A stretch of DNA of 64,000 bases from Bacteroidota bacterium. Its GTDB lineage: Bacteria; Bacteroidota; Bacteroidia; NS11-12g; UBA955. Under the pieces are notes generated by a model. That model made no database searches and was not told where the DNA came from. It was given only the letters and a program-made list of their open reading frames with translations. Positions within the stretch are counted from its first letter, which is position 1, and the number at the start of each line of letters is the position of its first letter. Shown in pieces: positions 1-64,000 of this stretch. A program made the translations under genes and the position numbers. Where the stretch lies: contig JAURFW010000007.1 in the NCBI GenBank assembly GCA_030834125.1, positions 1 to 64,000 on the forward strand, in the 5' to 3' direction.

Positions 1-705
1 GAATCCGATTTAAATAAAGGAATATATTTTGAAAGTAATATTCCACAAGGTTTTGGAGTAGGTTCTTCGGGTGCCTTAGTTGCGGGCCTTTATGCAAAAT
101 ATGCTTTAAATCCTATAACGGCAGATGATATCATGTTCGATGATAATCTTATTGAGTTAAAGCTGATTTTATCAGAAATGGAGAGCTATTTTCACGGCAA
201 AAGTTCAGGGTTAGATCCACTTATCTGTTATTTAAATTTACCAATTTTAATTAAAGGTAAAGGAGATTTAGATACTGTAGGTATGCCTGTTCAGAACATA
301 GAAGGAAAAGGGGGAATTTTTCTTATAAACTCCGGTACTCCTGGAAAAACTAAAGGTATGGTTGAGATTTTCCTGGAACGTCTGAAAGAAGAAGGTTTCA
401 GAAACATGGTTCGCACGGAATTAAAAAAATATAACGATAATGCGGTTAAGCATTTTCTTAAAGGGGAAACCAAGCCGTTGATTGAAAATGTTAAAGGAAT
501 TTCTCAGTTGTTTCTTAGTAATTTTCAACCTATGATTCCCAAGAAATTTGAAGAAATTTGGAAAAAAGGCCTTGAAACTAATGCCTATTACTTAAAGTTG
601 TGCGGTAGCGGTGGCGGAGGTTTTCTACTTGGTTTTGCGGAAGATATAGACAAAGCAAGAGCCATGCTTAGTGAATATGAATTGCAGGTGATTTACAAAA
701 TTTAG
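1..705 (+). CDS. GHMP kinase, probably mevalonate kinase (5' end cut by window edge)
   Basis: Frame 1 is open from the first base, so the true start lies outside the window. The visible 234 residues contain the GHMP ATP-binding motif (GFGVGSSGALVAG, about residues 18-30 of the fragment) and near the C terminus the glycine-rich GHMP motif CGSGGGGFLLGF. These identify a small-molecule kinase of the galactokinase/homoserine/mevalonate/phosphomevalonate superfamily. Mevalonate kinase is favoured because the next gene, starting one base after the stop, is a UbiA-type prenyltransferase, and Flavobacteriia make isoprenoids by the mevalonate route. Substrate cannot be proved from the fragment; another GHMP kinase remains possible. 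Confidence 0.82.
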   Translation, partial: ESDLNKGIYFESNIPQGFGVGSSGALVAGLYAKYALNPITADDIMFDDNLIELKLILSEMESYFHGKSSGLDPLICYLNLPILIKGKGDLDTVGMPVQNIEGKGGIFLINSGTPGKTKGMVEIFLERLKEEGFRNMVRTELKKYNDNAVKHFLKGETKPLIENVKGISQLFLSNFQPMIPKKFEEIWKKGLETNAYYLKLCGSGGGGFLLGFAEDIDKARAMLSEYELQVIYKI

Positions 706-706
706 T

Positions 707-1648
707 ATGTCTCTTAAGCGAAGAAATCATACTATTCGTTTTCTATATTTTCTTGGCGTAATACGTTGGTATAATATCCTGTTAATTGCATTATCTCAAG
801 TAATATTATCTGCATATTTACATCAATTTTTATATGCGAAGATTTCCAAGAAGTTGGCCCTTTGGAATTTCTTAACAGACTCTACTCTGTTTGTAATGAT
901 ATTGGCTTCTGCATTTTCAATATCTGCCGCTTTTATTATTAATTACTTCTATGACCGAGATAAAGACTGGTTCAATCGATCTAGGCTAAATATTATGGCT
1001 AGAGCCGTTGGTACAAAACACCTTGCAAATTTGTATATATTGTTCAATATTCTAGGTTTATTTTTTGCTAGCCTCGCATCCTTCAAGATATTTATTTACT
1101 TTCTTGGTTTTCAATTTGTTGCTTGGTTTTATTCTCATAAAATTCAAAAAATACCATTTCTCCGTGAATTCACTTCTTCAATTTTAACATTGGCACCAAT
1201 TATCGCAGTTTGGATACACTTAGGTATGCCGTCTTCTTCAATGTGGGTGTTCTTCATTACGGCATTTTTAATTATCTTAACCAAAGATTTATTAAAGGAT
1301 ATTGGCGGGAATAGAGGAAATATTTTATTTGGCTATAAAACCGTAACTGTAATAGCCGGAAATAAGGGAACCAGATTTTTTAATCTCACGGCTACTTTGT
1401 TCGTGCTATTATTCTTTATTTGGACTTATTCCCATTGGAATTATCCTGATATAGACGTAATTCATTTGTCATTTGTGAGTATAACAGCAATTCTAATCAA
1501 TAACTCCATACATGTTTATTTCGGGGAGCGTTTTCTGAAAAATGCTACTCGAATACAAAAAACCATATTGTTGTTTCATATTTGGGGACTTGTTTTAATT
1601 ATTGCATATCGATATTACTTTGAAGTTATTTCTTTCTTGCGGGTTTGA
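707..1648 (+). CDS. UbiA-family prenyltransferase, geranylgeranylglycerol-phosphate geranylgeranyltransferase-like
   Basis: A 313-residue integral membrane protein with about eight hydrophobic segments. It carries both Asp-rich signatures of UbiA enzymes: NYFYDRDKD at about 79-87 and KDLLKDIGGNRGN at about 193-205, which bind Mg2+ and the prenyl diphosphate. The family moves a polyprenyl group onto an acceptor such as a quinone head group, heme or glycerol phosphate. Flavobacterial homologues beside mevalonate kinase are often annotated as geranylgeranylglycerol-phosphate geranylgeranyltransferase, but the acceptor is not readable here. It starts one base after the GHMP kinase stop, so the two are probably cotranscribed. 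Confidence 0.78.
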   Translation: MSLKRRNHTIRFLYFLGVIRWYNILLIALSQVILSAYLHQFLYAKISKKLALWNFLTDSTLFVMILASAFSISAAFIINYFYDRDKDWFNRSRLNIMARAVGTKHLANLYILFNILGLFFASLASFKIFIYFLGFQFVAWFYSHKIQKIPFLREFTSSILTLAPIIAVWIHLGMPSSSMWVFFITAFLIILTKDLLKDIGGNRGNILFGYKTVTVIAGNKGTRFFNLTATLFVLLFFIWTYSHWNYPDIDVIHLSFVSITAILINNSIHVYFGERFLKNATRIQKTILLFHIWGLVLIIAYRYYFEVISFLRV

Positions 1649-1679
1649 TTTCGTAAATTCGAATTCGAGATTTTAAGTT

Positions 1680-4142
1680 GTGTCCGAAAGAATAACACTA
1701 TTTGCTGAGGTAGTATTACCCATCCCACTTCCACGAGTATATACATATAGAATTCCGTATGAATGGAATGACGATATTGTAGTGGGAATGCGTGTGATTG
1801 TTCCCTTTGGTTCTAAAAGGTTGTATTCAGGAATTATTTGGAGTATCTCTGAGACCCCGCCAGAAGGGTATCAAGCAAATTATGTTATTGAAATTTTAGA
1901 TGATGGCCCCATTGTTACCATGCAACAAATGGAATTTTGGAAATGGATTTCAACTTATTATATGTGCTTTTTAGGAGATGTAATGACCGTGGCACTTCCT
2001 TCAGGTTACAGAGTTCAATCAACCACTCAGGTATTGCTTCATGAGAATTGTAATATTGATGAATTAGAAGAAATTGAATTTGATAAGAGAGAAAAGGAGA
2101 TTGTAGACTGCATCATTGCTGAAAAAGTGACTTCAGTGGAGAAGTTGCAGCAAATTATTAATCAAAAAAATATCCTAAAATATATTAAATCACTATACAT
2201 CAAAGGGGTGATTTCAATGTATGAGGATGTAAAAGAGAACTATAAACCTAAAATTGTAGAATACGTTTCGTTAACTTCAATTTGGCAAATTAATGAAAGT
2301 GCCAATGAAATGTTGGATTCAGTAGAGCGCAAATCCCCAAAGCAATTTGAAGTTTTAATGCGTCTTTTAGGCTCAAACACTAGGCAAGTTGAGTTAAAGC
2401 CCTTTTTATCACAAAATAATATTAACAGAACGGTTGTAAAAGCTCTTGAAAAAAAAGAATGGCTGAAAATTGAGAAAATTAAAGAGCGGCATTTAACTGT
2501 GGAATATGGATCTCATAAGGAGATTGAATTTACTTCGCACCAAAAAATAGCAATTGACGAAGTACAAAGTGCTTTTTTAAAGCATCAACAGGTTTTGCTG
2601 CATGGCGAAACGGGTTCGGGTAAAACTATTATCTATTTGGAGTTTGTAAAAAAAACTTTATTAGAGGGAAAACAAGTTCTTTATTTGGTGCCCGAAGTTG
2701 CACTTACTGAAAATCTCGTAGAAAGGATAAGGAATGCGATTGAGACGGAAATAGGGGTGTGGCATCACTACTATTCACAGCATGAGCGAACAGAATTGTA
2801 TCAAATGGTTAAGAATTTAGAAGTACAGTTCATAATTGGAACTCGTACTTCAATTTTTCTTCCGTTCGCAGAATTGGGTTTAGTGGTTATTGATGAAGAA
2901 CATGAATCCTCCTTTAAACAGTTTGAGAAACGTCCACTGTTTAATGGTCGAGATGCTGCATTGTATTTAGCTCGTCAATGGGATGCAAAGGTATTGCTAG
3001 GTAGCGCTACTCCAAGCTATGAATTAATGAATCGATGCGATAGCGAGCAGATGGGGTATGTTAAACTTTCTCAGCGTTTTGATGACAGAAAACCTTGTGA
3101 ATGGGAGTTGTTAAATCTTAAAGAATTAAAGTCTCAGAATCGGTATGATGGAATATTTTCAGACCCAGCTAAAGAGGAAATTAAAAATGCCATCAATCAA
3201 AGAAAAAAGGTAATAGTTTATCATAACAGGAAGGGATACTCGCCATATTACCAATGTAATTTGTGTGGCTACGTGACCCAATGTCAGCATTGCGATATTG
3301 CTTTAACATATTACAAAAGTTCAAATAAACAGCGTTGTAATTATTGCGGATTTAATCAAAATATACCTCCCGTTTGCCCAGGTTGTGGTGGAAATCATTT
3401 TGAACTTAAGGGTACGGGTACTGAAAAAATTGTTGAGGAATTACAGCTTCAATTCCCAGAAGCATTGATTGCTCGATTTGATCAGCAAAGTATTAGAAAA
3501 CGAAAAGATTTTCAGCAAATATTGAACGACTTTAATTTTGGTAAAACTAATATCTTAGTTGGAACTCAATTACTATCTAAAGGAATAGACTTTAATGATA
3601 TTCCGTTAATCGTTGTACCGGAAGCCGATATGTCGTTAAATATTCCCGACTTTAGATCACAAGAAAAGGCATTTCAGCAGTTTTATCAGTTGTCGGGAAG
3701 GGCAGGTCGTGGCAATAATCAAGGTAAAATAATAATTCAAACCTACAGGACTCAACATCCACTTTTTCTTGCCTTGATAAATTCTGAATATGAAGAATTA
3801 AGACAATCTGAACTTGATTCAAGAAATGAATTCTATTATCCACCATATGGAAGATTAATTGAAATTTCTGTGCGCCATAAAGATGAAGGGGTAACCGCAC
3901 AGGCTGCTATGATCCTAAATAATTTATTGCGAATTCATGTAAACGATTATTTATTGGGACCAAATGTGCCTAATGTGTCTCGAGTTAAAGGAATGTATAT
4001 TCAACAATTTCTGTTGAAATTACCCAATTCAATAGGTAAGTTGAGTCAAATAAAGCAGTATTTACATAACTGCAAGCAACAGTTAGTAAATGAATCTGGA
4101 ATGAATGGTGTTTGGGTAGATTTTAATGTAGACCCAAACTAA
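1680..4142 (+). CDS. priA: Primosomal protein N' (replication restart helicase PriA)
   Basis: An 820-residue superfamily 2 helicase that reloads the replisome at stalled forks. Walker A (GETGSGKT, about 309-316) and a DEEH box (about 405-408) mark the ATPase. Between the helicase lobes, about 526-575, lie the CxxC pairs of the two-zinc domain that is diagnostic of PriA (CNLCGY, CQHC, CNYCGF, CPGC). The N-terminal DNA-binding domain is complete (FAEVVLPIPLPRVYTY). The start codon is GTG; no ATG lies upstream in frame before the previous gene. Length is within the usual PriA range. Confidence 0.96.
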   Translation: MSERITLFAEVVLPIPLPRVYTYRIPYEWNDDIVVGMRVIVPFGSKRLYSGIIWSISETPPEGYQANYVIEILDDGPIVTMQQMEFWKWISTYYMCFLGDVMTVALPSGYRVQSTTQVLLHENCNIDELEEIEFDKREKEIVDCIIAEKVTSVEKLQQIINQKNILKYIKSLYIKGVISMYEDVKENYKPKIVEYVSLTSIWQINESANEMLDSVERKSPKQFEVLMRLLGSNTRQVELKPFLSQNNINRTVVKALEKKEWLKIEKIKERHLTVEYGSHKEIEFTSHQKIAIDEVQSAFLKHQQVLLHGETGSGKTIIYLEFVKKTLLEGKQVLYLVPEVALTENLVERIRNAIETEIGVWHHYYSQHERTELYQMVKNLEVQFIIGTRTSIFLPFAELGLVVIDEEHESSFKQFEKRPLFNGRDAALYLARQWDAKVLLGSATPSYELMNRCDSEQMGYVKLSQRFDDRKPCEWELLNLKELKSQNRYDGIFSDPAKEEIKNAINQRKKVIVYHNRKGYSPYYQCNLCGYVTQCQHCDIALTYYKSSNKQRCNYCGFNQNIPPVCPGCGGNHFELKGTGTEKIVEELQLQFPEALIARFDQQSIRKRKDFQQILNDFNFGKTNILVGTQLLSKGIDFNDIPLIVVPEADMSLNIPDFRSQEKAFQQFYQLSGRAGRGNNQGKIIIQTYRTQHPLFLALINSEYEELRQSELDSRNEFYYPPYGRLIEISVRHKDEGVTAQAAMILNNLLRIHVNDYLLGPNVPNVSRVKGMYIQQFLLKLPNSIGKLSQIKQYLHNCKQQLVNESGMNGVWVDFNVDPN

Positions 4143-4171
4143 TGTCATACTTTTACTAAAATTAATTTATT

Positions 4172-4179
4172 TAAATTTG
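4172..4179 (+). promoter_or_regulatory. Candidate -7 box for hppD
   Basis: TAAATTTG matches the Bacteroidota -7 consensus TAnnTTTG exactly and ends 4 bases before the hppD ATG, so the transcript would start at or next to the start codon. No clear -33 TTTG is present; a TTTT lies about 17 bases upstream. Confidence 0.4.
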
Positions 4180-4183
4180 AAAC

Positions 4184-5308
4184 ATGCAAAGGGAAGTTTT
4201 GGAAAAGAATACTGAAGTCGTGGACTTCTTGCCATTAAATGGTACTCATCATATTGAGTTTTACGTAGGAAATGCGAAACAAAGTGCCTATTACTATCAG
4301 CAAGCATGGGGCTATAAATTAGTGGCATATTCAGGACCAGAAACTGGAGTAAGAGACCGCGCGAGCTATGTGTTGGAGCAGCAAAAAATCAGATTAGTAT
4401 TAACGACATCACTTGTTGAAGGTTCTGAAATTAGTGATCACCATAAAAAGCATGGAGATGGTGTTAAGTTTTTATCTTTATGGGTTGATGATGCTACCAA
4501 AAGTTTTGAAGAAACTGTAAAAAGAGGTGCTAAACCATACATGGAGCCAACAAAAATTGAAGATCAGAATGGTTATGTAATTGTTTCTGCCATTCATACT
4601 TATGGTGAAACTATTCATAAATTCATTGAGCGTAAAAATTATAATGGTCCCTTTTTACCTGGCTTTGCAAAACCAGCATTTGCAATGGATGTTAAGCCTG
4701 TTGGTCTTAGATATGTAGATCATTGTGTAGGTAATGTGGGATGGGGTGAGATGAATACTTGGGTTAAGTTTTATGAAGATGTTATGGGCTTCAAATTATT
4801 ACTTACTTTCGACGATAAAGATATAAGCACAGAGTATTCCGCGTTGATGTCGAAGGTGGTGAGCAATGGTAATGGTTATATCAAGTTCCCAATTAATGAG
4901 CCAGCCGAAGGAAAGAAGAAGTCTCAGATTGAAGAATATATTGATTTTTACAATGGATCTGGGGTTCAGCATATTGCAATTGAGGTTGAAAATATTATTG
5001 AAACAGTAGGGGAATTGAGAAATAGAGGTATAGAATTTTTATATGTTCCAGATACCTACTACGATGATGTTTTAGATAGAGTTGGAGAGATTGAAGAAAA
5101 TCTTGAAGATCTTAAGAGACTTAATATTTTGGTTGATAGAGATCCCGACGGATATTTACTTCAGATCTTTACCAAGCCTGTAGAAGATAGACCGACTTTA
5201 TTCTATGAAATCATTCAAAGAAAAGGAGCACAAAGCTTTGGTAAAGGAAATTTCAAAGCTCTATTCGAAAGTATAGAAAGAGAGCAAGAAATTAGAGGTA
5301 ATTTGTAA
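4184..5308 (+). CDS. hppD: 4-hydroxyphenylpyruvate dioxygenase
   Basis: A 374-residue vicinal-oxygen-chelate dioxygenase converting 4-hydroxyphenylpyruvate to homogentisate in tyrosine catabolism. The three Fe(II) ligands of the family are visible: His180 (YVDHCVGNV), His263 (VQHIAIEV) and Glu342 (TLFYEIIQRKG). The C-terminal GAQSFGKGNFKALFESIEREQ helix that closes the active site is intact. Both VOC repeats are present (about 20-150 and 175-340). It stands alone with its own promoter box; homogentisate dioxygenase is not in the window. A strong terminator hairpin follows. Confidence 0.97.
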   Translation: MQREVLEKNTEVVDFLPLNGTHHIEFYVGNAKQSAYYYQQAWGYKLVAYSGPETGVRDRASYVLEQQKIRLVLTTSLVEGSEISDHHKKHGDGVKFLSLWVDDATKSFEETVKRGAKPYMEPTKIEDQNGYVIVSAIHTYGETIHKFIERKNYNGPFLPGFAKPAFAMDVKPVGLRYVDHCVGNVGWGEMNTWVKFYEDVMGFKLLLTFDDKDISTEYSALMSKVVSNGNGYIKFPINEPAEGKKKSQIEEYIDFYNGSGVQHIAIEVENIIETVGELRNRGIEFLYVPDTYYDDVLDRVGEIEENLEDLKRLNILVDRDPDGYLLQIFTKPVEDRPTLFYEIIQRKGAQSFGKGNFKALFESIEREQEIRGNL

Positions 5309-5329
5309 TCGAAATTGAAAATAATATTA

Positions 5330-5362
5330 AAAACGGGAGGATATACCCTCCCATTTTTATTT
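5330..5362. terminator. Bidirectional terminator between hppD and the M3 peptidase gene
   Basis: GGGAGG (5335-5340) pairs with CCTCCC (5347-5352) around a 6-base loop. The stem is flanked by A-rich sequence on the left and ATTTTTATTT on the right, so it can end transcription from both convergent genes. The right side overlaps the stop codon region of the minus-strand gene. Confidence 0.85.
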
Positions 5363-7045
5363 CTCCCACTGAGACTCTACAAAGCTCATCAACTCTTGTA
5401 TGTATCTAGCTGAAAAGTCAAGTTTAACTCCGGCTTCTTCATAAATCTCTGGAATAGACTTCATATAGCCCAACTTCATAAAGTTCTTGTATTGATCTAA
5501 TGCCAATTGCGGATTATCACCAGTCATATAATTTTTCCAAATTCCAATTGCACCCAATTGTGCAATTCCGTATTCTATGTAATAAAAAGGAACTTCAAAT
5601 AAATGCAACTGTCTGTGCCACGTGTAATCCAACGCACTTTCTATTCCCGTATAATTAACCATTCCAGTTCCAAAACGCTGCTGTAACGATTTCCAATATT
5701 CTCTTCTTTCATCTCTTGTGTGGGTTGGATTTTCATAAATCCAATGTTGGAATGCATCAATAGTTGCAATCCATGGTAAAGTGCTAATTACGCCTTCTAA
5801 TTGCTCAGCAAGTGCTCTTTTCAAATCATCCCCCGAGAAAAACTCGTCCCATGCAGACATGCTCAATAATTCCATGCTCATAGATGCAAGTTCGGCAACT
5901 TCACTTGGTGTGTCTTTAAATGCATTTAAAGGCAATGGGGCCATTTGGAAACTGTGAATGGCATGACCTGCCTCGTGTAATAGAGTTTCTACATCACGCA
6001 AGTTACTAGTAGCGTTCATAAATATGAAGGGCATATTGGTCTGTGCTAATGGATAATTATATCCCCCTGGAGCTTTTCCAATTCTTGAATCAAGATCAAG
6101 TAATGAGTTTGACTCCATGGTTCTCAAGCAATCCCCAAAAAATGGATCCAACCTATCCAAAACCTTGATAGATTTAGCAAGTAAATCGGCGCCGTTTTCA
6201 AAGGGATGCAATGCTTCACGACCCAATGGATCAACTGCGGTATCCCATGGCTTTAAATCGTGTCCCATCAATTCTCGTCTGTGCTGCATGACCTTCTTCT
6301 GAATCGGAACTACGAATTTTTCTATCGAATTATGAAATTCTTTACAGTCTTCAACGTTGTAATCAAATCGTCCAAGACTCACAAATTTATAGTCTCTGTA
6401 ATTTTCAAAACCTGCATTAACAGCCATCTCATGGCGCTTTGCAACCATTTTGTCAAAGATGTCTTCTAAGGCGTCAACATCTTTTTTACGACGTTCCCAA
6501 ATTAAGTTCCAAATTTTCTCTCTATTTACGCGGTTTGGTGTGAGCAATATATTTGAAGCGCGCTGAAGTGTAATTGTTTCGCCTTCCCAAACAATAGTTT
6601 GCTTTCCCTGAATGGCTGAATATTCACTTGCTAATGTACTTAGTTCAGATTGGATACTGATGTTTTTCTCTCTGAATAAATCTACCGCACTGCGCAATGA
6701 CCTCAAATAAATAAAGTAAGCCTGATTATCCTCAAAAGATTTGCTGAATTTTGTATCAACGATTTTTATATTCAATTGATCCTCAATAGGAGCAACTTTA
6801 GGTTGAATCTCTTGCACAAATTCCAAGTATGATTTTTCAATCTCTTGGTCTTGAGTGTTACAAGTCATTTTAATGTATCTCCAAGCCATTTCCTCAGAAA
6901 CAGCGCTTTCCAAACGACTTACATCTTGGAAAAAAACTTCTAAATCTTCGTTAGAAGAAATTTCAATATCTAGAAGATTTTGGAAATAGGATATAATAAT
7001 GTCAGCATTCTTAGTATTAAGAATGTCCGGTAAAATAGATTTCAT
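5357..7045 (-). CDS. M3 family (PepF-like) oligoendopeptidase
   Basis: A 562-residue zinc metallopeptidase of family M3, which cuts short peptides in the cytoplasm. The catalytic motif is HEAGHAIHSF at about 355-364, and the third zinc ligand falls in the downstream helix LASMSMELLSM. No signal peptide is seen. Length and N-terminal helical bundle match M3B oligoendopeptidase F rather than the longer dipeptidyl carboxypeptidase group. It lies 5 bases after the DUF5606 gene and is probably cotranscribed with it. Confidence 0.92.
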   Translation of the reverse strand: MKSILPDILNTKNADIIISYFQNLLDIEISSNEDLEVFFQDVSRLESAVSEEMAWRYIKMTCNTQDQEIEKSYLEFVQEIQPKVAPIEDQLNIKIVDTKFSKSFEDNQAYFIYLRSLRSAVDLFREKNISIQSELSTLASEYSAIQGKQTIVWEGETITLQRASNILLTPNRVNREKIWNLIWERRKKDVDALEDIFDKMVAKRHEMAVNAGFENYRDYKFVSLGRFDYNVEDCKEFHNSIEKFVVPIQKKVMQHRRELMGHDLKPWDTAVDPLGREALHPFENGADLLAKSIKVLDRLDPFFGDCLRTMESNSLLDLDSRIGKAPGGYNYPLAQTNMPFIFMNATSNLRDVETLLHEAGHAIHSFQMAPLPLNAFKDTPSEVAELASMSMELLSMSAWDEFFSGDDLKRALAEQLEGVISTLPWIATIDAFQHWIYENPTHTRDERREYWKSLQQRFGTGMVNYTGIESALDYTWHRQLHLFEVPFYYIEYGIAQLGAIGIWKNYMTGDNPQLALDQYKNFMKLGYMKSIPEIYEEAGVKLDFSARYIQELMSFVESQWEK

Positions 7046-7050
7046 GAATA

Positions 7051-7587
7051 TTAGCTTCCCATTTTTCTTGGAGCAGAAGGTTTACTCTTCGCTCCAGAAA
7101 CAGTTTTTGCTTGTTTTGTATTCTTTGCGGCTGTTATTTTCTTTGGTTTCTCCTCAGATTTAGCCGTTTTTACATCTCCACCCTCTACAACTTCCTCATC
7201 TACTGCGTCAAAATCAAGAGTATCTTTTAATAAGTGATACCAACTGATTAGTTTATTTATATCAGACGGATAAACTCTTTCTCTGTCAAACTTTGGTAAT
7301 ACGCTACCCAAGAAATCGCGAGCCGCATCGTTATCAATTTTAGCAACTGGAATGGCATTTCCAGCTTCCTCATGACTTTTTATGTTTTTTAATACTTCTA
7401 ATAATTTTACTTCACCTTCTTCCTCATAGATAGAGATGTCAGATAAAATACTAACTTTTTGTCTTAGGTTAGTAGAAAACTTCTTACCATCTGCAAGTGA
7501 TTCTAAAATCAAGCCGTTTTTATTCTGGCCAAGAATTTTATGTATACCAGGCAATCCGGATACAGAGACTACATCTTTCAATTCCAT
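7051..7587 (-). CDS. DUF5606 family protein
   Basis: A 178-residue protein. The N-terminal ~70 residues (MELKDVVSVSGLPGIHKI...) match the DUF5606 family found in Bacteroidota, a small beta-rich domain. The last ~50 residues are low-complexity, Lys/Ala/Ser-rich and basic (KITAAKNTKQAKT), which may bind nucleic acid or be disordered. Function is unknown. It precedes the oligoendopeptidase gene by 5 bases. Confidence 0.82.
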   Translation of the reverse strand: MELKDVVSVSGLPGIHKILGQNKNGLILESLADGKKFSTNLRQKVSILSDISIYEEEGEVKLLEVLKNIKSHEEAGNAIPVAKIDNDAARDFLGSVLPKFDRERVYPSDINKLISWYHLLKDTLDFDAVDEEVVEGGDVKTAKSEEKPKKITAAKNTKQAKTVSGAKSKPSAPRKMGS

Positions 7588-7594
7588 AGAGTCG

Positions 7595-7626
7595 CAAATT
7601 TCAAGAAACCTAGCAACTTTAACAAA
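7595..7626 (-). promoter_or_regulatory. Candidate promoter for the DUF5606 - oligoendopeptidase unit
   Basis: On the minus strand, a TTTG -33 element (7623-7626) is separated by 20 bases from GAAATTTG (7595-7602), one mismatch from TAnnTTTG. The box ends 7 bases before the DUF5606 ATG, which predicts a transcript with almost no leader. Confidence 0.4.
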
Positions 7627-7633
7627 TGTAAGT

Positions 7634-7987
7634 TTATCCCTTGTAGTATTTTCTTGTTTGAACCTTTTGAAAAATCCTTAATAATATAGCTTTAGCCATA
7701 TTTTCATCGGTATCTCCACCCATCTGTTGTACGAATTTATACTGTTTAGACGTTAGGTCAACGCGGTACACGATTTTCATCCACTTTGAGTGATGTTCTG
7801 AACGTATTTTTTGAACGAAATTAGTAAGCTCGGTTAAAAAATCTTCAAGCTTAAGATATGAATCCTTATCAAACGTAAATCCACCTAGCCCGAGATCCTT
7901 TTCTATTTGAAATTTCACATCCTCCAAATACAAATTTCCTTTTATCATAGTATCGAAAAGAGTTATGTCGGCCCCATTTTCTGTCAT
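7634..7987 (-). CDS. Conserved-looking small protein, function unknown
   Basis: A 117-residue predicted soluble protein with no signal peptide. It is rich in charged residues and looks alpha/beta (central segment EHHSKWMKIVYRVDLTSKQY, then a basic C terminus RKYYKG). I recognise no domain. It lies upstream of DUF5606 on the same strand with a 46-base gap that holds a candidate promoter for the next genes. It is divergent from hldD with 57 bases between start codons. Codon use resembles its neighbours, which supports a real gene. Confidence 0.65.
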   Translation of the reverse strand: MTENGADITLFDTMIKGNLYLEDVKFQIEKDLGLGGFTFDKDSYLKLEDFLTELTNFVQKIRSEHHSKWMKIVYRVDLTSKQYKFVQQMGGDTDENMAKAILLRIFQKVQTRKYYKG

Positions 7988-8031
7988 ATTGCGAAGTTAG
8001 TATTTTCCTCTAGTGTTTAAATTGTAATACT

Positions 8032-8039
8032 TATTTTTG
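8032..8039 (+). promoter_or_regulatory. Candidate -7 box for the hldD-like gene
   Basis: TATTTTTG is an exact TAnnTTTG match, ending 5 bases before the ATG at 8045. No TTG at the right distance upstream is convincing, so this rests on the -7 box alone. Confidence 0.4.
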
Positions 8040-8044
8040 CTTTT

Positions 8045-9010
8045 ATGATAGTTGTCACTGGCGCATTTGGTTTTATTGGTTCTGCGTTATTAGCGGAACT
8101 TCAAAATATAGGTTACGGTAGCCTGGTTGCAGTTGACGACTTTTCAGTTGAAAGTAAGAAATACACTTTAGAAAACATAAAAACCCTTCTCCGTATTAAT
8201 CGTGAAGACTTTCACTTTTGGTTAGAAAAAAATCAAAAAGAGGTACAAATAGTTTTTCATATTGGTGCTAGAACGCGAACTGATGAGTTTAATTGGGATA
8301 ATTTAAATCTTCTTAATGTTCACTACACAAAAAAGATTTGGCAGTTATGCACTGATTATTCTATTCCACTGATTTACGCATCTTCCGCAGCAACTTATGG
8401 AGATGGGAAATTAGGATTTTCCGATAAACATGAGATGATATCAGGACTAAAGCCGTTAAATCCATATGGAGAGAGTAAACAGCAGATTGATGAGTGGATT
8501 TTACAACAATCCAAAACACCACCATTTTGGGCTGGTTTTAAATTTTTTAATGTCTTCGGGCCAAATGAATATCATAAAGGGCGCATGGCCAGTGTTGTTT
8601 TTCATGCATTTAATCAAATCAACGAAACAAAAAAAGTAAAGCTATTTAAAAGTTATAATTCTAAATATACAGATGGTGGTCAATTAAGAGACTTCGTTTA
8701 TATTAAAGATGTAGTTTCTGTATTGATTTACTTCATGGAGAATAGGAAACACAGTGGAATATATAATTTAGGCTCTGGTACTGCTCGTACATTTGAGGAG
8801 CTAGCGGAAGGAGTTTTTAAAGCACTAAATATTCCTTCTAATATTGAATTTATAGACATGCCTGAAGACATTAGAGAGAATTATCAATATTACACTAAGG
8901 CGGAAATGGAAAAAATTATTGCCGCAGGATATACAAGAGCTTTTTGGTCTTTCAAACAGGCGATTTATGATTACGTAATTAACTATCTAATTAAAAGAGA
9001 GAGATATTGA
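8045..9010 (+). CDS. hldD: ADP-glyceromanno-heptose 6-epimerase-like NAD-dependent sugar epimerase
   Basis: A 321-residue extended short-chain dehydrogenase. The nucleotide-binding motif is GAFGFIG (6-12). The catalytic residues are Ser113/114 (YASSAATYG) and the Tyr141-x3-Lys145 pair (YGESK). The motif HIGARTRTDE and the FNVFGPNEYHKGRMASVVFH stretch are characteristic of HldD, which makes ADP-L-glycero-D-manno-heptose for the LPS inner core. A related UDP-sugar epimerase cannot be fully excluded. Its TGA stop overlaps the TTG start of the histidine kinase gene by 4 bases, so the two are translationally coupled. Confidence 0.88.
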   Translation: MIVVTGAFGFIGSALLAELQNIGYGSLVAVDDFSVESKKYTLENIKTLLRINREDFHFWLEKNQKEVQIVFHIGARTRTDEFNWDNLNLLNVHYTKKIWQLCTDYSIPLIYASSAATYGDGKLGFSDKHEMISGLKPLNPYGESKQQIDEWILQQSKTPPFWAGFKFFNVFGPNEYHKGRMASVVFHAFNQINETKKVKLFKSYNSKYTDGGQLRDFVYIKDVVSVLIYFMENRKHSGIYNLGSGTARTFEELAEGVFKALNIPSNIEFIDMPEDIRENYQYYTKAEMEKIIAAGYTRAFWSFKQAIYDYVINYLIKRERY

Positions 9011-12000
9011 ATACAAAACAGAAAATAGCATGGATAATTACAATTTTGGGAATTGTATTTATTTCAGTTGGGTATTATGCCGAGGAGAAAAGTGCATCAA
9101 TTGATTACAATAAAAAGCTACAAGATTTTATACATCATTCTGAAATAGAAGTTAGTAAAAAGGATAGTCTACTTTATGAATTTGGTCAAGATGGTCTTTA
9201 CTTGCATAGCGAAGTCGAGTTAGATTCATTTTCTAAATTTACCAATCTCCAAATAATTGTATCGCATGAGAATAAGCCTAAGTTTTGGACAACAAATGAT
9301 TACGCTGTTAAGCCTCAGTTCCAAAATGATTTTTCAGTAATTGACCAAAATGGTGTTTACTTGGCTGTTTGGAATAGGATCGAAGGAGATTATATATATA
9401 GTTTTATTTATAATATTTTTGGGCTTAACGCTGCATTCCAAAGGTCAAATACCGAAAATGAAAAAAAGAAATTCAATGTTTTTCTTTCTGGAAGTGAATT
9501 CTCGGATGCGCAAAGGATAAAGTTTTATGGTAAATGGATTCCTAAGGAGAAAGAAAATTACTTTTTGCAGGCTAATATTGGGCAAGAAGACTCAAGTTAT
9601 TTAGGATGTTTATCCGTCTTTTTAGGGTTCATTTTTATTTTTTTAGGTGTTTATCTGATTCGTGTGTTCAGAACTTCATGGATTTGGGGGATTATCAATA
9701 ATTTTATCCTAATTTTCTTCATATACTTGATTTCAACTTCTCAATTTTTACGAGAATCATTAAACAAATTTGAATTTACTGAATTTTTAATTGGAGAGAG
9801 CTTTAATTTTTCAATTTTAGGTCTGCTTCTTGCTGCATTTTCCCTTTTTAGTATAACACGTATTTGCATTAAAGGTATTCCAAAAATTGATTTTTCAAAG
9901 CTCAAGAATGGGGAAAAAATAATGGCATTTTTTCTGGCATTTGCTGGTTTCTCCATTTTTGCAATCGATTTTTTTGGAATATGTTTAATAACCGAAACAG
10001 GGCTAATTAATTTTGATCCTTTGGAGATTTTGGTGCTTGATATTAATAGTCTTTTGTTTGGTATTTCATTAATTTTAATTGCGGCTGCGGCACTTACCCT
10101 TTTAAGAAAAAGTACAGAGGTTAACCAAGTGCACTGGACTTGGAAATCATCTCCCTTGGTATTGATTCTCATCCTCATTTTTTTGATTAAAGGACATAAT
10201 CTAGGAATTTATATTTTCGCAATTTTTGGAATTATATGGATATTAGTTAATTCATATCTGAAAACAAATAAAATCTTTACGAAGTGGTTCACTAATATAG
10301 TATTACCGACTCTTTTATTTGCTGCATTTTTTCACTTTCAACTAGAACATCAAGATAAAAAAAGACGTGAAGAATTAACAAGTTTCTTGAATGTTCAATA
10401 TGATAATAATGTGAATGAATTACTGTTGGAAGCCGATATGGCCTTGAAATCTGATTTGATTTCATTGCATATTGCAACAGAGACCAAAGGTGGAAAACCA
10501 CTTTTAGAAAGTAGTTTAAGACAAAATTATTTCACTACATTAAATGAGTTATTTGAGATATCTATTTTTGATTTTGATTCTAAGGGTAGAAATCTACACC
10601 AAGATAATGAAGTAGACTATCAAACATTAAATTCTATTTATTTCGATGATGGTGGACTACAAATTACGGAAAGATTCTTTTTACTGAGCAATAAAAGACT
10701 TCGTGGTTCTTATATTGGTAAGTTCGATTTGACCTTGGATTCTAATCTTTTGGCACATTATTTTATTGTATTATCCCCTAATTATTCTAATACTCGCGTA
10801 CGTTTAGGCGAAGTGCTTCAACCGAGTAAAATATTTGATTATATAAATAGATTTGGCTATTCATATGCTATTTACAATCAAAATAAATTATCGAAGCGCG
10901 CCGGAAAATATGATTATGCAACTTTTTTAGATTGGGAAAAGCTCGATCAAGATGGAGATGGATATTATTTATCTGATGATGTAGAGCATATTATTAGATA
11001 TGATGCTTTCAATAATATAATTGTGGTATCACAGCCTCTGAATGGGATTATAAATTACCTTCAAAGATTTACTCTTTACGTTCTTGGTGTATTTTTTATT
11101 GCTTTTGTTTTTTATTGGTTGATATGGGTTAGGAATAAATTTCTGAAGGATCTACTTAATGCTAAAATCAACCTTTCAGAAAACCCATTATTCCCGAGCG
11201 AAACGGGAATAGAAAGTTGGTTTATTAGTAGAAGATTACAATTGTACATTTCATGGCTGATTCTCTCAATATTTATACTAGTAGTAATTTTAACTTTTAA
11301 CTTTTTTACCAATTATCATAGTCAAAAACAGTCTAATGAGCTTACTTCAAAAGCAGTAAATCTTGCTAATAAAATATCCGGTCAATTAGATTTAGATCAA
11401 TTAAAGAATAAATACGAGGTCGGGTTATTATATGACCTTGCGGAATCTGTAGGTGTAGATATAAATATTTTTGATAAGTATGGAGAATTAATAATGTCTA
11501 CAAATCCTAGGATATTTAAGGAAAAATTCAAGTCTACTTTGATGAATCCATTTCCATTTGGAAAATTTGCAAATAATGAGTCTTCGATAATCCTTACAAA
11601 TGAAAAGATATCTGATTTGAACTATTTATCGGCATATACCGTAATTGCAGATAATAATTTAGATGTAAGAGGGTTTCTGAATATACCGTATTATTCAAAT
11701 CGCCAAGATCTATATAGAGATGTATCATCATTTTTAGTAACGGTTATTAATGTGTTTGCGATTTTATTTGCAATTACATTAATCCTAACCCATGTAATCG
11801 CAAGAAAAATCACTTCTCCACTCATTCTTATCCGTGAAAAACTATCTCAAATGCAGTTGGGAGAGAAGAATCAAGAATTAGACTGGAATAGGATGGATGA
11901 AGTAGGATTGTTAGTGAAGGAATATAACAACATGGTTCAGCAATTGAGTGAGAGTTTAAACAGACTTTCAGAAGCTGAACGCCAGGGAGCTTGGAGAGAA

Positions 12001-12660
12001 ATGGCAAAACAAGTGGCCCATGAAATAAAGAACCCATTAACGCCCATGCGCCTATCATTACAACATCTACAATTTGCAATGTCTCGGGGCGATGAAAATA
12101 TCCAAGAAAAGATGAAAAATACCATTGATCTAATGATTCGACAAATTGATTCATTGAGTTCAATGGCGGAAGAATTTAGCACTTTTGCAAAAATGCCTGA
12201 ACCCAAACTTCAAGAAGTAAACTTGAACTTAATAGTTTCAGAAGCTGTTCAACTAATTCAAACTGAAACAGGACAAGAATTTGCGTGTGATTTACATCTA
12301 AATCAACCTGTCATTTCTGCTGATCCTCATCAATTAGGCAGAATATTTACAAATTTATTGAAGAACGCAATCCAGGCTATTCCTGAAAAGCGTATACCAA
12401 AGATTTCAGTAAAAATATTATTAATTGGTAATAATACTATTCAAGTTCAGGTTGAAGACAATGGTAAGGGTATTGAAAGGAATCTTCATAATAAAATTTT
12501 CAGCCCAAACTTTAGTACAAAGACCAGTGGTATGGGATTGGGATTAGCAATAACAAAGAAAATCATTGAACAATTTGGGGGGAGGATATATTTCGAAACA
12601 AAATTGAATGAAGGAACTATATTCTTTGTAGAATTTCCATTACTCAAAATGGGACAATAA
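9007..12660 (+). CDS. Very large membrane sensor histidine kinase with HAMP domain
   Basis: A 1217-residue protein with a TTG start overlapping hldD. Residues 1-420 hold one N-terminal and about eight further membrane helices. A soluble region follows (about 430-690), then two membrane helices (about 695-715 and 750-775), an extracytoplasmic region, another helix near 915-935 and a HAMP linker. The kinase core has the H box with His1005 (KQVAHEIKNPLTPMRLS), N box (NLLKNAIQAI), G1 (VEDNGKGI) and G2 (GMGLGLAITKKI). The H box resembles NtrY. No response regulator lies nearby, so its partner is unknown. Confidence 0.88.
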   Translation: MNTKQKIAWIITILGIVFISVGYYAEEKSASIDYNKKLQDFIHHSEIEVSKKDSLLYEFGQDGLYLHSEVELDSFSKFTNLQIIVSHENKPKFWTTNDYAVKPQFQNDFSVIDQNGVYLAVWNRIEGDYIYSFIYNIFGLNAAFQRSNTENEKKKFNVFLSGSEFSDAQRIKFYGKWIPKEKENYFLQANIGQEDSSYLGCLSVFLGFIFIFLGVYLIRVFRTSWIWGIINNFILIFFIYLISTSQFLRESLNKFEFTEFLIGESFNFSILGLLLAAFSLFSITRICIKGIPKIDFSKLKNGEKIMAFFLAFAGFSIFAIDFFGICLITETGLINFDPLEILVLDINSLLFGISLILIAAAALTLLRKSTEVNQVHWTWKSSPLVLILILIFLIKGHNLGIYIFAIFGIIWILVNSYLKTNKIFTKWFTNIVLPTLLFAAFFHFQLEHQDKKRREELTSFLNVQYDNNVNELLLEADMALKSDLISLHIATETKGGKPLLESSLRQNYFTTLNELFEISIFDFDSKGRNLHQDNEVDYQTLNSIYFDDGGLQITERFFLLSNKRLRGSYIGKFDLTLDSNLLAHYFIVLSPNYSNTRVRLGEVLQPSKIFDYINRFGYSYAIYNQNKLSKRAGKYDYATFLDWEKLDQDGDGYYLSDDVEHIIRYDAFNNIIVVSQPLNGIINYLQRFTLYVLGVFFIAFVFYWLIWVRNKFLKDLLNAKINLSENPLFPSETGIESWFISRRLQLYISWLILSIFILVVILTFNFFTNYHSQKQSNELTSKAVNLANKISGQLDLDQLKNKYEVGLLYDLAESVGVDINIFDKYGELIMSTNPRIFKEKFKSTLMNPFPFGKFANNESSIILTNEKISDLNYLSAYTVIADNNLDVRGFLNIPYYSNRQDLYRDVSSFLVTVINVFAILFAITLILTHVIARKITSPLILIREKLSQMQLGEKNQELDWNRMDEVGLLVKEYNNMVQQLSESLNRLSEAERQGAWREMAKQVAHEIKNPLTPMRLSLQHLQFAMSRGDENIQEKMKNTIDLMIRQIDSLSSMAEEFSTFAKMPEPKLQEVNLNLIVSEAVQLIQTETGQEFACDLHLNQPVISADPHQLGRIFTNLLKNAIQAIPEKRIPKISVKILLIGNNTIQVQVEDNGKGIERNLHNKIFSPNFSTKTSGMGLGLAITKKIIEQFGGRIYFETKLNEGTIFFVEFPLLKMGQ

Positions 12661-13533
12661 CTTTTCTAAACCGGTTCTGTAAATAGGGGAGTTACGAAAC
12701 TGTTTTTTAAATTGACTTTTGGTGAATTTTTCCCAATCAGATTTTCCCCAATTTCTAATGTTAGTATGTTTGTTGAAATTTGGCTCATTATGAGGGGTAG
12801 AGAATTTATTCCATGGGCATACATCTTGGCAAATATCACAACCAAATACCCATCCTTTGGAAGTTTTAATGTCAGCTACATTAAAATTATTTTTTGATTC
12901 GATGGTGTTATGCGAAATGCATTTATTTGAATCAATTACACCATCTTGAATAATGGCATTTGTAGGGCAGGCATCGATACATGCTGTGCAATTTCCGCAA
13001 TGGGAGGAACCTATATGAGGAGTTGGGTTCAATTCTAAATCCAATAAAATTTCACTGATAAAAAAGAAACTTCCTTCTTTTTTTCTTAGCAGTAACGAGT
13101 TTTTACCTACCCAACCCATTCCGGCAATTTCTGCCCATTGTCTTTCCATAATTGGCGCAGAATCTACAAAACACCTTCCTGATACTTCTGTCCTGGACTC
13201 TTGTATAAAGGATAGTATTTTCAGTAATTTTCGTTTTATTACTCTATGGTAATCTTCTCCCCAAGCATATTTGGCAATTCTTTGATTTTCTGGAATCACC
13301 TCTTGAGGATAATAATTATGAATTAATACTATTATTGTTTTTGCATTTGGGAGTAATAGGGAAGGATTCAGACGTTCTTCTATATGTCGCTCCATAAAAC
13401 TCATTTCGCCTTGGAATTTATTTTCTATCCAATTTTTATAACTCTCTTCATATTCATTGAGTCGACGAACTTTTGCAAATCCTACATCAAGGAATCCTAA
13501 TTCAAGGGCTTTATTTTTTATGAGTGTTTCCAC
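12640..13533 (-). CDS. queG: Epoxyqueuosine reductase (QueG), short form
   Basis: A 297-residue cobalamin- and iron-sulfur-dependent enzyme that reduces epoxyqueuosine to queuosine in tRNA. Two 4Fe-4S motifs are seen: CGNCTACIDACP (Cys179, 182, 185, 189) and CDICQDVCPW (Cys232, 235, 239) with Cys205 between them. The catalytic Asp is at 124 in VDSAPIMER. It lacks the longer C-terminal repeat region of some QueG proteins, as is common in Bacteroidota. It converges on the histidine kinase with a 21-base overlap and follows ruvB by 4 bases. Confidence 0.95.
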   Translation of the reverse strand: METLIKNKALELGFLDVGFAKVRRLNEYEESYKNWIENKFQGEMSFMERHIEERLNPSLLLPNAKTIIVLIHNYYPQEVIPENQRIAKYAWGEDYHRVIKRKLLKILSFIQESRTEVSGRCFVDSAPIMERQWAEIAGMGWVGKNSLLLRKKEGSFFFISEILLDLELNPTPHIGSSHCGNCTACIDACPTNAIIQDGVIDSNKCISHNTIESKNNFNVADIKTSKGWVFGCDICQDVCPWNKFSTPHNEPNFNKHTNIRNWGKSDWEKFTKSQFKKQFRNSPIYRTGLEKLLSHFE

Positions 13534-13537
13534 TCAA

Positions 13538-14557
13538 TTAGAATAATGTATTTCGGTTGTGTGGTAATTTCCCAAGATGCTTGAATGCCAATTGTGTTGC
13601 CTCTCTTCCTCTTGCTGTACGTTGAAGATATCCTTCCTGAATAAGAAAGGGTTCGTATACCTCTTCAATTGTTCCAGGTTCTTCTCCTACGGCTGTGGCT
13701 ATTGTGTTTAAACCAACTGGTCCGCCTTTGAATTTTTCAATAATAGTACTTAGAATTCGGTTATCCATTTCATCTAATCCATTAGCATCTACATTTAAAG
13801 CTTTAAGTGCGAACTCAGAAATATTTAGAGTAATAGTTCCATCTCCCTTTATTTGAGCGAAATCACGCGTTCTTCTAAGTAAGGCATTAGCAATTCTTGG
13901 AGTCCCTCTGCTTCTTCTTGCAATCTCGAAAGCAGCTTCTTCTTTAATCGGAGTTGTTAGAATACGAGATGATCTTTTAATAATTTTAGATAAAACTTCA
14001 GCTGTGTAATATTCTAATCTGCAGTTAATTCCAAACCTAGCTCTTAACGGTGCGGTTAATAGTCCAGACCTTGTAGTCGCACCTATGAGTGTAAATGGTT
14101 GTAGTTCGATTTGAACACTACGTGCATTAGGTCCAGTATCTATCATTATATCAATTCGATAATCTTCCATCGCCGAATATAAATACTCTTCAATTACCGG
14201 ACTCAAACGATGAATCTCATCTATAAATAATACATCCCCTTTATTAAGATTTGTTAATAGCCCAGCCAGGTCCCCCGGCTTTTCTAATACAGGACCGCTA
14301 GTGATTTTCATACTGCTACCCATTGAGTTTGCCACAATATGACTTAATGTGGTTTTTCCTAATCCTGGGGGTCCGTGCAATAAAATATGGTCTAGGGCTT
14401 CGTCTCTTAATTTTGCAGCTTGTACAAATATTTGAAGGTTTTCTAAAATACTTTCTTGTCCTGAAAAATCCCCAAATTCAATAGGACGTAATGCTTTTTC
14501 AATGTCCTTTTCGGCATTAGAAAGTGAGTCGCTTTTTGGATCTAAATGAGGATTCAT
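13538..14557 (-). CDS. ruvB: Holliday junction branch-migration helicase RuvB
   Basis: A 339-residue AAA+ ATPase that drives branch migration with RuvA. Walker A is GPPGLGKT (62-69), Walker B is FIDEIHRL (113-116 core), sensor 1 is GATTRSG and the arginine finger region follows (APLRARFG). The C-terminal winged helix ends in [16 protein letters not shown]. Four-base spacings to dapA and queG put it inside one minus-strand operon. Confidence 0.98.
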
Positions 14558-14561
14558 GTTT

Positions 14562-15416
14562 TCAATGTACTAAACTACGTAGATGTTTTTCTAACGATTG
14601 GCTCACCTGATGTAAAGGAGGTCTAACAAATGTATGGCATAACTCCATTTCATTCAACATGGTTTTAATTCCACCTGGACTACCTTCGGCAAAAATATCT
14701 ATGCACGTATTTAAGTGCTTGTAATGCAATTCTCGACTCATAGTTGGATCTGAAGATGCCAATTTTACCATCTTGCTAAAATCTTCTGGAATCGCATGGC
14801 TTACCACTGAAATTACGCCGTGTGCGCCAAGCGTGAGCATGGGAAATGTTAATGAATCATCACCACTATATATTTTAAAACCATCAGGAGCATTTTTTAT
14901 TATATTCATGATTTGCTCCATATTGCCAGATGCCTCTTTAGTGGCACAAATATTTGGGTGCTCAGCCAATGTCAACTGAGTGTTTGCTGTCATATTTATT
15001 CCCGTTCTTCCAGGAACATTGTAAAGAATAATCGGTAATGGGGCCGCATCTGCTATTGCCTGATAATGGGCAATGATCCCAGCTTGGTTTGGTTTGTTGT
15101 AGTATGGGCAAACAGATAAAATCTGTGTAAACGGACTGAAATCTGTTTGTTGAATAGCCTCAATGACACCAGCAGTGTGGTTTCCGCCAATACCAATTAT
15201 TAATTCTAAGCCTGACTTGAGCCCAACAATAAAATCTGTAATTTGCTGCTTCTCGTCTTTGTTTAATGTTACGCTTTCCCCAGTTGTCCCAAATAAAACT
15301 AAGCCATCAATGCCATTGCTTGCTTGATTTTTAACTATTTTTTCGACAGCATTATAATCAACGTTGAGGTCTGATTTAAATGGTGTAATTAATGCAGTAT
15401 AAGTCTTATTTGCCAT
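14562..15416 (-). CDS. dapA: 4-hydroxy-tetrahydrodipicolinate synthase
   Basis: A 284-residue (beta/alpha)8 aldolase that condenses pyruvate with aspartate semialdehyde, the first step of the diaminopimelate/lysine branch. The Schiff-base Lys160 is in CATKEASGN. The proton-relay residues Thr44, Thr45 (FGTTGE), Tyr106 (CPYYNKP) and Tyr132 are present. Arg137 (PGRTG) binds the substrate carboxylate. It starts immediately after the stop of the DUF6913-like gene. Confidence 0.97.
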
Positions 15417-17974
<2,558 letters not shown>

Positions 17975-18103
17975 CTACTATTTTTTGAATTATTTAAATT
18001 GGCTTTTTATACCCAATTTAATGAGTACTTTTACTTATTCACAATTAATTCAAACTCATACACAATTAACTTCATTGCAAATTATTTTATTGTTCTTTGA
18101 TTA

Positions 18104-18610
18104 ATGAGTGAAAATGCAATTAACCCCAATTCAGTAGTTGGTGTTTCTTACCAATTAAAACTTTCAAATGGTGAATTAGCTGATGAAGCAACAAACGAAC
18201 AACCATTGTTATTTATTCACGGAATAGGTCAAACTTTATCCGATTTTGATAGTCAATTAACAGGATTAACCATAGGTGATACATTTGAATTTACCTTAAC
18301 CGCGGCTCAAGGTTATGGTGAACATAATCCAAACTATATCGTAGATCTCGAAAAACAAATTTTTGAGGGTCCAGATGTACCTGAAGATTTATTAACTGTA
18401 GGCAATATGTTGCCGATGCAAGACCAGGAAGGGAACCCTCTAGATGGTAAAGTTTTAGAAGTTGGAGACGATACAGTAAAAATGGATTTTAATCATCCGT
18501 TAGCAGGAGAAGCATTGTCTTTCTCAGGCAAGGTTTTATCTATTCGTGAAGCTACACAAGATGAGCTGTCTCATGGCCACGTCCACGGAGAAGGCGGAGT
18601 ACAGCATTAA
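18104..18610 (+). CDS. SlyD-like FKBP-type peptidyl-prolyl isomerase
   Basis: A 168-residue cytoplasmic chaperone/prolyl isomerase. The FKBP half (VVGVSYQLKLSNGELADEA) is interrupted by an insert-in-flap domain (about 70-125), with the diagnostic AAQGYGEHNPN motif and later DFNHPLAGEALSFSGKV. The C terminus is His-rich (HGHVHGEGGVQH), a short version of the metal-binding tail of SlyD. No signal peptide. It stands alone, divergent from ligA with 141 bases between starts. Confidence 0.95.
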   Translation: MSENAINPNSVVGVSYQLKLSNGELADEATNEQPLLFIHGIGQTLSDFDSQLTGLTIGDTFEFTLTAAQGYGEHNPNYIVDLEKQIFEGPDVPEDLLTVGNMLPMQDQEGNPLDGKVLEVGDDTVKMDFNHPLAGEALSFSGKVLSIREATQDELSHGHVHGEGGVQH

Positions 18611-18655
18611 TTAATCTTTGAGTAATAAATTTTTCTTTTTCCCTTATTTTCTTTT

Positions 18656-18673
18656 TTTTCGATATTTCGAAAA
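18656..18673. repeat. Perfect inverted repeat upstream of the ECF sigma gene
   Basis: TTTTCGA-TATT-TCGAAAA: 7-base arms, 4-base loop. It follows a T-run rather than preceding one, so it does not look like a terminator in either direction. It lies 77 bases before the sigma factor ATG in the 140-base gap after the FKBP gene and could be an operator or RNA hairpin. Confidence 0.45.
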
Positions 18674-18750
18674 TTAAATGCCACGATTGGGTTTTTCAAC
18701 TTGTCTATAGGTTGTACAGCCAAAGCGGAGTGCATACATGATAGCTTTAA

Positions 18751-19284
18751 ATGACCGACAAAGAACTTGTGGAAGGGTGTATCCGAGAAGACAAAATTGT
18801 CCAACGGGAACTGTGGAATCGATTTTCCGGGAAGTTATTGTCGCTATGCATGAGGTACTGTAAAAACACTGAAGAAGCTGAAGACGCACTAATGGAAGCA
18901 TTTGTGAAAATATATAACAACATGGACCGATTTCGTTACCAGAGTTCACTAGAAACTTGGATGAGAAGGATCTGTGTTAATGTTTCCATTAACAAAATAA
19001 GGGCCAGAAAAAATATTTGGCAGGATCTTAGCGAGTCCGAGTACGAACTTGGCTATGATGATTACAGTTTTGAAAATCTTCAATTACAAGATTTATTAGA
19101 TCTAATTAATACACTTCCAGATGGGTACCGAGCGGTATTCAATATGTTTGCGATAGAGGGGTTTTCGCATAAAGAAATTGCAAATGAACTTGGGATTGAT
19201 GAAGGAACAAGTCGTTCTCAGTTGGCGAAGGCCAGGAAATCATTGCAAAATCATTTGAATAAAATGAAAGGAGGGGAGTCGTGA
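18751..19284 (+). CDS. ECF-type RNA polymerase sigma factor
   Basis: A 177-residue sigma-70 family protein with only regions 2 and 4. Region 2 covers about 20-90 (LLSLCMRYCKNTEEAEDALMEAF, then WMRRICVNVSINKIRA). Region 4 covers about 110-165 with the helix-turn-helix FAIEGFSHKEIANELGIDEGTSRSQL. It is followed, with a GTGA overlap, by a membrane-anchored protein expected to be its regulator. The regulon is unknown. Confidence 0.95.
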   Translation: MTDKELVEGCIREDKIVQRELWNRFSGKLLSLCMRYCKNTEEAEDALMEAFVKIYNNMDRFRYQSSLETWMRRICVNVSINKIRARKNIWQDLSESEYELGYDDYSFENLQLQDLLDLINTLPDGYRAVFNMFAIEGFSHKEIANELGIDEGTSRSQLAKARKSLQNHLNKMKGGES

Positions 19285-20687
19285 ACTGGAAAGATTTCGA
19301 GAATAAATTTCAGGAATTGAATGCTCACTCTTTAAAACCCTCGGCAAATGCAACTTTTGAAGAAGTGATGAACAGGCGGAAGAAAAAGAAGCGTCGTGTA
19401 ATTATTTATTGGAGTTTTGCCGGTTTATTGTTTGTAGGAGGTTTAGGAGTTGCACTCAATTCAAAAACAAACAGTTCGAAATCTAATATTGATAATAAAG
19501 TTTCAATAGAACAAACCGAAAACACTATAATTGAAAAGAATATTGTTGACGCTCCAAAAGAAATCGATTCGGATAATTTAATTGTTACTAATCAACAGTA
19601 TTCTGAAAATACAGAAAGTCAATCTACTCATATTACTTCTAAAAATCCAAAAATTACTAAAACGGAATTATCAGAAAGATCTACACGGGCTGCTGCATTA
19701 AATTTGGAATCTATTAGTTCAGGACAAAGTAATCTTCACTATTCAAAGCAAAAACCTTGGATTGAAGTTATGTCTTTGGAAATGTCAAGAAAAATTAAAA
19801 ATGCTGCTTCTTATAGAGAATATTTAAATAAGAATAACAACCAAACTAATTCTAGGAATATATCCAACACAAACTATTATTCAAGTAATCTCAATTTTAA
19901 TTTTGGCGGTAAATCCCTTAAACCAATTAGTTTAAATTGGAATCCCCAACTTGGACGAATTGATTGGATAGATGGACCTTGGGATTTGGACCCTCGTACA
20001 CCTCATATTGACAAAAGACCAATGTATGTGGAATTCTCGGCAATAACCGGTAGTCGTTCCCAAGTAGATTTTGATTTGAAACAGACTACAAGTATTTTGG
20101 GTACACAGTATATGGCACAATATCAAGTGTTGTTATTGCGAGAAACTTGGGATGAATTCCTTTGGGGATTTGGACTTCAGTATACCGAGTGGATAGGAAA
20201 TGGTCAATGGCGAAATGTGGAGAATTTTGATGTAAAAGTGATAGATACCTCCTACAGAATTGTGAAAGTTCCTGGTTTGCCCAATCAGAAAATTCAAATT
20301 ATCGATACGCTGGTAAAACAAGAATCCAATACCACAACAGGGAACATAGGGTATAAAATGGATAATTTAGCTTTACCTATTTCCTTTAGAAAAGTTACCT
20401 CAGCTTTTAGAACTCCTTTAAGATTTGGGGCTCAATTGTCACCCGGATTCACAACTTACACAAGAGGGGAGTATTTCTCGGCTACTGAATATCAAACAAT
20501 TGGTAAATCTAGAAGACCAACCTTTAATGCGAAATTATCGGCAGGACCGTTAGTTCAAGTTACGGGTGATTTCAGTCTAATAATTGAACCTTCAGTAATG
20601 TACCATTCATTTTTAGATATGCAAAATAATTTTAATGGAAGGTGGTTTACAGGTCTTGGTGTTTCAATGCAGTGGAGGATTAAATAG
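19281..20687 (+). CDS. Membrane-anchored putative anti-sigma protein with C-terminal beta-rich domain
   Basis: A 468-residue protein with a GTG start that overlaps the sigma factor stop by 4 bases. About 40 N-terminal cytoplasmic residues end in a strongly basic patch (NRRKKKKRR). One membrane helix follows (about 41-60), then a Ser/Asn/Thr-rich linker (about 65-200). The C-terminal ~250 residues are rich in alternating aromatic/polar strands and end in VSMQWRIK, like an outer-membrane beta-barrel. Such sigma-linked proteins occur in Bacteroidota. The anti-sigma role is inferred from position; no zinc-binding anti-sigma motif is seen. Confidence 0.7.
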   Translation: MNWKDFENKFQELNAHSLKPSANATFEEVMNRRKKKKRRVIIYWSFAGLLFVGGLGVALNSKTNSSKSNIDNKVSIEQTENTIIEKNIVDAPKEIDSDNLIVTNQQYSENTESQSTHITSKNPKITKTELSERSTRAAALNLESISSGQSNLHYSKQKPWIEVMSLEMSRKIKNAASYREYLNKNNNQTNSRNISNTNYYSSNLNFNFGGKSLKPISLNWNPQLGRIDWIDGPWDLDPRTPHIDKRPMYVEFSAITGSRSQVDFDLKQTTSILGTQYMAQYQVLLLRETWDEFLWGFGLQYTEWIGNGQWRNVENFDVKVIDTSYRIVKVPGLPNQKIQIIDTLVKQESNTTTGNIGYKMDNLALPISFRKVTSAFRTPLRFGAQLSPGFTTYTRGEYFSATEYQTIGKSRRPTFNAKLSAGPLVQVTGDFSLIIEPSVMYHSFLDMQNNFNGRWFTGLGVSMQWRIK

Positions 20688-20794
20688 ACTTACTTATTTT
20701 ACTTACACCTTAAACAAGAACTTATTTTGTATTGAATAGTCTATTAAAATGTAATATTCAACTATGTTTTTATACTTTTAATTGGTAATCATAT

Positions 20795-20802
20795 TACTTT
20801 TG
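20795..20802 (+). promoter_or_regulatory. Candidate -7 box for the M13 peptidase gene
   Basis: TACTTTTG is an exact TAnnTTTG match, 25 bases before the ATG at 20828. The 140-base gap after the preceding gene is very A+T-rich. No convincing -33 element at the standard distance. Confidence 0.4.
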
Positions 20803-20827
20803 ATTTAAATATTTTTAATCATAAATC

Positions 20828-22855
20828 ATGAAGAAGAATTTATTAATTGGTGTCATTACATTTTTCATCTTAGCTTTTGTTGCAGATGGAGGATATCGTG
20901 CGTTGGAGTTGAAATATATGGATACTTCGGTTGCCCCTAATGAAGATTTTTATAATTATGTGAATGGTCAATGGATGGTAGATACAGAAATTCCTTCAGA
21001 TAGAGGAAGATGGGGTTCCTTTGATGAGTTAGGTAAGCGTGCTGATAGTATGGCTTTGACTGTTCTAAAAGATGCATTGAATTCTAATAAGTATAAATCT
21101 AATTCGGACCAGGGCAAAGCAGTTACATTATTTGAAACTGTACTGAATACAACTGCTAGGAACAAGCAAGGTGTTGCACCTGTACTACCTTATTTAAAGG
21201 AGGTTGATGCTATTGTGGGCAAGAAAGCTTTACTTGAATACATGAGAAAATATGCCCCATATGGTGAAAGCATATTTTATGGTTTTTATGTAAGTGCAGA
21301 TATTAAAAATAGCAATGAAAATACTCTTTACATGTATGCAGCTTCTAAAGGCTTACCAGATAGAGATTATTACCTAAAAGATGATGAAAACTACGAAGGT
21401 ATCAGAACTGCATATAAGGCTTTTATGAAAAATGCATTTAATGCGTTTGGTATAACCGTAACAGAGAAGGCAATTGAAACTATTTTCAATACGGAAAAAA
21501 CATGGGCTGAGAATGAAATGACTCGTGTTGAAAAGCGAAATCCTCAAAATAGATATAATCCAGGAACTCCTGCAGAGTGGCAAGAAAAATATCCTAAATA
21601 TGAGTTAGACAAGATGCTGTCTAATCTTAATTTGAAATCCGATAAAGTTGTATTAGGAGATGTTAATTACTATACGGCAGTTTATAATTCCTTTGAAAAT
21701 AGTTCAATTGAAGATTTAAAATGGATTGTAAAATGGAATATTGTCCGAGGTAGTTTAGCTACACTCTCTGAAGAGTTAGGTGATTTATCGTTTGATTTTT
21801 ACGGTAAAACGTTACGTGGAACTCCTCAGCAAAAGCCTCTTGAAGAGCGTGCTTTGAAAGTAGTCAATGGATCTTTAGGCGAAGCTTTAGGTAAGTTATA
21901 TGTGGATGCTTATTTCCCAGAAGAAGCGAAAATAGTTGCACGTAAAATGGTAGACGATGTTATTGCTGCGTATCGTGTGCGCATCAATAATTTAGATTGG
22001 ATGAGCGCCGAAACAAAGGCTAAAGCTCAAAAGAAATTGGATAAATTAACTATAAAAATTGGCTATCCTGATAAATGGAAAGATTATTCAGATTTACCAA
22101 TTAGTTCATTTGAAGAGGGAGGTAGTTACTTCCAAAATATGTTAAATGTATCAAAGTGGGGGACAGCAGAAAATCATAGTAAACTCGGAAAGCCAGTGGA
22201 TAAATCAGAATGGGGTATGTCGCCGCAAACGGTAAATGCCTACTATAATCCAGTATTTAACGAAATTGTTTTTCCAGCGGCAATATTACAAGCGCCATTT
22301 TTTGACTTTAGAAATGATCCCGCAGTAAATTTTGGCGGGATAGGAGCCGTGATCGGGCATGAAATTTCTCATGGATTTGACGATGCGGGTGCGCAGTTCG
22401 ATGAGAATGGAAACTTAGTAAATTGGTGGACCGAAGAAGATCTCAAGCAGTTTAAAGAAAGAGGTAAGAAATTGGCCGATCAGTTCAGTTCTTTTGAAGC
22501 TCTTCCAGGTAAATATGTTAATGGTGAATTTACTTTAGGCGAAAATATTGGAGATCTAGGAGGTATAGCTTCTGCATATGATGGATTACAGATACATTTG
22601 AATCGTGAACCAATGAATAAGAAGATTGATGGATTTACTCAAAATCAACGTTTTTTCTTGAGTTGGGCTACTATCTGGAGAAATAAAATTAGAGATGAAG
22701 AGTTGGCAATGCGTTTAGTTACAGACCCACATTCACCAGGATATTTCCGTGCAATAGGGCCTTTACAAAACCATGAAGGATTTTACAAGGCATTTAATGT
22801 TACTGAAGGTAATAAAATGTATCGTTCAGATGAGGAAAGAGTGATAATCTGGTAG
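20828..22855 (+). CDS. M13 family (neprilysin/PepO-like) metallopeptidase, exported
   Basis: A 675-residue zinc endopeptidase with an N-terminal signal segment (KKNLLIGVITFFILAFVADG). The mature protein begins with the M13 pattern YMDTSVAPNEDFYNYVNGQW. Catalytic motifs are HEISHGFDDAG (about 508-518, zinc ligands His508/His512) and ENIGDLGG (about 572-579, third ligand Glu). NAYYNP, the substrate-backbone motif, is present. It ends in VIIW in place of the family's CRVW, so the C-terminal Cys is absent, as in several bacterial homologues. Likely periplasmic. A strong terminator follows. Confidence 0.95.
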   Translation: MKKNLLIGVITFFILAFVADGGYRALELKYMDTSVAPNEDFYNYVNGQWMVDTEIPSDRGRWGSFDELGKRADSMALTVLKDALNSNKYKSNSDQGKAVTLFETVLNTTARNKQGVAPVLPYLKEVDAIVGKKALLEYMRKYAPYGESIFYGFYVSADIKNSNENTLYMYAASKGLPDRDYYLKDDENYEGIRTAYKAFMKNAFNAFGITVTEKAIETIFNTEKTWAENEMTRVEKRNPQNRYNPGTPAEWQEKYPKYELDKMLSNLNLKSDKVVLGDVNYYTAVYNSFENSSIEDLKWIVKWNIVRGSLATLSEELGDLSFDFYGKTLRGTPQQKPLEERALKVVNGSLGEALGKLYVDAYFPEEAKIVARKMVDDVIAAYRVRINNLDWMSAETKAKAQKKLDKLTIKIGYPDKWKDYSDLPISSFEEGGSYFQNMLNVSKWGTAENHSKLGKPVDKSEWGMSPQTVNAYYNPVFNEIVFPAAILQAPFFDFRNDPAVNFGGIGAVIGHEISHGFDDAGAQFDENGNLVNWWTEEDLKQFKERGKKLADQFSSFEALPGKYVNGEFTLGENIGDLGGIASAYDGLQIHLNREPMNKKIDGFTQNQRFFLSWATIWRNKIRDEELAMRLVTDPHSPGYFRAIGPLQNHEGFYKAFNVTEGNKMYRSDEERVIIW

Positions 22856-22880
22856 TTGAATTTAAACTTAGATTATTTTG

Positions 22881-22910
22881 AAAGGAGCTAAATATTTGAG
22901 CTCCTTTTTT
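22881..22910 (+). terminator. Rho-independent terminator after the M13 peptidase gene
   Basis: AAAGGAGCT (22881-22889) pairs over 9 bases with AGCTCCTTT (22899-22907), with a 9-base loop and a run of T through 22910. It separates the M13 gene from the DUF4153 gene. Confidence 0.9.
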
Positions 22911-22926
22911 CGTTAATTTGATAATT

Positions 22927-24756
22927 ATGAGCAAATTAAGTGCTAACCGACTTCTTGTAGTTTGGAAAAATGGATTAACGCGATTTCCAATTACAAATAT
23001 CTTTGGAATACTTGCTACTTTACTTTTAATTTTCGGTAATGAATTTGATTGGCAAAAGATTTCCTATTGGGGACCAAGTGTTTTTACTGTTTATTTGGGA
23101 ATTCCTTTATTTTTTGCAATTGAGTTAAAAGGGGAGTCAATTAAAGACAGTCTTAAAAAGTATATATTTTTAATATCAGGCCTGTTATTGTTGGGAATTA
23201 TTTTCTTTGATATAAATGGTGATGGATTGGAGTCCCTACAGGGCGGTATTAGAATAGCGGGATATGCGCTGATACTTCATCTATTGGTATCGTTCTGGCC
23301 TGTGCATAACTCAAAAAATGATAATGCCTTTTGGCAATTTAATCGGGTATTATTTATCAGGGTTTTCACTACAGGCTTATATACTGCTGTATTGCAAGCT
23401 GGACTTGCAGGCGCATTAGTTGCGATTAAGACACTTTTTGATTTGGACTTTGATGAAAAGCCGTTTATATATTTATTCTTTACTATGGCAGGATTAATTC
23501 CCACCATGATATTTACATCTGGAATTCCACAGGGAATTCAAAATATGGATGATGAAGAAGAATATCCCAAAGGACTTAGAATTTTTGCTCAGTACATATT
23601 ACTCCCCATAGTTGCGATTTATATGTTGATATTATATCTGTATGGGATGAAGATTGTTGTAATGTGGGAACTTCCAAAAGGTTGGGTATCTAATTTAATA
23701 ATGGCTTTTTCTGTTGTAGGTATATTGGCGATTTTATTATTACATCCTTATGGAAAACAGGAGGATAATAAAATTTTAAAACCTATTACGAAGTGGTTTT
23801 ATAGACTAATAATTCCATTATTAATTTTATTGTATACAGCTGCTTTTTACAGGATAGGAGAGTATGGTTTTACCGTGTTACGCTATCTATTATTATCATT
23901 AGCAATTTGGTTATCCTTTATAATTAGCTACATGCTTTTTGTTAGGAATAAACAATTGAGGATGGTTCCTTTTAGTCTCATGCTTGTAGTAATAATTGTA
24001 ATTTTCACTCCTTTTGTGAATGCCTGGTCTGTTTCGGAAGCAAGTCAAAAGAAACGTTTAATCTCAATGTTAAAAGAAAATAAAATGTGGAATTCGGGAA
24101 AACAAGAAATAATAAAATCTAATCAAGCTCTGCCGGATTCGGTGGCTACTGAGATGCATAATATTGTTATGTATCTTTTTGAAAACCATCAAATAACTGG
24201 CCTTGAGCCCATAATCGCGATTAATACCAATGATTCACTGGGAAATCGAATAGAGAGATATAGTGTGAGAAATGATATAGATAATGATTTGGAAAAATTT
24301 GGTATTAGGGATTATTACAATTTTGCATATGCTGTAGAGGATAAAATTATAGAGTCGAGTAAAGCTAAATATCCTACAGTATCCTATAATGCTCAAGGCT
24401 ATAAAATAGAAAATGAAATGATTTCATTATCCGGTGGATATAAACATTATGTTCAGTTTTTAGCAAACGACTATAATGAGAATGCAGCATATAAATTGAA
24501 AAATAATCATTTAATTATTCAAACAGTTAACGGTAATTGGGATTTAAATTTAGTACCTATGTTGCTAAAGAATTGTTCTGAATGGAAATATCCAAAGAAA
24601 AGTAATCAAACGACATCGTATAAATATCCTAATCATTTTTTACAACAAACAGATTCCTCGGGAACTTTATTAATTGAGAATTTAAGAATGGAATATAATG
24701 ATGAATTAAAATCGTATGAGTTGAAATATCTCGAAGGGGTGGCTCTACTTAGATAG
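22927..24756 (+). CDS. DUF4153 family integral membrane protein
   Basis: The N-terminal ~380 residues hold about eleven to twelve hydrophobic segments; the last ~210 residues are a soluble domain. The pattern fits DUF4153 (SVFTVYLGIPLFFAIEL; LIPTMIFTSGIP; GIQNMDD). Function is unknown. A TTG codon 9 bases upstream is in frame, but the ATG at 22927 (MSKLSANRLL) is the more natural start and gives 609 residues. The 3' end overlaps the converging mazG gene by 12 bases. Confidence 0.85.
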   Translation: MSKLSANRLLVVWKNGLTRFPITNIFGILATLLLIFGNEFDWQKISYWGPSVFTVYLGIPLFFAIELKGESIKDSLKKYIFLISGLLLLGIIFFDINGDGLESLQGGIRIAGYALILHLLVSFWPVHNSKNDNAFWQFNRVLFIRVFTTGLYTAVLQAGLAGALVAIKTLFDLDFDEKPFIYLFFTMAGLIPTMIFTSGIPQGIQNMDDEEEYPKGLRIFAQYILLPIVAIYMLILYLYGMKIVVMWELPKGWVSNLIMAFSVVGILAILLLHPYGKQEDNKILKPITKWFYRLIIPLLILLYTAAFYRIGEYGFTVLRYLLLSLAIWLSFIISYMLFVRNKQLRMVPFSLMLVVIIVIFTPFVNAWSVSEASQKKRLISMLKENKMWNSGKQEIIKSNQALPDSVATEMHNIVMYLFENHQITGLEPIIAINTNDSLGNRIERYSVRNDIDNDLEKFGIRDYYNFAYAVEDKIIESSKAKYPTVSYNAQGYKIENEMISLSGGYKHYVQFLANDYNENAAYKLKNNHLIIQTVNGNWDLNLVPMLLKNCSEWKYPKKSNQTTSYKYPNHFLQQTDSSGTLLIENLRMEYNDELKSYELKYLEGVALLR

Positions 24757-25524
24757 ATTTTTCTTAGCATTTTGCCAAAGTTCTTCCAATTGTTCGAGAT
24801 TTAAATCTTTTAATCCTTGACCATTGGATTCGGCCTGACGCTCCATGTTTTCGAAGCGTTGTTTAAATTTGATATTGCACCTTTCAAGAGCCGTGTCTGG
24901 ATTTATACCACTTAAACGGGCATAGTTTACTAATGCAAAGAGATAGTCTCCAAATTCTTCCTCTTGTTCTAACTGGTTTTTTGCTTCTTTGAATTCTTCC
25001 CACTCTTCCTCTACCTTCTCATAGGCCAAATCGGCGGAGTTCCAATCAAATCCAACTTGGCTCGCCTTTTCTTGCATACGAAAGGCCTTAACCATTGAGT
25101 TTAAACCTTTGGGTACACCATCCAATACCCCGTTCTTCTTATTACCCTTTTCTTGGAGTTTTATTTGTTCCCAATTTTGTAAAACTTCCTCTTCTCCTGA
25201 TACGGAAACATTACCATATATATGGGGGTGTCTACGAATTAGTTTTTCAATGAGTGTCATGCAAACATCTCCAACATCAAAAAAACCTTCTTCGCTTGCA
25301 ATCTTGCTGTAGAAAACTATGTGTAATAATATGTCTCCTAATTCTTTCTTTACTTCAGTAGGGTTATTTTCTAGGATTGCATCTGATAATTCATGAACTT
25401 CTTCTAATGAAAGTGTACGAATACTTTCCCATGTTTGTTTCTTATCCCAAGGGCACTTTTCACGTAGGTCATTCATCACATCTAAAAGCTTGGAAAATTG
25501 TTCCAATATTTCTCCTCTATTCAT
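24745..25524 (-). CDS. mazG: Nucleoside triphosphate pyrophosphohydrolase MazG
   Basis: A 259-residue all-alpha NTP pyrophosphatase with two MazG domains. The first carries the Mg2+-binding set EEVHELSDAI ... EVKKELGDILLHIVF (about 35-75); the second has EEEWEEFKEA ... EEEFGDYLFALVNYAR (about 170-205). It removes aberrant or excess NTPs. It overlaps the aroC stop by 8 bases, so it is cotranscribed with aroC. Confidence 0.95.
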   Translation of the reverse strand: MNRGEILEQFSKLLDVMNDLREKCPWDKKQTWESIRTLSLEEVHELSDAILENNPTEVKKELGDILLHIVFYSKIASEEGFFDVGDVCMTLIEKLIRRHPHIYGNVSVSGEEEVLQNWEQIKLQEKGNKKNGVLDGVPKGLNSMVKAFRMQEKASQVGFDWNSADLAYEKVEEEWEEFKEAKNQLEQEEEFGDYLFALVNYARLSGINPDTALERCNIKFKQRFENMERQAESNGQGLKDLNLEQLEELWQNAKKNLSK

Positions 25525-26596
25525 GATTTTTATTTTCTAATAATAAGTCCATAATGGCGAGAGCAACCATCGACTCAACTATAGGTACTGCTCTTGGTAA
25601 TACACAAGGGTCATGCCTTCCATCGATTTTTATTGTAGTGGATTCGCCTTGAGTATTAATAGTATTTTGCGCAGAAAGAATCGAAGAGGTAGGTTTAAAT
25701 GCCACATCTATTTCAACTGGCATTCCGTTACTAATTCCTCCAATACTTCCACCCGAATGATTTGAACTTGTTAAAAGCGCATTTTCTTGTAACCCAATAA
25801 AAGTGTCATTGTTCTCGCTACCTGTTCTTAAAACACTATTAAAACCATCTCCATAAGAGATTCCCTTTACAGCATTAATATTGAGTAAATACTGTCCAAT
25901 GATAGCTTGGAGTTTCCCAAAAATGGGCTCACCTACTCCTGCAGGAAGATTTTGAACACTACAATGAATGACTCCACCTGCGGTGTCTCCAGTTTCTTTT
26001 AATGTATCTAGAAATGCTTCAATCTGTTGAGATGTATTTGCATCAGGACATCGAACAGGTGAAGAATCGATATCATTTATACTTGGAAATTCAACTGATT
26101 GAGCAATGCGAATGGTATGTATTTGCTGAACCCAGGCACGACATTGGATGTTGAATTTCACTAAATATTGCATTGCTAGTGCACCTGCTGCTACCCATCC
26201 GGCTGTTATACGGGCCGATGACCGCCCACCGCCTCTATGATCTCTGTGTCCATATTTTAAATCGTAGGTTGCATCAGCGTGACCCGGCCTATAAACATCT
26301 TTGAGATTGTCGTAATCTTTAGATTTACTGTCATTATTGCGAATGAAAAATACGATTGGGCTACCGATAGTTTTATTCTCAAATAATCCAGATAGAATTT
26401 CTAATTTATCAGATTCATTTCGACTAGTTGTATATTGGTTTTGCCCTGGCTTACGTCGGTTTAATGCAAGTTGAATCTTTTCTAGGTCTACAAAAAAATT
26501 AGCTGGAAATCCATCAATAAAAACCCCAATGCCTTCACCATGGCTCTCTCCAAAACTGCCAATTACGAGGTTCTTTCCGATTAGATTTCGTGCCAT
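25517..26596 (-). CDS. aroC: Chorismate synthase
   Basis: A 359-residue FMN-dependent enzyme that converts EPSP to chorismate, the last shikimate step. Signatures are GESHGEGIG near the N terminus, GHRDHRGGGRSSARITAGWVAAGALA around 110-135, and SNHSGGSIGGISNGMP with the C-terminal DGRHDPCVLPRAVPIVESM. Complete. It lies downstream of aroA and aroB and has its own candidate promoter. Confidence 0.98.
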   Translation of the reverse strand: MARNLIGKNLVIGSFGESHGEGIGVFIDGFPANFFVDLEKIQLALNRRKPGQNQYTTSRNESDKLEILSGLFENKTIGSPIVFFIRNNDSKSKDYDNLKDVYRPGHADATYDLKYGHRDHRGGGRSSARITAGWVAAGALAMQYLVKFNIQCRAWVQQIHTIRIAQSVEFPSINDIDSSPVRCPDANTSQQIEAFLDTLKETGDTAGGVIHCSVQNLPAGVGEPIFGKLQAIIGQYLLNINAVKGISYGDGFNSVLRTGSENNDTFIGLQENALLTSSNHSGGSIGGISNGMPVEIDVAFKPTSSILSAQNTINTQGESTTIKIDGRHDPCVLPRAVPIVESMVALAIMDLLLENKNHE

Positions 26597-26609
26597 TTTA
26601 ATATAATTT

Positions 26610-26617
26610 CAAATTTA
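26610..26617 (-). promoter_or_regulatory. Candidate -7 box for aroC
   Basis: On the minus strand, TAAATTTG matches TAnnTTTG exactly, 13 bases before the aroC ATG. It sits in the 91-base aroA-aroC gap, which also holds a weak CTGCG/CGCAG hairpin without a T-run. aroC-mazG may therefore be expressed apart from the bamD-aroA unit. Confidence 0.4.
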
Positions 26618-26687
26618 CGGAATTTTTAGATGAGTTTGTTTTTTGCTGCGCTCAACAACGCAGTTCTAATAAGCGAAGCCTCCACTC

Positions 26688-27926
26688 TTATAGGCCCAAG
26701 ACAACTCCGAATTTTTTAATTTCTTCCCAGAAATTGGGAAAACTCTTCGAAACACAATTCGAGTTGTCAATATATATATTCCCGAGATGTAATGCCCATG
26801 GTGCAAATGCCATCGCAATTCGGTGATCGGTTTGAGTTTTTATTTTCAAAGGGGATTTTGGAGTTTTGGTGCGAACTAATTTAAAAGTCCCAGATTCAAT
26901 CTCTATCAATTCAAAACCTAATTGAATTAAATTACTATTAATTGCTGAAATACGATCACTTTCCTTGTACCTTAATATTTCAATATTTCTAAAAATAGCT
27001 TCAATCCCTAAATAAGCACATGCTGACGCAAAAGTTGGTACTAAATCTGGATGGGATTGAAAGTCTTCATCAAATGATTTGCAACTATTTGTTGTTTTTG
27101 CAAGATTGGCTTCATCACCTATAAAAGTAGTTTCAACACCCAATTTTTGGAATAATTTCCATGTAATTAAATCACCCTGTGCTGAATCGCCTTTTAAATT
27201 AGATAATGTAATTTTTAAATGTGGAAGCATTAATTGTATCAAATAAAAATACCCCGCAGCACTCCAATCTCCGTGTACTTTAAATTTTTTTAAATTGATA
27301 GTTTTATTTCTGAAAAATTTTAGGTCATTGTTTATTTGAATTATTTCAAACCCAAATGTTTTTAATGTGTTTACAGTTAATTCAACGTAAGACTTTGATA
27401 CTATTTGATCTTTAATTCTTAAAATAGATTCAGGAAATTTGGTGGCAATTAATATCATCAAAGCGGATACATGTTGGCTTGATTGTTTACCACTTATCTC
27501 TATAATTTTATTTGGATTTAACGGACCTTTTATTCGAAGTGGAATTTGATTGTCCAATTCTAAAAAGTCAATTTTTGCTCCGTTTGATTTTAGTGAATCT
27601 AATAAATCACTTAAAGGTCGTTCTCGTAATCGTTTATTACCTGTTAAAGTCCGAAATTCAGTATTTGTTGATTGAAGTGCAAGCGCAAATCTTAATGGTG
27701 TGCCCGCATCTTCAAAATTGAAAGAATCAGACTTTGTTTGTAGCGAAGTTAATAATAATTGGGTATCTGTTGAGTCAGACCATTTTATTTGCTTAATTAA
27801 CTCAATCTCCTGGAGAGAGTACAGAATTGCTATACCTCTGTTTGATTCACTTTTTGAAAGTGGAAGAGAGATATTTATTGTTCTTCCTATTGTTGGTTTA
27901 AAGGATATCTTCAATGGACTCGACAT
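26688..27926 (-). CDS. aroA: 3-phosphoshikimate 1-carboxyvinyltransferase (EPSP synthase)
   Basis: Transfers enolpyruvate from PEP to shikimate-3-phosphate. It shows the N-terminal LPLSKSESNRGIAILYSL motif, DAGTPLRF (the TAGTAMR-like loop in divergent Bacteroidota form), ILRYKESDRI and the C-terminal DHRIAMAFAPWAL. I chose the ATG at 27926 (MSSPLKISFKP), giving 412 residues. The frame is open to an ATG at 27971, but that would lengthen the overlap with aroB from 29 to 74 bases. The sequence is divergent from E. coli-type class I enzymes. Confidence 0.93.
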   Translation of the reverse strand: MSSPLKISFKPTIGRTINISLPLSKSESNRGIAILYSLQEIELIKQIKWSDSTDTQLLLTSLQTKSDSFNFEDAGTPLRFALALQSTNTEFRTLTGNKRLRERPLSDLLDSLKSNGAKIDFLELDNQIPLRIKGPLNPNKIIEISGKQSSQHVSALMILIATKFPESILRIKDQIVSKSYVELTVNTLKTFGFEIIQINNDLKFFRNKTINLKKFKVHGDWSAAGYFYLIQLMLPHLKITLSNLKGDSAQGDLITWKLFQKLGVETTFIGDEANLAKTTNSCKSFDEDFQSHPDLVPTFASACAYLGIEAIFRNIEILRYKESDRISAINSNLIQLGFELIEIESGTFKLVRTKTPKSPLKIKTQTDHRIAMAFAPWALHLGNIYIDNSNCVSKSFPNFWEEIKKFGVVLGL

Positions 27927-28956
27927 CTTCAGCATGTTTATCGAGGAAATGCAAGATACGTTGTTTGGCAACTTCTATATTGTATTCCGCGGCTCCAATT
28001 TGCTTTGAAAATGTAAAATGTATCCATCCATTTTCATTTTTTTTATCGTGCATTAAAAGATTACCAATTTCTTCTACTTGGAATTTATTCCAACCAATTT
28101 TAGGGTATAAAGGGAAAATAAGATTTTCTACAATCCTAAGATTCTCTTCATTTGTGAATCCAAGTTCTAGAGCCAATAATGTTTCCCAATAAATACCATT
28201 GGCAACGGCCTTTCCGTGAGTAATATTCGGGTCTTCAAAAAATAATGCTTCTAACCCATGCCCAAAAGTGTGGCCCAAATTCAATAATTTACGCTGCCCC
28301 TTTTCTTTAAAATCTGCAGATGTTATGGATTTTTTAAATTCAATATTTAAACGAATTAAATTTATCCAGTAATCCTCATCAGAAAATGGCTTAATACCGC
28401 CCTGAATTTGTTTAAAAATCTCACCACCTTCTAATATTCCATGCTTAAGAATTTCTGCCCAACCAGAAAATATTTCGTTTTTTGTGAGTGTAGTTAAGAA
28501 TTCAATGTTTCTTAGTACTAAATTCGGTTCTGAAAAAGTCCCAATGATATTTTTTGTGCCGTAAAAATTTATTCCTGTTTTACCACCTTCAGAGCCATCA
28601 ACCATTGATAGGAGTGTGGTAGGAACGTAAATACATGCGAGGCCTCGCATAAATACAGATGCACAAAAGCCTGAAAAGTCTAATACAGCGCCCCCTCCAA
28701 CTGCAATAATTACACTTTTCCTGTTTGCATCATTGCGCATCATGACTGACCAAAAATCTTGGCAGAACTCTATTGTTTTAGCGTCGTCCCCATCTGGCAA
28801 ACGATATACAACATTGTCTAATTTTTTATGTATTGAAAGTTTAGGAAGACATAGTTTAAAGGATGATTCTGAAGTTACAACAACAACCTTGTCCGGTTGA
28901 TGGGTATTCAACCAATTCTCAAGGCGAGAATTAATAGTATCAGTCTTTACAATCAT
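27898..28956 (-). CDS. aroB: 3-dehydroquinate synthase
   Basis: A 352-residue NAD+- and metal-dependent enzyme of the shikimate pathway. The NAD-binding motif is GGGAVLDFSGF and the following FMRGLACIYVPTTLLSMVDGSEGGKTGIN is the family core. Metal ligands lie in EILKHG and in GHTFGHGLEA. It overlaps DUF4835 by 4 bases upstream and aroA by 29 bases downstream. Confidence 0.97.
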   Translation of the reverse strand: MIVKTDTINSRLENWLNTHQPDKVVVVTSESSFKLCLPKLSIHKKLDNVVYRLPDGDDAKTIEFCQDFWSVMMRNDANRKSVIIAVGGGAVLDFSGFCASVFMRGLACIYVPTTLLSMVDGSEGGKTGINFYGTKNIIGTFSEPNLVLRNIEFLTTLTKNEIFSGWAEILKHGILEGGEIFKQIQGGIKPFSDEDYWINLIRLNIEFKKSITSADFKEKGQRKLLNLGHTFGHGLEALFFEDPNITHGKAVANGIYWETLLALELGFTNEENLRIVENLIFPLYPKIGWNKFQVEEIGNLLMHDKKNENGWIHFTFSKQIGAAEYNIEVAKQRILHFLDKHAEDVESIEDIL

Positions 28957-29864
28957 GATTTGATTTTTTCGTAACGTTGGGCATTGGTGGGATCCATATC
29001 CGATAGTAGACGAGTAATTATTGTCTTCTCTGCTGCCGTTCCTCCCTTATAAATCTCGACCAATTCCGGCCACTTTGTAGTAAAGAACAATTTATGTGGC
29101 AAACTGTTTTGATTGTTTCTAGATTCTTCGGCTAATTTTTCTAGAATTTCTGTAATAATTTTTCTCCCTTTTTCAGGGTTTTCATAGAAAATATCTAATC
29201 CATTCCTATGAAATTGATAATTTAATTTCCGGTATTCATTAAATCTCGGGTTATTGAAATTTTCTGCTAAATAAAATCTATTACGGAAACCTTGACCGTC
29301 ATTTTGATTCCAACCTGCTTGATTTGTCATTAAATTAACAATGCTTTGCGCTTTGGCCCAATATCCACTTCCACCTTGTTCTGCATAACTATCAAACTCA
29401 ACGGCTAAAGAAACATAAACATAATAAGCCAACATAGTAGTAAGGTTATTTAAATTCATGTTTTCTTGATATTCTAAATTCTCAAATGCTTTGTAATTGA
29501 AAGTTACACTTGGGTCATTGAACTGAACAAGTGGAGTTTTATATGATGAGTTGAATACAGGTCTAGTAATTTGCAGTTGTGCAGAACCATCAAATACGTC
29601 ATTATTCAAGGATGTAATTTCAATAAATAATGACATTTGTAGTTTTTCGTTTACATCAATTTTTTCATCAGTCCATTTTCTGTTACTTATGAACTGCTGA
29701 ATGCTATTTTGAAGTGTTTCAAAAATTTCTTTATTTGATTGTTGAACTCTTGGTGCTACTACTTGAACTCTAGCTTCTATTTCTTGACTCCGTAAATTGC
29801 CAATGGTGATTAACATGAACAGACAATATGCTATTATGCTCCTATAGTTAGAAAATCCAATCAT
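28953..29864 (-). CDS. DUF4835 family exported protein (homologues sometimes called T9SS protein PorD)
   Basis: A 303-residue protein with a signal peptide (about 1-26, ending LRSQ). The mature part starts EIEARVQVVAPRVQQSNKEIFETL and contains NNLTTMLAYYVYVSLAVEFDSYA, as in the DUF4835 family that follows coaBC in Bacteroidota. Some databases call it PorD, a type IX secretion-associated protein; I cannot verify that role here. It overlaps coaBC by 17 bases. The C-terminal half looks helical. Confidence 0.85.
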   Translation of the reverse strand: MIGFSNYRSIIAYCLFMLITIGNLRSQEIEARVQVVAPRVQQSNKEIFETLQNSIQQFISNRKWTDEKIDVNEKLQMSLFIEITSLNNDVFDGSAQLQITRPVFNSSYKTPLVQFNDPSVTFNYKAFENLEYQENMNLNNLTTMLAYYVYVSLAVEFDSYAEQGGSGYWAKAQSIVNLMTNQAGWNQNDGQGFRNRFYLAENFNNPRFNEYRKLNYQFHRNGLDIFYENPEKGRKIITEILEKLAEESRNNQNSLPHKLFFTTKWPELVEIYKGGTAAEKTIITRLLSDMDPTNAQRYEKIKS

Positions 29865-31050
29865 GTAATTTATTAACTATAATATTCGCAATTTCTTGCT
29901 TGCTTTCCAAATTTGTTTCAATTTCATCTCCATTTTTATTAATCATAATAACCTGATTTGTTTCACTGGCAAACCCTGTTTTGGAAGATGGATTATTTAG
30001 TATAATGCAATCTAATTTTTTGTTATTCAATTTTTTAATTGCATTTTCTTTTGAGTTGTTTGTTTCTAATGCAAACCCAATTATACGTTGGCTTTTTGTT
30101 TTTCTTTCTGACAATGATTTTACGATATCAGGATTTTCTGCCCACTTAATCTCAAAATCTTTTCCTTCTTGTTTTTTGATTTTTTCAATTGCAACATTTT
30201 CTGGGCGATAATCAGCAACGGCTGCTGCCATTATAATTATATCCATCTTTGGCTGTAATTCCTTACATTTTTCGAACATGTCTAATGCTGTTTCTATTCG
30301 ATGAACGGAAATAGGATAGGTGGGTTCAAGATGAGTTGGCCCTAAAATAAGTTCTACTTCAGCACCTAGTTCCCATAATCTTTCCGCAATTGATATTCCC
30401 ATGAGGCCCGTACTGCGATTGCCAACAAACCTTACTGGATCAATAGGCTCGTGTGTAGGACCTGCGGTTATCAATACCTTTTTTTTATGCCACTGAGTAT
30501 CAGATGGATTAAAATATTCAATTATTTGATTAAATATTTCCTCTGGCTCTTGCATCCTTCCTTTACCGCTAAGTCCACTAGCTAATGGCCCTTCTGTCGC
30601 CTCCAGGATTTTATAATTATTGGATGCTAACCAACTTATATTTTCTTGAACAGAGGTCTCTTGATACATATCAAGATCCATAGCAGGAGCAATCCAAACG
30701 GGGCATCGTGCAGACATAATGGTTGTGGTTAATAAATTATCGCACATGCCATGAACTATTTTCCCCATTGTGTTAGATCCACAAGGAGCAATAACCATCA
30801 GATCAGCCCATAATCCAAGATTTACATGGTGATTCCACTCCCCAGTATCAGTATCGAAAAAATCAGTTAATACCTGTTTCTCGGATAATACTGACAAGGT
30901 TTTTTCAGTAACAAATTGAAGGGCATTCTCAGTGCAAATAATACCTACTTGTGCACCTTCGAGTTTTAAAAACCGAACCAATAGCGGAATTTTATATGCT
31001 GCAATTCCACCTGTTATACCCAATAATATATGTCGATTACGAAGTCGCAT
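29848..31050 (-). CDS. coaBC: Bifunctional phosphopantothenoylcysteine decarboxylase / phosphopantothenate-cysteine ligase
   Basis: A 400-residue flavoprotein performing two steps of coenzyme A synthesis. The CoaC half (about 1-185) has GITGGIAAYK, the active His in WNHHVNLGLW and the substrate-binding loop APAMDLDMY. The CoaB half (about 190-400) has VLITAGPTHEPIDPVRFVGN and GFALETN. In the CoaC flap, LASGLSGKGRM has Ser where E. coli has the catalytic Cys158, and the PxMN motif reads PAMD. It overlaps rpoZ by 14 bases. Confidence 0.95.
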   Translation of the reverse strand: MRLRNRHILLGITGGIAAYKIPLLVRFLKLEGAQVGIICTENALQFVTEKTLSVLSEKQVLTDFFDTDTGEWNHHVNLGLWADLMVIAPCGSNTMGKIVHGMCDNLLTTTIMSARCPVWIAPAMDLDMYQETSVQENISWLASNNYKILEATEGPLASGLSGKGRMQEPEEIFNQIIEYFNPSDTQWHKKKVLITAGPTHEPIDPVRFVGNRSTGLMGISIAERLWELGAEVELILGPTHLEPTYPISVHRIETALDMFEKCKELQPKMDIIIMAAAVADYRPENVAIEKIKKQEGKDFEIKWAENPDIVKSLSERKTKSQRIIGFALETNNSKENAIKKLNNKKLDCIILNNPSSKTGFASETNQVIMINKNGDEIETNLESKQEIANIIVNKLHDWIF

Positions 31051-31357
31051 CTTCAGAGGCGTCGGGCAATCTCCAATATGTTTTACCCTCTTTGAATTCC
31101 TCTGTAGCTAATAACGTAGGTTTTGGCATTCTTTCGTACATCAAAGAGATTTCAATTTGCTCTCTGTTTTCTTGTACTTCTTCCAAATTGTCGCTGTCAT
31201 GAGCAAAAGGCTCAAGTCGGTTTTTGAGCTCCTCTTTTTGCTTTTCAGCAATTTGATTTGCTCTTCTTGAAATGATTGCCGCACTTAAGTAAACATTGTT
31301 TGTTTCATGTTCTAATTGTTGTAAATTGCGGGTTTCTGCGTTAGTATGCTTATCCAT
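31037..31357 (-). CDS. rpoZ: RNA polymerase omega subunit (Rpb6-like, Bacteroidota type)
   Basis: A 106-residue protein. The motif NVYLSAAIISRRANQIAEKQKEEL corresponds to the conserved omega/Rpb6 helix that clamps the beta' C terminus. The acidic second half ends with FKEGKTYWRLPDASED, where omega contacts the polymerase. Location between bamD and coaBC is the standard Bacteroidota arrangement. Confidence 0.9.
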   Translation of the reverse strand: MDKHTNAETRNLQQLEHETNNVYLSAAIISRRANQIAEKQKEELKNRLEPFAHDSDNLEEVQENREQIEISLMYERMPKPTLLATEEFKEGKTYWRLPDASEDATS

Positions 31358-31361
31358 AGTA

Positions 31362-32171
31362 CTATAGTAATTCTTCTAATTTATTGATTTTTTCCGTAGC
31401 GTTTTCTGCCATTTCTTTTACTTCTGAATAGTGTTGGCTAGCGCTGTTATTGTTGTATAAATAATCTTCGAAGTTGATTAATACTTCTTTGAATCTTTCA
31501 ATTTTTTTGCTCGTGATACTATTATCAGCATATAGGTATTGTGCATGAACCATAATATACTCCAATTCTTCTCGCTGAATAATATCAGGGTAAATTTTCA
31601 CAGTATTTCTTGCCGCAGTAACTGCAGATTGATATTCACCCATTCGGTAATATTGTATTACCATATTGTATTCCTTTTTTTGTAATCTATGACGCAAGTC
31701 GTCGATCAAATCATTGCATTTTTCGGTATATGACGACTCAGGGTAGTAATTAGTGAATAATTGTAACGCTTCAATTACAGCATTAGTTTCGGACTGGTCG
31801 AGATCGGAAGGACCCACAGTCAAAAAATCACAATAAAGAGCCATATATGCACATTCAATCGCTCTTTTATTTTGAGTGAAGTTTTCAGTGTAGTCTTTGA
31901 ATATCAATGATGCATATGAGTAATCTCTTAATCCATAGTAGCACTGCGCGATATGATAATAAACATTTTCTAAGCTATCTCTATTGCCATACATGTCTCT
32001 CAATTGCTCGAAAAGTTGTACCGACTTCAAGTACTCTTTTTCACTAAACTTTTTCATAGCCATTTTGTATTTATCAGAACGGTCGTTTCCCTTGTAAATT
32101 TTCTGATATTCACCACAAGAGAACAAGCCGATCACGAATATTGTTAAATATAAACTTTTAACTATGCGCAT
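31362..32171 (-). CDS. bamD: Outer membrane protein assembly lipoprotein BamD
   Basis: A TPR lipoprotein of the BAM complex. The ATG at 32171 gives a clear lipoprotein signal (RIVKSLYLTIFVIGLFSC, Cys at 19 being the lipid site), so I prefer it to the in-frame TTG 27 bases upstream. TPR helices run through the mature part (KYKMAMKKFSEKEYLKSVQLF; YHIAQCYYGLRDYSYASLIF; AALYC-like repeats). It is followed by rpoZ after 4 bases. Confidence 0.93.
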   Translation of the reverse strand: MRIVKSLYLTIFVIGLFSCGEYQKIYKGNDRSDKYKMAMKKFSEKEYLKSVQLFEQLRDMYGNRDSLENVYYHIAQCYYGLRDYSYASLIFKDYTENFTQNKRAIECAYMALYCDFLTVGPSDLDQSETNAVIEALQLFTNYYPESSYTEKCNDLIDDLRHRLQKKEYNMVIQYYRMGEYQSAVTAARNTVKIYPDIIQREELEYIMVHAQYLYADNSITSKKIERFKEVLINFEDYLYNNNSASQHYSEVKEMAENATEKINKLEELL

Positions 32172-32179
32172 TGAACCTG

Positions 32180-32187
32180 CAAATATA
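32180..32187 (-). promoter_or_regulatory. Candidate -7 box for the bamD operon
   Basis: Minus-strand TATATTTG, an exact TAnnTTTG match, ends 8 bases before the bamD ATG. It would drive bamD-rpoZ-coaBC-DUF4835-aroB-aroA with almost no leader. It also overlaps the alternative upstream TTG start region, which argues against that start. Confidence 0.45.
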
Positions 32188-32235
32188 AGGATTTTCAATG
32201 GCTTTTAGTAGTGATTTATGTGCCCTTTAATTAAG

Positions 32236-35154
32236 TTATTTTTTCAGTCCTCGATAAACAATTTCCAAAAGCTTTCCCCGATATCCTTTTTTTGCTAAAT
32301 AATTAGGTCCTCCGTAAGGGAATGTTCTGTTTGATAAGAAAATAAATATTAATTTTTCTTTGGGATCTGCCCATGCCCATGCGCCAGTAAATCCAGAGTG
32401 CCCAAATAATCGAAGCGGTGCATAGTCAAAAACATTATTCCATTTTAATTCATTATTTTTTTTCAAATTTGGAAAACCGTTCGGTTTATCAAAGCCTAAT
32501 CCCCGGTAATTATTGCCGTCCAAATAGGTTTTAGTAAATTGTCCAATGGTTCTAGGTTTTAAAAATTTTTTATTTTCCCAAGTTCCACCATTCACAAGCA
32601 TTTGCATAATTACCGCCAACTCCTCCGTTGTACTAAATAAACCTGCATTGCCGGCCACACCTCCTAATAATAATGAGCTAGGATCATGCACAATTCCTTC
32701 GATCCTTCCTCGTTCCAAAACAGTCGAGATTTCAGTTGGTGCACAACGTGTTATCAATCCCTTTTTCCAAGGGTTGAATGTTGTTAATTTCAATCCTAAT
32801 GGTTCATAATATACAGAATCTACATATTTATCTAAATCCACACCTGTTATGGATTCTACCCATTTCCCTAATATAATTGCATTCAAGTCGGAGTATACAT
32901 ATTTACCAATATTATCAACTTTTAATTCGGCAATTTTAATCCAGTCCCAAACGGAATCAGACCATCGTTTTTCAGTAAAAACTTGTGAACTCAGTAGTAA
33001 ATGTTTTTCTTCATCAAATTCAAAATCAGGGGTAGTCCAATATCTGTAAGACTTATCCTTAATAATATCAGAAGCCAATGGTAGAAATGGTACAAGTCCT
33101 GATTGATGTGTTAGGAACCTATATATAGGGGTCTCACTCCACGAATTGCTATCTAAATCCTTCCAATATGTTCTAATCGAATTTCTTAGGTCGATCTTCT
33201 GTTCTTCAACAACTTTCATAACGGCGATAGTCATGGCAGCAACCTTCGTTACACTAGCAATGTCGTATAACGTAGATTCATTCGAACTATATTTTGAATT
33301 ACTTACGGGATATCCACCTCGCGATTCTTTGTATGCGATTTTCCCATTTTTAATAACCAATAATTCTGACGATTGCGACACATTATTGAGAAGAATACTA
33401 TCCATAATCCCCGCTAAAGATTCAGATTCATCACAATAGAAGCCTAATTTGAGTGGGTTTTCTTTTTCCCAAATAGATTTTTTTCGGGGGATGTTTCTCG
33501 CGTTATTATCAAATAACATTCCAAGTTTTACAGGACTACTTAATGATCTATTTGGAGCTAGTCCTCCAAAGATTTTATCAACTGCGGCTTCTAAAAAGTC
33601 ATTACCCGTTTCCCATCCTAAAATTAAGGGAATATTACATTCCAAATCTTGCAGTGCATACACATTTCCACAATGAATAAATGCAGAATTATTTGAGTAT
33701 GGAAGTAGAGATAGAACAGATTTTAACAAAGCTGGAATTTCTCGGGTTAATGGACCAAACATTTTTTGATCCCCGTTTATAAGTATGCATTTTTTTGCTC
33801 GTTTTATTTGAGATATGACATCTTCTGGAGAAGAATTGTTTATCCAGTGTACCTGTGATATACTGTGGTACTTGCATCGGTTTAAAAAAGCATCTGGAAT
33901 GGTTCGTCCGAAATTGAAAATATCTAATGTATCATCGAATTCTTTCCATGGAAAACCATTGGATTTTCCGTAGAATTGAATACTTTCTCTGGCAGATTTT
34001 TCGCTGTGATTTAATGAATTAAGATCGGAATAGATATTATTGATTTGAGAGAATTTATTTTTTGGAATGCTTAATCCTAAATCATATTTATTATTAAGAA
34101 TGCGGAAAACAGTTTTAGCAAGTTTAACGCTATCGAATTCACCGTTCTGATATAAATCATAAGCTTTATTTATTATTCCTTCTGGGTCACCTGGCATGCA
34201 TAAAATATCATTACCCGCTTCTAATGCTTTAATTCCGGCAGTTATGGGATCAAAATGTTTAGAAATTCCATGCATATTAAGGGCATCGGTAATAATTAAG
34301 CCCTCAAAACCAAGATCTTCTCTTAAAAGACTGGTAATTACCTTTTTTGATAGAGATGTTGGTGTTGAAGTTTCGTCTAGAAATGGAATTTCTAAATGTG
34401 CCACCATTATTGACTTTACTCCTTCATCGATTAGTTTATTAAATGGTGCTAAATCTTTTTTAATAGATTTTTTATCATGAGTAACGTGTGGTAGTTCTAA
34501 ATGAGAATCTGCAATGGTATTCCCATGGCCCGGGAAATGTTTGGCACATCCCCAAACGCCTGCACTTTCCATCCCTTTATTATAAGCAGATGCTTGTTCT
34601 CCAATTTTGGTAGGATTATCACCGAAGCTTCTAAACCCAATAATGGGATTGTTAGGGTTACTATTTACATCTACAACAGGCCCGAAGTTTATATGAACTC
34701 CAAGTTTTTTAAGTTGTTGCCCAATTTCTTTTCCCGTTAAATATGAAGTTTCTAAATCATCTATGGCTCCAAGAGTCATTGCATAAGGGAATTTCTTTAC
34801 ATGATCTAATCTCATTGACGGCCCCCACTCGGCATCCATTCCAATAATTAATGGCGTTTTTGCTTGTTGTTGATAGAAGTTTACAGCATGTAAATGTGTT
34901 GTTGGAGTACCTTGAAAGAATATTAAACTTCCTACTTCAAGTTTTTCAACTGCATAAATTACTTTATTGTCTAATTCAGGGGTACGGGTCCATACCGGAA
35001 TCATAAGTGTTTGAGCTACCATTTGTTTGAATGTTAGCTTTTTCATTATGCTGTCTACCCATTGTTGTTGGCTTTGGCCCGACAAAATATTTGTGCCAGC
35101 GAGGGACAATATTAATGTTAATGAAAAATAAACTGTACGTTGCCAAAACCACAT
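32236..35154 (-). CDS. Fusion of GH3 beta-N-acetylglucosaminidase-like and beta-lactamase-type serine hydrolase domains
   Basis: About 972 residues from the ATG at 35154, which gives a signal peptide (WFWQRTVYFSLTLILSLAGT); an in-frame TTG lies 15 bases upstream. The GH3 part (about 30-400) has KHFPGHGNTIADSHLELP and the nucleophile Asp in ITDALNMHGI. A GH3 C-terminal-like region follows. The second enzyme (about 590-970) has SxxK (DIASVTKVAAM), YSDLNAIILG as the YxN motif and HSGFTG as the third motif. The combination points to periplasmic peptidoglycan recycling or remodelling; substrates are inferred. Confidence 0.92.
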   Translation of the reverse strand: MWFWQRTVYFSLTLILSLAGTNILSGQSQQQWVDSIMKKLTFKQMVAQTLMIPVWTRTPELDNKVIYAVEKLEVGSLIFFQGTPTTHLHAVNFYQQQAKTPLIIGMDAEWGPSMRLDHVKKFPYAMTLGAIDDLETSYLTGKEIGQQLKKLGVHINFGPVVDVNSNPNNPIIGFRSFGDNPTKIGEQASAYNKGMESAGVWGCAKHFPGHGNTIADSHLELPHVTHDKKSIKKDLAPFNKLIDEGVKSIMVAHLEIPFLDETSTPTSLSKKVITSLLREDLGFEGLIITDALNMHGISKHFDPITAGIKALEAGNDILCMPGDPEGIINKAYDLYQNGEFDSVKLAKTVFRILNNKYDLGLSIPKNKFSQINNIYSDLNSLNHSEKSARESIQFYGKSNGFPWKEFDDTLDIFNFGRTIPDAFLNRCKYHSISQVHWINNSSPEDVISQIKRAKKCILINGDQKMFGPLTREIPALLKSVLSLLPYSNNSAFIHCGNVYALQDLECNIPLILGWETGNDFLEAAVDKIFGGLAPNRSLSSPVKLGMLFDNNARNIPRKKSIWEKENPLKLGFYCDESESLAGIMDSILLNNVSQSSELLVIKNGKIAYKESRGGYPVSNSKYSSNESTLYDIASVTKVAAMTIAVMKVVEEQKIDLRNSIRTYWKDLDSNSWSETPIYRFLTHQSGLVPFLPLASDIIKDKSYRYWTTPDFEFDEEKHLLLSSQVFTEKRWSDSVWDWIKIAELKVDNIGKYVYSDLNAIILGKWVESITGVDLDKYVDSVYYEPLGLKLTTFNPWKKGLITRCAPTEISTVLERGRIEGIVHDPSSLLLGGVAGNAGLFSTTEELAVIMQMLVNGGTWENKKFLKPRTIGQFTKTYLDGNNYRGLGFDKPNGFPNLKKNNELKWNNVFDYAPLRLFGHSGFTGAWAWADPKEKLIFIFLSNRTFPYGGPNYLAKKGYRGKLLEIVYRGLKK

Positions 35155-35232
35155 ATTGCAAATGAACAAAAATTAATTTGTAAGAAATTTGTGATTCTGT
35201 ATTTGTGGAAGGAATGTGGAGTTTTTTGGGTG

Positions 35233-38200
35233 CTAGGTGCTAGCTAACCTCCCCAACTTCTCCATCTGCGCAACCTCAATGGCAATTACTCCGAAATCCT
35301 CAATTACAGAACCCCATATCCTGTAAACACCTCTTCCTTTAAAAGGATAGGCTCTTACAATAGGAGGAAAATGTACTGAATCAAAAAAGTAACCATCTCG
35401 GTCTAGCCATGTGCCAAAATTCATCTCTTTCCCACCAATGGTTTTTGTTGGCTTTACTGTGACTAAATATCCTTCTATATAAACTGATTTTCCAAGCAAC
35501 TTATGCAAAGATTTACTTCTGATTTTTGATTCGGGAATATTGTCTGGAGCCACTAAAGTGAATGGGCTGCAAAGAGTAAATCCTAATAGCTCGTGCTCAT
35601 CGTTGGCAATTTCTAACGCACTATCCTCCAGATTTGGAAGCTTTATCTCTTTGGGTTTCTCGGTGAATAATAAATTTACACCTTCAATCTTTTTCTTTTC
35701 TGCATACAGCGAATGAGCTTCCCAAAGTAGCTCTCGTCTAGATTTTTGCGTAAATCGGAATGCCTGAATACGAATCAGGATTTTTAATTGTTCTAAACCG
35801 GGGTTGCAACGAATTTTAAAATCAAACAAATCTTCAAATGCTCGTTTTTTACGCTCTTGAACAATTTTATCTATTAATCCTCTCTCGAGACTCTGTACTA
35901 ATCCCATGCCTAACCACAAAGTGGTGTCTTGGATTCTACTTAAATAATTGCTGTGATTTACGCAGGGCTCCTGTATGTTGGCGCCGCACATCCTTGCCGC
36001 ATGTACGTAAAATTCGGTTCTATAGAACCCACCAAAGTTATTAATCACTGCGGTATAAAATTCCAAAGGAAAGTATGTTTTTAAATATAAACTTTGGTAG
36101 CTTTCAACCGCATAGCTAGCACTATGCCCTTTAGCAAAGCTATATCCTGCAAAGCTTTCAATTTGTTTCCAAACTTCCGCAATGAGATTGAAAGGATGCT
36201 TCTTCTTTGTTGCTTTCTCAAAAAACTGATCTTTTACTCGCTGAAATTCACTTTTACTACGAAATTTACCACTCATTCCACGTCGTAAAACATCACTTTC
36301 TGCCAAACTCAAGCCAGCGAACTCGTGAGCAACGCGTATTACATCCTCTTGGTACACCATTATGCCATATGTCTCTGGCATAATCTGTTGCATAATGGGG
36401 TGGGCTTCCGCACGCTTCTTAGGTTCTATGTGCCTTTCAATAAAAGTTCGCATCATTCCACTTCTTGCGACACCAGGGCGAATAACACTGCTGGCCGCAA
36501 CTAATGTTAAATAGTCGCTACACCTTAATTTTATAAGTAGTTGTCGCATAGCCGGACTTTCCACATAAAAGCATCCCGTAGTATTGCCAATTGCAATCAA
36601 TCGAGCAATTTTCGGATCTGATTTAAACTCTTGAATACGGTGGGCATCTACTTCTATCTTTTTATTTTCTTTGATGTATATAACAGCATCTTTTATGTGT
36701 CCCAGTCCGCGTTGACTCAGGATATCGAATTTTGCTAATCCCAAATCTTCTGCTTCTAACATGCTGAATTGTACAGCCGGGAAGCCCTTTGGTGGTAGGT
36801 CAAGTGCGGAATAGTGAAAGATACTCTTCTCACTAATTAAAATTCCTCCTACATGCAAACTTCTGTAGTTTGGAAGATCGTGAATTTTATGTGCGTGTTT
36901 TAAAATTTCTTCATAAAGCGTTTCTTTATCCTCAAATTCAACTCCTTCAACCTCAAAATCGGATTGTAATACTCGTTCACGAGGACGGTGTCCTATTCCT
37001 GGTGTGCTATAGATTGAGTTTTTGCTAGGAGTAAAACGTTGGAAGTTTTTCTGTGAATAATACGAAGGACGTTCCAGTAAAGCATCTATTTCTTCTTTGG
37101 GGATGCCATAAACTTTACCCAACTCACGAACTACCGCATTGGTTTGAAATGTATTATATGTGGCTAATAATGCCGCGTGTTGTGAACCGTATTTGTTAAT
37201 AATATACCCAGTAACTGTGTCTCGATCTTGCCAAGAAAAATCAATGTCGAAGTCGGGCGGACTGCTTCTGAATGGGTTGATAAAACGTTCAAAATACAGA
37301 TCTAAATCCATAGGATCTACATCGGTAATGCGCAAGCAATAGGCGACCATACTGTTGGCTCCACTTCCTCTTCCTACATAAAAGAATCCTTTTTCTCTAG
37401 CGAATCTACATATGTCCCAGTTAATCAAGAAATAAGCCGTGAAGCCAAGTTCATAAATTAACTTCATTTCTTTTTCTAGTCTTTCGGTGGTCTTGAAAGT
37501 GTATTTGGGATATCGATATTTCATTCCTTCAAATGCCAACTCTCGCATCAATCGGTAATCCTCATCAATGTCGCCGGTGAAGGTTTTTTTATTTTGGGGG
37601 ATGTTAAGCTCAAACGACCAGCTGTCTTTGTCGAGAATTTTTTGGGCGTTAGATAAAAGGGTGTGGCTATTTTTGAATTTTGTTATTAATTCTGAATAGG
37701 GAAGGAGTATATCGTGTTTAAAGCCGAGTGCTGTGGGTTTGAGTTTAGTAAGCAAGCAATTGTGGGCAATACATCTTAGAAGCATGTGCGTATGCCAATC
37801 GTCATGGCTTCGTAGGGTTGCTCTATGATAAGCGATTAGGCGTTGGGGTTGTTTTTTCCAATGTGACAGAGGGACTCTTCGTAAATCTCGGTGTGTAACT
37901 GCTATGAATGCACCTGTGCTTAAGTCGTTTGCTTGTAAGCCAGAAACTTTATAAAAGGGATAAACAATGCTTACGTCTTCCATGGCTTTAGGAGCAAAAG
38001 GGAATGGGGTGTTCTGGTGTATATGATGGGTGAGAAACTCATTCATTTTAGCGAACCCATCTTGTGTGTTTGCAATAAGAACATAAAGGGGCTCATCGCC
38101 ATTGCGTACTTCCGCGCCTATCAGCGCGTGCACCTGAGAGTGCTTTTGCGCTTCTCGCAAAAAATTACTCGCTCCACTTACGTTATTAATGTCAGCTAAT

Positions 38201-38319
38201 AGCACTGAAACGGGCTGTTTCAATAAATCTGACTGGCTTTGGGCCCAACGAATAATATCCTCAGGACTCATAAGTCCGTATCTAAGACTAAAGTAAGAAT
38301 GGCAATGGTAGAGTATCAT
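35233..38319 (-). CDS. Short DnaE-type DNA polymerase III alpha subunit (DnaE2/ImuC-like)
   Basis: About 1028 residues from the ATG at 38319 (MILYHCHSYFSLRYG); a TTG 18 bases upstream is in frame. It has an N-terminal PHP domain (HCHSYFSL), the C-family palm with catalytic Asp pair in PPDFDIDFSWQDR, the thumb/finger region (GRGSGANSMVAYCL, SYAVESYQSLYLKTYFP), helix-hairpin-helix and an OB fold near 940-1010 (KSVYIEGYLVTVKPT). It is shorter than replicative DnaE and resembles the second, error-prone type. No ImuA/ImuB or LexA gene adjoins it, so a mutagenic role is unproven. Confidence 0.88.
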   Translation of the reverse strand: MILYHCHSYFSLRYGLMSPEDIIRWAQSQSDLLKQPVSVLLADINNVSGASNFLREAQKHSQVHALIGAEVRNGDEPLYVLIANTQDGFAKMNEFLTHHIHQNTPFPFAPKAMEDVSIVYPFYKVSGLQANDLSTGAFIAVTHRDLRRVPLSHWKKQPQRLIAYHRATLRSHDDWHTHMLLRCIAHNCLLTKLKPTALGFKHDILLPYSELITKFKNSHTLLSNAQKILDKDSWSFELNIPQNKKTFTGDIDEDYRLMRELAFEGMKYRYPKYTFKTTERLEKEMKLIYELGFTAYFLINWDICRFAREKGFFYVGRGSGANSMVAYCLRITDVDPMDLDLYFERFINPFRSSPPDFDIDFSWQDRDTVTGYIINKYGSQHAALLATYNTFQTNAVVRELGKVYGIPKEEIDALLERPSYYSQKNFQRFTPSKNSIYSTPGIGHRPRERVLQSDFEVEGVEFEDKETLYEEILKHAHKIHDLPNYRSLHVGGILISEKSIFHYSALDLPPKGFPAVQFSMLEAEDLGLAKFDILSQRGLGHIKDAVIYIKENKKIEVDAHRIQEFKSDPKIARLIAIGNTTGCFYVESPAMRQLLIKLRCSDYLTLVAASSVIRPGVARSGMMRTFIERHIEPKKRAEAHPIMQQIMPETYGIMVYQEDVIRVAHEFAGLSLAESDVLRRGMSGKFRSKSEFQRVKDQFFEKATKKKHPFNLIAEVWKQIESFAGYSFAKGHSASYAVESYQSLYLKTYFPLEFYTAVINNFGGFYRTEFYVHAARMCGANIQEPCVNHSNYLSRIQDTTLWLGMGLVQSLERGLIDKIVQERKKRAFEDLFDFKIRCNPGLEQLKILIRIQAFRFTQKSRRELLWEAHSLYAEKKKIEGVNLLFTEKPKEIKLPNLEDSALEIANDEHELLGFTLCSPFTLVAPDNIPESKIRSKSLHKLLGKSVYIEGYLVTVKPTKTIGGKEMNFGTWLDRDGYFFDSVHFPPIVRAYPFKGRGVYRIWGSVIEDFGVIAIEVAQMEKLGRLAST

Positions 38320-38507
38320 TGATAAAAATATTGACAATTATTTGCTAATAATATAATCAATATTTTTTAAGATAGGAATTTTTATTGGGTTGCTAGGGCT
38401 TCTGGTGTTATCTCAAGGGTCTGGACTTTTAACGACGAAAACTTCAAATAAAATTAACACTAAAACTTTACTCTAAACAACGAAGTCTCTACCGCGAAGA
38501 GCTAAAG

Positions 38508-39767
38508 CTACTTCACCACCTCATCGCCATCTAACATAGTTTTTGCGATAGACATGCTTGGCTCTGTGATTACTTCGTCTCCGATTTTTAGGCCATCTGT
38601 ACATTCAAAATAATCTAAATCTTGAATCCCAGTTTTAACCATAACAGCAATTGCCTTACCATCGCGATAAACAAAAACCCAAGAGGCACCATCTTTCTGC
38701 TCTTTAGCTTTCTTTCCTGTAAATGGCACCCTTGAAGTTAATGCAGAAATTGGCATGCCAACCACATCTTTTCGAACAGTAGTTTTAATATCTGCAGATG
38801 CGGTCATACCTGGTAAAAGTGGTTGAGGCTTATTCTTTGTTATTAAATGCTGATACGACCCCTTGTCTATCCTTATCTTAACAGTATAATTAGTTACCTG
38901 CTCGTTAATATCTTGTGCTGCATTGAACTTTGCAGAGTTTGCAATTTCTGTAACAATTCCTTTAAAAATTTGATCATTATATGCGTCTATTCTAATATCT
39001 GCACTATCGCCAATTTTTACACGCACAATGTCATTTTCATTGATATTAACCTCTACCTCCATGGTTTGTAGGTTAGAAATTCGCATAATTTCTGTTCCTG
39101 CCATTTGTGCTGTACCTACAACACGTTCTCCTTTTTCACTACTTAACTGAGTTACTACACCATCCTCTGGTGCATATATTCGCGTTCTCCCTAAGGTTTT
39201 TTGACCCTCATCTAAACGCGCGGTTAAACTCTTTACATTAAATGACGAGGCAAGCCTATTTTTTTCTGCCACCGTTGCCTCAGTTTTTTGCTGCTCAAAT
39301 TGAATCTTGGCATTTTCCCAATCTTGGTCACTTATTACCTTTTCTTCATGCAACTTTTTTTGTCTGTCAAACATTGTTTTCCCAATATTTAGAGCTGCTT
39401 TAGCTCTTATTTCTTGGGCCTCTGCACCTGATAAAGAGGCTTTTGCATTATCTAAATTAGCTTGTAACTGATTTAATGTAGTTAGATAAATTTCTGGATT
39501 TATAGTAAGTAAAAGCTGACCTTGTCTCACCGTATCACCTTCGTTTACATACATTTCAGTAATCTCTCCACTAACATCCGCACTGATTTTAACTTCCTTT
39601 TCTGGTTGAATTTTCCCCGTTACACTCACTACTTCCACAATAGTTTTTGCCACTATTTTTTCGGTTTCTACCTTCAATGGTTTTTTGCCGCCTTTGAATA
39701 TCGAAGCTAAAATTATCAGCACAGCTAGAGTTGATAATGAAATCCATATTAGTTTTTTATTTTTCAT
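38508..39767 (-). CDS. Periplasmic adaptor (membrane fusion protein), MacA/RND type
   Basis: A 419-residue adaptor linking an inner-membrane pump to a TolC-like channel. One N-terminal membrane anchor (about 6-24), lipoyl halves (VSVTGKIQPEKEVKISADVSGEI; later IYAPEDGVVTQL), a long coiled-coil hairpin (about 95-200) and beta-barrel domains follow. It lies 11 bases downstream of the TolC-like gene. No pump gene follows: next downstream on the same strand is the DnaE-like gene after ~190 bases with no recognisable feature. Confidence 0.92.
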   Translation of the reverse strand: MKNKKLIWISLSTLAVLIILASIFKGGKKPLKVETEKIVAKTIVEVVSVTGKIQPEKEVKISADVSGEITEMYVNEGDTVRQGQLLLTINPEIYLTTLNQLQANLDNAKASLSGAEAQEIRAKAALNIGKTMFDRQKKLHEEKVISDQDWENAKIQFEQQKTEATVAEKNRLASSFNVKSLTARLDEGQKTLGRTRIYAPEDGVVTQLSSEKGERVVGTAQMAGTEIMRISNLQTMEVEVNINENDIVRVKIGDSADIRIDAYNDQIFKGIVTEIANSAKFNAAQDINEQVTNYTVKIRIDKGSYQHLITKNKPQPLLPGMTASADIKTTVRKDVVGMPISALTSRVPFTGKKAKEQKDGASWVFVYRDGKAIAVMVKTGIQDLDYFECTDGLKIGDEVITEPSMSIAKTMLDGDEVVK

Positions 39768-39778
39768 CCTTGTTTCTC

Positions 39779-41206
39779 TTAGTTCGCTTTTTCTGTGAGT
39801 ATTCTATAATCATTAGTGAACATGTAATCCAATATTATTTTTCTCAAAATGCACTCATATTTGGAGGAAATATAATTCTGTTCAGCAGCAACCTCGTTAT
39901 TCTTGGCTAATTGCAATTCGTAGTATGAGGCTTGGCCATTGTTGAAGCGAATTTGAACAAAGTCAAGATTCTTCTTTTGTGACTCATAATTTTCGCGCAT
40001 TGCTTGAAACTGACTTGAAGCATTCTCAAAACTTTGCAAGGCGTTCATCACATCATTTATTATGGTTTGTTTAATTCTATCAGCGTTTATCTCACTTTGT
40101 ATAAGTGCAATTTTCGCTCTTGTGATGTTATTTCTATTCTGAAACTGATTGTATATAGGAACACTCAAAGTTGCTCCAAAACTTTGCCCAAAATTATCTT
40201 TTAGTTGCTTATTAAAGTCAATAGTAGATGCGGTATATTCAAAAGTAGGGGCCTCCACAATTTCATTGGTGCCTTTTACAAATCCTACAGGCTGCATGCC
40301 TGTTACATTATACCCAGTAATTGATTTTGCATTATCCGAGTATACGGAAGATAAATTACCACCAATTGAAAGATTAGGGGAGTAAGCTCCTTTGGCTATT
40401 TGAATACCTAATTGTGCACTTTGGATTTTGAGTTGAGCAGCTTTATAATCTGGTCTTCTTGTTAATGCTGTATCAATCATCTCCTTAGATGAAATAGGAT
40501 AAGTTAAAATTTCTGGAGTTATACCGTCCATCGTTTGAATCTCAAACGATTCATCGTGTGGTATTAATAACATATTTCTAAGCACAAGAAGCGCATTCAA
40601 GTGTTGATTTCTCACTTGAGCTAAATTTGATTGCGCTGCAGACCATTGAGCCTTAGAAGCTAATACAGTTCCTTCATTGGTGGCACCTAAAGCAAATGTT
40701 TTTTCAACACGCTTTAATTCCTGCAATAGGGTGGAAACATTTAACTCAGCCGCTTTCACCTGCTCATTAGTTTGCAAGCAACTTAAATAAGCCAATGCTA
40801 CATTTAGGACTATATTTTGTTGGTTTTGTAAATGATCAAGTTTGGTAGCAGATGTATTCATTTTACTCTGCTTTATACCATTCATTATACGTCTACCAGA
40901 AAATAGTGTCCACCCGCCTTGGATTTGCAATGAGGTATTGCCCACGGTAGATTGTACAAACTGATTGGTAAATCGATCAATACTTCTTCCGCTCTGATAA
41001 AATTGCCCAAAGTTTCCATTTAAAGTAGGTGTAAGTTGCATTTTACTTTGTTCCTCTGCAATCTCAGCCTGATTAATATTTAATTGAGAAAGTCTTATAT
41101 CTAAATTAGATTCTAGAGCAATTTTAATGCACTGTTGTAGAGAGTATTGTGCATTCAATTGCGGAGCTATCAAGACACTCCCTAACAAAACGATAATAAA
41201 TCGCAT
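39779..41206 (-). CDS. TolC-family outer membrane efflux protein
   Basis: A 475-residue outer-membrane factor with a signal peptide (RFIIVLLGSVLIAPQLNAQ). Two repeated OEP units are visible, beginning YSLQQCIKIALESNLDIRLSQLNINQAEIA and near 220-300 (RRPDYKAAQLKIQSAQLGIQIAKGAYSP). Long helical hairpins are predicted (VRFNNGQASYYELQLAKNN). It is first in a two-gene operon with the adaptor. It is divergent from the cobalamin riboswitch/btuB region. Confidence 0.94.
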   Translation of the reverse strand: MRFIIVLLGSVLIAPQLNAQYSLQQCIKIALESNLDIRLSQLNINQAEIAEEQSKMQLTPTLNGNFGQFYQSGRSIDRFTNQFVQSTVGNTSLQIQGGWTLFSGRRIMNGIKQSKMNTSATKLDHLQNQQNIVLNVALAYLSCLQTNEQVKAAELNVSTLLQELKRVEKTFALGATNEGTVLASKAQWSAAQSNLAQVRNQHLNALLVLRNMLLIPHDESFEIQTMDGITPEILTYPISSKEMIDTALTRRPDYKAAQLKIQSAQLGIQIAKGAYSPNLSIGGNLSSVYSDNAKSITGYNVTGMQPVGFVKGTNEIVEAPTFEYTASTIDFNKQLKDNFGQSFGATLSVPIYNQFQNRNNITRAKIALIQSEINADRIKQTIINDVMNALQSFENASSQFQAMRENYESQKKNLDFVQIRFNNGQASYYELQLAKNNEVAAEQNYISSKYECILRKIILDYMFTNDYRILTEKAN

Positions 41207-41210
41207 AAAG

Positions 41211-41218
41211 CAAATGTA
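41211..41218 (-). promoter_or_regulatory. Candidate -7 box for the tolC-adaptor operon
   Basis: Minus-strand TACATTTG, an exact TAnnTTTG match, ends 4 bases before the ATG at 41206. No -33 element is evident. Confidence 0.4.
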
Positions 41219-41319
41219 TTGCCGTTTGATAAGGATTTCATCATAGGTATCGATTGAAATTAGATTACTTCGATAAAATCGTGTGGAAAAAATGACAATA
41301 AAGAAATAAACAATACTAG

Positions 41320-41327
41320 TAGTTTTG
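41320..41327 (+). promoter_or_regulatory. Candidate -7 box driving the cobalamin riboswitch transcript
   Basis: TAGTTTTG matches TAnnTTTG exactly. The predicted start, about 6-8 bases downstream, falls just before the first conserved riboswitch helix, which is the expected spacing for a riboswitch promoter. The 41207-41319 stretch otherwise shows only A+T-rich sequence. Confidence 0.5.
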
Positions 41328-41334
41328 CCATTGA

Positions 41335-41592
41335 GTTTTGGTTTTTCAATCCACGGCTGGGATGGAAAACGAAAAGGGAACTTCGGTGTAATTCCGAGAC
41401 TGTACCCGCAGCTGTAACCTCATGAATTGGGAGAAGCATCTGAGCCACTGAGAAATCGGGAAGGCGCTTCAACTGAGGAAGTCAGAAGACCTGCCAACGC
41501 TCACAAAGTAAGTCGGCTTTCGGGAATAAAAGCTCGCTGCGTTCGATTATTTCGTCCTAGCAATCCCTACACCCGAAAACTGCATATGCGTT
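41335..41592 (+). promoter_or_regulatory. Cobalamin (adenosylcobalamin-type) riboswitch and expression platform
   Basis: The conserved cobalamin core is easily read: GGGAACTTCGGTGTAATTCC (from 41376), then GACTGTACCCGCAGCTGTAA (from 41398), and the B12 box AAGTCAGAAGACCTGCC (41479-41495). Downstream, TTTCGGG (41518-41524) can pair with CCCGAAA (41572-41578), only 14 bases before the btuB ATG, forming a plausible expression platform that blocks translation start. It should turn the downstream operon off when cobalamin is plentiful. Exact ends are estimates. Confidence 0.93.
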
Positions 41593-43440
41593 ATGTTAGG
41601 TTCAATACTGTATACAGCATTATGTGCGTGGAGTGCCGGAGATAGTCTTCTTCTTACTCCCGTAGATACAGTATTTATTAATAAAACAAGAGCAGATTTT
41701 GCAAGTGTTGGTAGGTTAAAGGTTAGAATCTCGAATAACAATCAAGCCCAAACATTAACCGATGTGATGGGTACTACAGGTACTTTTTTTAAGCAATACG
41801 GACCCGCCGGTAGTGCCACTATCTCAAAAAGAGGAGCTGATGCATCTCAAACACAAGTAATTTGGAATGGGCTCCCAATAAATCATCCTATGCTTGGGAT
41901 GATGGATTTTAACAATATTTCTGCAATAGGAAACGATGAAATGTACATCATTGAAGGTGGAAATTCCTCAATGTTTGGTTCAGGCAGTGTTGGTGGAATT
42001 GTTGTACTTAACAATCAACCAAATTTTACAAAAAAAGTAGCGGCTCAAATTAACAGTGGAATTAACTCCATATCAAATTATCGCAACTCGGCTGATGTTA
42101 AAGTTTCAAATGAAAAATGGTATTGGAATATAGACCTAAGCTCTATTTATAACTTTAATCGTTTCAATTATTTTGAAAATGGGAAAACCATTTTGTGGGA
42201 TAAAACAAAATTTTATCAAAACACATTTAAAAATACACTTGCACACAAAATCAATAAGCAAGATCAATTCAAGTGGTCTACAGACTTAGGTGAGGTTTAT
42301 CGAGAGATTGGTAATTCTACGCTTGCTGAACAATCAGACTTTTATTTGCGATCGGTATTGGACTACAATAAGATCTTTGGAGAATTTCAAATCAATCAAA
42401 AGATCGGTTATACCTATGATCGAATTGCTTATGCCGATGCGCCTATTTTTAAACTGATTCCTGATAGCAGCTTTGCAACTATGTACTTCTCACAAACAGA
42501 ACTTTCTTGGCAAAACTCCTTAGGGAATGCATTACTTGGTTTCGATTATCAGCGCCAAGAAGGAAAATCTGCGCATTATTTTAAAGATGCGACAAGAAAT
42601 TTACCAGCCGCATTTATTGCTTGGATGACTGAATTAAAAAATGCGAAAATTGCATTCGATTCAAGATATGAAATTAATGGAGGTTTTTGGTCTGGGGCGT
42701 TTAATATTGAATCCCACTTAATGGAGGATTTAAAGTCAAGATTCAATGTTAACAAAAGCTTCAGAAGACCCACTTTGAACGACTTATACTGGGTTAACAC
42801 ATCCTCAGAGTTTCCTCAATTATTAAATGAATCAGGTTGGAGTACCGAAATAGGATTAGATTATTTTTTGAAGGTAGGTAATAACACAATCTTACCTTCT
42901 GTAACAATATATTATCGGGAGTTAAGCAACCCGATATCATGGCAACCAAAGCCAAATGGTTTATGGAGGCCAATGAATTTACATTATGGGACCTATAATG
43001 GATTGCAGATTGGTTTAGACTGGGGAATTATTAGAAAGTATTCAACTTGGAATTTTAACTACAAAAGTGAATGGGTAAATGCCTGGGTAATCAAGAAGGA
43101 TAATATAGGTACAGGTGATGTTTCAAGGCCAATTTTTATTCCGGATTGGACACATAATGCAAAGTTCTCATGGAATTGTGGTAACATTAGTTTACACTCG
43201 GTTTACCATTACAGAGGATCCCGATTTATTACTTCGGATAATAGTGATTGGTTAAATAGTTACTCCATCGTTGATTTTGGTGGTTCGTACCAAGTAAAAC
43301 TAGCACCCAAATCTAAATATATAATTCTGTTGGGTATAGATATTCAGAATGCGTTGAATGAGCAGTATCAGAATATGCCAGGAAGACCAATGCCAACTAG
43401 AAGTATTTCAATTAATTGTACAATAAAATTTAATAGATAA
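41593..43440 (+). CDS. btuB: TonB-dependent cobalamin receptor (BtuB-like)
   Basis: A 615-residue outer-membrane receptor. A short signal segment (LGSILYTALCAWSAG) precedes the plug domain (QTLTDVMGTTGTFFKQYG ... RGADASQTQVIWNGLPI ... GNSSMFGSGSVGGIVVLNN, about 50-150). The 22-strand barrel fills the rest and ends in SISINCTIKFNR. The riboswitch directly upstream and the BtuG-like gene downstream identify cobalamin as the ligand. The ATG at 41593 is the only start compatible with the signal peptide. Its stop overlaps the next ATG by one base. Confidence 0.92.
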   Translation: MLGSILYTALCAWSAGDSLLLTPVDTVFINKTRADFASVGRLKVRISNNNQAQTLTDVMGTTGTFFKQYGPAGSATISKRGADASQTQVIWNGLPINHPMLGMMDFNNISAIGNDEMYIIEGGNSSMFGSGSVGGIVVLNNQPNFTKKVAAQINSGINSISNYRNSADVKVSNEKWYWNIDLSSIYNFNRFNYFENGKTILWDKTKFYQNTFKNTLAHKINKQDQFKWSTDLGEVYREIGNSTLAEQSDFYLRSVLDYNKIFGEFQINQKIGYTYDRIAYADAPIFKLIPDSSFATMYFSQTELSWQNSLGNALLGFDYQRQEGKSAHYFKDATRNLPAAFIAWMTELKNAKIAFDSRYEINGGFWSGAFNIESHLMEDLKSRFNVNKSFRRPTLNDLYWVNTSSEFPQLLNESGWSTEIGLDYFLKVGNNTILPSVTIYYRELSNPISWQPKPNGLWRPMNLHYGTYNGLQIGLDWGIIRKYSTWNFNYKSEWVNAWVIKKDNIGTGDVSRPIFIPDWTHNAKFSWNCGNISLHSVYHYRGSRFITSDNSDWLNSYSIVDFGGSYQVKLAPKSKYIILLGIDIQNALNEQYQNMPGRPMPTRSISINCTIKFNR

Positions 43441-44408
43441 TGAAAAAAATATTCAGTCTAACAATTCTAGGATTATGTTTATCCTTTCTCAATGCTCAAA
43501 CCGAGGTGAAGTTTCATTTTGACATTTTAGAATCAAACATTGGTACGGATAGTTATTGGGATGGATCCAATGGGGTTGATACAGTTTCTTTCTCGCAAGA
43601 TAATTACTATTTGGAGATGATTATGGGTTGGGATACTAGTTTTGGTGGTTATTCCACCGGACCTTGGGCATTTTCAACCAAAGTTGATACAACAGAAGAA
43701 ACTAGCGATTTTACTAAACATTTATATTGTGCTAGACCAGGGAGCGGGGCGGAATCAACTCCTGTATATGCAATAGGATTTAATGGAGCCCACCTTCTCA
43801 ATAAAAGTCCACTTTTGTCTACTCAAAGGGTTAAAGGGTTCTATATTGCCAATACTACCTATGCGGTAAATAGTATGTTATTCGGTGATCAAATTGGTAA
43901 GAAATTTAATTACGATGATAAGGACTCATTTGTCCTAAAGATTTACTCTTATGTTTCAAATGAATTAGTTGATTCAACTATGGTTTACCTCGCAGACTTC
44001 AGAACACCGGGTTCCTCAGGGATATTGAAATCGTGGCAATTTGTTGAGTTTACAGAATATTTTGATAGCTTGAATTTTCAACTTTATAGTTCAGATAATG
44101 GGCAATGGGGGATGAATACTCCGGCATTTTTTGCTTTAGATGGGGTTGTATTGGAAAACTCAAATTCAAAAAGTAAACTAATTAAATCATCGGTTTCATT
44201 ATATCCTAATCCAGCTAAAAACTTTTTTAAAGTTAATGCAGAGACCAGCGTTTCAGAACTATTTGCTTATGATGTTAAAGGGCAGAAATTTAAGCTAAAA
44301 GCAAATATAGGTGGTGTCTTTGCCATTAATCACTTACCTGCTGGTTTGTACTTTACTGAGGCAAGCATTAATGGTCAAAAAGTCTTTAACAAACTCATCA
44401 AAGAATAA
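43440..44408 (+). CDS. DUF4465 protein with type IX secretion C-terminal sorting domain
   Basis: A 322-residue protein with a signal peptide (KKIFSLTILGLCLSFLNAQ). The central ~220 residues match DUF4465 (GSDSYWDGSNG-like start, then YSTGPWAFSTKVDT; DSTMVYLADFR; FFALDGVVLEN). The last ~70 residues form a T9SS type A sorting domain (SLYPNPAKNFFKVNAE ... LPAGLYFTEASINGQK ... KLIKE). It is therefore predicted to be surface-attached or secreted. Its place between btuB and a BtuG-like gene, under the riboswitch, suggests B12 capture, but binding itself is inferred. Confidence 0.87.
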   Translation: MKKIFSLTILGLCLSFLNAQTEVKFHFDILESNIGTDSYWDGSNGVDTVSFSQDNYYLEMIMGWDTSFGGYSTGPWAFSTKVDTTEETSDFTKHLYCARPGSGAESTPVYAIGFNGAHLLNKSPLLSTQRVKGFYIANTTYAVNSMLFGDQIGKKFNYDDKDSFVLKIYSYVSNELVDSTMVYLADFRTPGSSGILKSWQFVEFTEYFDSLNFQLYSSDNGQWGMNTPAFFALDGVVLENSNSKSKLIKSSVSLYPNPAKNFFKVNAETSVSELFAYDVKGQKFKLKANIGGVFAINHLPAGLYFTEASINGQKVFNKLIKE

Positions 44409-45443
44409 ATGCATAAGGTTATAATATCTTTATTTATTTCGTTGATTTTTGCTGGTTGTTACAAACACCCAGATAATACTAAGCAAGATTACACAGAGCA
44501 GGATTCAAAAGTCGCCATTCTTTGTGAAGGGAATTTTAATTGGCAAAATGCACGTTTAGATATTTGGAATAGCCAAACAGGCGATTACTATGACAGAGTG
44601 TTTGAACAGGCCAATTTAGCCGCGCTTGGAGATGTCCTTCAATCGGGCTTTCACCTTAATAATTCGCTTTATATGGTTGTGAACAATAGCGGAAAAATCG
44701 TTAAAGTTAACGACCAAAAATTCACAATAGAAGTACAAAATATCGATTTGGTTTCCCCTAGATATGCGGCTGAAGCAAATGGGCGAATCTATATAACGGA
44801 TTTGATGAATAATGGGATCATGGTATTGGATTCTCAACATCTTGGGCGACTTGGATTTATTAGGAATTTAGATTCTCAAATAACATCATTTGAAGGTTGG
44901 ACGGAGCAGGTTTTACATTGGAATAACTACATTGCCGTCGCCTCGGTTTCTGGTGATATTTTATTAATTGATCCCGTGAAAATTGAAGCTTATAAAAGGA
45001 TCCCCACCGAACTTGGCTGTAAATACTTGAAAATTTCAAAAAACGGTGACTTATGGGCCGCTTGTTCAATTGATGGAAATTCATCCATTCACCAAATAGG
45101 TAAGGACTTAATTGTCCTCAAAAGTATAAGTTTACCTTCGGGATTAAATCTTAATCAACTTGTATATTTACCTGAAAAGGATTGTTTTTTTACTCTAGTA
45201 AACGGAAATTTAATGAGATTTGAATCAAGCACTTCATCTTTTAATGATTGGAAGAAAATCGTGATTTCTAACGCCGTTAATTTGTATGGATTGGGAGTGG
45301 ATACTGAAAATAATAAAATCTTCATCACAGATGCAAAAGACTATGTTAGCAAGGGGGAGGTTATTGTTTTGGATAGTGCTGAAGTTGAAATAACACGTTT
45401 ATCAACTGGTGTTATTCCTAATGGAATTGTGATTTTAGACTGA
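44409..45443 (+). CDS. BtuG-like surface lipoprotein (beta-propeller, DUF5074-type)
   Basis: A 344-residue lipoprotein; the signal HKVIISLFISLIFAGC has its lipid-site Cys at 17. The mature part shows repeated four-strand blades (LNNSLYMVVNNSGKIVKV; ANGRIYITDLMNNGIMVL; WNNYIAVASVSGDILLID; ENNKIFITDAKDYVSKGEVIVLD), that is, a beta-propeller, ending in ITRLSTGVIPNGIVIL. Bacteroides BtuG proteins are surface propellers that bind cobalamin tightly and cap BtuB. Homology is judged by fold pattern and operon context. It starts right after the DUF4465 stop and ends the operon. Confidence 0.82.
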   Translation: MHKVIISLFISLIFAGCYKHPDNTKQDYTEQDSKVAILCEGNFNWQNARLDIWNSQTGDYYDRVFEQANLAALGDVLQSGFHLNNSLYMVVNNSGKIVKVNDQKFTIEVQNIDLVSPRYAAEANGRIYITDLMNNGIMVLDSQHLGRLGFIRNLDSQITSFEGWTEQVLHWNNYIAVASVSGDILLIDPVKIEAYKRIPTELGCKYLKISKNGDLWAACSIDGNSSIHQIGKDLIVLKSISLPSGLNLNQLVYLPEKDCFFTLVNGNLMRFESSTSSFNDWKKIVISNAVNLYGLGVDTENNKIFITDAKDYVSKGEVIVLDSAEVEITRLSTGVIPNGIVILD

Positions 45444-45480
45444 ATCAACTTAAATAGCCTAGAAGTCAAGGAATAGAACT

Positions 45481-45488
45481 TATCTTTG
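45481..45488 (+). promoter_or_regulatory. Candidate -7 box for the LptF/LptG gene
   Basis: TATCTTTG is an exact TAnnTTTG match, 8 bases before the ATG at 45497. This lies inside the short gap after the B12 operon and suggests the permease gene is not under the riboswitch. Confidence 0.4.
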
Positions 45489-45496
45489 CTTTGCAA

Positions 45497-46942
45497 ATGC
45501 GCTTATTCCGATTGCAGAAGATCGATAAACTCGTACTCAAATCTTACATTGGACCTTTCTTGGTAACCTTTGCGTTGAGTTTGTTTTTATTTCTTATGCA
45601 ATTTTTATGGAAATATATTGACGAACTCGTAGGCAAGGGTATTCCACCCTTGACTATGCTTAAGTTAATCTGGCTATCGCTGGCAGATTTGGTTCCAATG
45701 GCTTTGCCTTTAACAGTTATGGTGGCTGGTTTAATGACTTTTGGAAATCTTTCTGAGAGTTTTGAATTGGTTGCAATGAAGGCAAACGGTATTTCACTGT
45801 TAAGAATACTACGACCTGTTTTTGTATTCATGTCAATTCTTGTTGTATCAAATTTTCTTTTCTTGAATTATGTAATTCCCAAAGCCAATTTGGAGTTTAA
45901 AGCCATGTTGCTAGATCTTCGGAAAAAGAAACCGGCATTTAATATAGATCCTGGTCAGTTTTACCAACAGATCGAACGCGTTGCAATTAGGGTTGGAGAA
46001 AAAGAAAAGGACAATGAGACTGTTCGCGATGTGCTTATTTACCAGCGCAAACAAGATGATTCCAAGCGTTTAGATGTGATTCGTGCAGATTGGGGGACTA
46101 TGGTTGTTTCTGACGATAAAAAGTTGCTAAATATTACACTGTATAATGGAGTAAGGTATGAGGAAATGACCACTGTGCAAGGATATAAAAACAATCTTCC
46201 ATTCAATCAAATGTATTTCAATAAGCAAAAAATGGTTATTGACTTATCTAGTCTTGATTTAACTTTTGCGAATAAAAAAAGAATGGCTACTGACTATCGC
46301 TTGTTAAATGTAGGTCAGTTATTATTGGAGATTGATTCGTTTGGCATGCGTATGGACGAACACTTCAAAAAGAATACTGGATATTTAAGTAGATTGATTC
46401 ATTATTCTCCTGTCTTTAAACCGGTTACAAACATAATTCAAAACCCTAACTTTGAATATTTCCCTTTAAAAAAGAAAGAGATTTATGAGAACTACGATTC
46501 ACTGAGATGGTCACGGATGCGATCATTAGCAGTATCTACAGCAAGGGGTGTAAAGGGTACTCTCGATGGTTATGCATCTACACAAGTGTATGAAAGAAAA
46601 GATGTTGCCCTGTATAAAAGTGAATTACATAAAAAGTTTGCATACAGCTTTTTATTAATGATGCTTTTCATGATTGCTGCACCGTTGGGAGCAATTATTA
46701 AAAAAGGAGGAATTGGTTTGCCGTTAGTCATTTCTGTATTGTTGTTTGTGGTATTTTATGCTATAAATATTACGGGAGAGAAAATGGGTAAGGAACTTAT
46801 TGTTCCCGTTTGGTTTGGAATGTGGATGAGTACTCTAGTTTTATTTCCTGTTGCACTTTTAATCACTTGGAAAGCCATCCGAGATCGATCGGTATTTGCT
46901 AGTTCTGGCAAATGGAAATTTTGGAAAAAGAAAAAAGTATGA
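45497..46942 (+). CDS. LptF/LptG (YjgP/YjgQ) family permease
   Basis: A 481-residue inner-membrane component of LPS export. Three N-terminal helices (FLVTFALSLFLFLMQFLWKYI; LADLVPMALPLTVMVAGLMTFG; PVFVFMSILVVSNFLFLNYV), a periplasmic jellyroll-like domain (about 120-370) and three C-terminal helices (about 380-470) match the family. The periplasmic part is longer than in E. coli. The ATG at 45497 is preferred to a TTG two codons earlier. The stop overlaps the glycosyltransferase ATG (ATGA). Confidence 0.93.
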   Translation: MRLFRLQKIDKLVLKSYIGPFLVTFALSLFLFLMQFLWKYIDELVGKGIPPLTMLKLIWLSLADLVPMALPLTVMVAGLMTFGNLSESFELVAMKANGISLLRILRPVFVFMSILVVSNFLFLNYVIPKANLEFKAMLLDLRKKKPAFNIDPGQFYQQIERVAIRVGEKEKDNETVRDVLIYQRKQDDSKRLDVIRADWGTMVVSDDKKLLNITLYNGVRYEEMTTVQGYKNNLPFNQMYFNKQKMVIDLSSLDLTFANKKRMATDYRLLNVGQLLLEIDSFGMRMDEHFKKNTGYLSRLIHYSPVFKPVTNIIQNPNFEYFPLKKKEIYENYDSLRWSRMRSLAVSTARGVKGTLDGYASTQVYERKDVALYKSELHKKFAYSFLLMMLFMIAAPLGAIIKKGGIGLPLVISVLLFVVFYAINITGEKMGKELIVPVWFGMWMSTLVLFPVALLITWKAIRDRSVFASSGKWKFWKKKKV

Positions 46943-48126
46943 GGATTTTAGTAGTTGGTAATAGAATACCATGGCCGCTGCATGATGGTGGTGCCATGGC
47001 GACTTATAACTTTCTCAAAAGTCTATCTATTAATCATCAGTTAACGTTCTTTTCCTACAACACTAAAAAACATTTTAACGATAAAAAATCAATCCAAGAT
47101 AACTTCAACTTTTGTGAGGTTGAAACTTATGAATTGGACGCAACACCTAATAATAAAAAAGCAATATTCAACACAATTACTAGTAGTGAAAGCTATTTTT
47201 TAAGTAGATATAGAAGTTTCAAAGCTGAAGTGCAATTATCTGAGTTACTAAAAAGAGGTAATTTTGATTTAGTAATAATTGAGGGATTGTATTCAGCTAA
47301 GTTCTTGCCGGTAATTAGAAAATTTTCCGAAGTGCCCGTGGTTTACAGAGCACATAATGTTGAATCAGAGATTTGGGGAAGAAATACCTTAAACAGTAAG
47401 AGTTTTTTAAAGAAAAACTTTCTTAATATTCAATCTAAACGATTGCAAAGTGAAGAATTGGAGTTTATAAAAAGTGTAGATGCCATTATTAGTATTTCCC
47501 CTTCAGATTCAAACTACTTCAGGAAAAATTCTAAATCACAATTATTTCAGTATTTACCCGGTTTTCCGTGGCTAATAAAAGAAAAATCTAAATTACAACC
47601 TTTACGAGTTTTTCATATAGGTTCAATGGAATGGGAAGCAAATAACGAGGCTGTAAATTGGTTTTTAAGAAAGATTTGGCCTTTGATATTGAGTGTTTTT
47701 CCGAATGCTGAATTTCATGTTGCAGGGAAAGGGTTGAGTAAAAGTGATAATAGATTTTTTATGAAAGGCGTATTTAATCATGGGGAAATTAAGGATGCTG
47801 AGGAATTTATGATTAATCATGGAGTTTGTGTAGTCCCCTTAAAAGCGGGAAGTGGTATTCGTATGAAATTGCTGCAGGCCATGTCTTTGTGCATTCCGTG
47901 TGTATCTACTACTATTGGAGCGCAAGGAATAGAGCTTAATAATAATCCAATACTCGTAGCAGATGACTCAGAAACATTCGCAAAACAAGTAGTTGCATTA
48001 CTATCAGACCACAGAAAAGCAATTGAATTAGGTAAAACTGCCCAAAAATATATCGAAACATACCACAGCGAGCCGAAGAACTTGGAGGAACTCAATATTT
48101 TTTTACAACAAGTTACCCACCATTAA
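46939..48126 (+). CDS. Glycosyltransferase, GT4-like
   Basis: A 395-residue GT-B fold enzyme starting at the ATG that overlaps the LptF/G stop. N-terminal acceptor domain: ILVVGNRIPWPLHDGGAMATY. C-terminal donor domain: HIGSMEWEANNEAVNWF, FHVAGKG, and VPLKAGSGIRMKLLQAMSLCIPCVSTTIGAQGI, which holds the GSG and E/G motifs of GT4. Substrate unknown; the neighbouring LPS permease suggests a cell-surface glycan. Its 3' end overlaps the converging GNAT gene by 14 bases. Confidence 0.88.
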   Translation: MRILVVGNRIPWPLHDGGAMATYNFLKSLSINHQLTFFSYNTKKHFNDKKSIQDNFNFCEVETYELDATPNNKKAIFNTITSSESYFLSRYRSFKAEVQLSELLKRGNFDLVIIEGLYSAKFLPVIRKFSEVPVVYRAHNVESEIWGRNTLNSKSFLKKNFLNIQSKRLQSEELEFIKSVDAIISISPSDSNYFRKNSKSQLFQYLPGFPWLIKEKSKLQPLRVFHIGSMEWEANNEAVNWFLRKIWPLILSVFPNAEFHVAGKGLSKSDNRFFMKGVFNHGEIKDAEEFMINHGVCVVPLKAGSGIRMKLLQAMSLCIPCVSTTIGAQGIELNNNPILVADDSETFAKQVVALLSDHRKAIELGKTAQKYIETYHSEPKNLEELNIFLQQVTHH

Positions 48127-48538
48127 AAATCATTTTGTAGTGGTCAATTCCAGCTTCTACAAATAATGATCCTGTGCGTTCAAATCCCAAATCAACATAG
48201 AAAGTTTCTGCATGAGTTTGAGAATGCAAATAAATAGTTTCACCCGTAGATTTTAGTGCATCTAAACAAGCATTTACTAAAGCCTTACCAATTCCTTTTC
48301 CTCTGTAGTTATCAAGCACTGCAAAGCGTTCCAGCTTCCAGCCAAAATCAGTCTTTCTGTACCTGCATGTACCAACAGTAATGCCATTAATTCTAGCTCT
48401 TAAATGAGTAGCGGTGGCATCAAATTTATCGTATTCTTCATCTGGTGGACAATTCTGTCCTATCACGAAAACTATCCTACGTACATCGAAGGTTTCTACT
48501 AGCTCTGAGGGGGAGGAAATCTCTTTAATCTCAATCAT
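48113..48538 (-). CDS. GNAT family N-acetyltransferase
   Basis: A 141-residue single GNAT domain. The acetyl-CoA-binding motif A is LERFAVLDNYRGKGIGKALV (about 70-89); the C-terminal half has LHSQTHAETFYVDLGFERTG, as in ElaA/YjcF-like members. Substrate unknown. It is divergent from the aldolase gene, and the two candidate -7 boxes lie within 20 bases of each other. Confidence 0.92.
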   Translation of the reverse strand: MIEIKEISSPSELVETFDVRRIVFVIGQNCPPDEEYDKFDATATHLRARINGITVGTCRYRKTDFGWKLERFAVLDNYRGKGIGKALVNACLDALKSTGETIYLHSQTHAETFYVDLGFERTGSLFVEAGIDHYKMIFNGG

Positions 48539-48551
48539 CCGGAAAAATGGT

Positions 48552-48559
48552 TAAATTTG
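48552..48559 (+). promoter_or_regulatory. Candidate -7 box for fbaB
   Basis: TAAATTTG, exact TAnnTTTG match, 31 bases before the aldolase ATG, leaving a leader of about 25 bases. No good -33 match. Confidence 0.4.
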
Positions 48560-48561
48560 CT

Positions 48562-48569
48562 CAAAATTA
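48562..48569 (-). promoter_or_regulatory. Candidate -7 box for the GNAT gene
   Basis: Minus-strand TAATTTTG, exact TAnnTTTG match, 23 bases before the GNAT ATG. It nearly abuts the opposite fbaB box, so the two promoters may interfere. Confidence 0.35.
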
Positions 48570-48590
48570 ATAACTAAAAGCTAGAAAGTA

Positions 48591-49649
48591 ATGTCGCAAA
48601 CCAACGTTGCCCAACTATTAGGAAAAGATGCTGAGTATTTACTTGGCCATGAATGTAAAACCATCTCTAAGGAATCTATTCATTTACCAGGAGAAGATTT
48701 TATTGATAGAGTTTTCTCACAAACTAATCGCAGTCCGCAAGTATTGCGTTCATTACAATCACTGTATGGTAATGGTAGATTGGCGAATACAGGTTACTTG
48801 AGTATTCTTCCTGTAGATCAAGGAATTGAACATAGCGCAGGTTCCTCTTTTGCTCCAAATCCAATTTATTTTGATCCAGAAAATATCATTAAGTTAGCAA
48901 TTGATGGCGGATGTAATGCCGTAGCTTCAACTTATGGAGTTTTGGCAATGAACTCTAGAAAGTATGCTCATAAGATCCCGTTTGTTGTTAAAATAAATCA
49001 TAATGAATTTTTATCCTACCCCAATACCTACAATCAAATTATGTTTGGTTCCGTTCGTGATGCCTGGAATTTAGGTGCTGCTGCAGTTGGAGCAACTATT
49101 TATTTCGGTAGTGAAGATAGTTCACGTCAAATAATTGAAGTCGCTCAAGCTTTTGAAGAAGCTCATTCATTAGGAATGGCAACTATTTTATGGTGCTATA
49201 CAAGAAATAGTGGATTTAAAGTAGACGGTATTGATTATCATACATCAGCGGATTTGTCCAGCCAAGCAAATCATTTAGGGGTAACAATTCAAGCAGACAT
49301 TATCAAGCAAAAAATGCCAACTAACAATGGAGGGTATTTAGCTACAAAACACGGAAAGACCCATGATAAAGTATATTCTGAACTAACAACGAATCATCCG
49401 ATTGATTTAACCCGTTATCAAGTGGCAAACTGTTATATGGGTAGAGCTGGTTTAATTAATTCAGGTGGTGAATCGAAAGGTCAAGGAGATATTGAGGAAG
49501 CTGTTTCTACAGCAGTAATAAACAAGAGAGCGGGAGGTTCTGGATTGATTTTAGGTAGAAAAGCATTCCAAAAACCATTTGCGGAAGGTGTACAGTTATT
49601 GAATTCCGTTCAAGATGTATATCTAGATAATTTAGTCACAATCGCTTAA
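48591..49649 (+). CDS. fbaB: Class I fructose-bisphosphate aldolase (archaeal/FbaB type)
   Basis: A 352-residue Schiff-base aldolase of the DhnA/FbaB family, cleaving fructose-1,6-bisphosphate in glycolysis/gluconeogenesis. Motifs are [13 protein letters not shown] near residue 70, [23 protein letters not shown] and the C-terminal phosphate-binding glycine stretch ([21 protein letters not shown]). Length matches E. coli FbaB. Followed after 10 bases by accD. Confidence 0.93.
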
Positions 49650-49659
49650 CAACTGGATT

Positions 49660-50556
49660 ATGCCACATTCCGAATTTGATGAGTTCGACCAGGATCCTTC
49701 CGAATCTAAGTGGTATTTACGAACTCTTTCTGGGATTCTAACAAAGACCAAAGATAAAAAGCCTACGCCTGACGGGTTATGGGAGAAGTGTAGACGATGT
49801 AAGGAAGTATTTCCAACCAAGGATTGGATAGATAACCTTTATGTTTGCGAAGCTTGTGGTTATCATGATAGAATAGGGTCTAATGAATACTTCGAGATTC
49901 TTTTTGATAAAAACAAATTCGAAGAAATTAATGTTGGACTTAGCAGCGGAGATCCGCTTGATTTCGTTGATTCTGCACCTTATAAAGATCGCATTTCTGT
50001 AGCAATTAAAAAAACTGGCTTAAATGATGCTGTTCGTACGGCGCATGGAAAGCTAAACGGCAAGAAATTAATGATTGCCTGTATGGATTTTAATTTCATT
50101 GGTGGGTCTATGGGTTCAGTAGTTGGAGAGAAGATTGCAAGAGCAATTGATTTTTCAATTGAAAATAAAGTGCCTTTTCTCATGATTTCCAAATCTGGTG
50201 GTGCACGTATGATGGAGGCCGCATTTTCATTAATGCAAATGGCAAAAACTTCTGCTAAACTTGCATTACTAAACAAAGCAGGGGTTCCATATTTATCTTT
50301 AATGACCAATCCTACCACTGGCGGAGTAACAGCTTCTTATGCTATGCTAGGTGATTTTAATATCGCTGAACCAGAAGCATTAATTGGTTTTGCAGGTCCG
50401 AGGGTTATTAGAGAAACTATAGGTAAAGACTTGCCAAAAGGATTTCAAAGCTCTGAGTTCTTGCTCGAGCATGGATTTTTAGATTTTATCGTCGAAAGAA
50501 AAAATCTTAAAGAAAAGCTAAGTACATTATTAAGCATCATTTGGAATAAAAAATAA
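49660..50556 (+). CDS. accD: Acetyl-CoA carboxylase carboxyltransferase subunit beta
   Basis: A 298-residue subunit that, with AccA, transfers the carboxyl group from biotin to acetyl-CoA to make malonyl-CoA. The N-terminal zinc ribbon has Cys44, Cys47, Cys63 and Cys66 (CRRC ... CEAC). The crotonase-fold core has [29 protein letters not shown] and [17 protein letters not shown]. Complete. Confidence 0.97.
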
Positions 50557-50570
50557 TTAATACATACAAT

Positions 50571-50951
50571 ATGAATTTCCCAAGCAATTTAAAGTACACA
50601 AAAGACCATGAGTGGATTTTAGTGGAAGGTGATCAAGCAACAGTTGGAATTACAGATTTTGCTCAAAGTGAATTAGGTGATTTAGTTTTCGTTGATATTT
50701 CAACAGAAGGTGAATCCTTATCTCATGGAGATGTATTTGGATCAGTTGAAGCGGTAAAGACGGTAAGTGACTTGTATATGCCAGTAACTGGTGAAGTATT
50801 AGAAGTAAACAGTAATCTAGACTCAGCTCCTGAAACAGTTAACAGCGATCCTTATGGTGAAGGTTGGATGGTGAAAATTAAATTATCCGACGTTTCTGAA
50901 TTAAACGATTTGTTATCAGCTGATGATTATAAATCATTAGTAGGTGAATAA
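50571..50951 (+). CDS. gcvH: Glycine cleavage system H protein
   Basis: A 126-residue lipoyl carrier shuttling the aminomethyl group between GcvP and GcvT. The lipoylated residue is Lys63 in [14 protein letters not shown]-terminal KYTKDHEWI and the C-terminal [10 protein letters not shown] match the family. Its stop overlaps the VanZ gene start by 8 bases. Confidence 0.97.
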
Positions 50952-51327
50952 ACAACGTACTAAAATTAGAATAGTTCGTGCCTCTGCATATCTGTGGGGG
51001 CTTTTTTGTTTTTTTTTATTACTTAAACCAAATTTAAAAAGTACTGTAGTTTTACCACAATGGTTGATCATTTTCCCTGTAGACAAGATTGTGCATTTTA
51101 CACTTTGGTTTATTTGGATAAGTTTGTATGAGTATTCTAAGCCATCAGTTTTTATAAAACCATTATATTTTTACTTGTGGGTGGTGATAAGTATTCCTCT
51201 TTCAGAGTGGTTGCAGTATTACATGAATTGGGGCCGAACCGCTGATTTTTTTGATATATTGGCCGATGTAATCGGACTGTTGTTTGGGTTATTAATAACT
51301 AGATTTTTAAAAAATAAAGCACCCTAA
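50944..51327 (+). CDS. VanZ-like small membrane protein
   Basis: A 127-residue protein with about four membrane helices ([74 protein letters not shown]). The DKIVHF and [11 protein letters not shown] motifs are typical VanZ. GTG start overlapping gcvH, a common Bacteroidota pairing. Function unknown. The last codons and stop lie inside the terminator hairpin. Confidence 0.88.
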
Positions 51328-51340
51328 AGAGGGTGCTTAT
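51317..51340. terminator. Bidirectional terminator between VanZ and tRNA-Cys
   Basis: AAGCACCC (51317-51324) pairs over 8 bases with GGGTGCTT (51331-51338) around TAAAGA. On the minus strand the hairpin is followed by TATTTTTTAAAAAT, a good tail for ending the tRNA-Cys transcript; on the plus strand it can end VanZ, though the T-run is short. Confidence 0.8.
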
Positions 51341-51342
51341 CG

Positions 51343-51413
51343 AGGTCGGAACCGGATTCGAACCGGTGTAGAAGGTTTTGCAGACCTCTGCCTAGCCGCT
51401 CGGCCATCCGACC
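51343..51413 (-). tRNA. tRNA-Cys (GCA)
   Basis: Read on the minus strand it folds as a cloverleaf: the acceptor stem GGTCGGA pairs with TCCGACC, the anticodon loop is CTGCAAA with anticodon GCA (complement at 51379-51381), and the T arm contains GGTTCGAATCC. The discriminator base is U73, as required for tRNA-Cys. The CCA end is not encoded. Confidence 0.96.
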
Positions 51414-51462
51414 TTTTCAGGAGTGCAAAAATAATTGATTATACCATCATTCACAAACAATA

Positions 51463-52152
51463 TTAAAGATTAATTATTCTTCCATCTGACATTGTAATTA
51501 TCCGGTCTGTTCTTTTTGCGAAGTCTTCATCATGAGTAACAATTAATAGGGTAGTATTAAACTCCTCGATCATCTCTTTAAATAAATGAAATACCGTGTC
51601 TGCATTCTTTGAATCTAAATTTCCTGTTGGTTCATCACCCATTATTATCAAAGGTTCGTTGATTAGTGCTCTTGCAATTGCTACTCTTTGTTTTTGTCCG
51701 CCTGAAACTTGGGTGGCTTTTTTTCTTGCAAGTTCTTGAATATCCAAAAGTTTTAGTTTTTCAATTGCTTTATGCTCAATTTGATCTCGAGGGTATTTGC
51801 CGAGTTTTAGTGCGGGCATCATTACATTTTCCAAAATGCTAAACTCCGGTAATAAATAGTGAAACTGAAACACAAACCCTATGTATTCATTACGAATTCT
51901 GGCTAATTCATTATGAGATTGTTGGGATAAATTAATTCCATTTAACTTAATATGACCTTCATAATCAGTATCCATTGTGCTCAAAATGTATAATAATGTA
52001 CTTTTACCGCAGCCAGATTTTCCCATAATTGAGACATACTCACCTTTATAAAGATCAAAATTTATATCTCTCAGAACCTGTATCGTAGTTGGGTCATGAA
52101 AAAACTTATTTAACTCTCTGACTTTTAATAATTCCTCTTTTGCCATTATCAC
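51463..52152 (-). CDS. ABC transporter ATPase, LolD/MacB type
   Basis: A 229-residue nucleotide-binding subunit: Walker A GKSGCGKST (44-52), Q-loop FVFQFHYLLPEFS, signature VSGGQKQRVAIARAL and Walker B LIIMGDEPTGNLDS. The LolD-like feature is the EPTGNLDSKNA stretch. The GTG at 52152 overlaps the permease stop (GTGA); an ATG two codons later (52146) is an alternative start. With the next two genes it forms an ATPase-permease-adaptor transporter. Confidence 0.94.
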   Translation of the reverse strand: MIMAKEELLKVRELNKFFHDPTTIQVLRDINFDLYKGEYVSIMGKSGCGKSTLLYILSTMDTDYEGHIKLNGINLSQQSHNELARIRNEYIGFVFQFHYLLPEFSILENVMMPALKLGKYPRDQIEHKAIEKLKLLDIQELARKKATQVSGGQKQRVAIARALINEPLIIMGDEPTGNLDSKNADTVFHLFKEMIEEFNTTLLIVTHDEDFAKRTDRIITMSDGRIINL

Positions 52153-53414
52153 TGTCCTCTTAAGATTTCAACTGGATCAATTTTACTTGCCTTTCTTGCC
52201 GGTAAATAACCCGCAAAAAATGTTGTTACCATTGCAAATATTCCACCTCCTATATAAAACCAAGGATCAAAATTTACTGGAAAAGTTTTTATTGTCGGAA
52301 GAGCTTCCGTTTCAAAAGGAGCGTTGTCAATAACATGCGACATTCCAAATCCTGCCAAAAGACCAATACTTCCACCCATAAGGCCAATTAATAATGCTTG
52401 GTAAATAAATATTCGTTTTACGTCAGACCCGGAGAAGCCTGTAGCCTTTAATATTGCGATATCGTTCATTTTTTCATAGATAAGCATATTCAGGATATTG
52501 TAAATTCCAAACCCAGCAACAATTAATAGGGTTATAGATACTGCGTACGTTATCAAATTCCTGATGGATGTGCCTGTATCAAACTGTGCATTTGCTCTAT
52601 GAATATCAATTGCGTGAACTCCAAATAAATCCTCCAATTCAGCAGCCATTTGAGTAGCATATTCAATATCATGAAGCTTAAAATGTATATCTGTAAAATA
52701 TCCCGTTCCCTCACCAGCAGCAGATTGAGCTGCAGCAATATTTGCATAACTCTGAATATTATCGACTTCTGCAAGACCGCTTTGAAAAAGACCGACAATT
52801 TTAAGTTTAAATTCTTTCCCTTGAGGATTTACCATCGGAATGTAGTCTCCGATTTCAAGAGATAATTTTTTTGCAACACCCGCACCTAATATTATACCAT
52901 TACTATTGTTTTTTAAATCAGTCGGACTACCATGTAATACGTAATCATCAAAATTGAAAAGCCGTGCTTCTTCCTCAGGGTTAATACCTAACAAATTACC
53001 ATTCAATAATACCGAACCACTTTTGTAAAAAACACGAGCAGAAACTTGTGGTGTAATACCTTTTACTCTTTTATCAGACTCGTATCCCTCAATAATTCCA
53101 ATTGAATTTCTTATAGATGAGCGTGCTGCTTTTGGTTTAATTGATTCAATTTTATGAAAAAATTTGTTATTCGGGTATTCCGAATTAGTTGTAATAGGTT
53201 GAGTTTCGCTAGGTTGAATTTCATTGTATACTCTTACATGTGGTGTTCTATTTAAAATTAATCCATCCAATAGTCCATTTAATCCCGTCATGAAACTCAT
53301 GAGTATGATAAAGGTACCAATGCCAAAAGTAACTCCTAGTGAAGCAATAACTGATTGTTTACGCTTTGCATAAACATGAGTGCGCGCTATTTTAAATAGG
53401 ACTTTATTGCCCAT
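52149..53414 (-). CDS. ABC transporter permease, LolC/E-MacB (FtsX) family
   Basis: A 421-residue permease with the four-helix type VII ABC layout: one N-terminal helix (SVIASLGVTFGIGTFIILMSF), a large periplasmic MacB-type domain (about 45-280) and three C-terminal helices (about 285-310, 340-365, 385-405). The cytoplasmic loop EKMNDIAILKATGFSGSDVKRIF is the coupling signature. These systems use force from the ATPase to move lipoproteins or drugs, not to translocate through the membrane. It overlaps the adaptor gene by 11 bases. Confidence 0.92.
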   Translation of the reverse strand: MGNKVLFKIARTHVYAKRKQSVIASLGVTFGIGTFIILMSFMTGLNGLLDGLILNRTPHVRVYNEIQPSETQPITTNSEYPNNKFFHKIESIKPKAARSSIRNSIGIIEGYESDKRVKGITPQVSARVFYKSGSVLLNGNLLGINPEEEARLFNFDDYVLHGSPTDLKNNSNGIILGAGVAKKLSLEIGDYIPMVNPQGKEFKLKIVGLFQSGLAEVDNIQSYANIAAAQSAAGEGTGYFTDIHFKLHDIEYATQMAAELEDLFGVHAIDIHRANAQFDTGTSIRNLITYAVSITLLIVAGFGIYNILNMLIYEKMNDIAILKATGFSGSDVKRIFIYQALLIGLMGGSIGLLAGFGMSHVIDNAPFETEALPTIKTFPVNFDPWFYIGGGIFAMVTTFFAGYLPARKASKIDPVEILRGQ

Positions 53415-54507
53415 CTTTAATTTCTTTAATCCTATCAGATTCGGTTAACCCACTGATTATTTCACTTTCAAGTTGATTTTTTAATCCAATTTTTACAGAT
53501 TTTTCTCCGTCAGGAGTATAAACAATACTATCTCCCTCAATCAGTCTATTGGGTAATACTAAAATATTATCTTTTCTATCAATGATTATATTACATTCTG
53601 CATTTAACCCTGGGTAAAGTACAGGTATATCAGTAATAAATTTCCCCTCTGCTCTAAATGTTTGATTTCTAGCGTCTAGCAAAGGCCTTATTGAGGTTAA
53701 TTTCGCTTTATAACTTTTTTCATAAGCCTCTAATTTAACCCATACCTCCTGTCCCTCGCTAATCTTCGAAATATCCGCCTCATCAACTTCCATGACAATG
53801 GTAAAATCTTCATTTTTACCAATAACTGCAAATGGCTGCTGAGGACTCACAATACTTCCCACTGCATTAGGTAAAGAATATACTTTTCCCGATCTGCAGG
53901 CGTAAATGTGAAACTTATTTGAATTAGCTTCTGCAAGTTCAAAATTATTCTTTGACTGCCTTATGTTCGCAGTTATTTGCTCATTGAGTAAAGAAAATTT
54001 CTTTTTCGTAGCCTCATATATACTTTTGCTTGATTTTGCTTTTAAAAGAATATTTTCTAACTGATTCTTGCTTCCAACATTTTTTTCAAAAAGCCTTTTT
54101 TGTCTACTTAAATTTAAGGAATCTTGCCTCATTTGCTCCTCAAGTTGACTTAGCTGTATTGAAAGTTCTGAAAGCTGTGACTGGCCCGCAATCGCTAATT
54201 TATAGGATTCTCTGGCGTTATCAATATTTATATTTGGTATAAGTTGTTCAAGTTCAGCAATTTTATCTCCCGCCTTTACTTCAAATCCTTCCTTTACAAA
54301 ATATTTTAGTAATCGACCACTAACTTCAGTTCTATGTTCATATTGATCCGCTGATTCAATATGGGCACTCGCATATACAGAATGTATTAAGGTTTTCTTA
54401 ACTGGTTGATGGTATTCAACTGATTCAGTACATGATACAGATAATTGACTAATCAATACTACAAGCCCAAGTTTAATAATTAATGGCTTGAAATGGGTAG
54501 AAATCAT
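53404..54507 (-). CDS. HlyD/MacA-like adaptor, predicted lipoprotein
   Basis: A 367-residue adaptor with a lipoprotein signal (KLGLVVLISQLSVSC, Cys at about 26). Lipoyl halves (RLLKYFVKEGFEVKAGDKIAEL; YACRSGKVYSLPNAVGSIV) flank a coiled coil (about 95-185), followed by barrel and membrane-proximal domains. First gene of the operon adaptor-permease-ATPase. A MacAB-like system is likely; the channel partner is not encoded beside it. Confidence 0.9.
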   Translation of the reverse strand: MISTHFKPLIIKLGLVVLISQLSVSCTESVEYHQPVKKTLIHSVYASAHIESADQYEHRTEVSGRLLKYFVKEGFEVKAGDKIAELEQLIPNINIDNARESYKLAIAGQSQLSELSIQLSQLEEQMRQDSLNLSRQKRLFEKNVGSKNQLENILLKAKSSKSIYEATKKKFSLLNEQITANIRQSKNNFELAEANSNKFHIYACRSGKVYSLPNAVGSIVSPQQPFAVIGKNEDFTIVMEVDEADISKISEGQEVWVKLEAYEKSYKAKLTSIRPLLDARNQTFRAEGKFITDIPVLYPGLNAECNIIIDRKDNILVLPNRLIEGDSIVYTPDGEKSVKIGLKNQLESEIISGLTESDRIKEIKDGQ

Positions 54508-54511
54508 GAAT

Positions 54512-54542
54512 CAAAGGTTGTATAAAAAAACCAATAATTCAA
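54512..54542 (-). promoter_or_regulatory. Candidate promoter for the adaptor-permease-ATPase operon
   Basis: Minus strand: TTG (54540-54542), 20-base spacer, AACCTTTG (54512-54519; one mismatch to TAnnTTTG), 4 bases before the ATG. Both elements and spacing fit the Bacteroidota pattern. Confidence 0.4.
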
Positions 54543-54554
54543 TGATAATAATCA

Positions 54555-56228
54555 CTAGCGGACTTTTTTACCGTCTATGTATGTATGCTTTACTTTTACG
54601 TTATTGAATTTTGACTCTTCAATTTCCATAATGTCCTTGTTGAGAACAACAAAGTCCGCATATTTCCCAATTTCAATACTCCCTTTATAATCATCGGTGA
54701 ATTCTGCACGTGCAGCCCAAAGAGTCATTCCTAATAAAGTCTGTTTTCTGCTTAAACACTGTTGGGGAAGAAACGCTTGCTTCAAATTACCAGAAAGATC
54801 TTTACGAAATACAGAAGAATAAAAAGTAGCGATTGGACTAATACCTTCTACAGGGAAATCTGTTCCTAATGCCACATAACCCATAGAGTCTAGCCAAGTT
54901 TTATAGGCATAAGCACCGTTCTTTGGGTTGTAATTGCTATTTGTATTGCAAATTCTATCAAAAGCCCATAGAGCATCAGAGGTTGCATGTGTTGGTTGGA
55001 TTGACGGAATTACTCCATAATTATGCAGTTTTGCAATATCATTAATATCAACAATTTGTGCATGCTCAATTCTCCATCTTGCATCAAAATCTGGAGCTAA
55101 GATTTTAGTGAAAACATCAATTACAATTTTATTTGCACTATCCCCAATGGCATGAACACACGCCTGATAATTCTTTTGATATAAATAGGTACAATAATAT
55201 CTGAATTCATTTGCGTTCATTAGTTGTAAACCTTTATGATGTACTCTATCGCAATAATCATGTTTTAAAAGAGCTCCACGTGAACCTAAAGCTCCATCCA
55301 AATAAAACTTCATAGAACGTACTCGAAGTTTTTCAGATTGGGGGATATCATTTCTGCTAATGTGATTTAGATTTTCTTGATTGACACTCAACATAGCATT
55401 CACACGAATGGGTAATGCGCCATTTGTTTGTTGATTATGAATGAATTGAATTTCATTATAACTCAAACCTGCCTCTGAAACTGAGGTAATACCAGATTTT
55501 AAAAGATCCTCAGTACCGCATTTTAAGGCCTTAATCATTACATCTTCATCCATATCCGGAATCATATCTTGAATCCAATCAGCCGCATTATCTATAAAAA
55601 CTCCAGATGATTGTCCATTGCTTAGTTTGAGAATTTCTCCGCCTGTAATTATCGTATCATAATTCAAGTTTAAATGCTCTAATGCCGCCTTGTTTAGCCA
55701 AATGGCATGGCCATCTACACGGCTTAAGCAGGTTGGAATTTTGGTTGCTCCATTTAAATCTTCAAAATTCGGAAACTCCTGTACTTCCCAATTATTCTGA
55801 TCCCAACCTCTTCCAACTATCCACTTTCTCTTTTTATTTTTGCAAGCAAACTTTTTAAGTTTTTTACGAACCTCTATTTTTGAGGATGTACCAAATAATT
55901 GTAATTCTTCGGTTCCCCTGCAATATGCAAGAAAATGGCAATGTGCATCATTAAAACCTGGGTATATGTACCCATTATGTTTAACCAAAGTTGCATCTGG
56001 AAAAGTCATTTTTGCTGAATCTAAGTTTCCAGTGAATTGGATTATACCTTTTTGGGTCACAAAACATTCAATAATATCAAAAGAATCATTTGCGCAATAA
56101 ATTTTCTTAGCAGTATGAATTTCAATAGTTTGTTGTCCCCAACTTGTATTTATTGAAAATAAAAAGATAAAAATTTTCCAAACTTTTTGGGGGATAGTCA
56201 TCTTAATATTGTTAGAATTAGTGAACAT
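54555..56228 (-). CDS. Exported amidohydrolase, YtcJ-like (amidohydrolase family 3)
   Basis: A 557-residue metal-dependent hydrolase with a signal peptide (KVWKIFIFLFSINTSWGQ). Metal and active-site motifs in order: DAHCHFLAY (HxH), SRVDGHAIWLN, KFYLDGALGSRGAL, HAIGDSANK, RIEHAQIVD and GTDFPVEGISP. Substrate unknown. The first ATG (56228) is kept because a -7 box lies 5 bases before it; a second ATG at 56201 also precedes the signal peptide. The C terminus ends with the beta-sandwich KYADFVVLNKDI. Confidence 0.93.
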   Translation of the reverse strand: MFTNSNNIKMTIPQKVWKIFIFLFSINTSWGQQTIEIHTAKKIYCANDSFDIIECFVTQKGIIQFTGNLDSAKMTFPDATLVKHNGYIYPGFNDAHCHFLAYCRGTEELQLFGTSSKIEVRKKLKKFACKNKKRKWIVGRGWDQNNWEVQEFPNFEDLNGATKIPTCLSRVDGHAIWLNKAALEHLNLNYDTIITGGEILKLSNGQSSGVFIDNAADWIQDMIPDMDEDVMIKALKCGTEDLLKSGITSVSEAGLSYNEIQFIHNQQTNGALPIRVNAMLSVNQENLNHISRNDIPQSEKLRVRSMKFYLDGALGSRGALLKHDYCDRVHHKGLQLMNANEFRYYCTYLYQKNYQACVHAIGDSANKIVIDVFTKILAPDFDARWRIEHAQIVDINDIAKLHNYGVIPSIQPTHATSDALWAFDRICNTNSNYNPKNGAYAYKTWLDSMGYVALGTDFPVEGISPIATFYSSVFRKDLSGNLKQAFLPQQCLSRKQTLLGMTLWAARAEFTDDYKGSIEIGKYADFVVLNKDIMEIEESKFNNVKVKHTYIDGKKVR

Positions 56229-56233
56229 TGTAA

Positions 56234-56241
56234 CAAAACTA
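56234..56241 (-). promoter_or_regulatory. Candidate -7 box for the amidohydrolase gene
   Basis: Minus-strand TAGTTTTG, an exact TAnnTTTG match, ends 5 bases before the ATG at 56228, which supports that start and a near-leaderless transcript. Confidence 0.4.
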
Positions 56242-56251
56242 AACCCTTATT

Positions 56252-56701
56252 ATGAAAAAAGTTGGATTAATTATCTTAATTATTGTTGCCATAGCCATAG
56301 TAACCGGTCTGTTTTTATGGTTTCAACCTACTTCTAAGGTTGCGGATGGTGAAGCAGACTTCCAAATATCGATTGAAGCACTAGTAAATGAAGGAATTGA
56401 AACCGACGATAGTTTATTTAATGACAAATATGTAGATAAGGTGATTCAGTTTAGTGGTGATGTATATTCATTAAATATAGGGGATTCTCAAAGTGAAATT
56501 CAATTAGATCCGAACACAGACGAAACGGTCATAGTAAGAGCTTCTTTTGATCCTTCCCAGAATTCTGATCTAAAAAAAATAACTGAAGGCGATTCCGTTA
56601 AATGTCAATGCAAATTCAACGGAATTTCTATCCCAAGAGACCCAGATGATCTATTGTCTGAGATAATAGTTACTTTTAGCCGTTGTACAATAAAAAAATA
56701 A
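56252..56701 (+). CDS. Membrane-anchored OB-fold protein, tRNA_anti-like family
   Basis: A 149-residue protein: one N-terminal membrane helix (about 4-23, GLIILIIVAIAIVTGLFLWF), then a small beta-rich domain (DKYVDKVIQFSGDVYSL ... GDSVKCQCKFNGI ... EIIVTFSRCTIKK). This is the pattern of the periplasmic tRNA_anti-like/OB-fold family common in Bacteroidota; despite the name no tRNA binding is implied. First gene of the YceI-cytochrome-DUF5777 cluster; 5 bases separate its stop from the yceI ATG. Confidence 0.75.
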   Translation: MKKVGLIILIIVAIAIVTGLFLWFQPTSKVADGEADFQISIEALVNEGIETDDSLFNDKYVDKVIQFSGDVYSLNIGDSQSEIQLDPNTDETVIVRASFDPSQNSDLKKITEGDSVKCQCKFNGISIPRDPDDLLSEIIVTFSRCTIKK

Positions 56702-56706
56702 TCATA

Positions 56707-57264
56707 ATGAAAAAATATTCAATCATCTTACTTATGGCTTCAATTTTCTTCATTGGAGCCGCATTCTCTCAGGTTTACACAAGCTCAGAAGGTAGTATTA
56801 GGTTTGTTAGTAAAACAGATTTTGAAGAATTCGAAGCAGTGAATCACCAACCTAGTGTTGCAATGTCAAGCAATGGTAAAGTACAGTTTCGAGTGCCGGT
56901 AAACTCCTTCGAATTTGAGAAAAAACTTATGCAAACACACTTTCAAGAAAATTACATGGAATCAAGCAAGTTCCCTAATGCAGAATTTAAAGGTACTATA
57001 ATTGAACCTGATAACTTCAAGCTTAAAGACGGTAAGCAAGAAGTTAAAGTTAAGGGAATAATGGAAATTCACGGTGTAGTAAAAGAGATTGAAGCAACTG
57101 GAACTATCAAAAAAACAAAGAATGAAGTTATAATGTTCGGCAATTTCGATATCTTATTGAGTGATTACAAAATCAATATTCCCAAAAATAACATCAACCA
57201 AATTTCGAATACTATAACTATACATTTAGAAGCGAAGTTGGAACCTAAAAAATCTAAAAACTAA
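56707..57264 (+). CDS. YceI family periplasmic protein
   Basis: A 185-residue lipocalin-like protein; ATG at 56707 gives the signal peptide KKYSIILLMASIFFIGAAFSQ. An in-frame non-ATG start 24 bases upstream lies inside the preceding gene and is rejected. Family motifs: EGSIRFVSKTDFEEFEA, FPNAEFKGTI and VKGIMEIHGVVKEIEATGTI. YceI proteins bind polyisoprenoids or quinones in a hydrophobic barrel. Its place beside a cytochrome suggests a redox or quinone role; this is inference. Confidence 0.9.
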   Translation: MKKYSIILLMASIFFIGAAFSQVYTSSEGSIRFVSKTDFEEFEAVNHQPSVAMSSNGKVQFRVPVNSFEFEKKLMQTHFQENYMESSKFPNAEFKGTIIEPDNFKLKDGKQEVKVKGIMEIHGVVKEIEATGTIKKTKNEVIMFGNFDILLSDYKINIPKNNINQISNTITIHLEAKLEPKKSKN

Positions 57265-57275
57265 AAAAGCTATTA

Positions 57276-57405
57276 ATGAAAAATTTATCTCTCTTTAGTT
57301 TAGTTGCTCTTTTAGCGTCTACATTTTTATTTTCATGTAAACATGACTGATTGTGAAATCAAACAACTTGAAAAATGGATAAATGATGGCTGTCCGCAAA
57401 ACTAA
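57276..57405 (+). pseudogene. Remnant of a c-type cytochrome lipoprotein gene (internal deletion)
   Basis: An ATG at 57276 opens a perfect lipoprotein signal, KNLSLFSLVALLASTFLFSC, then KHD and TGA at 57348. Overlapping in the next frame (57343-57405) is TDCEIKQLEKWINDGCPQN and a stop, which matches the end of this family of small cytochromes (compare NISKLEAWINQGMKP at the end of the neighbour). The head and tail of one gene survive; the heme-binding middle is gone and the frames do not join. The tail overlaps the start of the intact cytochrome gene. Confidence 0.72.
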
Positions 57406-57763
57406 AATATTCATATTATCAATGTCGATAGTCGTTGGAATATCATCTTGTTACAACGACAATTTGGAAGATTTATACGGAGTTCAATCTTGCGATACAA
57501 CTAGCGTAACTTACAGCGCTGATATTAGTCCAATAATTAATAGTCAGTGTGCTAGTTGTCATTCAAGTAATTCGCCTTCAGCAGGTATTTCTATTCATGA
57601 CTATTCATCTGCAGTTTCTTATGTAAATTCCAGTAAAACTAAACTTTTAGGTTCGGTTAAATGGGATGGAACAGCAAGTAATATGCCCAAAGGGGGCAGC
57701 AAGTGGAATGCTTGTAATATATCAAAACTTGAAGCTTGGATTAATCAGGGAATGAAGCCATGA
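57383..57763 (+). CDS. Small c-type cytochrome lipoprotein
   Basis: A 126-residue protein with a lipoprotein signal (KIFILSMSIVVGISSC, Cys23). The heme site is CASCH (Cys56, Cys59, His60) and a likely axial Met is Met101 in NMPKGG. The tail ISKLEAWINQGMKP is the standard C-terminal helix. It is probably anchored in the outer membrane facing the periplasm or surface. A second ATG follows the first directly. Its stop overlaps the first DUF5777 gene by 4 bases. Confidence 0.92.
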   Translation: MMAVRKTKIFILSMSIVVGISSCYNDNLEDLYGVQSCDTTSVTYSADISPIINSQCASCHSSNSPSAGISIHDYSSAVSYVNSSKTKLLGSVKWDGTASNMPKGGSKWNACNISKLEAWINQGMKP

Positions 57764-58686
57764 GTACATTTTCTTTTTCGAAATGGTTGGCAACCTATAT
57801 TTTGGCGCCAGTAGTTTCTTTGTTTGGAGGAAGTAATACTACGGACTCAACCAATAGTAATATTGATTCGATTCACTTAATTGCAGTTGAAACCCCAAAA
57901 GTAGTTGTAGATAATAATAAGCCGCTCACGGAAACTAAGGCCAACTTTAAAAGTTTACGCTTAATAACTGGTCAAACTACAGCCACTCTTCCGAAAGGTA
58001 CGTTTGAAGTTAGTATTCAACATCGGTTTGGAACCATCTCCTCTGGATCAGAAAATCTTTGGGGTATTGATAACCTGAATAGCATGCGAATTGGGTTTGA
58101 TTTAGCCTTAGGTAATAGATTAACAATTGGAGCAGGGAGATCATCACTTCAGAAAACCTATAATTCATATGCCAAATTGAATATGTTTGGAGGATTTGAC
58201 GAAAAATTGCAACTTAGTTTTTTGTCAGACTTTGCTTTTGATGGACGTAAAAAAGATGATTGGGGGTATGATCCTTTCTTCTTTTCTCATCGACTGATGT
58301 TCACAAATCAACTTTTGATCTCTTATCAAATGGGTGAAAATTTTGTTCTCGGTATTTCTCCTGGGGTAGTGCATTTTAATTTGGTTGATGTAAGCACGAG
58401 ATCCAATTTAATGCCAATTGTGTCCTCATATGCGCGGTTGCAATTAATTCCAAAACTCGCTTTAACAGCTGAGGCAAGCACAATTGTTCAAGGTATAAAT
58501 AATCCATACGAAAAATCAACACCCACCTATGGAATTGGGTTTGAATATTTTACTGCTCGACATGTTTTTCAGATTAATCTTACAAATTCACGATCAATGA
58601 ATGAACCATATTTTTTGGTGACTGATCCTACTTTTGCGAGTATTACTCAGTTTTGTTTGGGCTTTAATTTAATTAGAAGATGGTAA
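57760..58686 (+). CDS. DUF5777 family putative outer-membrane beta-barrel, copy 1
   Basis: A 308-residue protein with a weak hydrophobic N terminus (WLATYILAPVVSLFGG) and a Thr/Asn-rich linker, then a barrel-like domain: LPKGTFEVSIQHRFGTISSG, GIDNLNSMRIGFDLALGNRLTIGAGRS, and a C-terminal strand ITQFCLGFNLIRRW. The pattern matches DUF5777. ATGA overlap with the cytochrome gene indicates coupling. Function unknown. Confidence 0.82.
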   Translation: MSTFSFSKWLATYILAPVVSLFGGSNTTDSTNSNIDSIHLIAVETPKVVVDNNKPLTETKANFKSLRLITGQTTATLPKGTFEVSIQHRFGTISSGSENLWGIDNLNSMRIGFDLALGNRLTIGAGRSSLQKTYNSYAKLNMFGGFDEKLQLSFLSDFAFDGRKKDDWGYDPFFFSHRLMFTNQLLISYQMGENFVLGISPGVVHFNLVDVSTRSNLMPIVSSYARLQLIPKLALTAEASTIVQGINNPYEKSTPTYGIGFEYFTARHVFQINLTNSRSMNEPYFLVTDPTFASITQFCLGFNLIRRW

Positions 58687-59561
58687 GAAAAGTAATAATA
58701 GCGTTAGTCTTCTTAAATACCATTTTCTTAGGAGCTCAAGATGATGGTTTTGATTTGTTAGGAGATGAGGAAGATCAAGTTTATTCAGTTAATTATGCCT
58801 TCAAAACAACCAAAGTTGTAAATCTTCAAAGTCTGGAAATTACAGATTTCGGTGTACTTGATTTTAAAATGATGCATCGATTTGGATCAATAAACAATGG
58901 TCCGGTTGAGGCTTTTGGGTTAGATCAAGCAACTGTTAGATTTGGATTAGAATATGGAATAGTTGAAAACCTAATGATTTCCATGGGTAGAAGTAATGTT
59001 CTAGGAAATAAAAATTTAGATGCATTCCTAAAGTATAGAATTTTACAACAAAATACTGATAATTCTATTCCAGTAACAGTAATTGCTCTGGGGGGAGCTC
59101 AATATTTATTAGGTTCTGTACATGATTCTAAAACTCAAATGGATCGCTCTTCATTATTTGGACAAATAATAATTGGGAGAAAATTCACAGAAGATTTATC
59201 CATCGAGATTGCCCCTACATGGCTTACAAATGCTAAAAATCCCATAATTAGTGGCCCATGGGTTCATCATCAACATCAATGGGCAATAGGAATAGGTATG
59301 CGTCAGAAAATTACACCACGAAGCAGTATAAACCTTGAATACATTCCTGTATTAACCAATAAAGGAGATGTATTCAATAGTTTTTCAGTGGGCATGGATG
59401 TTGAAACTGGTGGACACGTATTTCAATTTCAGTTAACAAACAGTATTGGATTAAATGAAGCGCAATTCATTAGTAACACCAATGAACAATGGAATAACAC
59501 CGGAATAAGATTAGGATTTAATTTATCTCGCGTATTTACAATCGTGAAACCTAAACTCTAA
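58680..59561 (+). CDS. DUF5777 family putative outer-membrane beta-barrel, copy 2
   Basis: A 293-residue paralogue of the preceding protein with a clear signal peptide (RKVIIALVFLNTIFLGAQ). Matching landmarks: FGVLDFKMMHRFGSINNG, GLDQATVRFGLEYGIVENLMISMGRSNV and the C-terminal strand NTGIRLGFNLSRVF. It overlaps copy 1 by 7 bases and converges on the next gene with a 4-base overlap. Tandem duplication followed by divergence is likely. Confidence 0.83.
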   Translation: MVRKVIIALVFLNTIFLGAQDDGFDLLGDEEDQVYSVNYAFKTTKVVNLQSLEITDFGVLDFKMMHRFGSINNGPVEAFGLDQATVRFGLEYGIVENLMISMGRSNVLGNKNLDAFLKYRILQQNTDNSIPVTVIALGGAQYLLGSVHDSKTQMDRSSLFGQIIIGRKFTEDLSIEIAPTWLTNAKNPIISGPWVHHQHQWAIGIGMRQKITPRSSINLEYIPVLTNKGDVFNSFSVGMDVETGGHVFQFQLTNSIGLNEAQFISNTNEQWNNTGIRLGFNLSRVFTIVKPKL

Positions 59562-61408
59562 TCTTTATTAAGCGATAGTATTTGTTTTGGGGGGATTCCA
59601 TATAATAAGGGATTCCCCTTTTGCAGTCTTACTCGGAGTTTAAATTGCTTTTCAAGTTTATTATGATCTCTATTTTCATAGGATAATCTAAGAGTGCTTT
59701 CATTATTCCAATTTGGAATATCACTCAGTTTTATTGAATGAATAACAATAGAATCATCGATTTTTGTCTTGTTAGATGTATATCTGTAGTCTATCTGTCG
59801 TAGCGATTTATTAAAACTCGGTGTAAAAATTGCAGATACAATATGCCTCTCACCATTTAGTTTATCGTTGCATTCGATAAATATCAAATCATTCTTTTGC
59901 AGCTCTTGGAATGTTTGTGAGATTTCTGAAAAAGAGATGAAGTAATTGCTGTCAATATTTATTGTAATCAATTTTTCATTAATTATGTTCTCTGTTAAAT
60001 GGGCTTTAGAGTAAAGATTAATTTGACTACCAGGAAATGCCCAAAATCCATATTGTGTTCGTGGAATTGGAATTGGATTGAAAATGGAATTCAAAAGTGG
60101 AATGAATTGCTCATCACTTCCTGAATTGGTAATCACATAAAATGAATCTGATTTACTATTGATTTTATTATAACTATTCTCCCAGTCAGCAGCATTAATA
60201 TGAACCATTTTAAGGTGTGGGAATTGATTGCTTTTGTATTCAAATATGTCTTTTGGCCCGTCAAAAAATATCTCAGGTAACGGTTGAGCCGTATCCATTT
60301 CATTTAGGTGCAATAATGGGGAATGATATTTATCTAATTTACAGTTAGAAAAGTGTCTGTTTTCAGCCAATAAACTGATGGTTAGAACTACTGGACTAGT
60401 AAATATTATAATCATCTTAAACCATCTCGGAGCAGCATTGCTAATCCAATGTGCGAAGAAAATAATTAAAAATGGTAGCATGAAATAAAGTACATGATGC
60501 TGGATTATTGGCTTGATCCAAAACGAATATCCCCAAACAATTAAAAAATCTATGAGGAAGATCAGAATAAAATCCCAACGTGCTGATTTCCAATTTTTTT
60601 TCCAGTGGAAATAACATCCTGAAGTAACTAAAACAATGAAAAACGACGCGATTAAATTTGATTGATTAGATACAAAATATAAATGCTCAAAAAGAAATGA
60701 TAAACTCGGCTTACCGAGCCAGCTCAAACCTTTTTCATTTAGCAAATGTTGAGACCAAATATTTATTGCAGGTACTTGAATTATTGCTGCAACAAAAAGA
60801 GATTTAATAGTACTTAAAGTAATTTTATTATTGTGGTAAAAGTCGAAAATAATTAAGCTCAGTATAGAGGTCATAAATGCTATGTAGTGCATATATCCAA
60901 TCAAACCAAGCGTTATTCCGATAAAAGCAAATTGAAATTTTGAATCGCTAGATTTAGATATTAAAACATTTACCAAGATTAATTGAAAAAATAGTGCCAC
61001 TTCATAAGGACGAACCCATATACTCATATCTATTGGAAAATGTAGAAAGCTCCAAAAGATTGAACTTATTACGGCGGTTGAACGGTTGAAACTTCTTAAT
61101 GTTAAAGAATAAATCAAAACCAAATTCAACAAACTGAATAAACACCAAGTAATTTTAAAAGAAGTTTCTGAAGTAAAATAGGAACTAAGTATCCAAACAA
61201 TCGTTTGTATGCCTGCTGGGTGCCCATCAATCATTACACCATTAGAAATATGGTCATTGAAACTTGTATTGTTGATGGCTCTGAACCAGGAACCAAGTTC
61301 ATCCGAATCCATTGGAAACTCATCAATACCCCAAATTCTTAGGATTGCTCCAAAGCAAAATATTATCAAGAAGGGTAGGTGGTAAATTATTGAAGATTTA
61401 CGGATCAA
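59558..61408 (-). CDS. Membrane glycosyltransferase, GT39/ArnT-like architecture
   Basis: A 616-residue protein with about ten to eleven helices in the first ~350 residues and a soluble C-terminal domain. The first extracytoplasmic loop reads WGIDEFPMDSDELGSWFRAI, with the acidic DE pair typical of GT-C enzymes that use lipid-linked sugars, and GVMIDGHPAGIQTIVWIL follows. Donor and acceptor unknown. It overlaps the upstream gene by 4 bases (ATGA), so it is the last gene of a crcB-led unit. Confidence 0.78.
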   Translation of the reverse strand: MIRKSSIIYHLPFLIIFCFGAILRIWGIDEFPMDSDELGSWFRAINNTSFNDHISNGVMIDGHPAGIQTIVWILSSYFTSETSFKITWCLFSLLNLVLIYSLTLRSFNRSTAVISSIFWSFLHFPIDMSIWVRPYEVALFFQLILVNVLISKSSDSKFQFAFIGITLGLIGYMHYIAFMTSILSLIIFDFYHNNKITLSTIKSLFVAAIIQVPAINIWSQHLLNEKGLSWLGKPSLSFLFEHLYFVSNQSNLIASFFIVLVTSGCYFHWKKNWKSARWDFILIFLIDFLIVWGYSFWIKPIIQHHVLYFMLPFLIIFFAHWISNAAPRWFKMIIIFTSPVVLTISLLAENRHFSNCKLDKYHSPLLHLNEMDTAQPLPEIFFDGPKDIFEYKSNQFPHLKMVHINAADWENSYNKINSKSDSFYVITNSGSDEQFIPLLNSIFNPIPIPRTQYGFWAFPGSQINLYSKAHLTENIINEKLITINIDSNYFISFSEISQTFQELQKNDLIFIECNDKLNGERHIVSAIFTPSFNKSLRQIDYRYTSNKTKIDDSIVIHSIKLSDIPNWNNESTLRLSYENRDHNKLEKQFKLRVRLQKGNPLLYGIPPKQILSLNKD

Positions 61409-62676
61409 GTTTTTTGCTTAGATTTTTGTGCCGATGGAAATAGGATATTATTTAATATTAATCGATATCCTGGACTGTTTGGATGTAAATTTAAATCAGT
61501 AGGGGGTTCGCCAACATGATGCTGATAATCTTCTGGATCATGACCACCATAAAATGTCCATGTACCTTTCCCCATAGAGCCATGTATATACCTAGCCTCG
61601 CCAAGTAGTGCATTTTCTCCCATCACTAGAACATCGCTTTTTATAAGTTCCTTGTTAAAGGCTGTTGTTTGACCCATAAATCCTCTAATAGTTCTTGTAT
61701 GATTCTGGCATAAAATGCTTGGTATAAGGTCCCATTTTGCAGAATAATCGAAAAGAGTAAATAAATCGTTTTCCTCTTTTACATTTCGCGTTACCGGGTT
61801 AACATCTATATCAGAATATTCATAGATGTATGGGTTGCTTTCGAGTTTGAAGTTTTTAAATGCAAAACAAGCTTCGTAATCAAGTTGATTTTGAGCATTT
61901 GGAGACGCAGGGTCACCATCGAACATAACCTCACAAATATCAGTTTCTTGCGCAGCAAGAGCTATATCGTAGGTATCGGTGGCGCTGCACATTGCAAATA
62001 GAAAGCCACCGCCTAAACAAAAATCACGAATCTGCCTTACTACTTCTCGCTTTAATTCTCGTGCACTATTAAATCCATGTTTCCTTGCCATCGATTCAGT
62101 TTCTTCTACCTGTGATTTATACCAAGGTGCATTTGCATAAGATGCCCAAAACTTACCATATTGACCGGTAAAGTCTTCATGATGTAAATGTAACCAATCG
62201 TATTCTGGTAGTTTTTTATTTAATACTTCATCATCGTAGATTACGGTGTAAGGAATTTCAGCATAGGTTAATACTAATGTTACTGCATCGTCCCAGGGTT
62301 GTTTGGTTTTTGGCGAATAAACGGCAATTTTTGGTGCCGTTAATAATTTCACCATATTCATGTTTACAGAAGGGTTTGATATTGTAGTTTCGATTGAATT
62401 GGATTCAGATTCTGAGATTACTTCAAATGAAACTCCTCTGGTTTTGCATTCGGTTTCAGCTATAGAACTGTATGTTGTTGAAAAACTTCCTCCTCGGTAA
62501 TTTAATAGCCATAACACCTCAGTTTGTTGTTTTTCTAACAGCCAATAGGCAAGCCCGTACGCTTTTAAATGATTTTTTTGAGACTCGTCCATTGGGATAA
62601 TTATTTTACTACCCCACAATATTTGTGAGCTTCCAAAGAAAAAGAAAAATATTAAACCAACTTTTGTCCTAACCAT
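61405..62676 (-). CDS. Exported protein commonly annotated 'asparagine synthetase B' in Bacteroidota; function unclear
   Basis: A 423-residue protein with a signal peptide (GLIFFFFFGSSQILWGS). Conserved patches include IIPMDESQKNHLKAYGLAYW, KIAVYSPKTKQPWDDAVTLV, YDWLHLHHEDFTGQYG, GGGFLFAMCSATDTYDIALAA and GTWTFYGGHDPEDYQHH. The central fold looks like a class I glutamine amidotransferase-type domain with Cys in FAMCSATDT. Real AsnB domains (N-terminal nucleophile Cys, ATP pyrophosphatase) are absent and the protein is exported, so the customary name is doubtful. Confidence 0.75.
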   Translation of the reverse strand: MVRTKVGLIFFFFFGSSQILWGSKIIIPMDESQKNHLKAYGLAYWLLEKQQTEVLWLLNYRGGSFSTTYSSIAETECKTRGVSFEVISESESNSIETTISNPSVNMNMVKLLTAPKIAVYSPKTKQPWDDAVTLVLTYAEIPYTVIYDDEVLNKKLPEYDWLHLHHEDFTGQYGKFWASYANAPWYKSQVEETESMARKHGFNSARELKREVVRQIRDFCLGGGFLFAMCSATDTYDIALAAQETDICEVMFDGDPASPNAQNQLDYEACFAFKNFKLESNPYIYEYSDIDVNPVTRNVKEENDLFTLFDYSAKWDLIPSILCQNHTRTIRGFMGQTTAFNKELIKSDVLVMGENALLGEARYIHGSMGKGTWTFYGGHDPEDYQHHVGEPPTDLNLHPNSPGYRLILNNILFPSAQKSKQKT

Positions 62677-63005
62677 ACCATAAATATACCAACCAATAAA
62701 GATAACATGCCATAAATTGCCATCAATCCGAAGGCTTTATCGTTGAAATAACGAAATAGTTCTAAACCCATTCCCGAGAAGGTAGTTAATCCTCCCAAAA
62801 CACCTGTCACCAAAAAGTATTTTAAGGTAGTTGACTCAATTTTCCCCCATAAAAATCCTATTAAAAAACAACCTATCATATTTACGGAAAATGTACCCCA
62901 TGCGAAAGTGGATGAATCAAATGGTATTACTCGGTTAGTAATCCCTCTGAGGATTGTTCCCAAGCCTCCGCCAAGTGCCATCCATAAATAGGTTGTCCAT
63001 TGCAT
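62652..63005 (-). CDS. crcB: Fluoride exporter CrcB/Fluc
   Basis: A 117-residue four-helix channel that exports fluoride. Motifs: GGGLGTILRGITNR, SVNMIGCFLIGFLWG and LVTGVLGGLTTFSGMGLE. The ATG at 63005 is chosen; the frame extends upstream to 63077, but that would run into the divergent reductase gene and add a non-family tail. A candidate -7 box (TATTTTCG, one mismatch) lies 5 bases upstream. No fluoride riboswitch was recognised. Confidence 0.93.
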   Translation of the reverse strand: MQWTTYLWMALGGGLGTILRGITNRVIPFDSSTFAWGTFSVNMIGCFLIGFLWGKIESTTLKYFLVTGVLGGLTTFSGMGLELFRYFNDKAFGLMAIYGMLSLLVGIFMVWLGQKLV

Positions 63006-63043
63006 TCGGACGAAAATACGAAACCAAATTTTATTTTTTAATG

Positions 63044-63051
63044 TTTCTTTG
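63044..63051 (+). promoter_or_regulatory. Candidate -7 box for the ferredoxin-NADP reductase gene
   Basis: TTTCTTTG (one mismatch to TAnnTTTG) ends 5 bases before the GTG at 63057 and supports that unusual start. Confidence 0.3.
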
Positions 63052-63056
63052 TAAAG

Positions 63057-63758
63057 GTGAAAGTCAAAATACTTCAAATAATAAACGAAAGTCCTCGAGT
63101 AAAACGCTTCATTTTAGCACCCCTATCGGGAGAATTTGATGCTTTTTTAGCTGGTCAATTTGTAGTATTAGAAAATGAAAATTGGGAATATCCTAATAAA
63201 AATAGAAGTTATTCAATATCTTCTGTTATTAACAATCCCAGGGAATTAGAATTATGTGTAGCCCTTAATGAAAAGGGAGTTTTTACCCCTTGGTTATTTA
63301 GTTTGATTGTTGGTGATGTATTAGAATGCAGTCAACCACAAGGAAAATTCATTTTAAAAGAAGATGAACAAAGTTTGAAATTACCACATTTATTTATTGC
63401 TACGGGTACCGGTATTGCACCTTTTTTAAGTATGATTAATGAAGTTCTTAAAAAATCTCAAAACAAAGTTTATCTTGTATACGGCAATAGATTTGAGCAA
63501 GATATTCTCTACAAAACGTATTTCGAGATGTTGTCAGTAGAGAACGAAAAGTTCAATTTTTTACCAATATTGAGCAGAGAATACAAACCAAATATTGCTG
63601 AAGGCTATGTGCATGCGTCGTATAAAATAATCTTGGAATCTATTGAAGATGCAAGAATATATGTTTGTGGCTGGAAAGAAATGTGTGCTGATACTAGAAA
63701 TGAATTGAAAGCAATGGGATTCAATAGAAGGCAGTATTTTTTTGAGCAGTATGATTAA
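63057..63758 (+). CDS. Ferredoxin-NADP+ reductase-like flavoprotein
   Basis: A 233-residue FAD/NAD(P) oxidoreductase. FAD motif NRSYSISSVI (about 43-52), NAD(P)-binding motif IATGTGIAPFLSMI (about 111-124) and YVCGWKEMC (about 200-208). It lacks a [2Fe-2S] domain, so it needs a ferredoxin or flavodoxin partner. Start is GTG at 63057; no in-frame ATG upstream. C-terminal end (RRQYFFEQYD) is short, unlike plant-type FNR with a terminal Tyr. Confidence 0.88.
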   Translation: MKVKILQIINESPRVKRFILAPLSGEFDAFLAGQFVVLENENWEYPNKNRSYSISSVINNPRELELCVALNEKGVFTPWLFSLIVGDVLECSQPQGKFILKEDEQSLKLPHLFIATGTGIAPFLSMINEVLKKSQNKVYLVYGNRFEQDILYKTYFEMLSVENEKFNFLPILSREYKPNIAEGYVHASYKIILESIEDARIYVCGWKEMCADTRNELKAMGFNRRQYFFEQYD

Positions 63759-63774
63759 AAAATATCCAGTTTTT

Positions 63775-63804
63775 TTTGGAATTTAGTTTTTTAGTTTATT
63801 ATTG
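63775..63804 (+). promoter_or_regulatory. Candidate promoter for the Rho-like gene
   Basis: TTTG (63775-63778), 18-base spacer, TATTATTG (63797-63804, one mismatch to TAnnTTTG). The transcript would have a leader of about 80 bases before the ATG at 63890, long enough for leader control. No hairpin or riboswitch recognised in it. Confidence 0.4.
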
Positions 63805-63889
63805 CACATAGTTAGAAGAGAGTTTCTCACTTCAAGACATCTCAAAAGAAATTCATTGAACATCCCTTATTTAGATTAGTGTAGTTAAT

Positions 63890-64000
63890 ATGACGGAATC
63901 TCCGGACTTTAGGAAGATGAGTGTTGCTGATTTGCGCGCTCTAGCTGAAACTCTAGACATTGAAAATGTCTCTCAGAAGAAAAAAAACGAGCTTATTGAA
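63890..64000 (+). CDS. Start of a gene with a Rho N-terminal (SAP-like) domain, probably transcription terminator Rho (cut by window edge)
   Basis: Thirty-seven codons open to the window end. FRKMSVADLRALAETLDIEN followed by VSQKKKNELIE matches the Rho N-terminal helical domain. Rho is the likeliest full-length product, but other proteins share this domain and the ATPase part lies outside the window. Confidence 0.6.
   Translation, partial: MTESPDFRKMSVADLRALAETLDIENVSQKKKNELIE

Follow-up and report, generated by a model that had tools for sequence, protein, structure and literature searches.

An ECF sigma factor gene of the das type and, directly behind it, the gene of a larger partner protein, a candidate anti-sigma factor of the Dma type, lie in the 64,000-nucleotide stretch of Bacteroidota DNA that was analysed here (the window), with 4 nt shared between the two reading frames (Table 1). 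The sigma factor passes the Pfam cut-offs for regions 2 and 4. For its partner, searches of Pfam, NCBIfam and PHROGs gave no significant match, and one of PDB sequences with the partner profile yielded nothing credible (best E 0.49). Pfam matches identify the neighbouring genes as those of an FKBP-type isomerase, upstream of the pair, and of an M13 peptidase, downstream. Elsewhere, the window encodes a single protein that combines a glycosyl hydrolase family 3 domain with a beta-lactamase-family domain (32236-35169, reverse strand) and a histidine kinase of 1217 residues with a HisKA domain, an ATPase domain and, below threshold, a match to HAMP (9007-12660, forward strand).

Table 1. Features of the sigma factor/partner locus, in window coordinates
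Feature	Position	Strand	Remarks
Candidate ECF promoter of the pair	18680..18707	+	-35-like GCCACG 18680-18685, 16 nt, -10-like TGTCTA 18702-18707; 43 nt 5' of the sigma ATG
ECF sigma factor gene, das-type (177 aa)	18751..19284	+	ATG start; Pfam; tree with Bacteroidaceae das-type sigmas
Partner gene, Dma-type anti-sigma candidate (468 aa)	19281..20687	+	GTG start
Cytoplasmic N-terminal domain, about residues 1-40, presumed sigma-binding segment	19281..19400	+	Invariant F26, V29, M30, R33; linked by profile to other ECF partners
Inner-membrane helix, about residues 41-58	19401..19454	+	Hydropathy; AlphaFold2 helix 26-55
Disordered periplasmic tether, 187 aa, residues 59-245	19455..20015	+	pLDDT, length, low conservation
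Predicted C-terminal 8-stranded outer-membrane-type barrel, residues 248-468	20022..20684	+	AlphaFold2, structure matches, profile link to relatives

The pair and its candidate promoter in related genomes

Relatives of the partner are present at E <= 0.001 in 44 of 97 genomes taken from the genus, family and order (the window's own counted). The genome collection, overlapping with this set, provides 35 partner loci on separate contigs, all from metagenome-assembled bins of Bacteroidota groups and some, to judge by record titles, from Lake Baikal, Erken or a pond; some of these loci are near-copies of each other. Because a sigma gene stands directly 5' of the partner gene in 34 of the 35 (the last, L054, ends at a contig edge), the pairing is not a matter of chance, and the coupling claimed in the original prediction is borne out with its gene boundaries exact. 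The partner start lies between -11 and +5 nt from the sigma stop in 32 of the 33 loci for which a start was assigned and a sigma factor found, the exception being L033, whose start call is doubtful. Identity to the window's proteins is 54-70% for the sigma factors (22 relatives) and 19-38% for the partners (28 relatives).

The M13 peptidase gene is near the pair in only eight of the 35 loci and is not claimed as a component of the system. Neither is any third operon gene widely common: the next gene is convergent in most of the relatives with enough sequence. Two loci, and these only (L060 and L062), have a co-directional gene of 498-506 aa located 10-18 nt 3' of the partner gene.

Most loci carry GCCACG or GCAACG, followed after 16 nt by TGTCTA or TGTCAA, 38-44 nt before the sigma start, with little conservation of the spacer between the two boxes. 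Scanning 35 upstream regions (the window's and those of 34 loci) for the best match over spacings of 13-19, with ties going towards 16, gave a spacing of 16 in 34 of them and agreement at all 12 positions in 20; at least 10 of the 12 positions agreed in 31 of the 35, as against 14 of 700 shuffled upstreams, a count that overstates independence since the 35 are related. The presence of this candidate promoter before the sigma gene in most loci suggests that the pair is autoregulated from GCCACG-16-TGTCTA. The scan lends no support to a regulon extending beyond the operon: with 0 mismatches, GCMACG-N16-TGTCWA occurs in the 2.3 Mb genome at the window site only, and near matches are fewer than those of the reversed control pattern (13 versus 29). 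In the window alone, a mean of 1.51 matches with up to 2 mismatches is expected by chance. Three of the 13 near matches precede a start codon, namely those of the pair itself, of a DUF1573 gene and of a gene for a 488-aa secreted-looking protein. The DUF1573 gene (L184:1030-1464, reverse strand, on contig C39 of the same genome) is preceded by GCAACG-16-CGTCTA, and this site or a close form of it is kept in five of 12 orthologue loci, L194, L195, L196 and L198 among them, at 36-49 nt before the start (the start is misassigned in L197, and the upstream sequence of L204 is truncated). Other ECF sigma factors of the genome may be the owners of that ECF-type promoter site.

Layout of the partner protein

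The AlphaFold2 model of the full-length partner, made with 29 sequences, has helices at residues 3-15 and 26-55, pLDDT below 50 across residues 51-240 and a confident all-beta domain that starts at residue 248. With a mean hydropathy of 1.99 in the best 18-residue segment and the helix at 26-55, the single inner-membrane helix of the original prediction is upheld. The short basic cytoplasmic segment that had been placed before it is present but is more than basic, being a conserved domain of about 40 residues that presumably, to judge by its conservation, binds the sigma factor. The flexible linker, put at about 140 residues, is disordered as claimed; its length is 187 aa instead, within a range of 140-258 aa (median 177) for 29 family members. 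The mean frequency of the commonest residue is 0.59 for residues 1-40, 0.24 for the tether (59-240) and 0.56 for the barrel (245-468).

Modelled alone, the C-terminal domain reaches a pLDDT of 90.6 and a pTM of 0.76 (AlphaFold2). In our reading of both models, it consists of eight strands (248-261, 270-289, 293-328, 336-364, 367-399, which is broken, 413-426, 431-445 and 451-467), connected on one side by turns of 3, 2 and 4 residues and on the opposite side by longer loops that include the long hairpin of strands 293-328 and 336-364. An even number of strands puts both ends of the barrel on one side, which is what a tether in the periplasm calls for. The best match among solved structures is NspA (Z 14.5, 3.9 A, 152 residues), with porin III of the Legionella Dot/Icm machine (Z 14.2), OmpA (Z 13.8 to 12.7), OprF and PagL also among the best; the best E given by Foldseek is 9.3e-6. 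These matches speak for the fold and not for its location, and the predicted barrel rests on 29 sequences. Structure prediction has thus returned a barrel of the outer-membrane type for the domain that was originally described as barrel-like, and not a soluble periplasmic fold; in the cell, this domain would sit in the outer membrane. Outer-membrane proteins often have F as their last residue, as a C-terminal signal, and so do 18 of the 29 family members. The window partner ends in WRIK, in keeping with the aromatic and basic C-terminus that had been pointed out, but this ending is no rule of the family.

What such a barrel would do can be read in more than one way. It might be a passive outer-membrane anchor, with the tether or the width of the periplasm being what senses, in the manner of a mechanical or spacing gauge, and with the sigma factor released by a cut in the tether or a widening gap between the membranes. 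A tether that is always long and hypervariable in sequence, while both of its ends are conserved, fits such a gauge. On the other hand, the tether varies almost twofold in length, the barrel is about as conserved as the N-terminal domain, and the long hairpin suggests a function beyond anchoring; we regard the passive anchor as unlikely.

The partner might also be an inner-membrane anti-sigma factor whose sensor is a soluble, lipocalin-like periplasmic barrel, to which the tether would give reach and which would bind a periplasmic ligand. Soluble barrels do turn up in the structure search (the best being kievitone hydratase, Z 9.9, and PsbO, Z 9.7), and four related partners of 226-384 aa (L068, L075, L085 and L089) have the N-terminal domain and the membrane helix and, by length and sequence, no barrel, which argues that anchoring in the outer membrane is not essential for such pairs. 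Nevertheless, the 24 best structure-match rows, at Z 14.5 to 9.9, are all barrels of the outer membrane or designed transmembrane ones, and the eight strands, with short turns opposite longer loops, as well as the frequent C-terminal F, also speak against a soluble sensor. So does PF13568, an outer-membrane barrel family, whose cut-off is passed by three of eight related partners scanned (L071, L095 and L080); three others match it under the cut-off (L087, E 8.6e-5; L072, 0.0032; L070, 0.076), and L082 and the short L068 have no match to it. On balance, a soluble sensor appears highly improbable.

Probable kinship with the Dma proteins and the variety of outer ends

A design of the Dma1/Das1 kind has reportedly been described in gut Bacteroides, in 2024. 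In the accessible part of PMC13088901, Dma1 is presented as the first of a class that occurs solely among Bacteroidota. Dma2 of B. thetaiotaomicron is described there as an N-terminal anti-sigma domain and a transmembrane helix, joined by a long disordered tether to a C-terminal barrel; dma2 adjoins an ECF21 sigma gene; the order das2-dma2-DUF4943-DUF4858-NMO is that of BT_1559-BT_1555; and das2, like neighbouring genes, ranks with the most strongly induced genes of a dma2 mutant. A protein chain that physically spans the distance from the inside of the cell to the outer membrane, as the original prediction had it, is therefore already published, for the Dma proteins (PMC13088901, accessible part).

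As far as that account goes, the window pair has the same plan as Dma1/Das1 and Dma2/Das2: an ECF sigma factor followed by a partner with N-terminal domain, transmembrane helix, disordered tether and C-terminal barrel. The induction of das2 in the dma2 mutant, as given there, also agrees with the self-regulation suggested above for the window pair. The differences are that the Dma proteins are found in gut Bacteroides, whereas the window pair belongs to a separate, environmental group of Bacteroidota; that the window partner, at 468 aa, compares with 351-356 aa for two Dma2 orthologues, to which it is only distantly related in sequence; and that the DUF4943 and DUF4858 genes of the dma2 locus are not adjacent to the window pair.

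Bacteroidaceae counterparts for comparison came from L118, in which genes for an ECF sigma factor, a 356-aa partner, DUF4943, DUF4858 and nitronate monooxygenase follow one another as BT_1559 to BT_1555 do in the accessible description, and from L119, which has the same order as far as its translations show; by gene order, the genus is probably Bacteroides. (The first DUF4943-based locus, L107, has the DUF4943 gene without sigma factor or partner; a wider draw gave L118 and L119.) The L118 partner passes the cut-off of another outer-membrane barrel family, PF13505, and has relatives in 70 of 121 genomes of the Bacteroidaceae. Frames of about 550-620 aa with a Dma2-like barrel also occur in Bacteroidaceae genomes and perhaps represent the Dma3 proteins of the literature, to which a sigma domain is fused.

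Profiles were made of the window family (A, 29 rows), of other Bacteroidota ECF partners (B, 22 rows) and of the L118 family of Bacteroidaceae (C, 30 rows), with the N-terminal domains compared without their transmembrane segments. The B partners came from a scan of the phylum that matched 41 of 395 genomes; apart from the window's own, 29 of its loci were examined, and 26 of these hold a sigma factor of the das type. L067, L076 and L090 have no sigma gene and were dropped as compositional matches; also outside profile B are L089, L091, L094 and L086, the last of them doubtful, with a sigma factor outside the main group of the tree described below. The barrel profile was built without the barrel-less L068, L075 and L085. 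The N-terminal domains of A and B match with P 2.3e-11 (score 50.7; at most 14.5 in 100 column shuffles) and those of B and C with P 2.1e-11; for the barrels, the values are P 8.6e-8 for A and B (score 58.4; at most 22.8 in 50 shuffles) and P 1.8e-20 for B and C. Direct comparison of A with C is not significant, for the N-terminal domain with 30 C rows (prob 6.8, the best of 100 shuffles scoring higher) as for the barrel (prob 12.3), nor is that of the window family with a Bacteroidaceae Dma2 profile of two rows, so that the link to Dma is drawn through the B intermediates.

The sigma factors were compared in a tree of 59 rows, with C represented by a sample of 16. Those of the window family form one clade (support 100/99) within a group of 54 rows (support 93/96), in which branching is without resolution and which holds all 11 window-family sigmas, 25 of 26 from B, 15 of 16 from C, and C69, C76 and C91 of the window's own genome. 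Outside it fall C17, C18 and C33 of the same genome, L086 and L134, of which the last is on the opposite strand and is probably not its partner's sigma factor. The window sigma factor shares 33% identity with the L118 orthologue of das2. In the tree, it groups with das-type sigmas, which the accessible literature describes as ECF21. A FecI/FecR type of cell-surface signalling with a TonB-dependent receptor, which an ECF sigma factor with a single-pass partner in a Bacteroidota genome might bring to mind, deserves hardly any credence, as the sigma factor scores 93.4 bits against a cut-off of 126.4 for TIGR02985 (which we take to cover the FecI-like group), Pfam gives the partner no match to FecR at E values up to 1, and the adjacent genes are those of the FKBP isomerase and the M13 peptidase and not of a receptor. 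Sigma factor and partner are, very probably, a sigma/anti-sigma pair of the Dma class; by analogy with the published Dma1 and Dma2, the partner would inhibit its sigma factor.

Seven sigmas of the window's genome match the window-family sigma profile. The C91 partner has a layout like that of the window partner, its barrel lying just under Pfam cut-offs; the C76 partner is of similar look with a weak barrel match (E 0.22). The C69 partner (L100:396-1502, reverse strand) ends in PF13585, the CHU_C Type IX secretion signal domain, which it matches with 44.3 bits against a cut-off of 27. A das-type sigma gene adjoins the partner in 25 of 30 loci of this kind, its own included (relatives among L150-L177), and the CHU_C cut-off is passed by nine of nine partners scanned, that is, by the C69 partner and eight of eight others. 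The N-terminal domains of these CHU_C-type partners (profile D, 18 rows) match those of B with P 2.6e-11 (score 48.9; at most 14.3 in 100 shuffles) and those of the L118 family with P 1.2e-8; the match to the window family is weak (prob 12.7). As judged from these sequences, the N-terminal module is joined to different outer ends: a barrel, none at all, or a CHU_C domain. This exchange of outer ends is the most interesting lead to come from the analysis. No anti-sigma factor with a CHU_C or T9SS domain was found in the literature searched, a coverage that most subscription papers lie outside. In accessible accounts, signalling to an ECF sigma factor is affected in Porphyromonas by PorA, a distinct surface protein that carries a T9SS domain, and in Flavobacterium psychrophilum an ECF promoter class lies over T9SS genes, with one ECF/anti-sigma pair.

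A possible route from the outer membrane to the sigma factor

From what was computed here (the gene pair, the layout of its domains, the barrel fold, the links between families and the conserved promoter-like boxes), the most likely mechanism can be sketched. At rest, the approximately 40 cytoplasmic residues of the partner would keep the sigma factor tied to the inner membrane, and the tether would cross the periplasm to a barrel in the outer membrane, both of whose ends would be periplasmic. The trigger would lie at the barrel, which might fail to insert or to assemble, might be lost from the outer membrane, or might bind a ligand with its outer loops. The partner would then be cut or displaced, and the freed sigma factor would transcribe its own operon from GCCACG-16-TGTCTA, together with other targets.

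In the RseA/RpoE/DegS system, a single-pass anti-sigma factor relays the state of the envelope to an ECF sigma factor. By analogy, the window pair may share this logic, with the difference that an outer-membrane barrel would form its sensing end; the window partner has no Pfam match to RseA up to E 1. That a signal of outer-membrane assembly or integrity brings about release through regulated proteolysis, as RseA would suggest, is a guess, a possible one to which we give somewhat less than even weight.

A broader proposal, more speculative and in our estimate rather doubtful, is that one sigma-holding module (N-terminal domain and helix) is fitted with swappable ends, each pair gauging its own export pathway, and that the anti-sigma factor is in effect a test substrate anchored in the inner membrane. 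Each outer end would reach its proper place only if its pathway works, which would mean barrel assembly for the barrels and the T9SS for CHU_C; the window's own genome would then have three barrel or barrel-like pairs and one of the T9SS type.

With the window pair, the Dma design would reach beyond gut Bacteroides into an environmental group of Bacteroidota that is separate from them, and a candidate promoter would come with it. If the outer ends each serve as test substrate for an export pathway, this would explain how outer-membrane assembly and type IX secretion may be watched from inside Bacteroidota cells.

Follow-up and report, generated by a model that had tools for sequence, protein, structure and literature searches.

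The window, that is, the whole 64,000-nucleotide stretch of DNA analyzed here, comes from a 2.3-Mb genome assembly in 94 contigs. ORF calls combined with Pfam matches placed on the plus strand, with unchanged coordinates, all five genes named in the sequence-only reading of this DNA: an OB-fold protein (56252 to 56701, 149 aa; PF12869, tRNA_anti-like, E value of 1e-7), a YceI lipocalin-type protein (56707 to 57264, 185 aa; PF04264, E value of 7e-16), a mono-heme c-type CxxCH lipoprotein, here called Cyt2 (57383 to 57763, 126 aa), and two DUF5777 barrels (PF19089), B1 (57760 to 58686, E value of 1e-52) and B2 (58680 to 59561, E value of 6e-72). In gene order, the spacing is a 5-base gap, a 118-base gap, a 4-base overlap, and a 7-base overlap, so that the same coordinates confirm a five-gene unit that is tightly packed apart from the 118 bases. 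Scans for promoters and terminators gave no signal exceeding that of shuffled controls. The operon is flanked on one side by a divergent amidohydrolase gene (54555 to 56228, minus strand) and on the other by a convergent gene (59558 to 61408, minus strand) whose product, a membrane protein, weakly matches a glycosyltransferase, an arrangement kept throughout the genus of the window and in several related genera. Next to the latter lies a gene (61405 to 62676, minus strand) for a protein of 423 aa that matched no Pfam family and carries KIIIPMDESQKNHLKAYGLAYWLL following its signal peptide; it is conserved beside the operon in many relatives.

The 118-base stretch was described as a pseudogene, and it is indeed the remnant of a real gene, Cyt1 (57276 to 57405, plus strand). 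Its 5' part retains the start ATG at 57276 and a lipoprotein signal peptide, MKNLSLFSLVALLASTFLFSCKHD, in one frame, while its 3' part encodes the last ca. 19 residues, TDCEIKQLEKWINDGCPQN, and the stop codon (57403 to 57405) in a different frame. The two parts align to both ends of a di-heme lipoprotein of ca. 220 residues that is intact at the equivalent position in most relatives. Intact Cyt1 has one heme motif of the CX4CH type and one of the CxxCH type, with a Met-Pro ligand after each, and its lipid-bearing Cys, the heme Cys and His residues, and both Met residues were invariant in 44 sequences. In the window, besides the frameshift, an internal deletion took out both heme domains. Cyt1 is also missing or shortened in several further members of the genus and family, so that it is dispensable beside Cyt2. 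The latter has both features of a c-type cytochrome, a CxxCH motif (C56, C59, and H60) and a distal Met ligand (M101), all of them invariant in 52 sequences, as were the lipobox Cys and the Met-Pro pair.

Both proteins encoded upstream scored above the gathering cutoffs of their families. The OB-fold protein (31.9 bits, cutoff of 23.5) has a hydrophobic N terminus of the uncleaved type, with neither a lipobox nor a clear cleavage site, and is probably anchored in the inner membrane, facing the periplasm. The YceI protein (59.4 bits, cutoff of 23.7) carries an ordinary signal peptide and is presumably periplasmic; a genome search found no YceI gene other than that of the operon. Other members of the YceI family bind ubiquinone-8 or isoprenoids (PMC9113575). 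Given that the window protein is only weakly similar to the YceI proteins of solved structure (best E value of 0.03), quinone binding is a property borrowed from the family. B2 has a signal peptide and a C-terminal strand, while the N terminus of B1 is less clear. Judged by their N termini, the OB-fold protein, YceI, Cyt2, and B2 appear to form an ordered set spanning the envelope.

The barrels were assigned to PF19089 with 179 and 242 bits (gathering cutoff of 23.1), covering model positions 1 to 247, and were modeled with AlphaFold2. The predictions bear out the suggestion that DUF5777 is a beta-barrel, with 12 strands in both B1 (pLDDT of 79 and pTM of 0.73) and B2 (pLDDT of 87 and pTM of 0.80), the latter with a porin-like fold. 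Among the matches listed in the structure searches, we found generic outer-membrane barrels and nothing more specific; the nearest solved folds to B2 were small monomeric porins, namely, the 12-stranded KdgM and NanC and the COG4313 channel. The superposition on KdgM (Z score of 18.5, root mean square deviation of 1.9 over 169 residues) involves only 8% identity, a search of the PDB with the DUF5777 profile gave no match, and there is no sugar-uptake context, so that the likeness to these channels is one of predicted fold only. By standard barrel geometry, 12 strands would leave a lumen of ca. 13 Å, compared with roughly 37 to 40 Å for 26 to 28 strands. Since a folded cytochrome c domain is ca. 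30 Å across, it would be unable to fit inside a DUF5777 barrel of the predicted width, although a small ligand or mediator could pass through. Neither the B1 nor the B2 chain contains a CxxCH motif.

In order to count partner genes free of ORF-calling bias, loci were analyzed by six-frame profile searches. A scan of genome contigs gave more than 570 confirmed DUF5777 relatives, including those of the isolates Salibacter halophilus and Solirubrum puertoriconensis, and the family was present in 115 of 296 genomes drawn from the whole phylum and in 53 of 57 close relatives. The commonest gene order was Cyt1-Cyt2-OB-YceI-DUF5777. At 80 loci from GTDB genomes, a cytochrome was found in 75, YceI in 67, and the OB-fold gene in 67. 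In the phylum-wide draw, where a partner was counted if it lay within 4 kb on the same strand, 60 DUF5777 loci had a cytochrome in 49 cases, YceI in 50, both in 43, and none in only 3. No operon-type cytochrome was found in 696 kb of distant flanks, which held 15 YceI genes. The grouping of cytochrome, YceI, and DUF5777 is far above chance, and the co-occurrence beyond the lineage of the window, one of the points on which the sequence-only reading had staked its proposal, is there. The exact order Cyt-YceI-DUF5777 occurred in 24 of the 60 loci, and these three genes are the core of the operon; the OB-fold gene is common in just one part of the phylum. Genomic co-occurrence with COX1 gave little information, as this gene was present in all 115 genomes with DUF5777 but also in 168 of the 181 others.

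Within the family of the window, the operon resolves into two units, OB-YceI-B2 and Cyt1-Cyt2-B1, which lie at separate loci in G019, G020, and G024, while in the genus of the window, the second unit is found between YceI and B2. In a tree of 112 DUF5777 proteins, all B1-type barrels, linked or unlinked, formed one clade (support of 100) and all B2-type barrels another (support of 100), with the joined forms of each making up a single group within their own clade (support of 96 for B1 and 97 for B2). The tree thus shows B1 and B2 to be paralogues of old standing that have been united rather than a recent tandem copy, and the most parsimonious history read from these sequences is that they were brought together one time, with the split state being ancestral. 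There are also DUF5777 loci without YceI and unlinked OB-YceI-B2 loci with no adjoining cytochrome, and the two halves may therefore have separable jobs.

Six intact loci in the phylum-wide draw had YceI-DUF5777 without a cytochrome (one further locus was cut by a contig end). A Rieske [2Fe-2S] protein adjoined the pair in four of them (L183, L188, L232, and L236) and a cupredoxin in one (L223), while L220 had no carrier. Counting the cytochromes, three unrelated one-electron carriers thus fill one role in the operon, and no other single observation argues as strongly that the slot is one for moving electrons. Extra heme genes were also enriched beside the operon (7 of 140 neighbors versus 4 of 582; P = 0.0015). 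In addition, one DUF5777 clade (L063, L064, L226, and L230; support of 100) lies alongside NrfD, a DsrO-like Fe-S subunit, and cytochrome c. Its NrfD and Fe-S subunits are nearest to DsrP and DsrO, but their NCBIfam scores fall below the DsrO, DsrP, and Qrc cutoffs. The likeness is to NrfD/Fe-S quinone modules of the DsrOP or Qrc type, which here adjoin the DUF5777 clade along with cytochromes and, in one genome, YceI; the operon of the window has no such module. L063 additionally encodes two EB_dh heme lipoproteins next to its YceI. The genes at L063 (3609 to 14751), L064, L226, and L230 are a candidate quinone-linked electron transfer cluster of their own. The gene set found across the phylum, the Rieske or cupredoxin replacement, and the NrfD/Fe-S-linked clade lend good support to the proposed envelope redox system.

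Among 93 operon neighbors scanned, 9 carried a type IX secretion (T9SS) sorting tail. The tailed neighbors read one by one include cupredoxins (L189 and L200), a DOMON protein (L195), and CxxCH proteins (L113, L221, and L233), so that in some species, the system may reach the cell surface with some of its parts. The short CxxCH proteins (L221, 1923 to 2798; L113, 5988 to 6791; L233, 7764 to 9398) resemble choice-of-anchor V/Reeler and Temptin_C proteins and are possible surface heme proteins. Directly after the operon, L104 (8032 to 10087) and L116 (4098 to 6165) have a thioredoxin-like gene and one for a T9SS-tailed cytochrome c protein that also holds a copper-monooxygenase-like part (weak match). 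The host of the window itself encodes alternative complex III, one COX1 gene, and 56 T9SS-tail matches. A different kind of neighbor was found at L084 (1925 to 5475) and L072 (8870 to 13171), where a second YceI, a beta-propeller histidine kinase, and a LytTR regulator adjoin the operon, possibly as a lipid- or redox-sensing two-component system. Together with the Crp/Fnr and ECF sigma factor genes near some other loci, these regulators suggest that use of the operon is under regulation and depends on stress or other conditions.

Among known systems, the parallel with the best documentation is that of BcnA/LcoA, in which a YceI lipocalin, together with a cytochrome b561, protects Burkholderia from lipid peroxyl radicals and for which redox cycling of YceI-bound ubiquinone has been proposed (PMC9113575). 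In both cases, YceI is genetically tied to a heme electron carrier of the envelope, and the chemistry proposed is that of a bound quinone. However, there is no b561 gene among the neighbors in the window; the membrane protein is replaced in the Bacteroidota operon by c-type lipoproteins, a Rieske protein, or a cupredoxin, and the operon additionally encodes an OB-fold protein and an outer-membrane barrel. The porin-cytochrome conduits MtrAB/MtoAB and Cyc2, the latter a fused form (PMC8406198), likewise encode an outer-membrane barrel with a heme c protein. They differ in that an MtrAB-type barrel is wide enough to hold the heme protein (26 to 28 strands), while those of the window are predicted to be 12-stranded and narrow; YceI is present here, and instead of a multiheme partner, there is the mono-heme Cyt2, with the di-heme Cyt1 in relatives. 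Unlike in Cyc2, the heme domain and the barrel are separate chains. Literature searches on DUF5777 and on YceI with Bacteroidota cytochromes, covering sources outside subscription journals, found DUF5777 named nowhere and no description of the operon, in keeping with the sequence-only reading, which knew of no pathway described with exactly these genes. A single paper combined YceI, Bacteroidetes, and cytochrome c, an iron-limitation transcriptome sequencing (RNA-seq) list in Riemerella that does not clearly concern this operon. The operon is best regarded as a variant of the redox systems linked to YceI, and there is a fair chance that it is something more distinct.

Gene content, conservation, the swapping of carrier types, and the predicted size of the barrel are the basis of the reading that we favor tentatively, at somewhat less than even odds: an outer-membrane redox module of Bacteroidota made up of a carrier, YceI with a bound isoprenoid or quinone, and a narrow barrel. 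A small lipoprotein carrier, probably anchored to the outer membrane (Cyt2, with Cyt1 in most relatives, and a Rieske protein or cupredoxin elsewhere), would perform one-electron exchange in the periplasm, in the window host with electrons from the menaquinol pool via alternative complex III. The isoprenoid held by YceI would most likely be a quinone or a lipid of membrane origin, and the carrier would reduce or oxidize it; the 12-stranded DUF5777 protein would be a narrow outer-membrane pore or a docking site for a small ligand or redox mediator, and the OB-fold protein would tether the assembly to the inner membrane. We infer the quinone as ligand, the direction of flow, and the roles of the barrel and the OB-fold protein. 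Such a module may serve lipid-damage repair, the supply of surface redox enzymes, or redox sensing.

The sequence-only reading had envisaged a quinol-to-outer-membrane conduit, which is possible, with the barrel as a porin sheath. In an MtrAB- or Cyc2-type conduit, the barrel would enclose the cytochrome, and the overlap and co-occurrence of the two genes would fit. We rejected this arrangement on the predicted width of both barrels, near 13 Å where 26 to 28 strands would give about 37 to 40 Å, and no sheath model predicts that a Rieske protein or cupredoxin can fill the carrier slot, which leaves it very improbable. A merely accidental neighborhood, or genes sharing nothing but a promoter, might be argued from the pseudogene in the window and from the separate loci that the modules occupy in some relatives, but the same set recurs with varying gene order in many of the phylum's families and classes, which contradicts it and makes it the least credible explanation.

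There are two other explanations. In one of them, the lipoprotein carriers deliver electrons outward, either through the outer membrane or around it, to surface acceptors (T9SS redox proteins, copper monooxygenase-like enzymes, minerals, or oxygen), with DUF5777 as part of the passage. The T9SS-tailed redox neighbors at several loci (the six named above, L104, and L116) and the DUF5777 clade linked to NrfD/Fe-S point in this direction, and the acidic residues past the lipid-bearing Cys of Cyt2 (YYDxEE) are reminiscent of surface export signals. Yet the predicted barrels are too narrow for a cytochrome, there is no multiheme wire, and most loci, that of the window included, have no adjoining T9SS redox partner, so that we consider outward delivery unlikely, if worth keeping in mind. 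More doubtful still is a sensor in which the cytochrome and a YceI-bound quinone or oxidized lipid signal the redox state of the envelope to a regulator. Several Saprospiraceae and Chitinophagales have the second YceI, kinase, and LytTR regulator beside the operon, and other loci have Crp/Fnr or ECF sigma genes, but the operon of the window has no adjoining regulator, and elsewhere, regulators differ in type and most loci have none, which fits control of the operon better than a sensing role.

How electrons or oxidized lipids are handled at the outer membrane of Bacteroidota is largely unexplored, and DUF5777 is found in roughly 4 of every 10 genomes of the phylum-wide sample, usually with the operon. 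The interchangeable carrier gives a concrete handle on its function. In its most specific form, which we regard as a rather speculative extension of the redox module, the operon would be a phylum-wide electron transfer system in which an interchangeable carrier works with a YceI-bound quinone, the mobile cofactor between the periplasm and the narrow barrel. If true, this mobile YceI-quinone system would let electrons at the outer membrane of Bacteroidota take a nonsheathed route.
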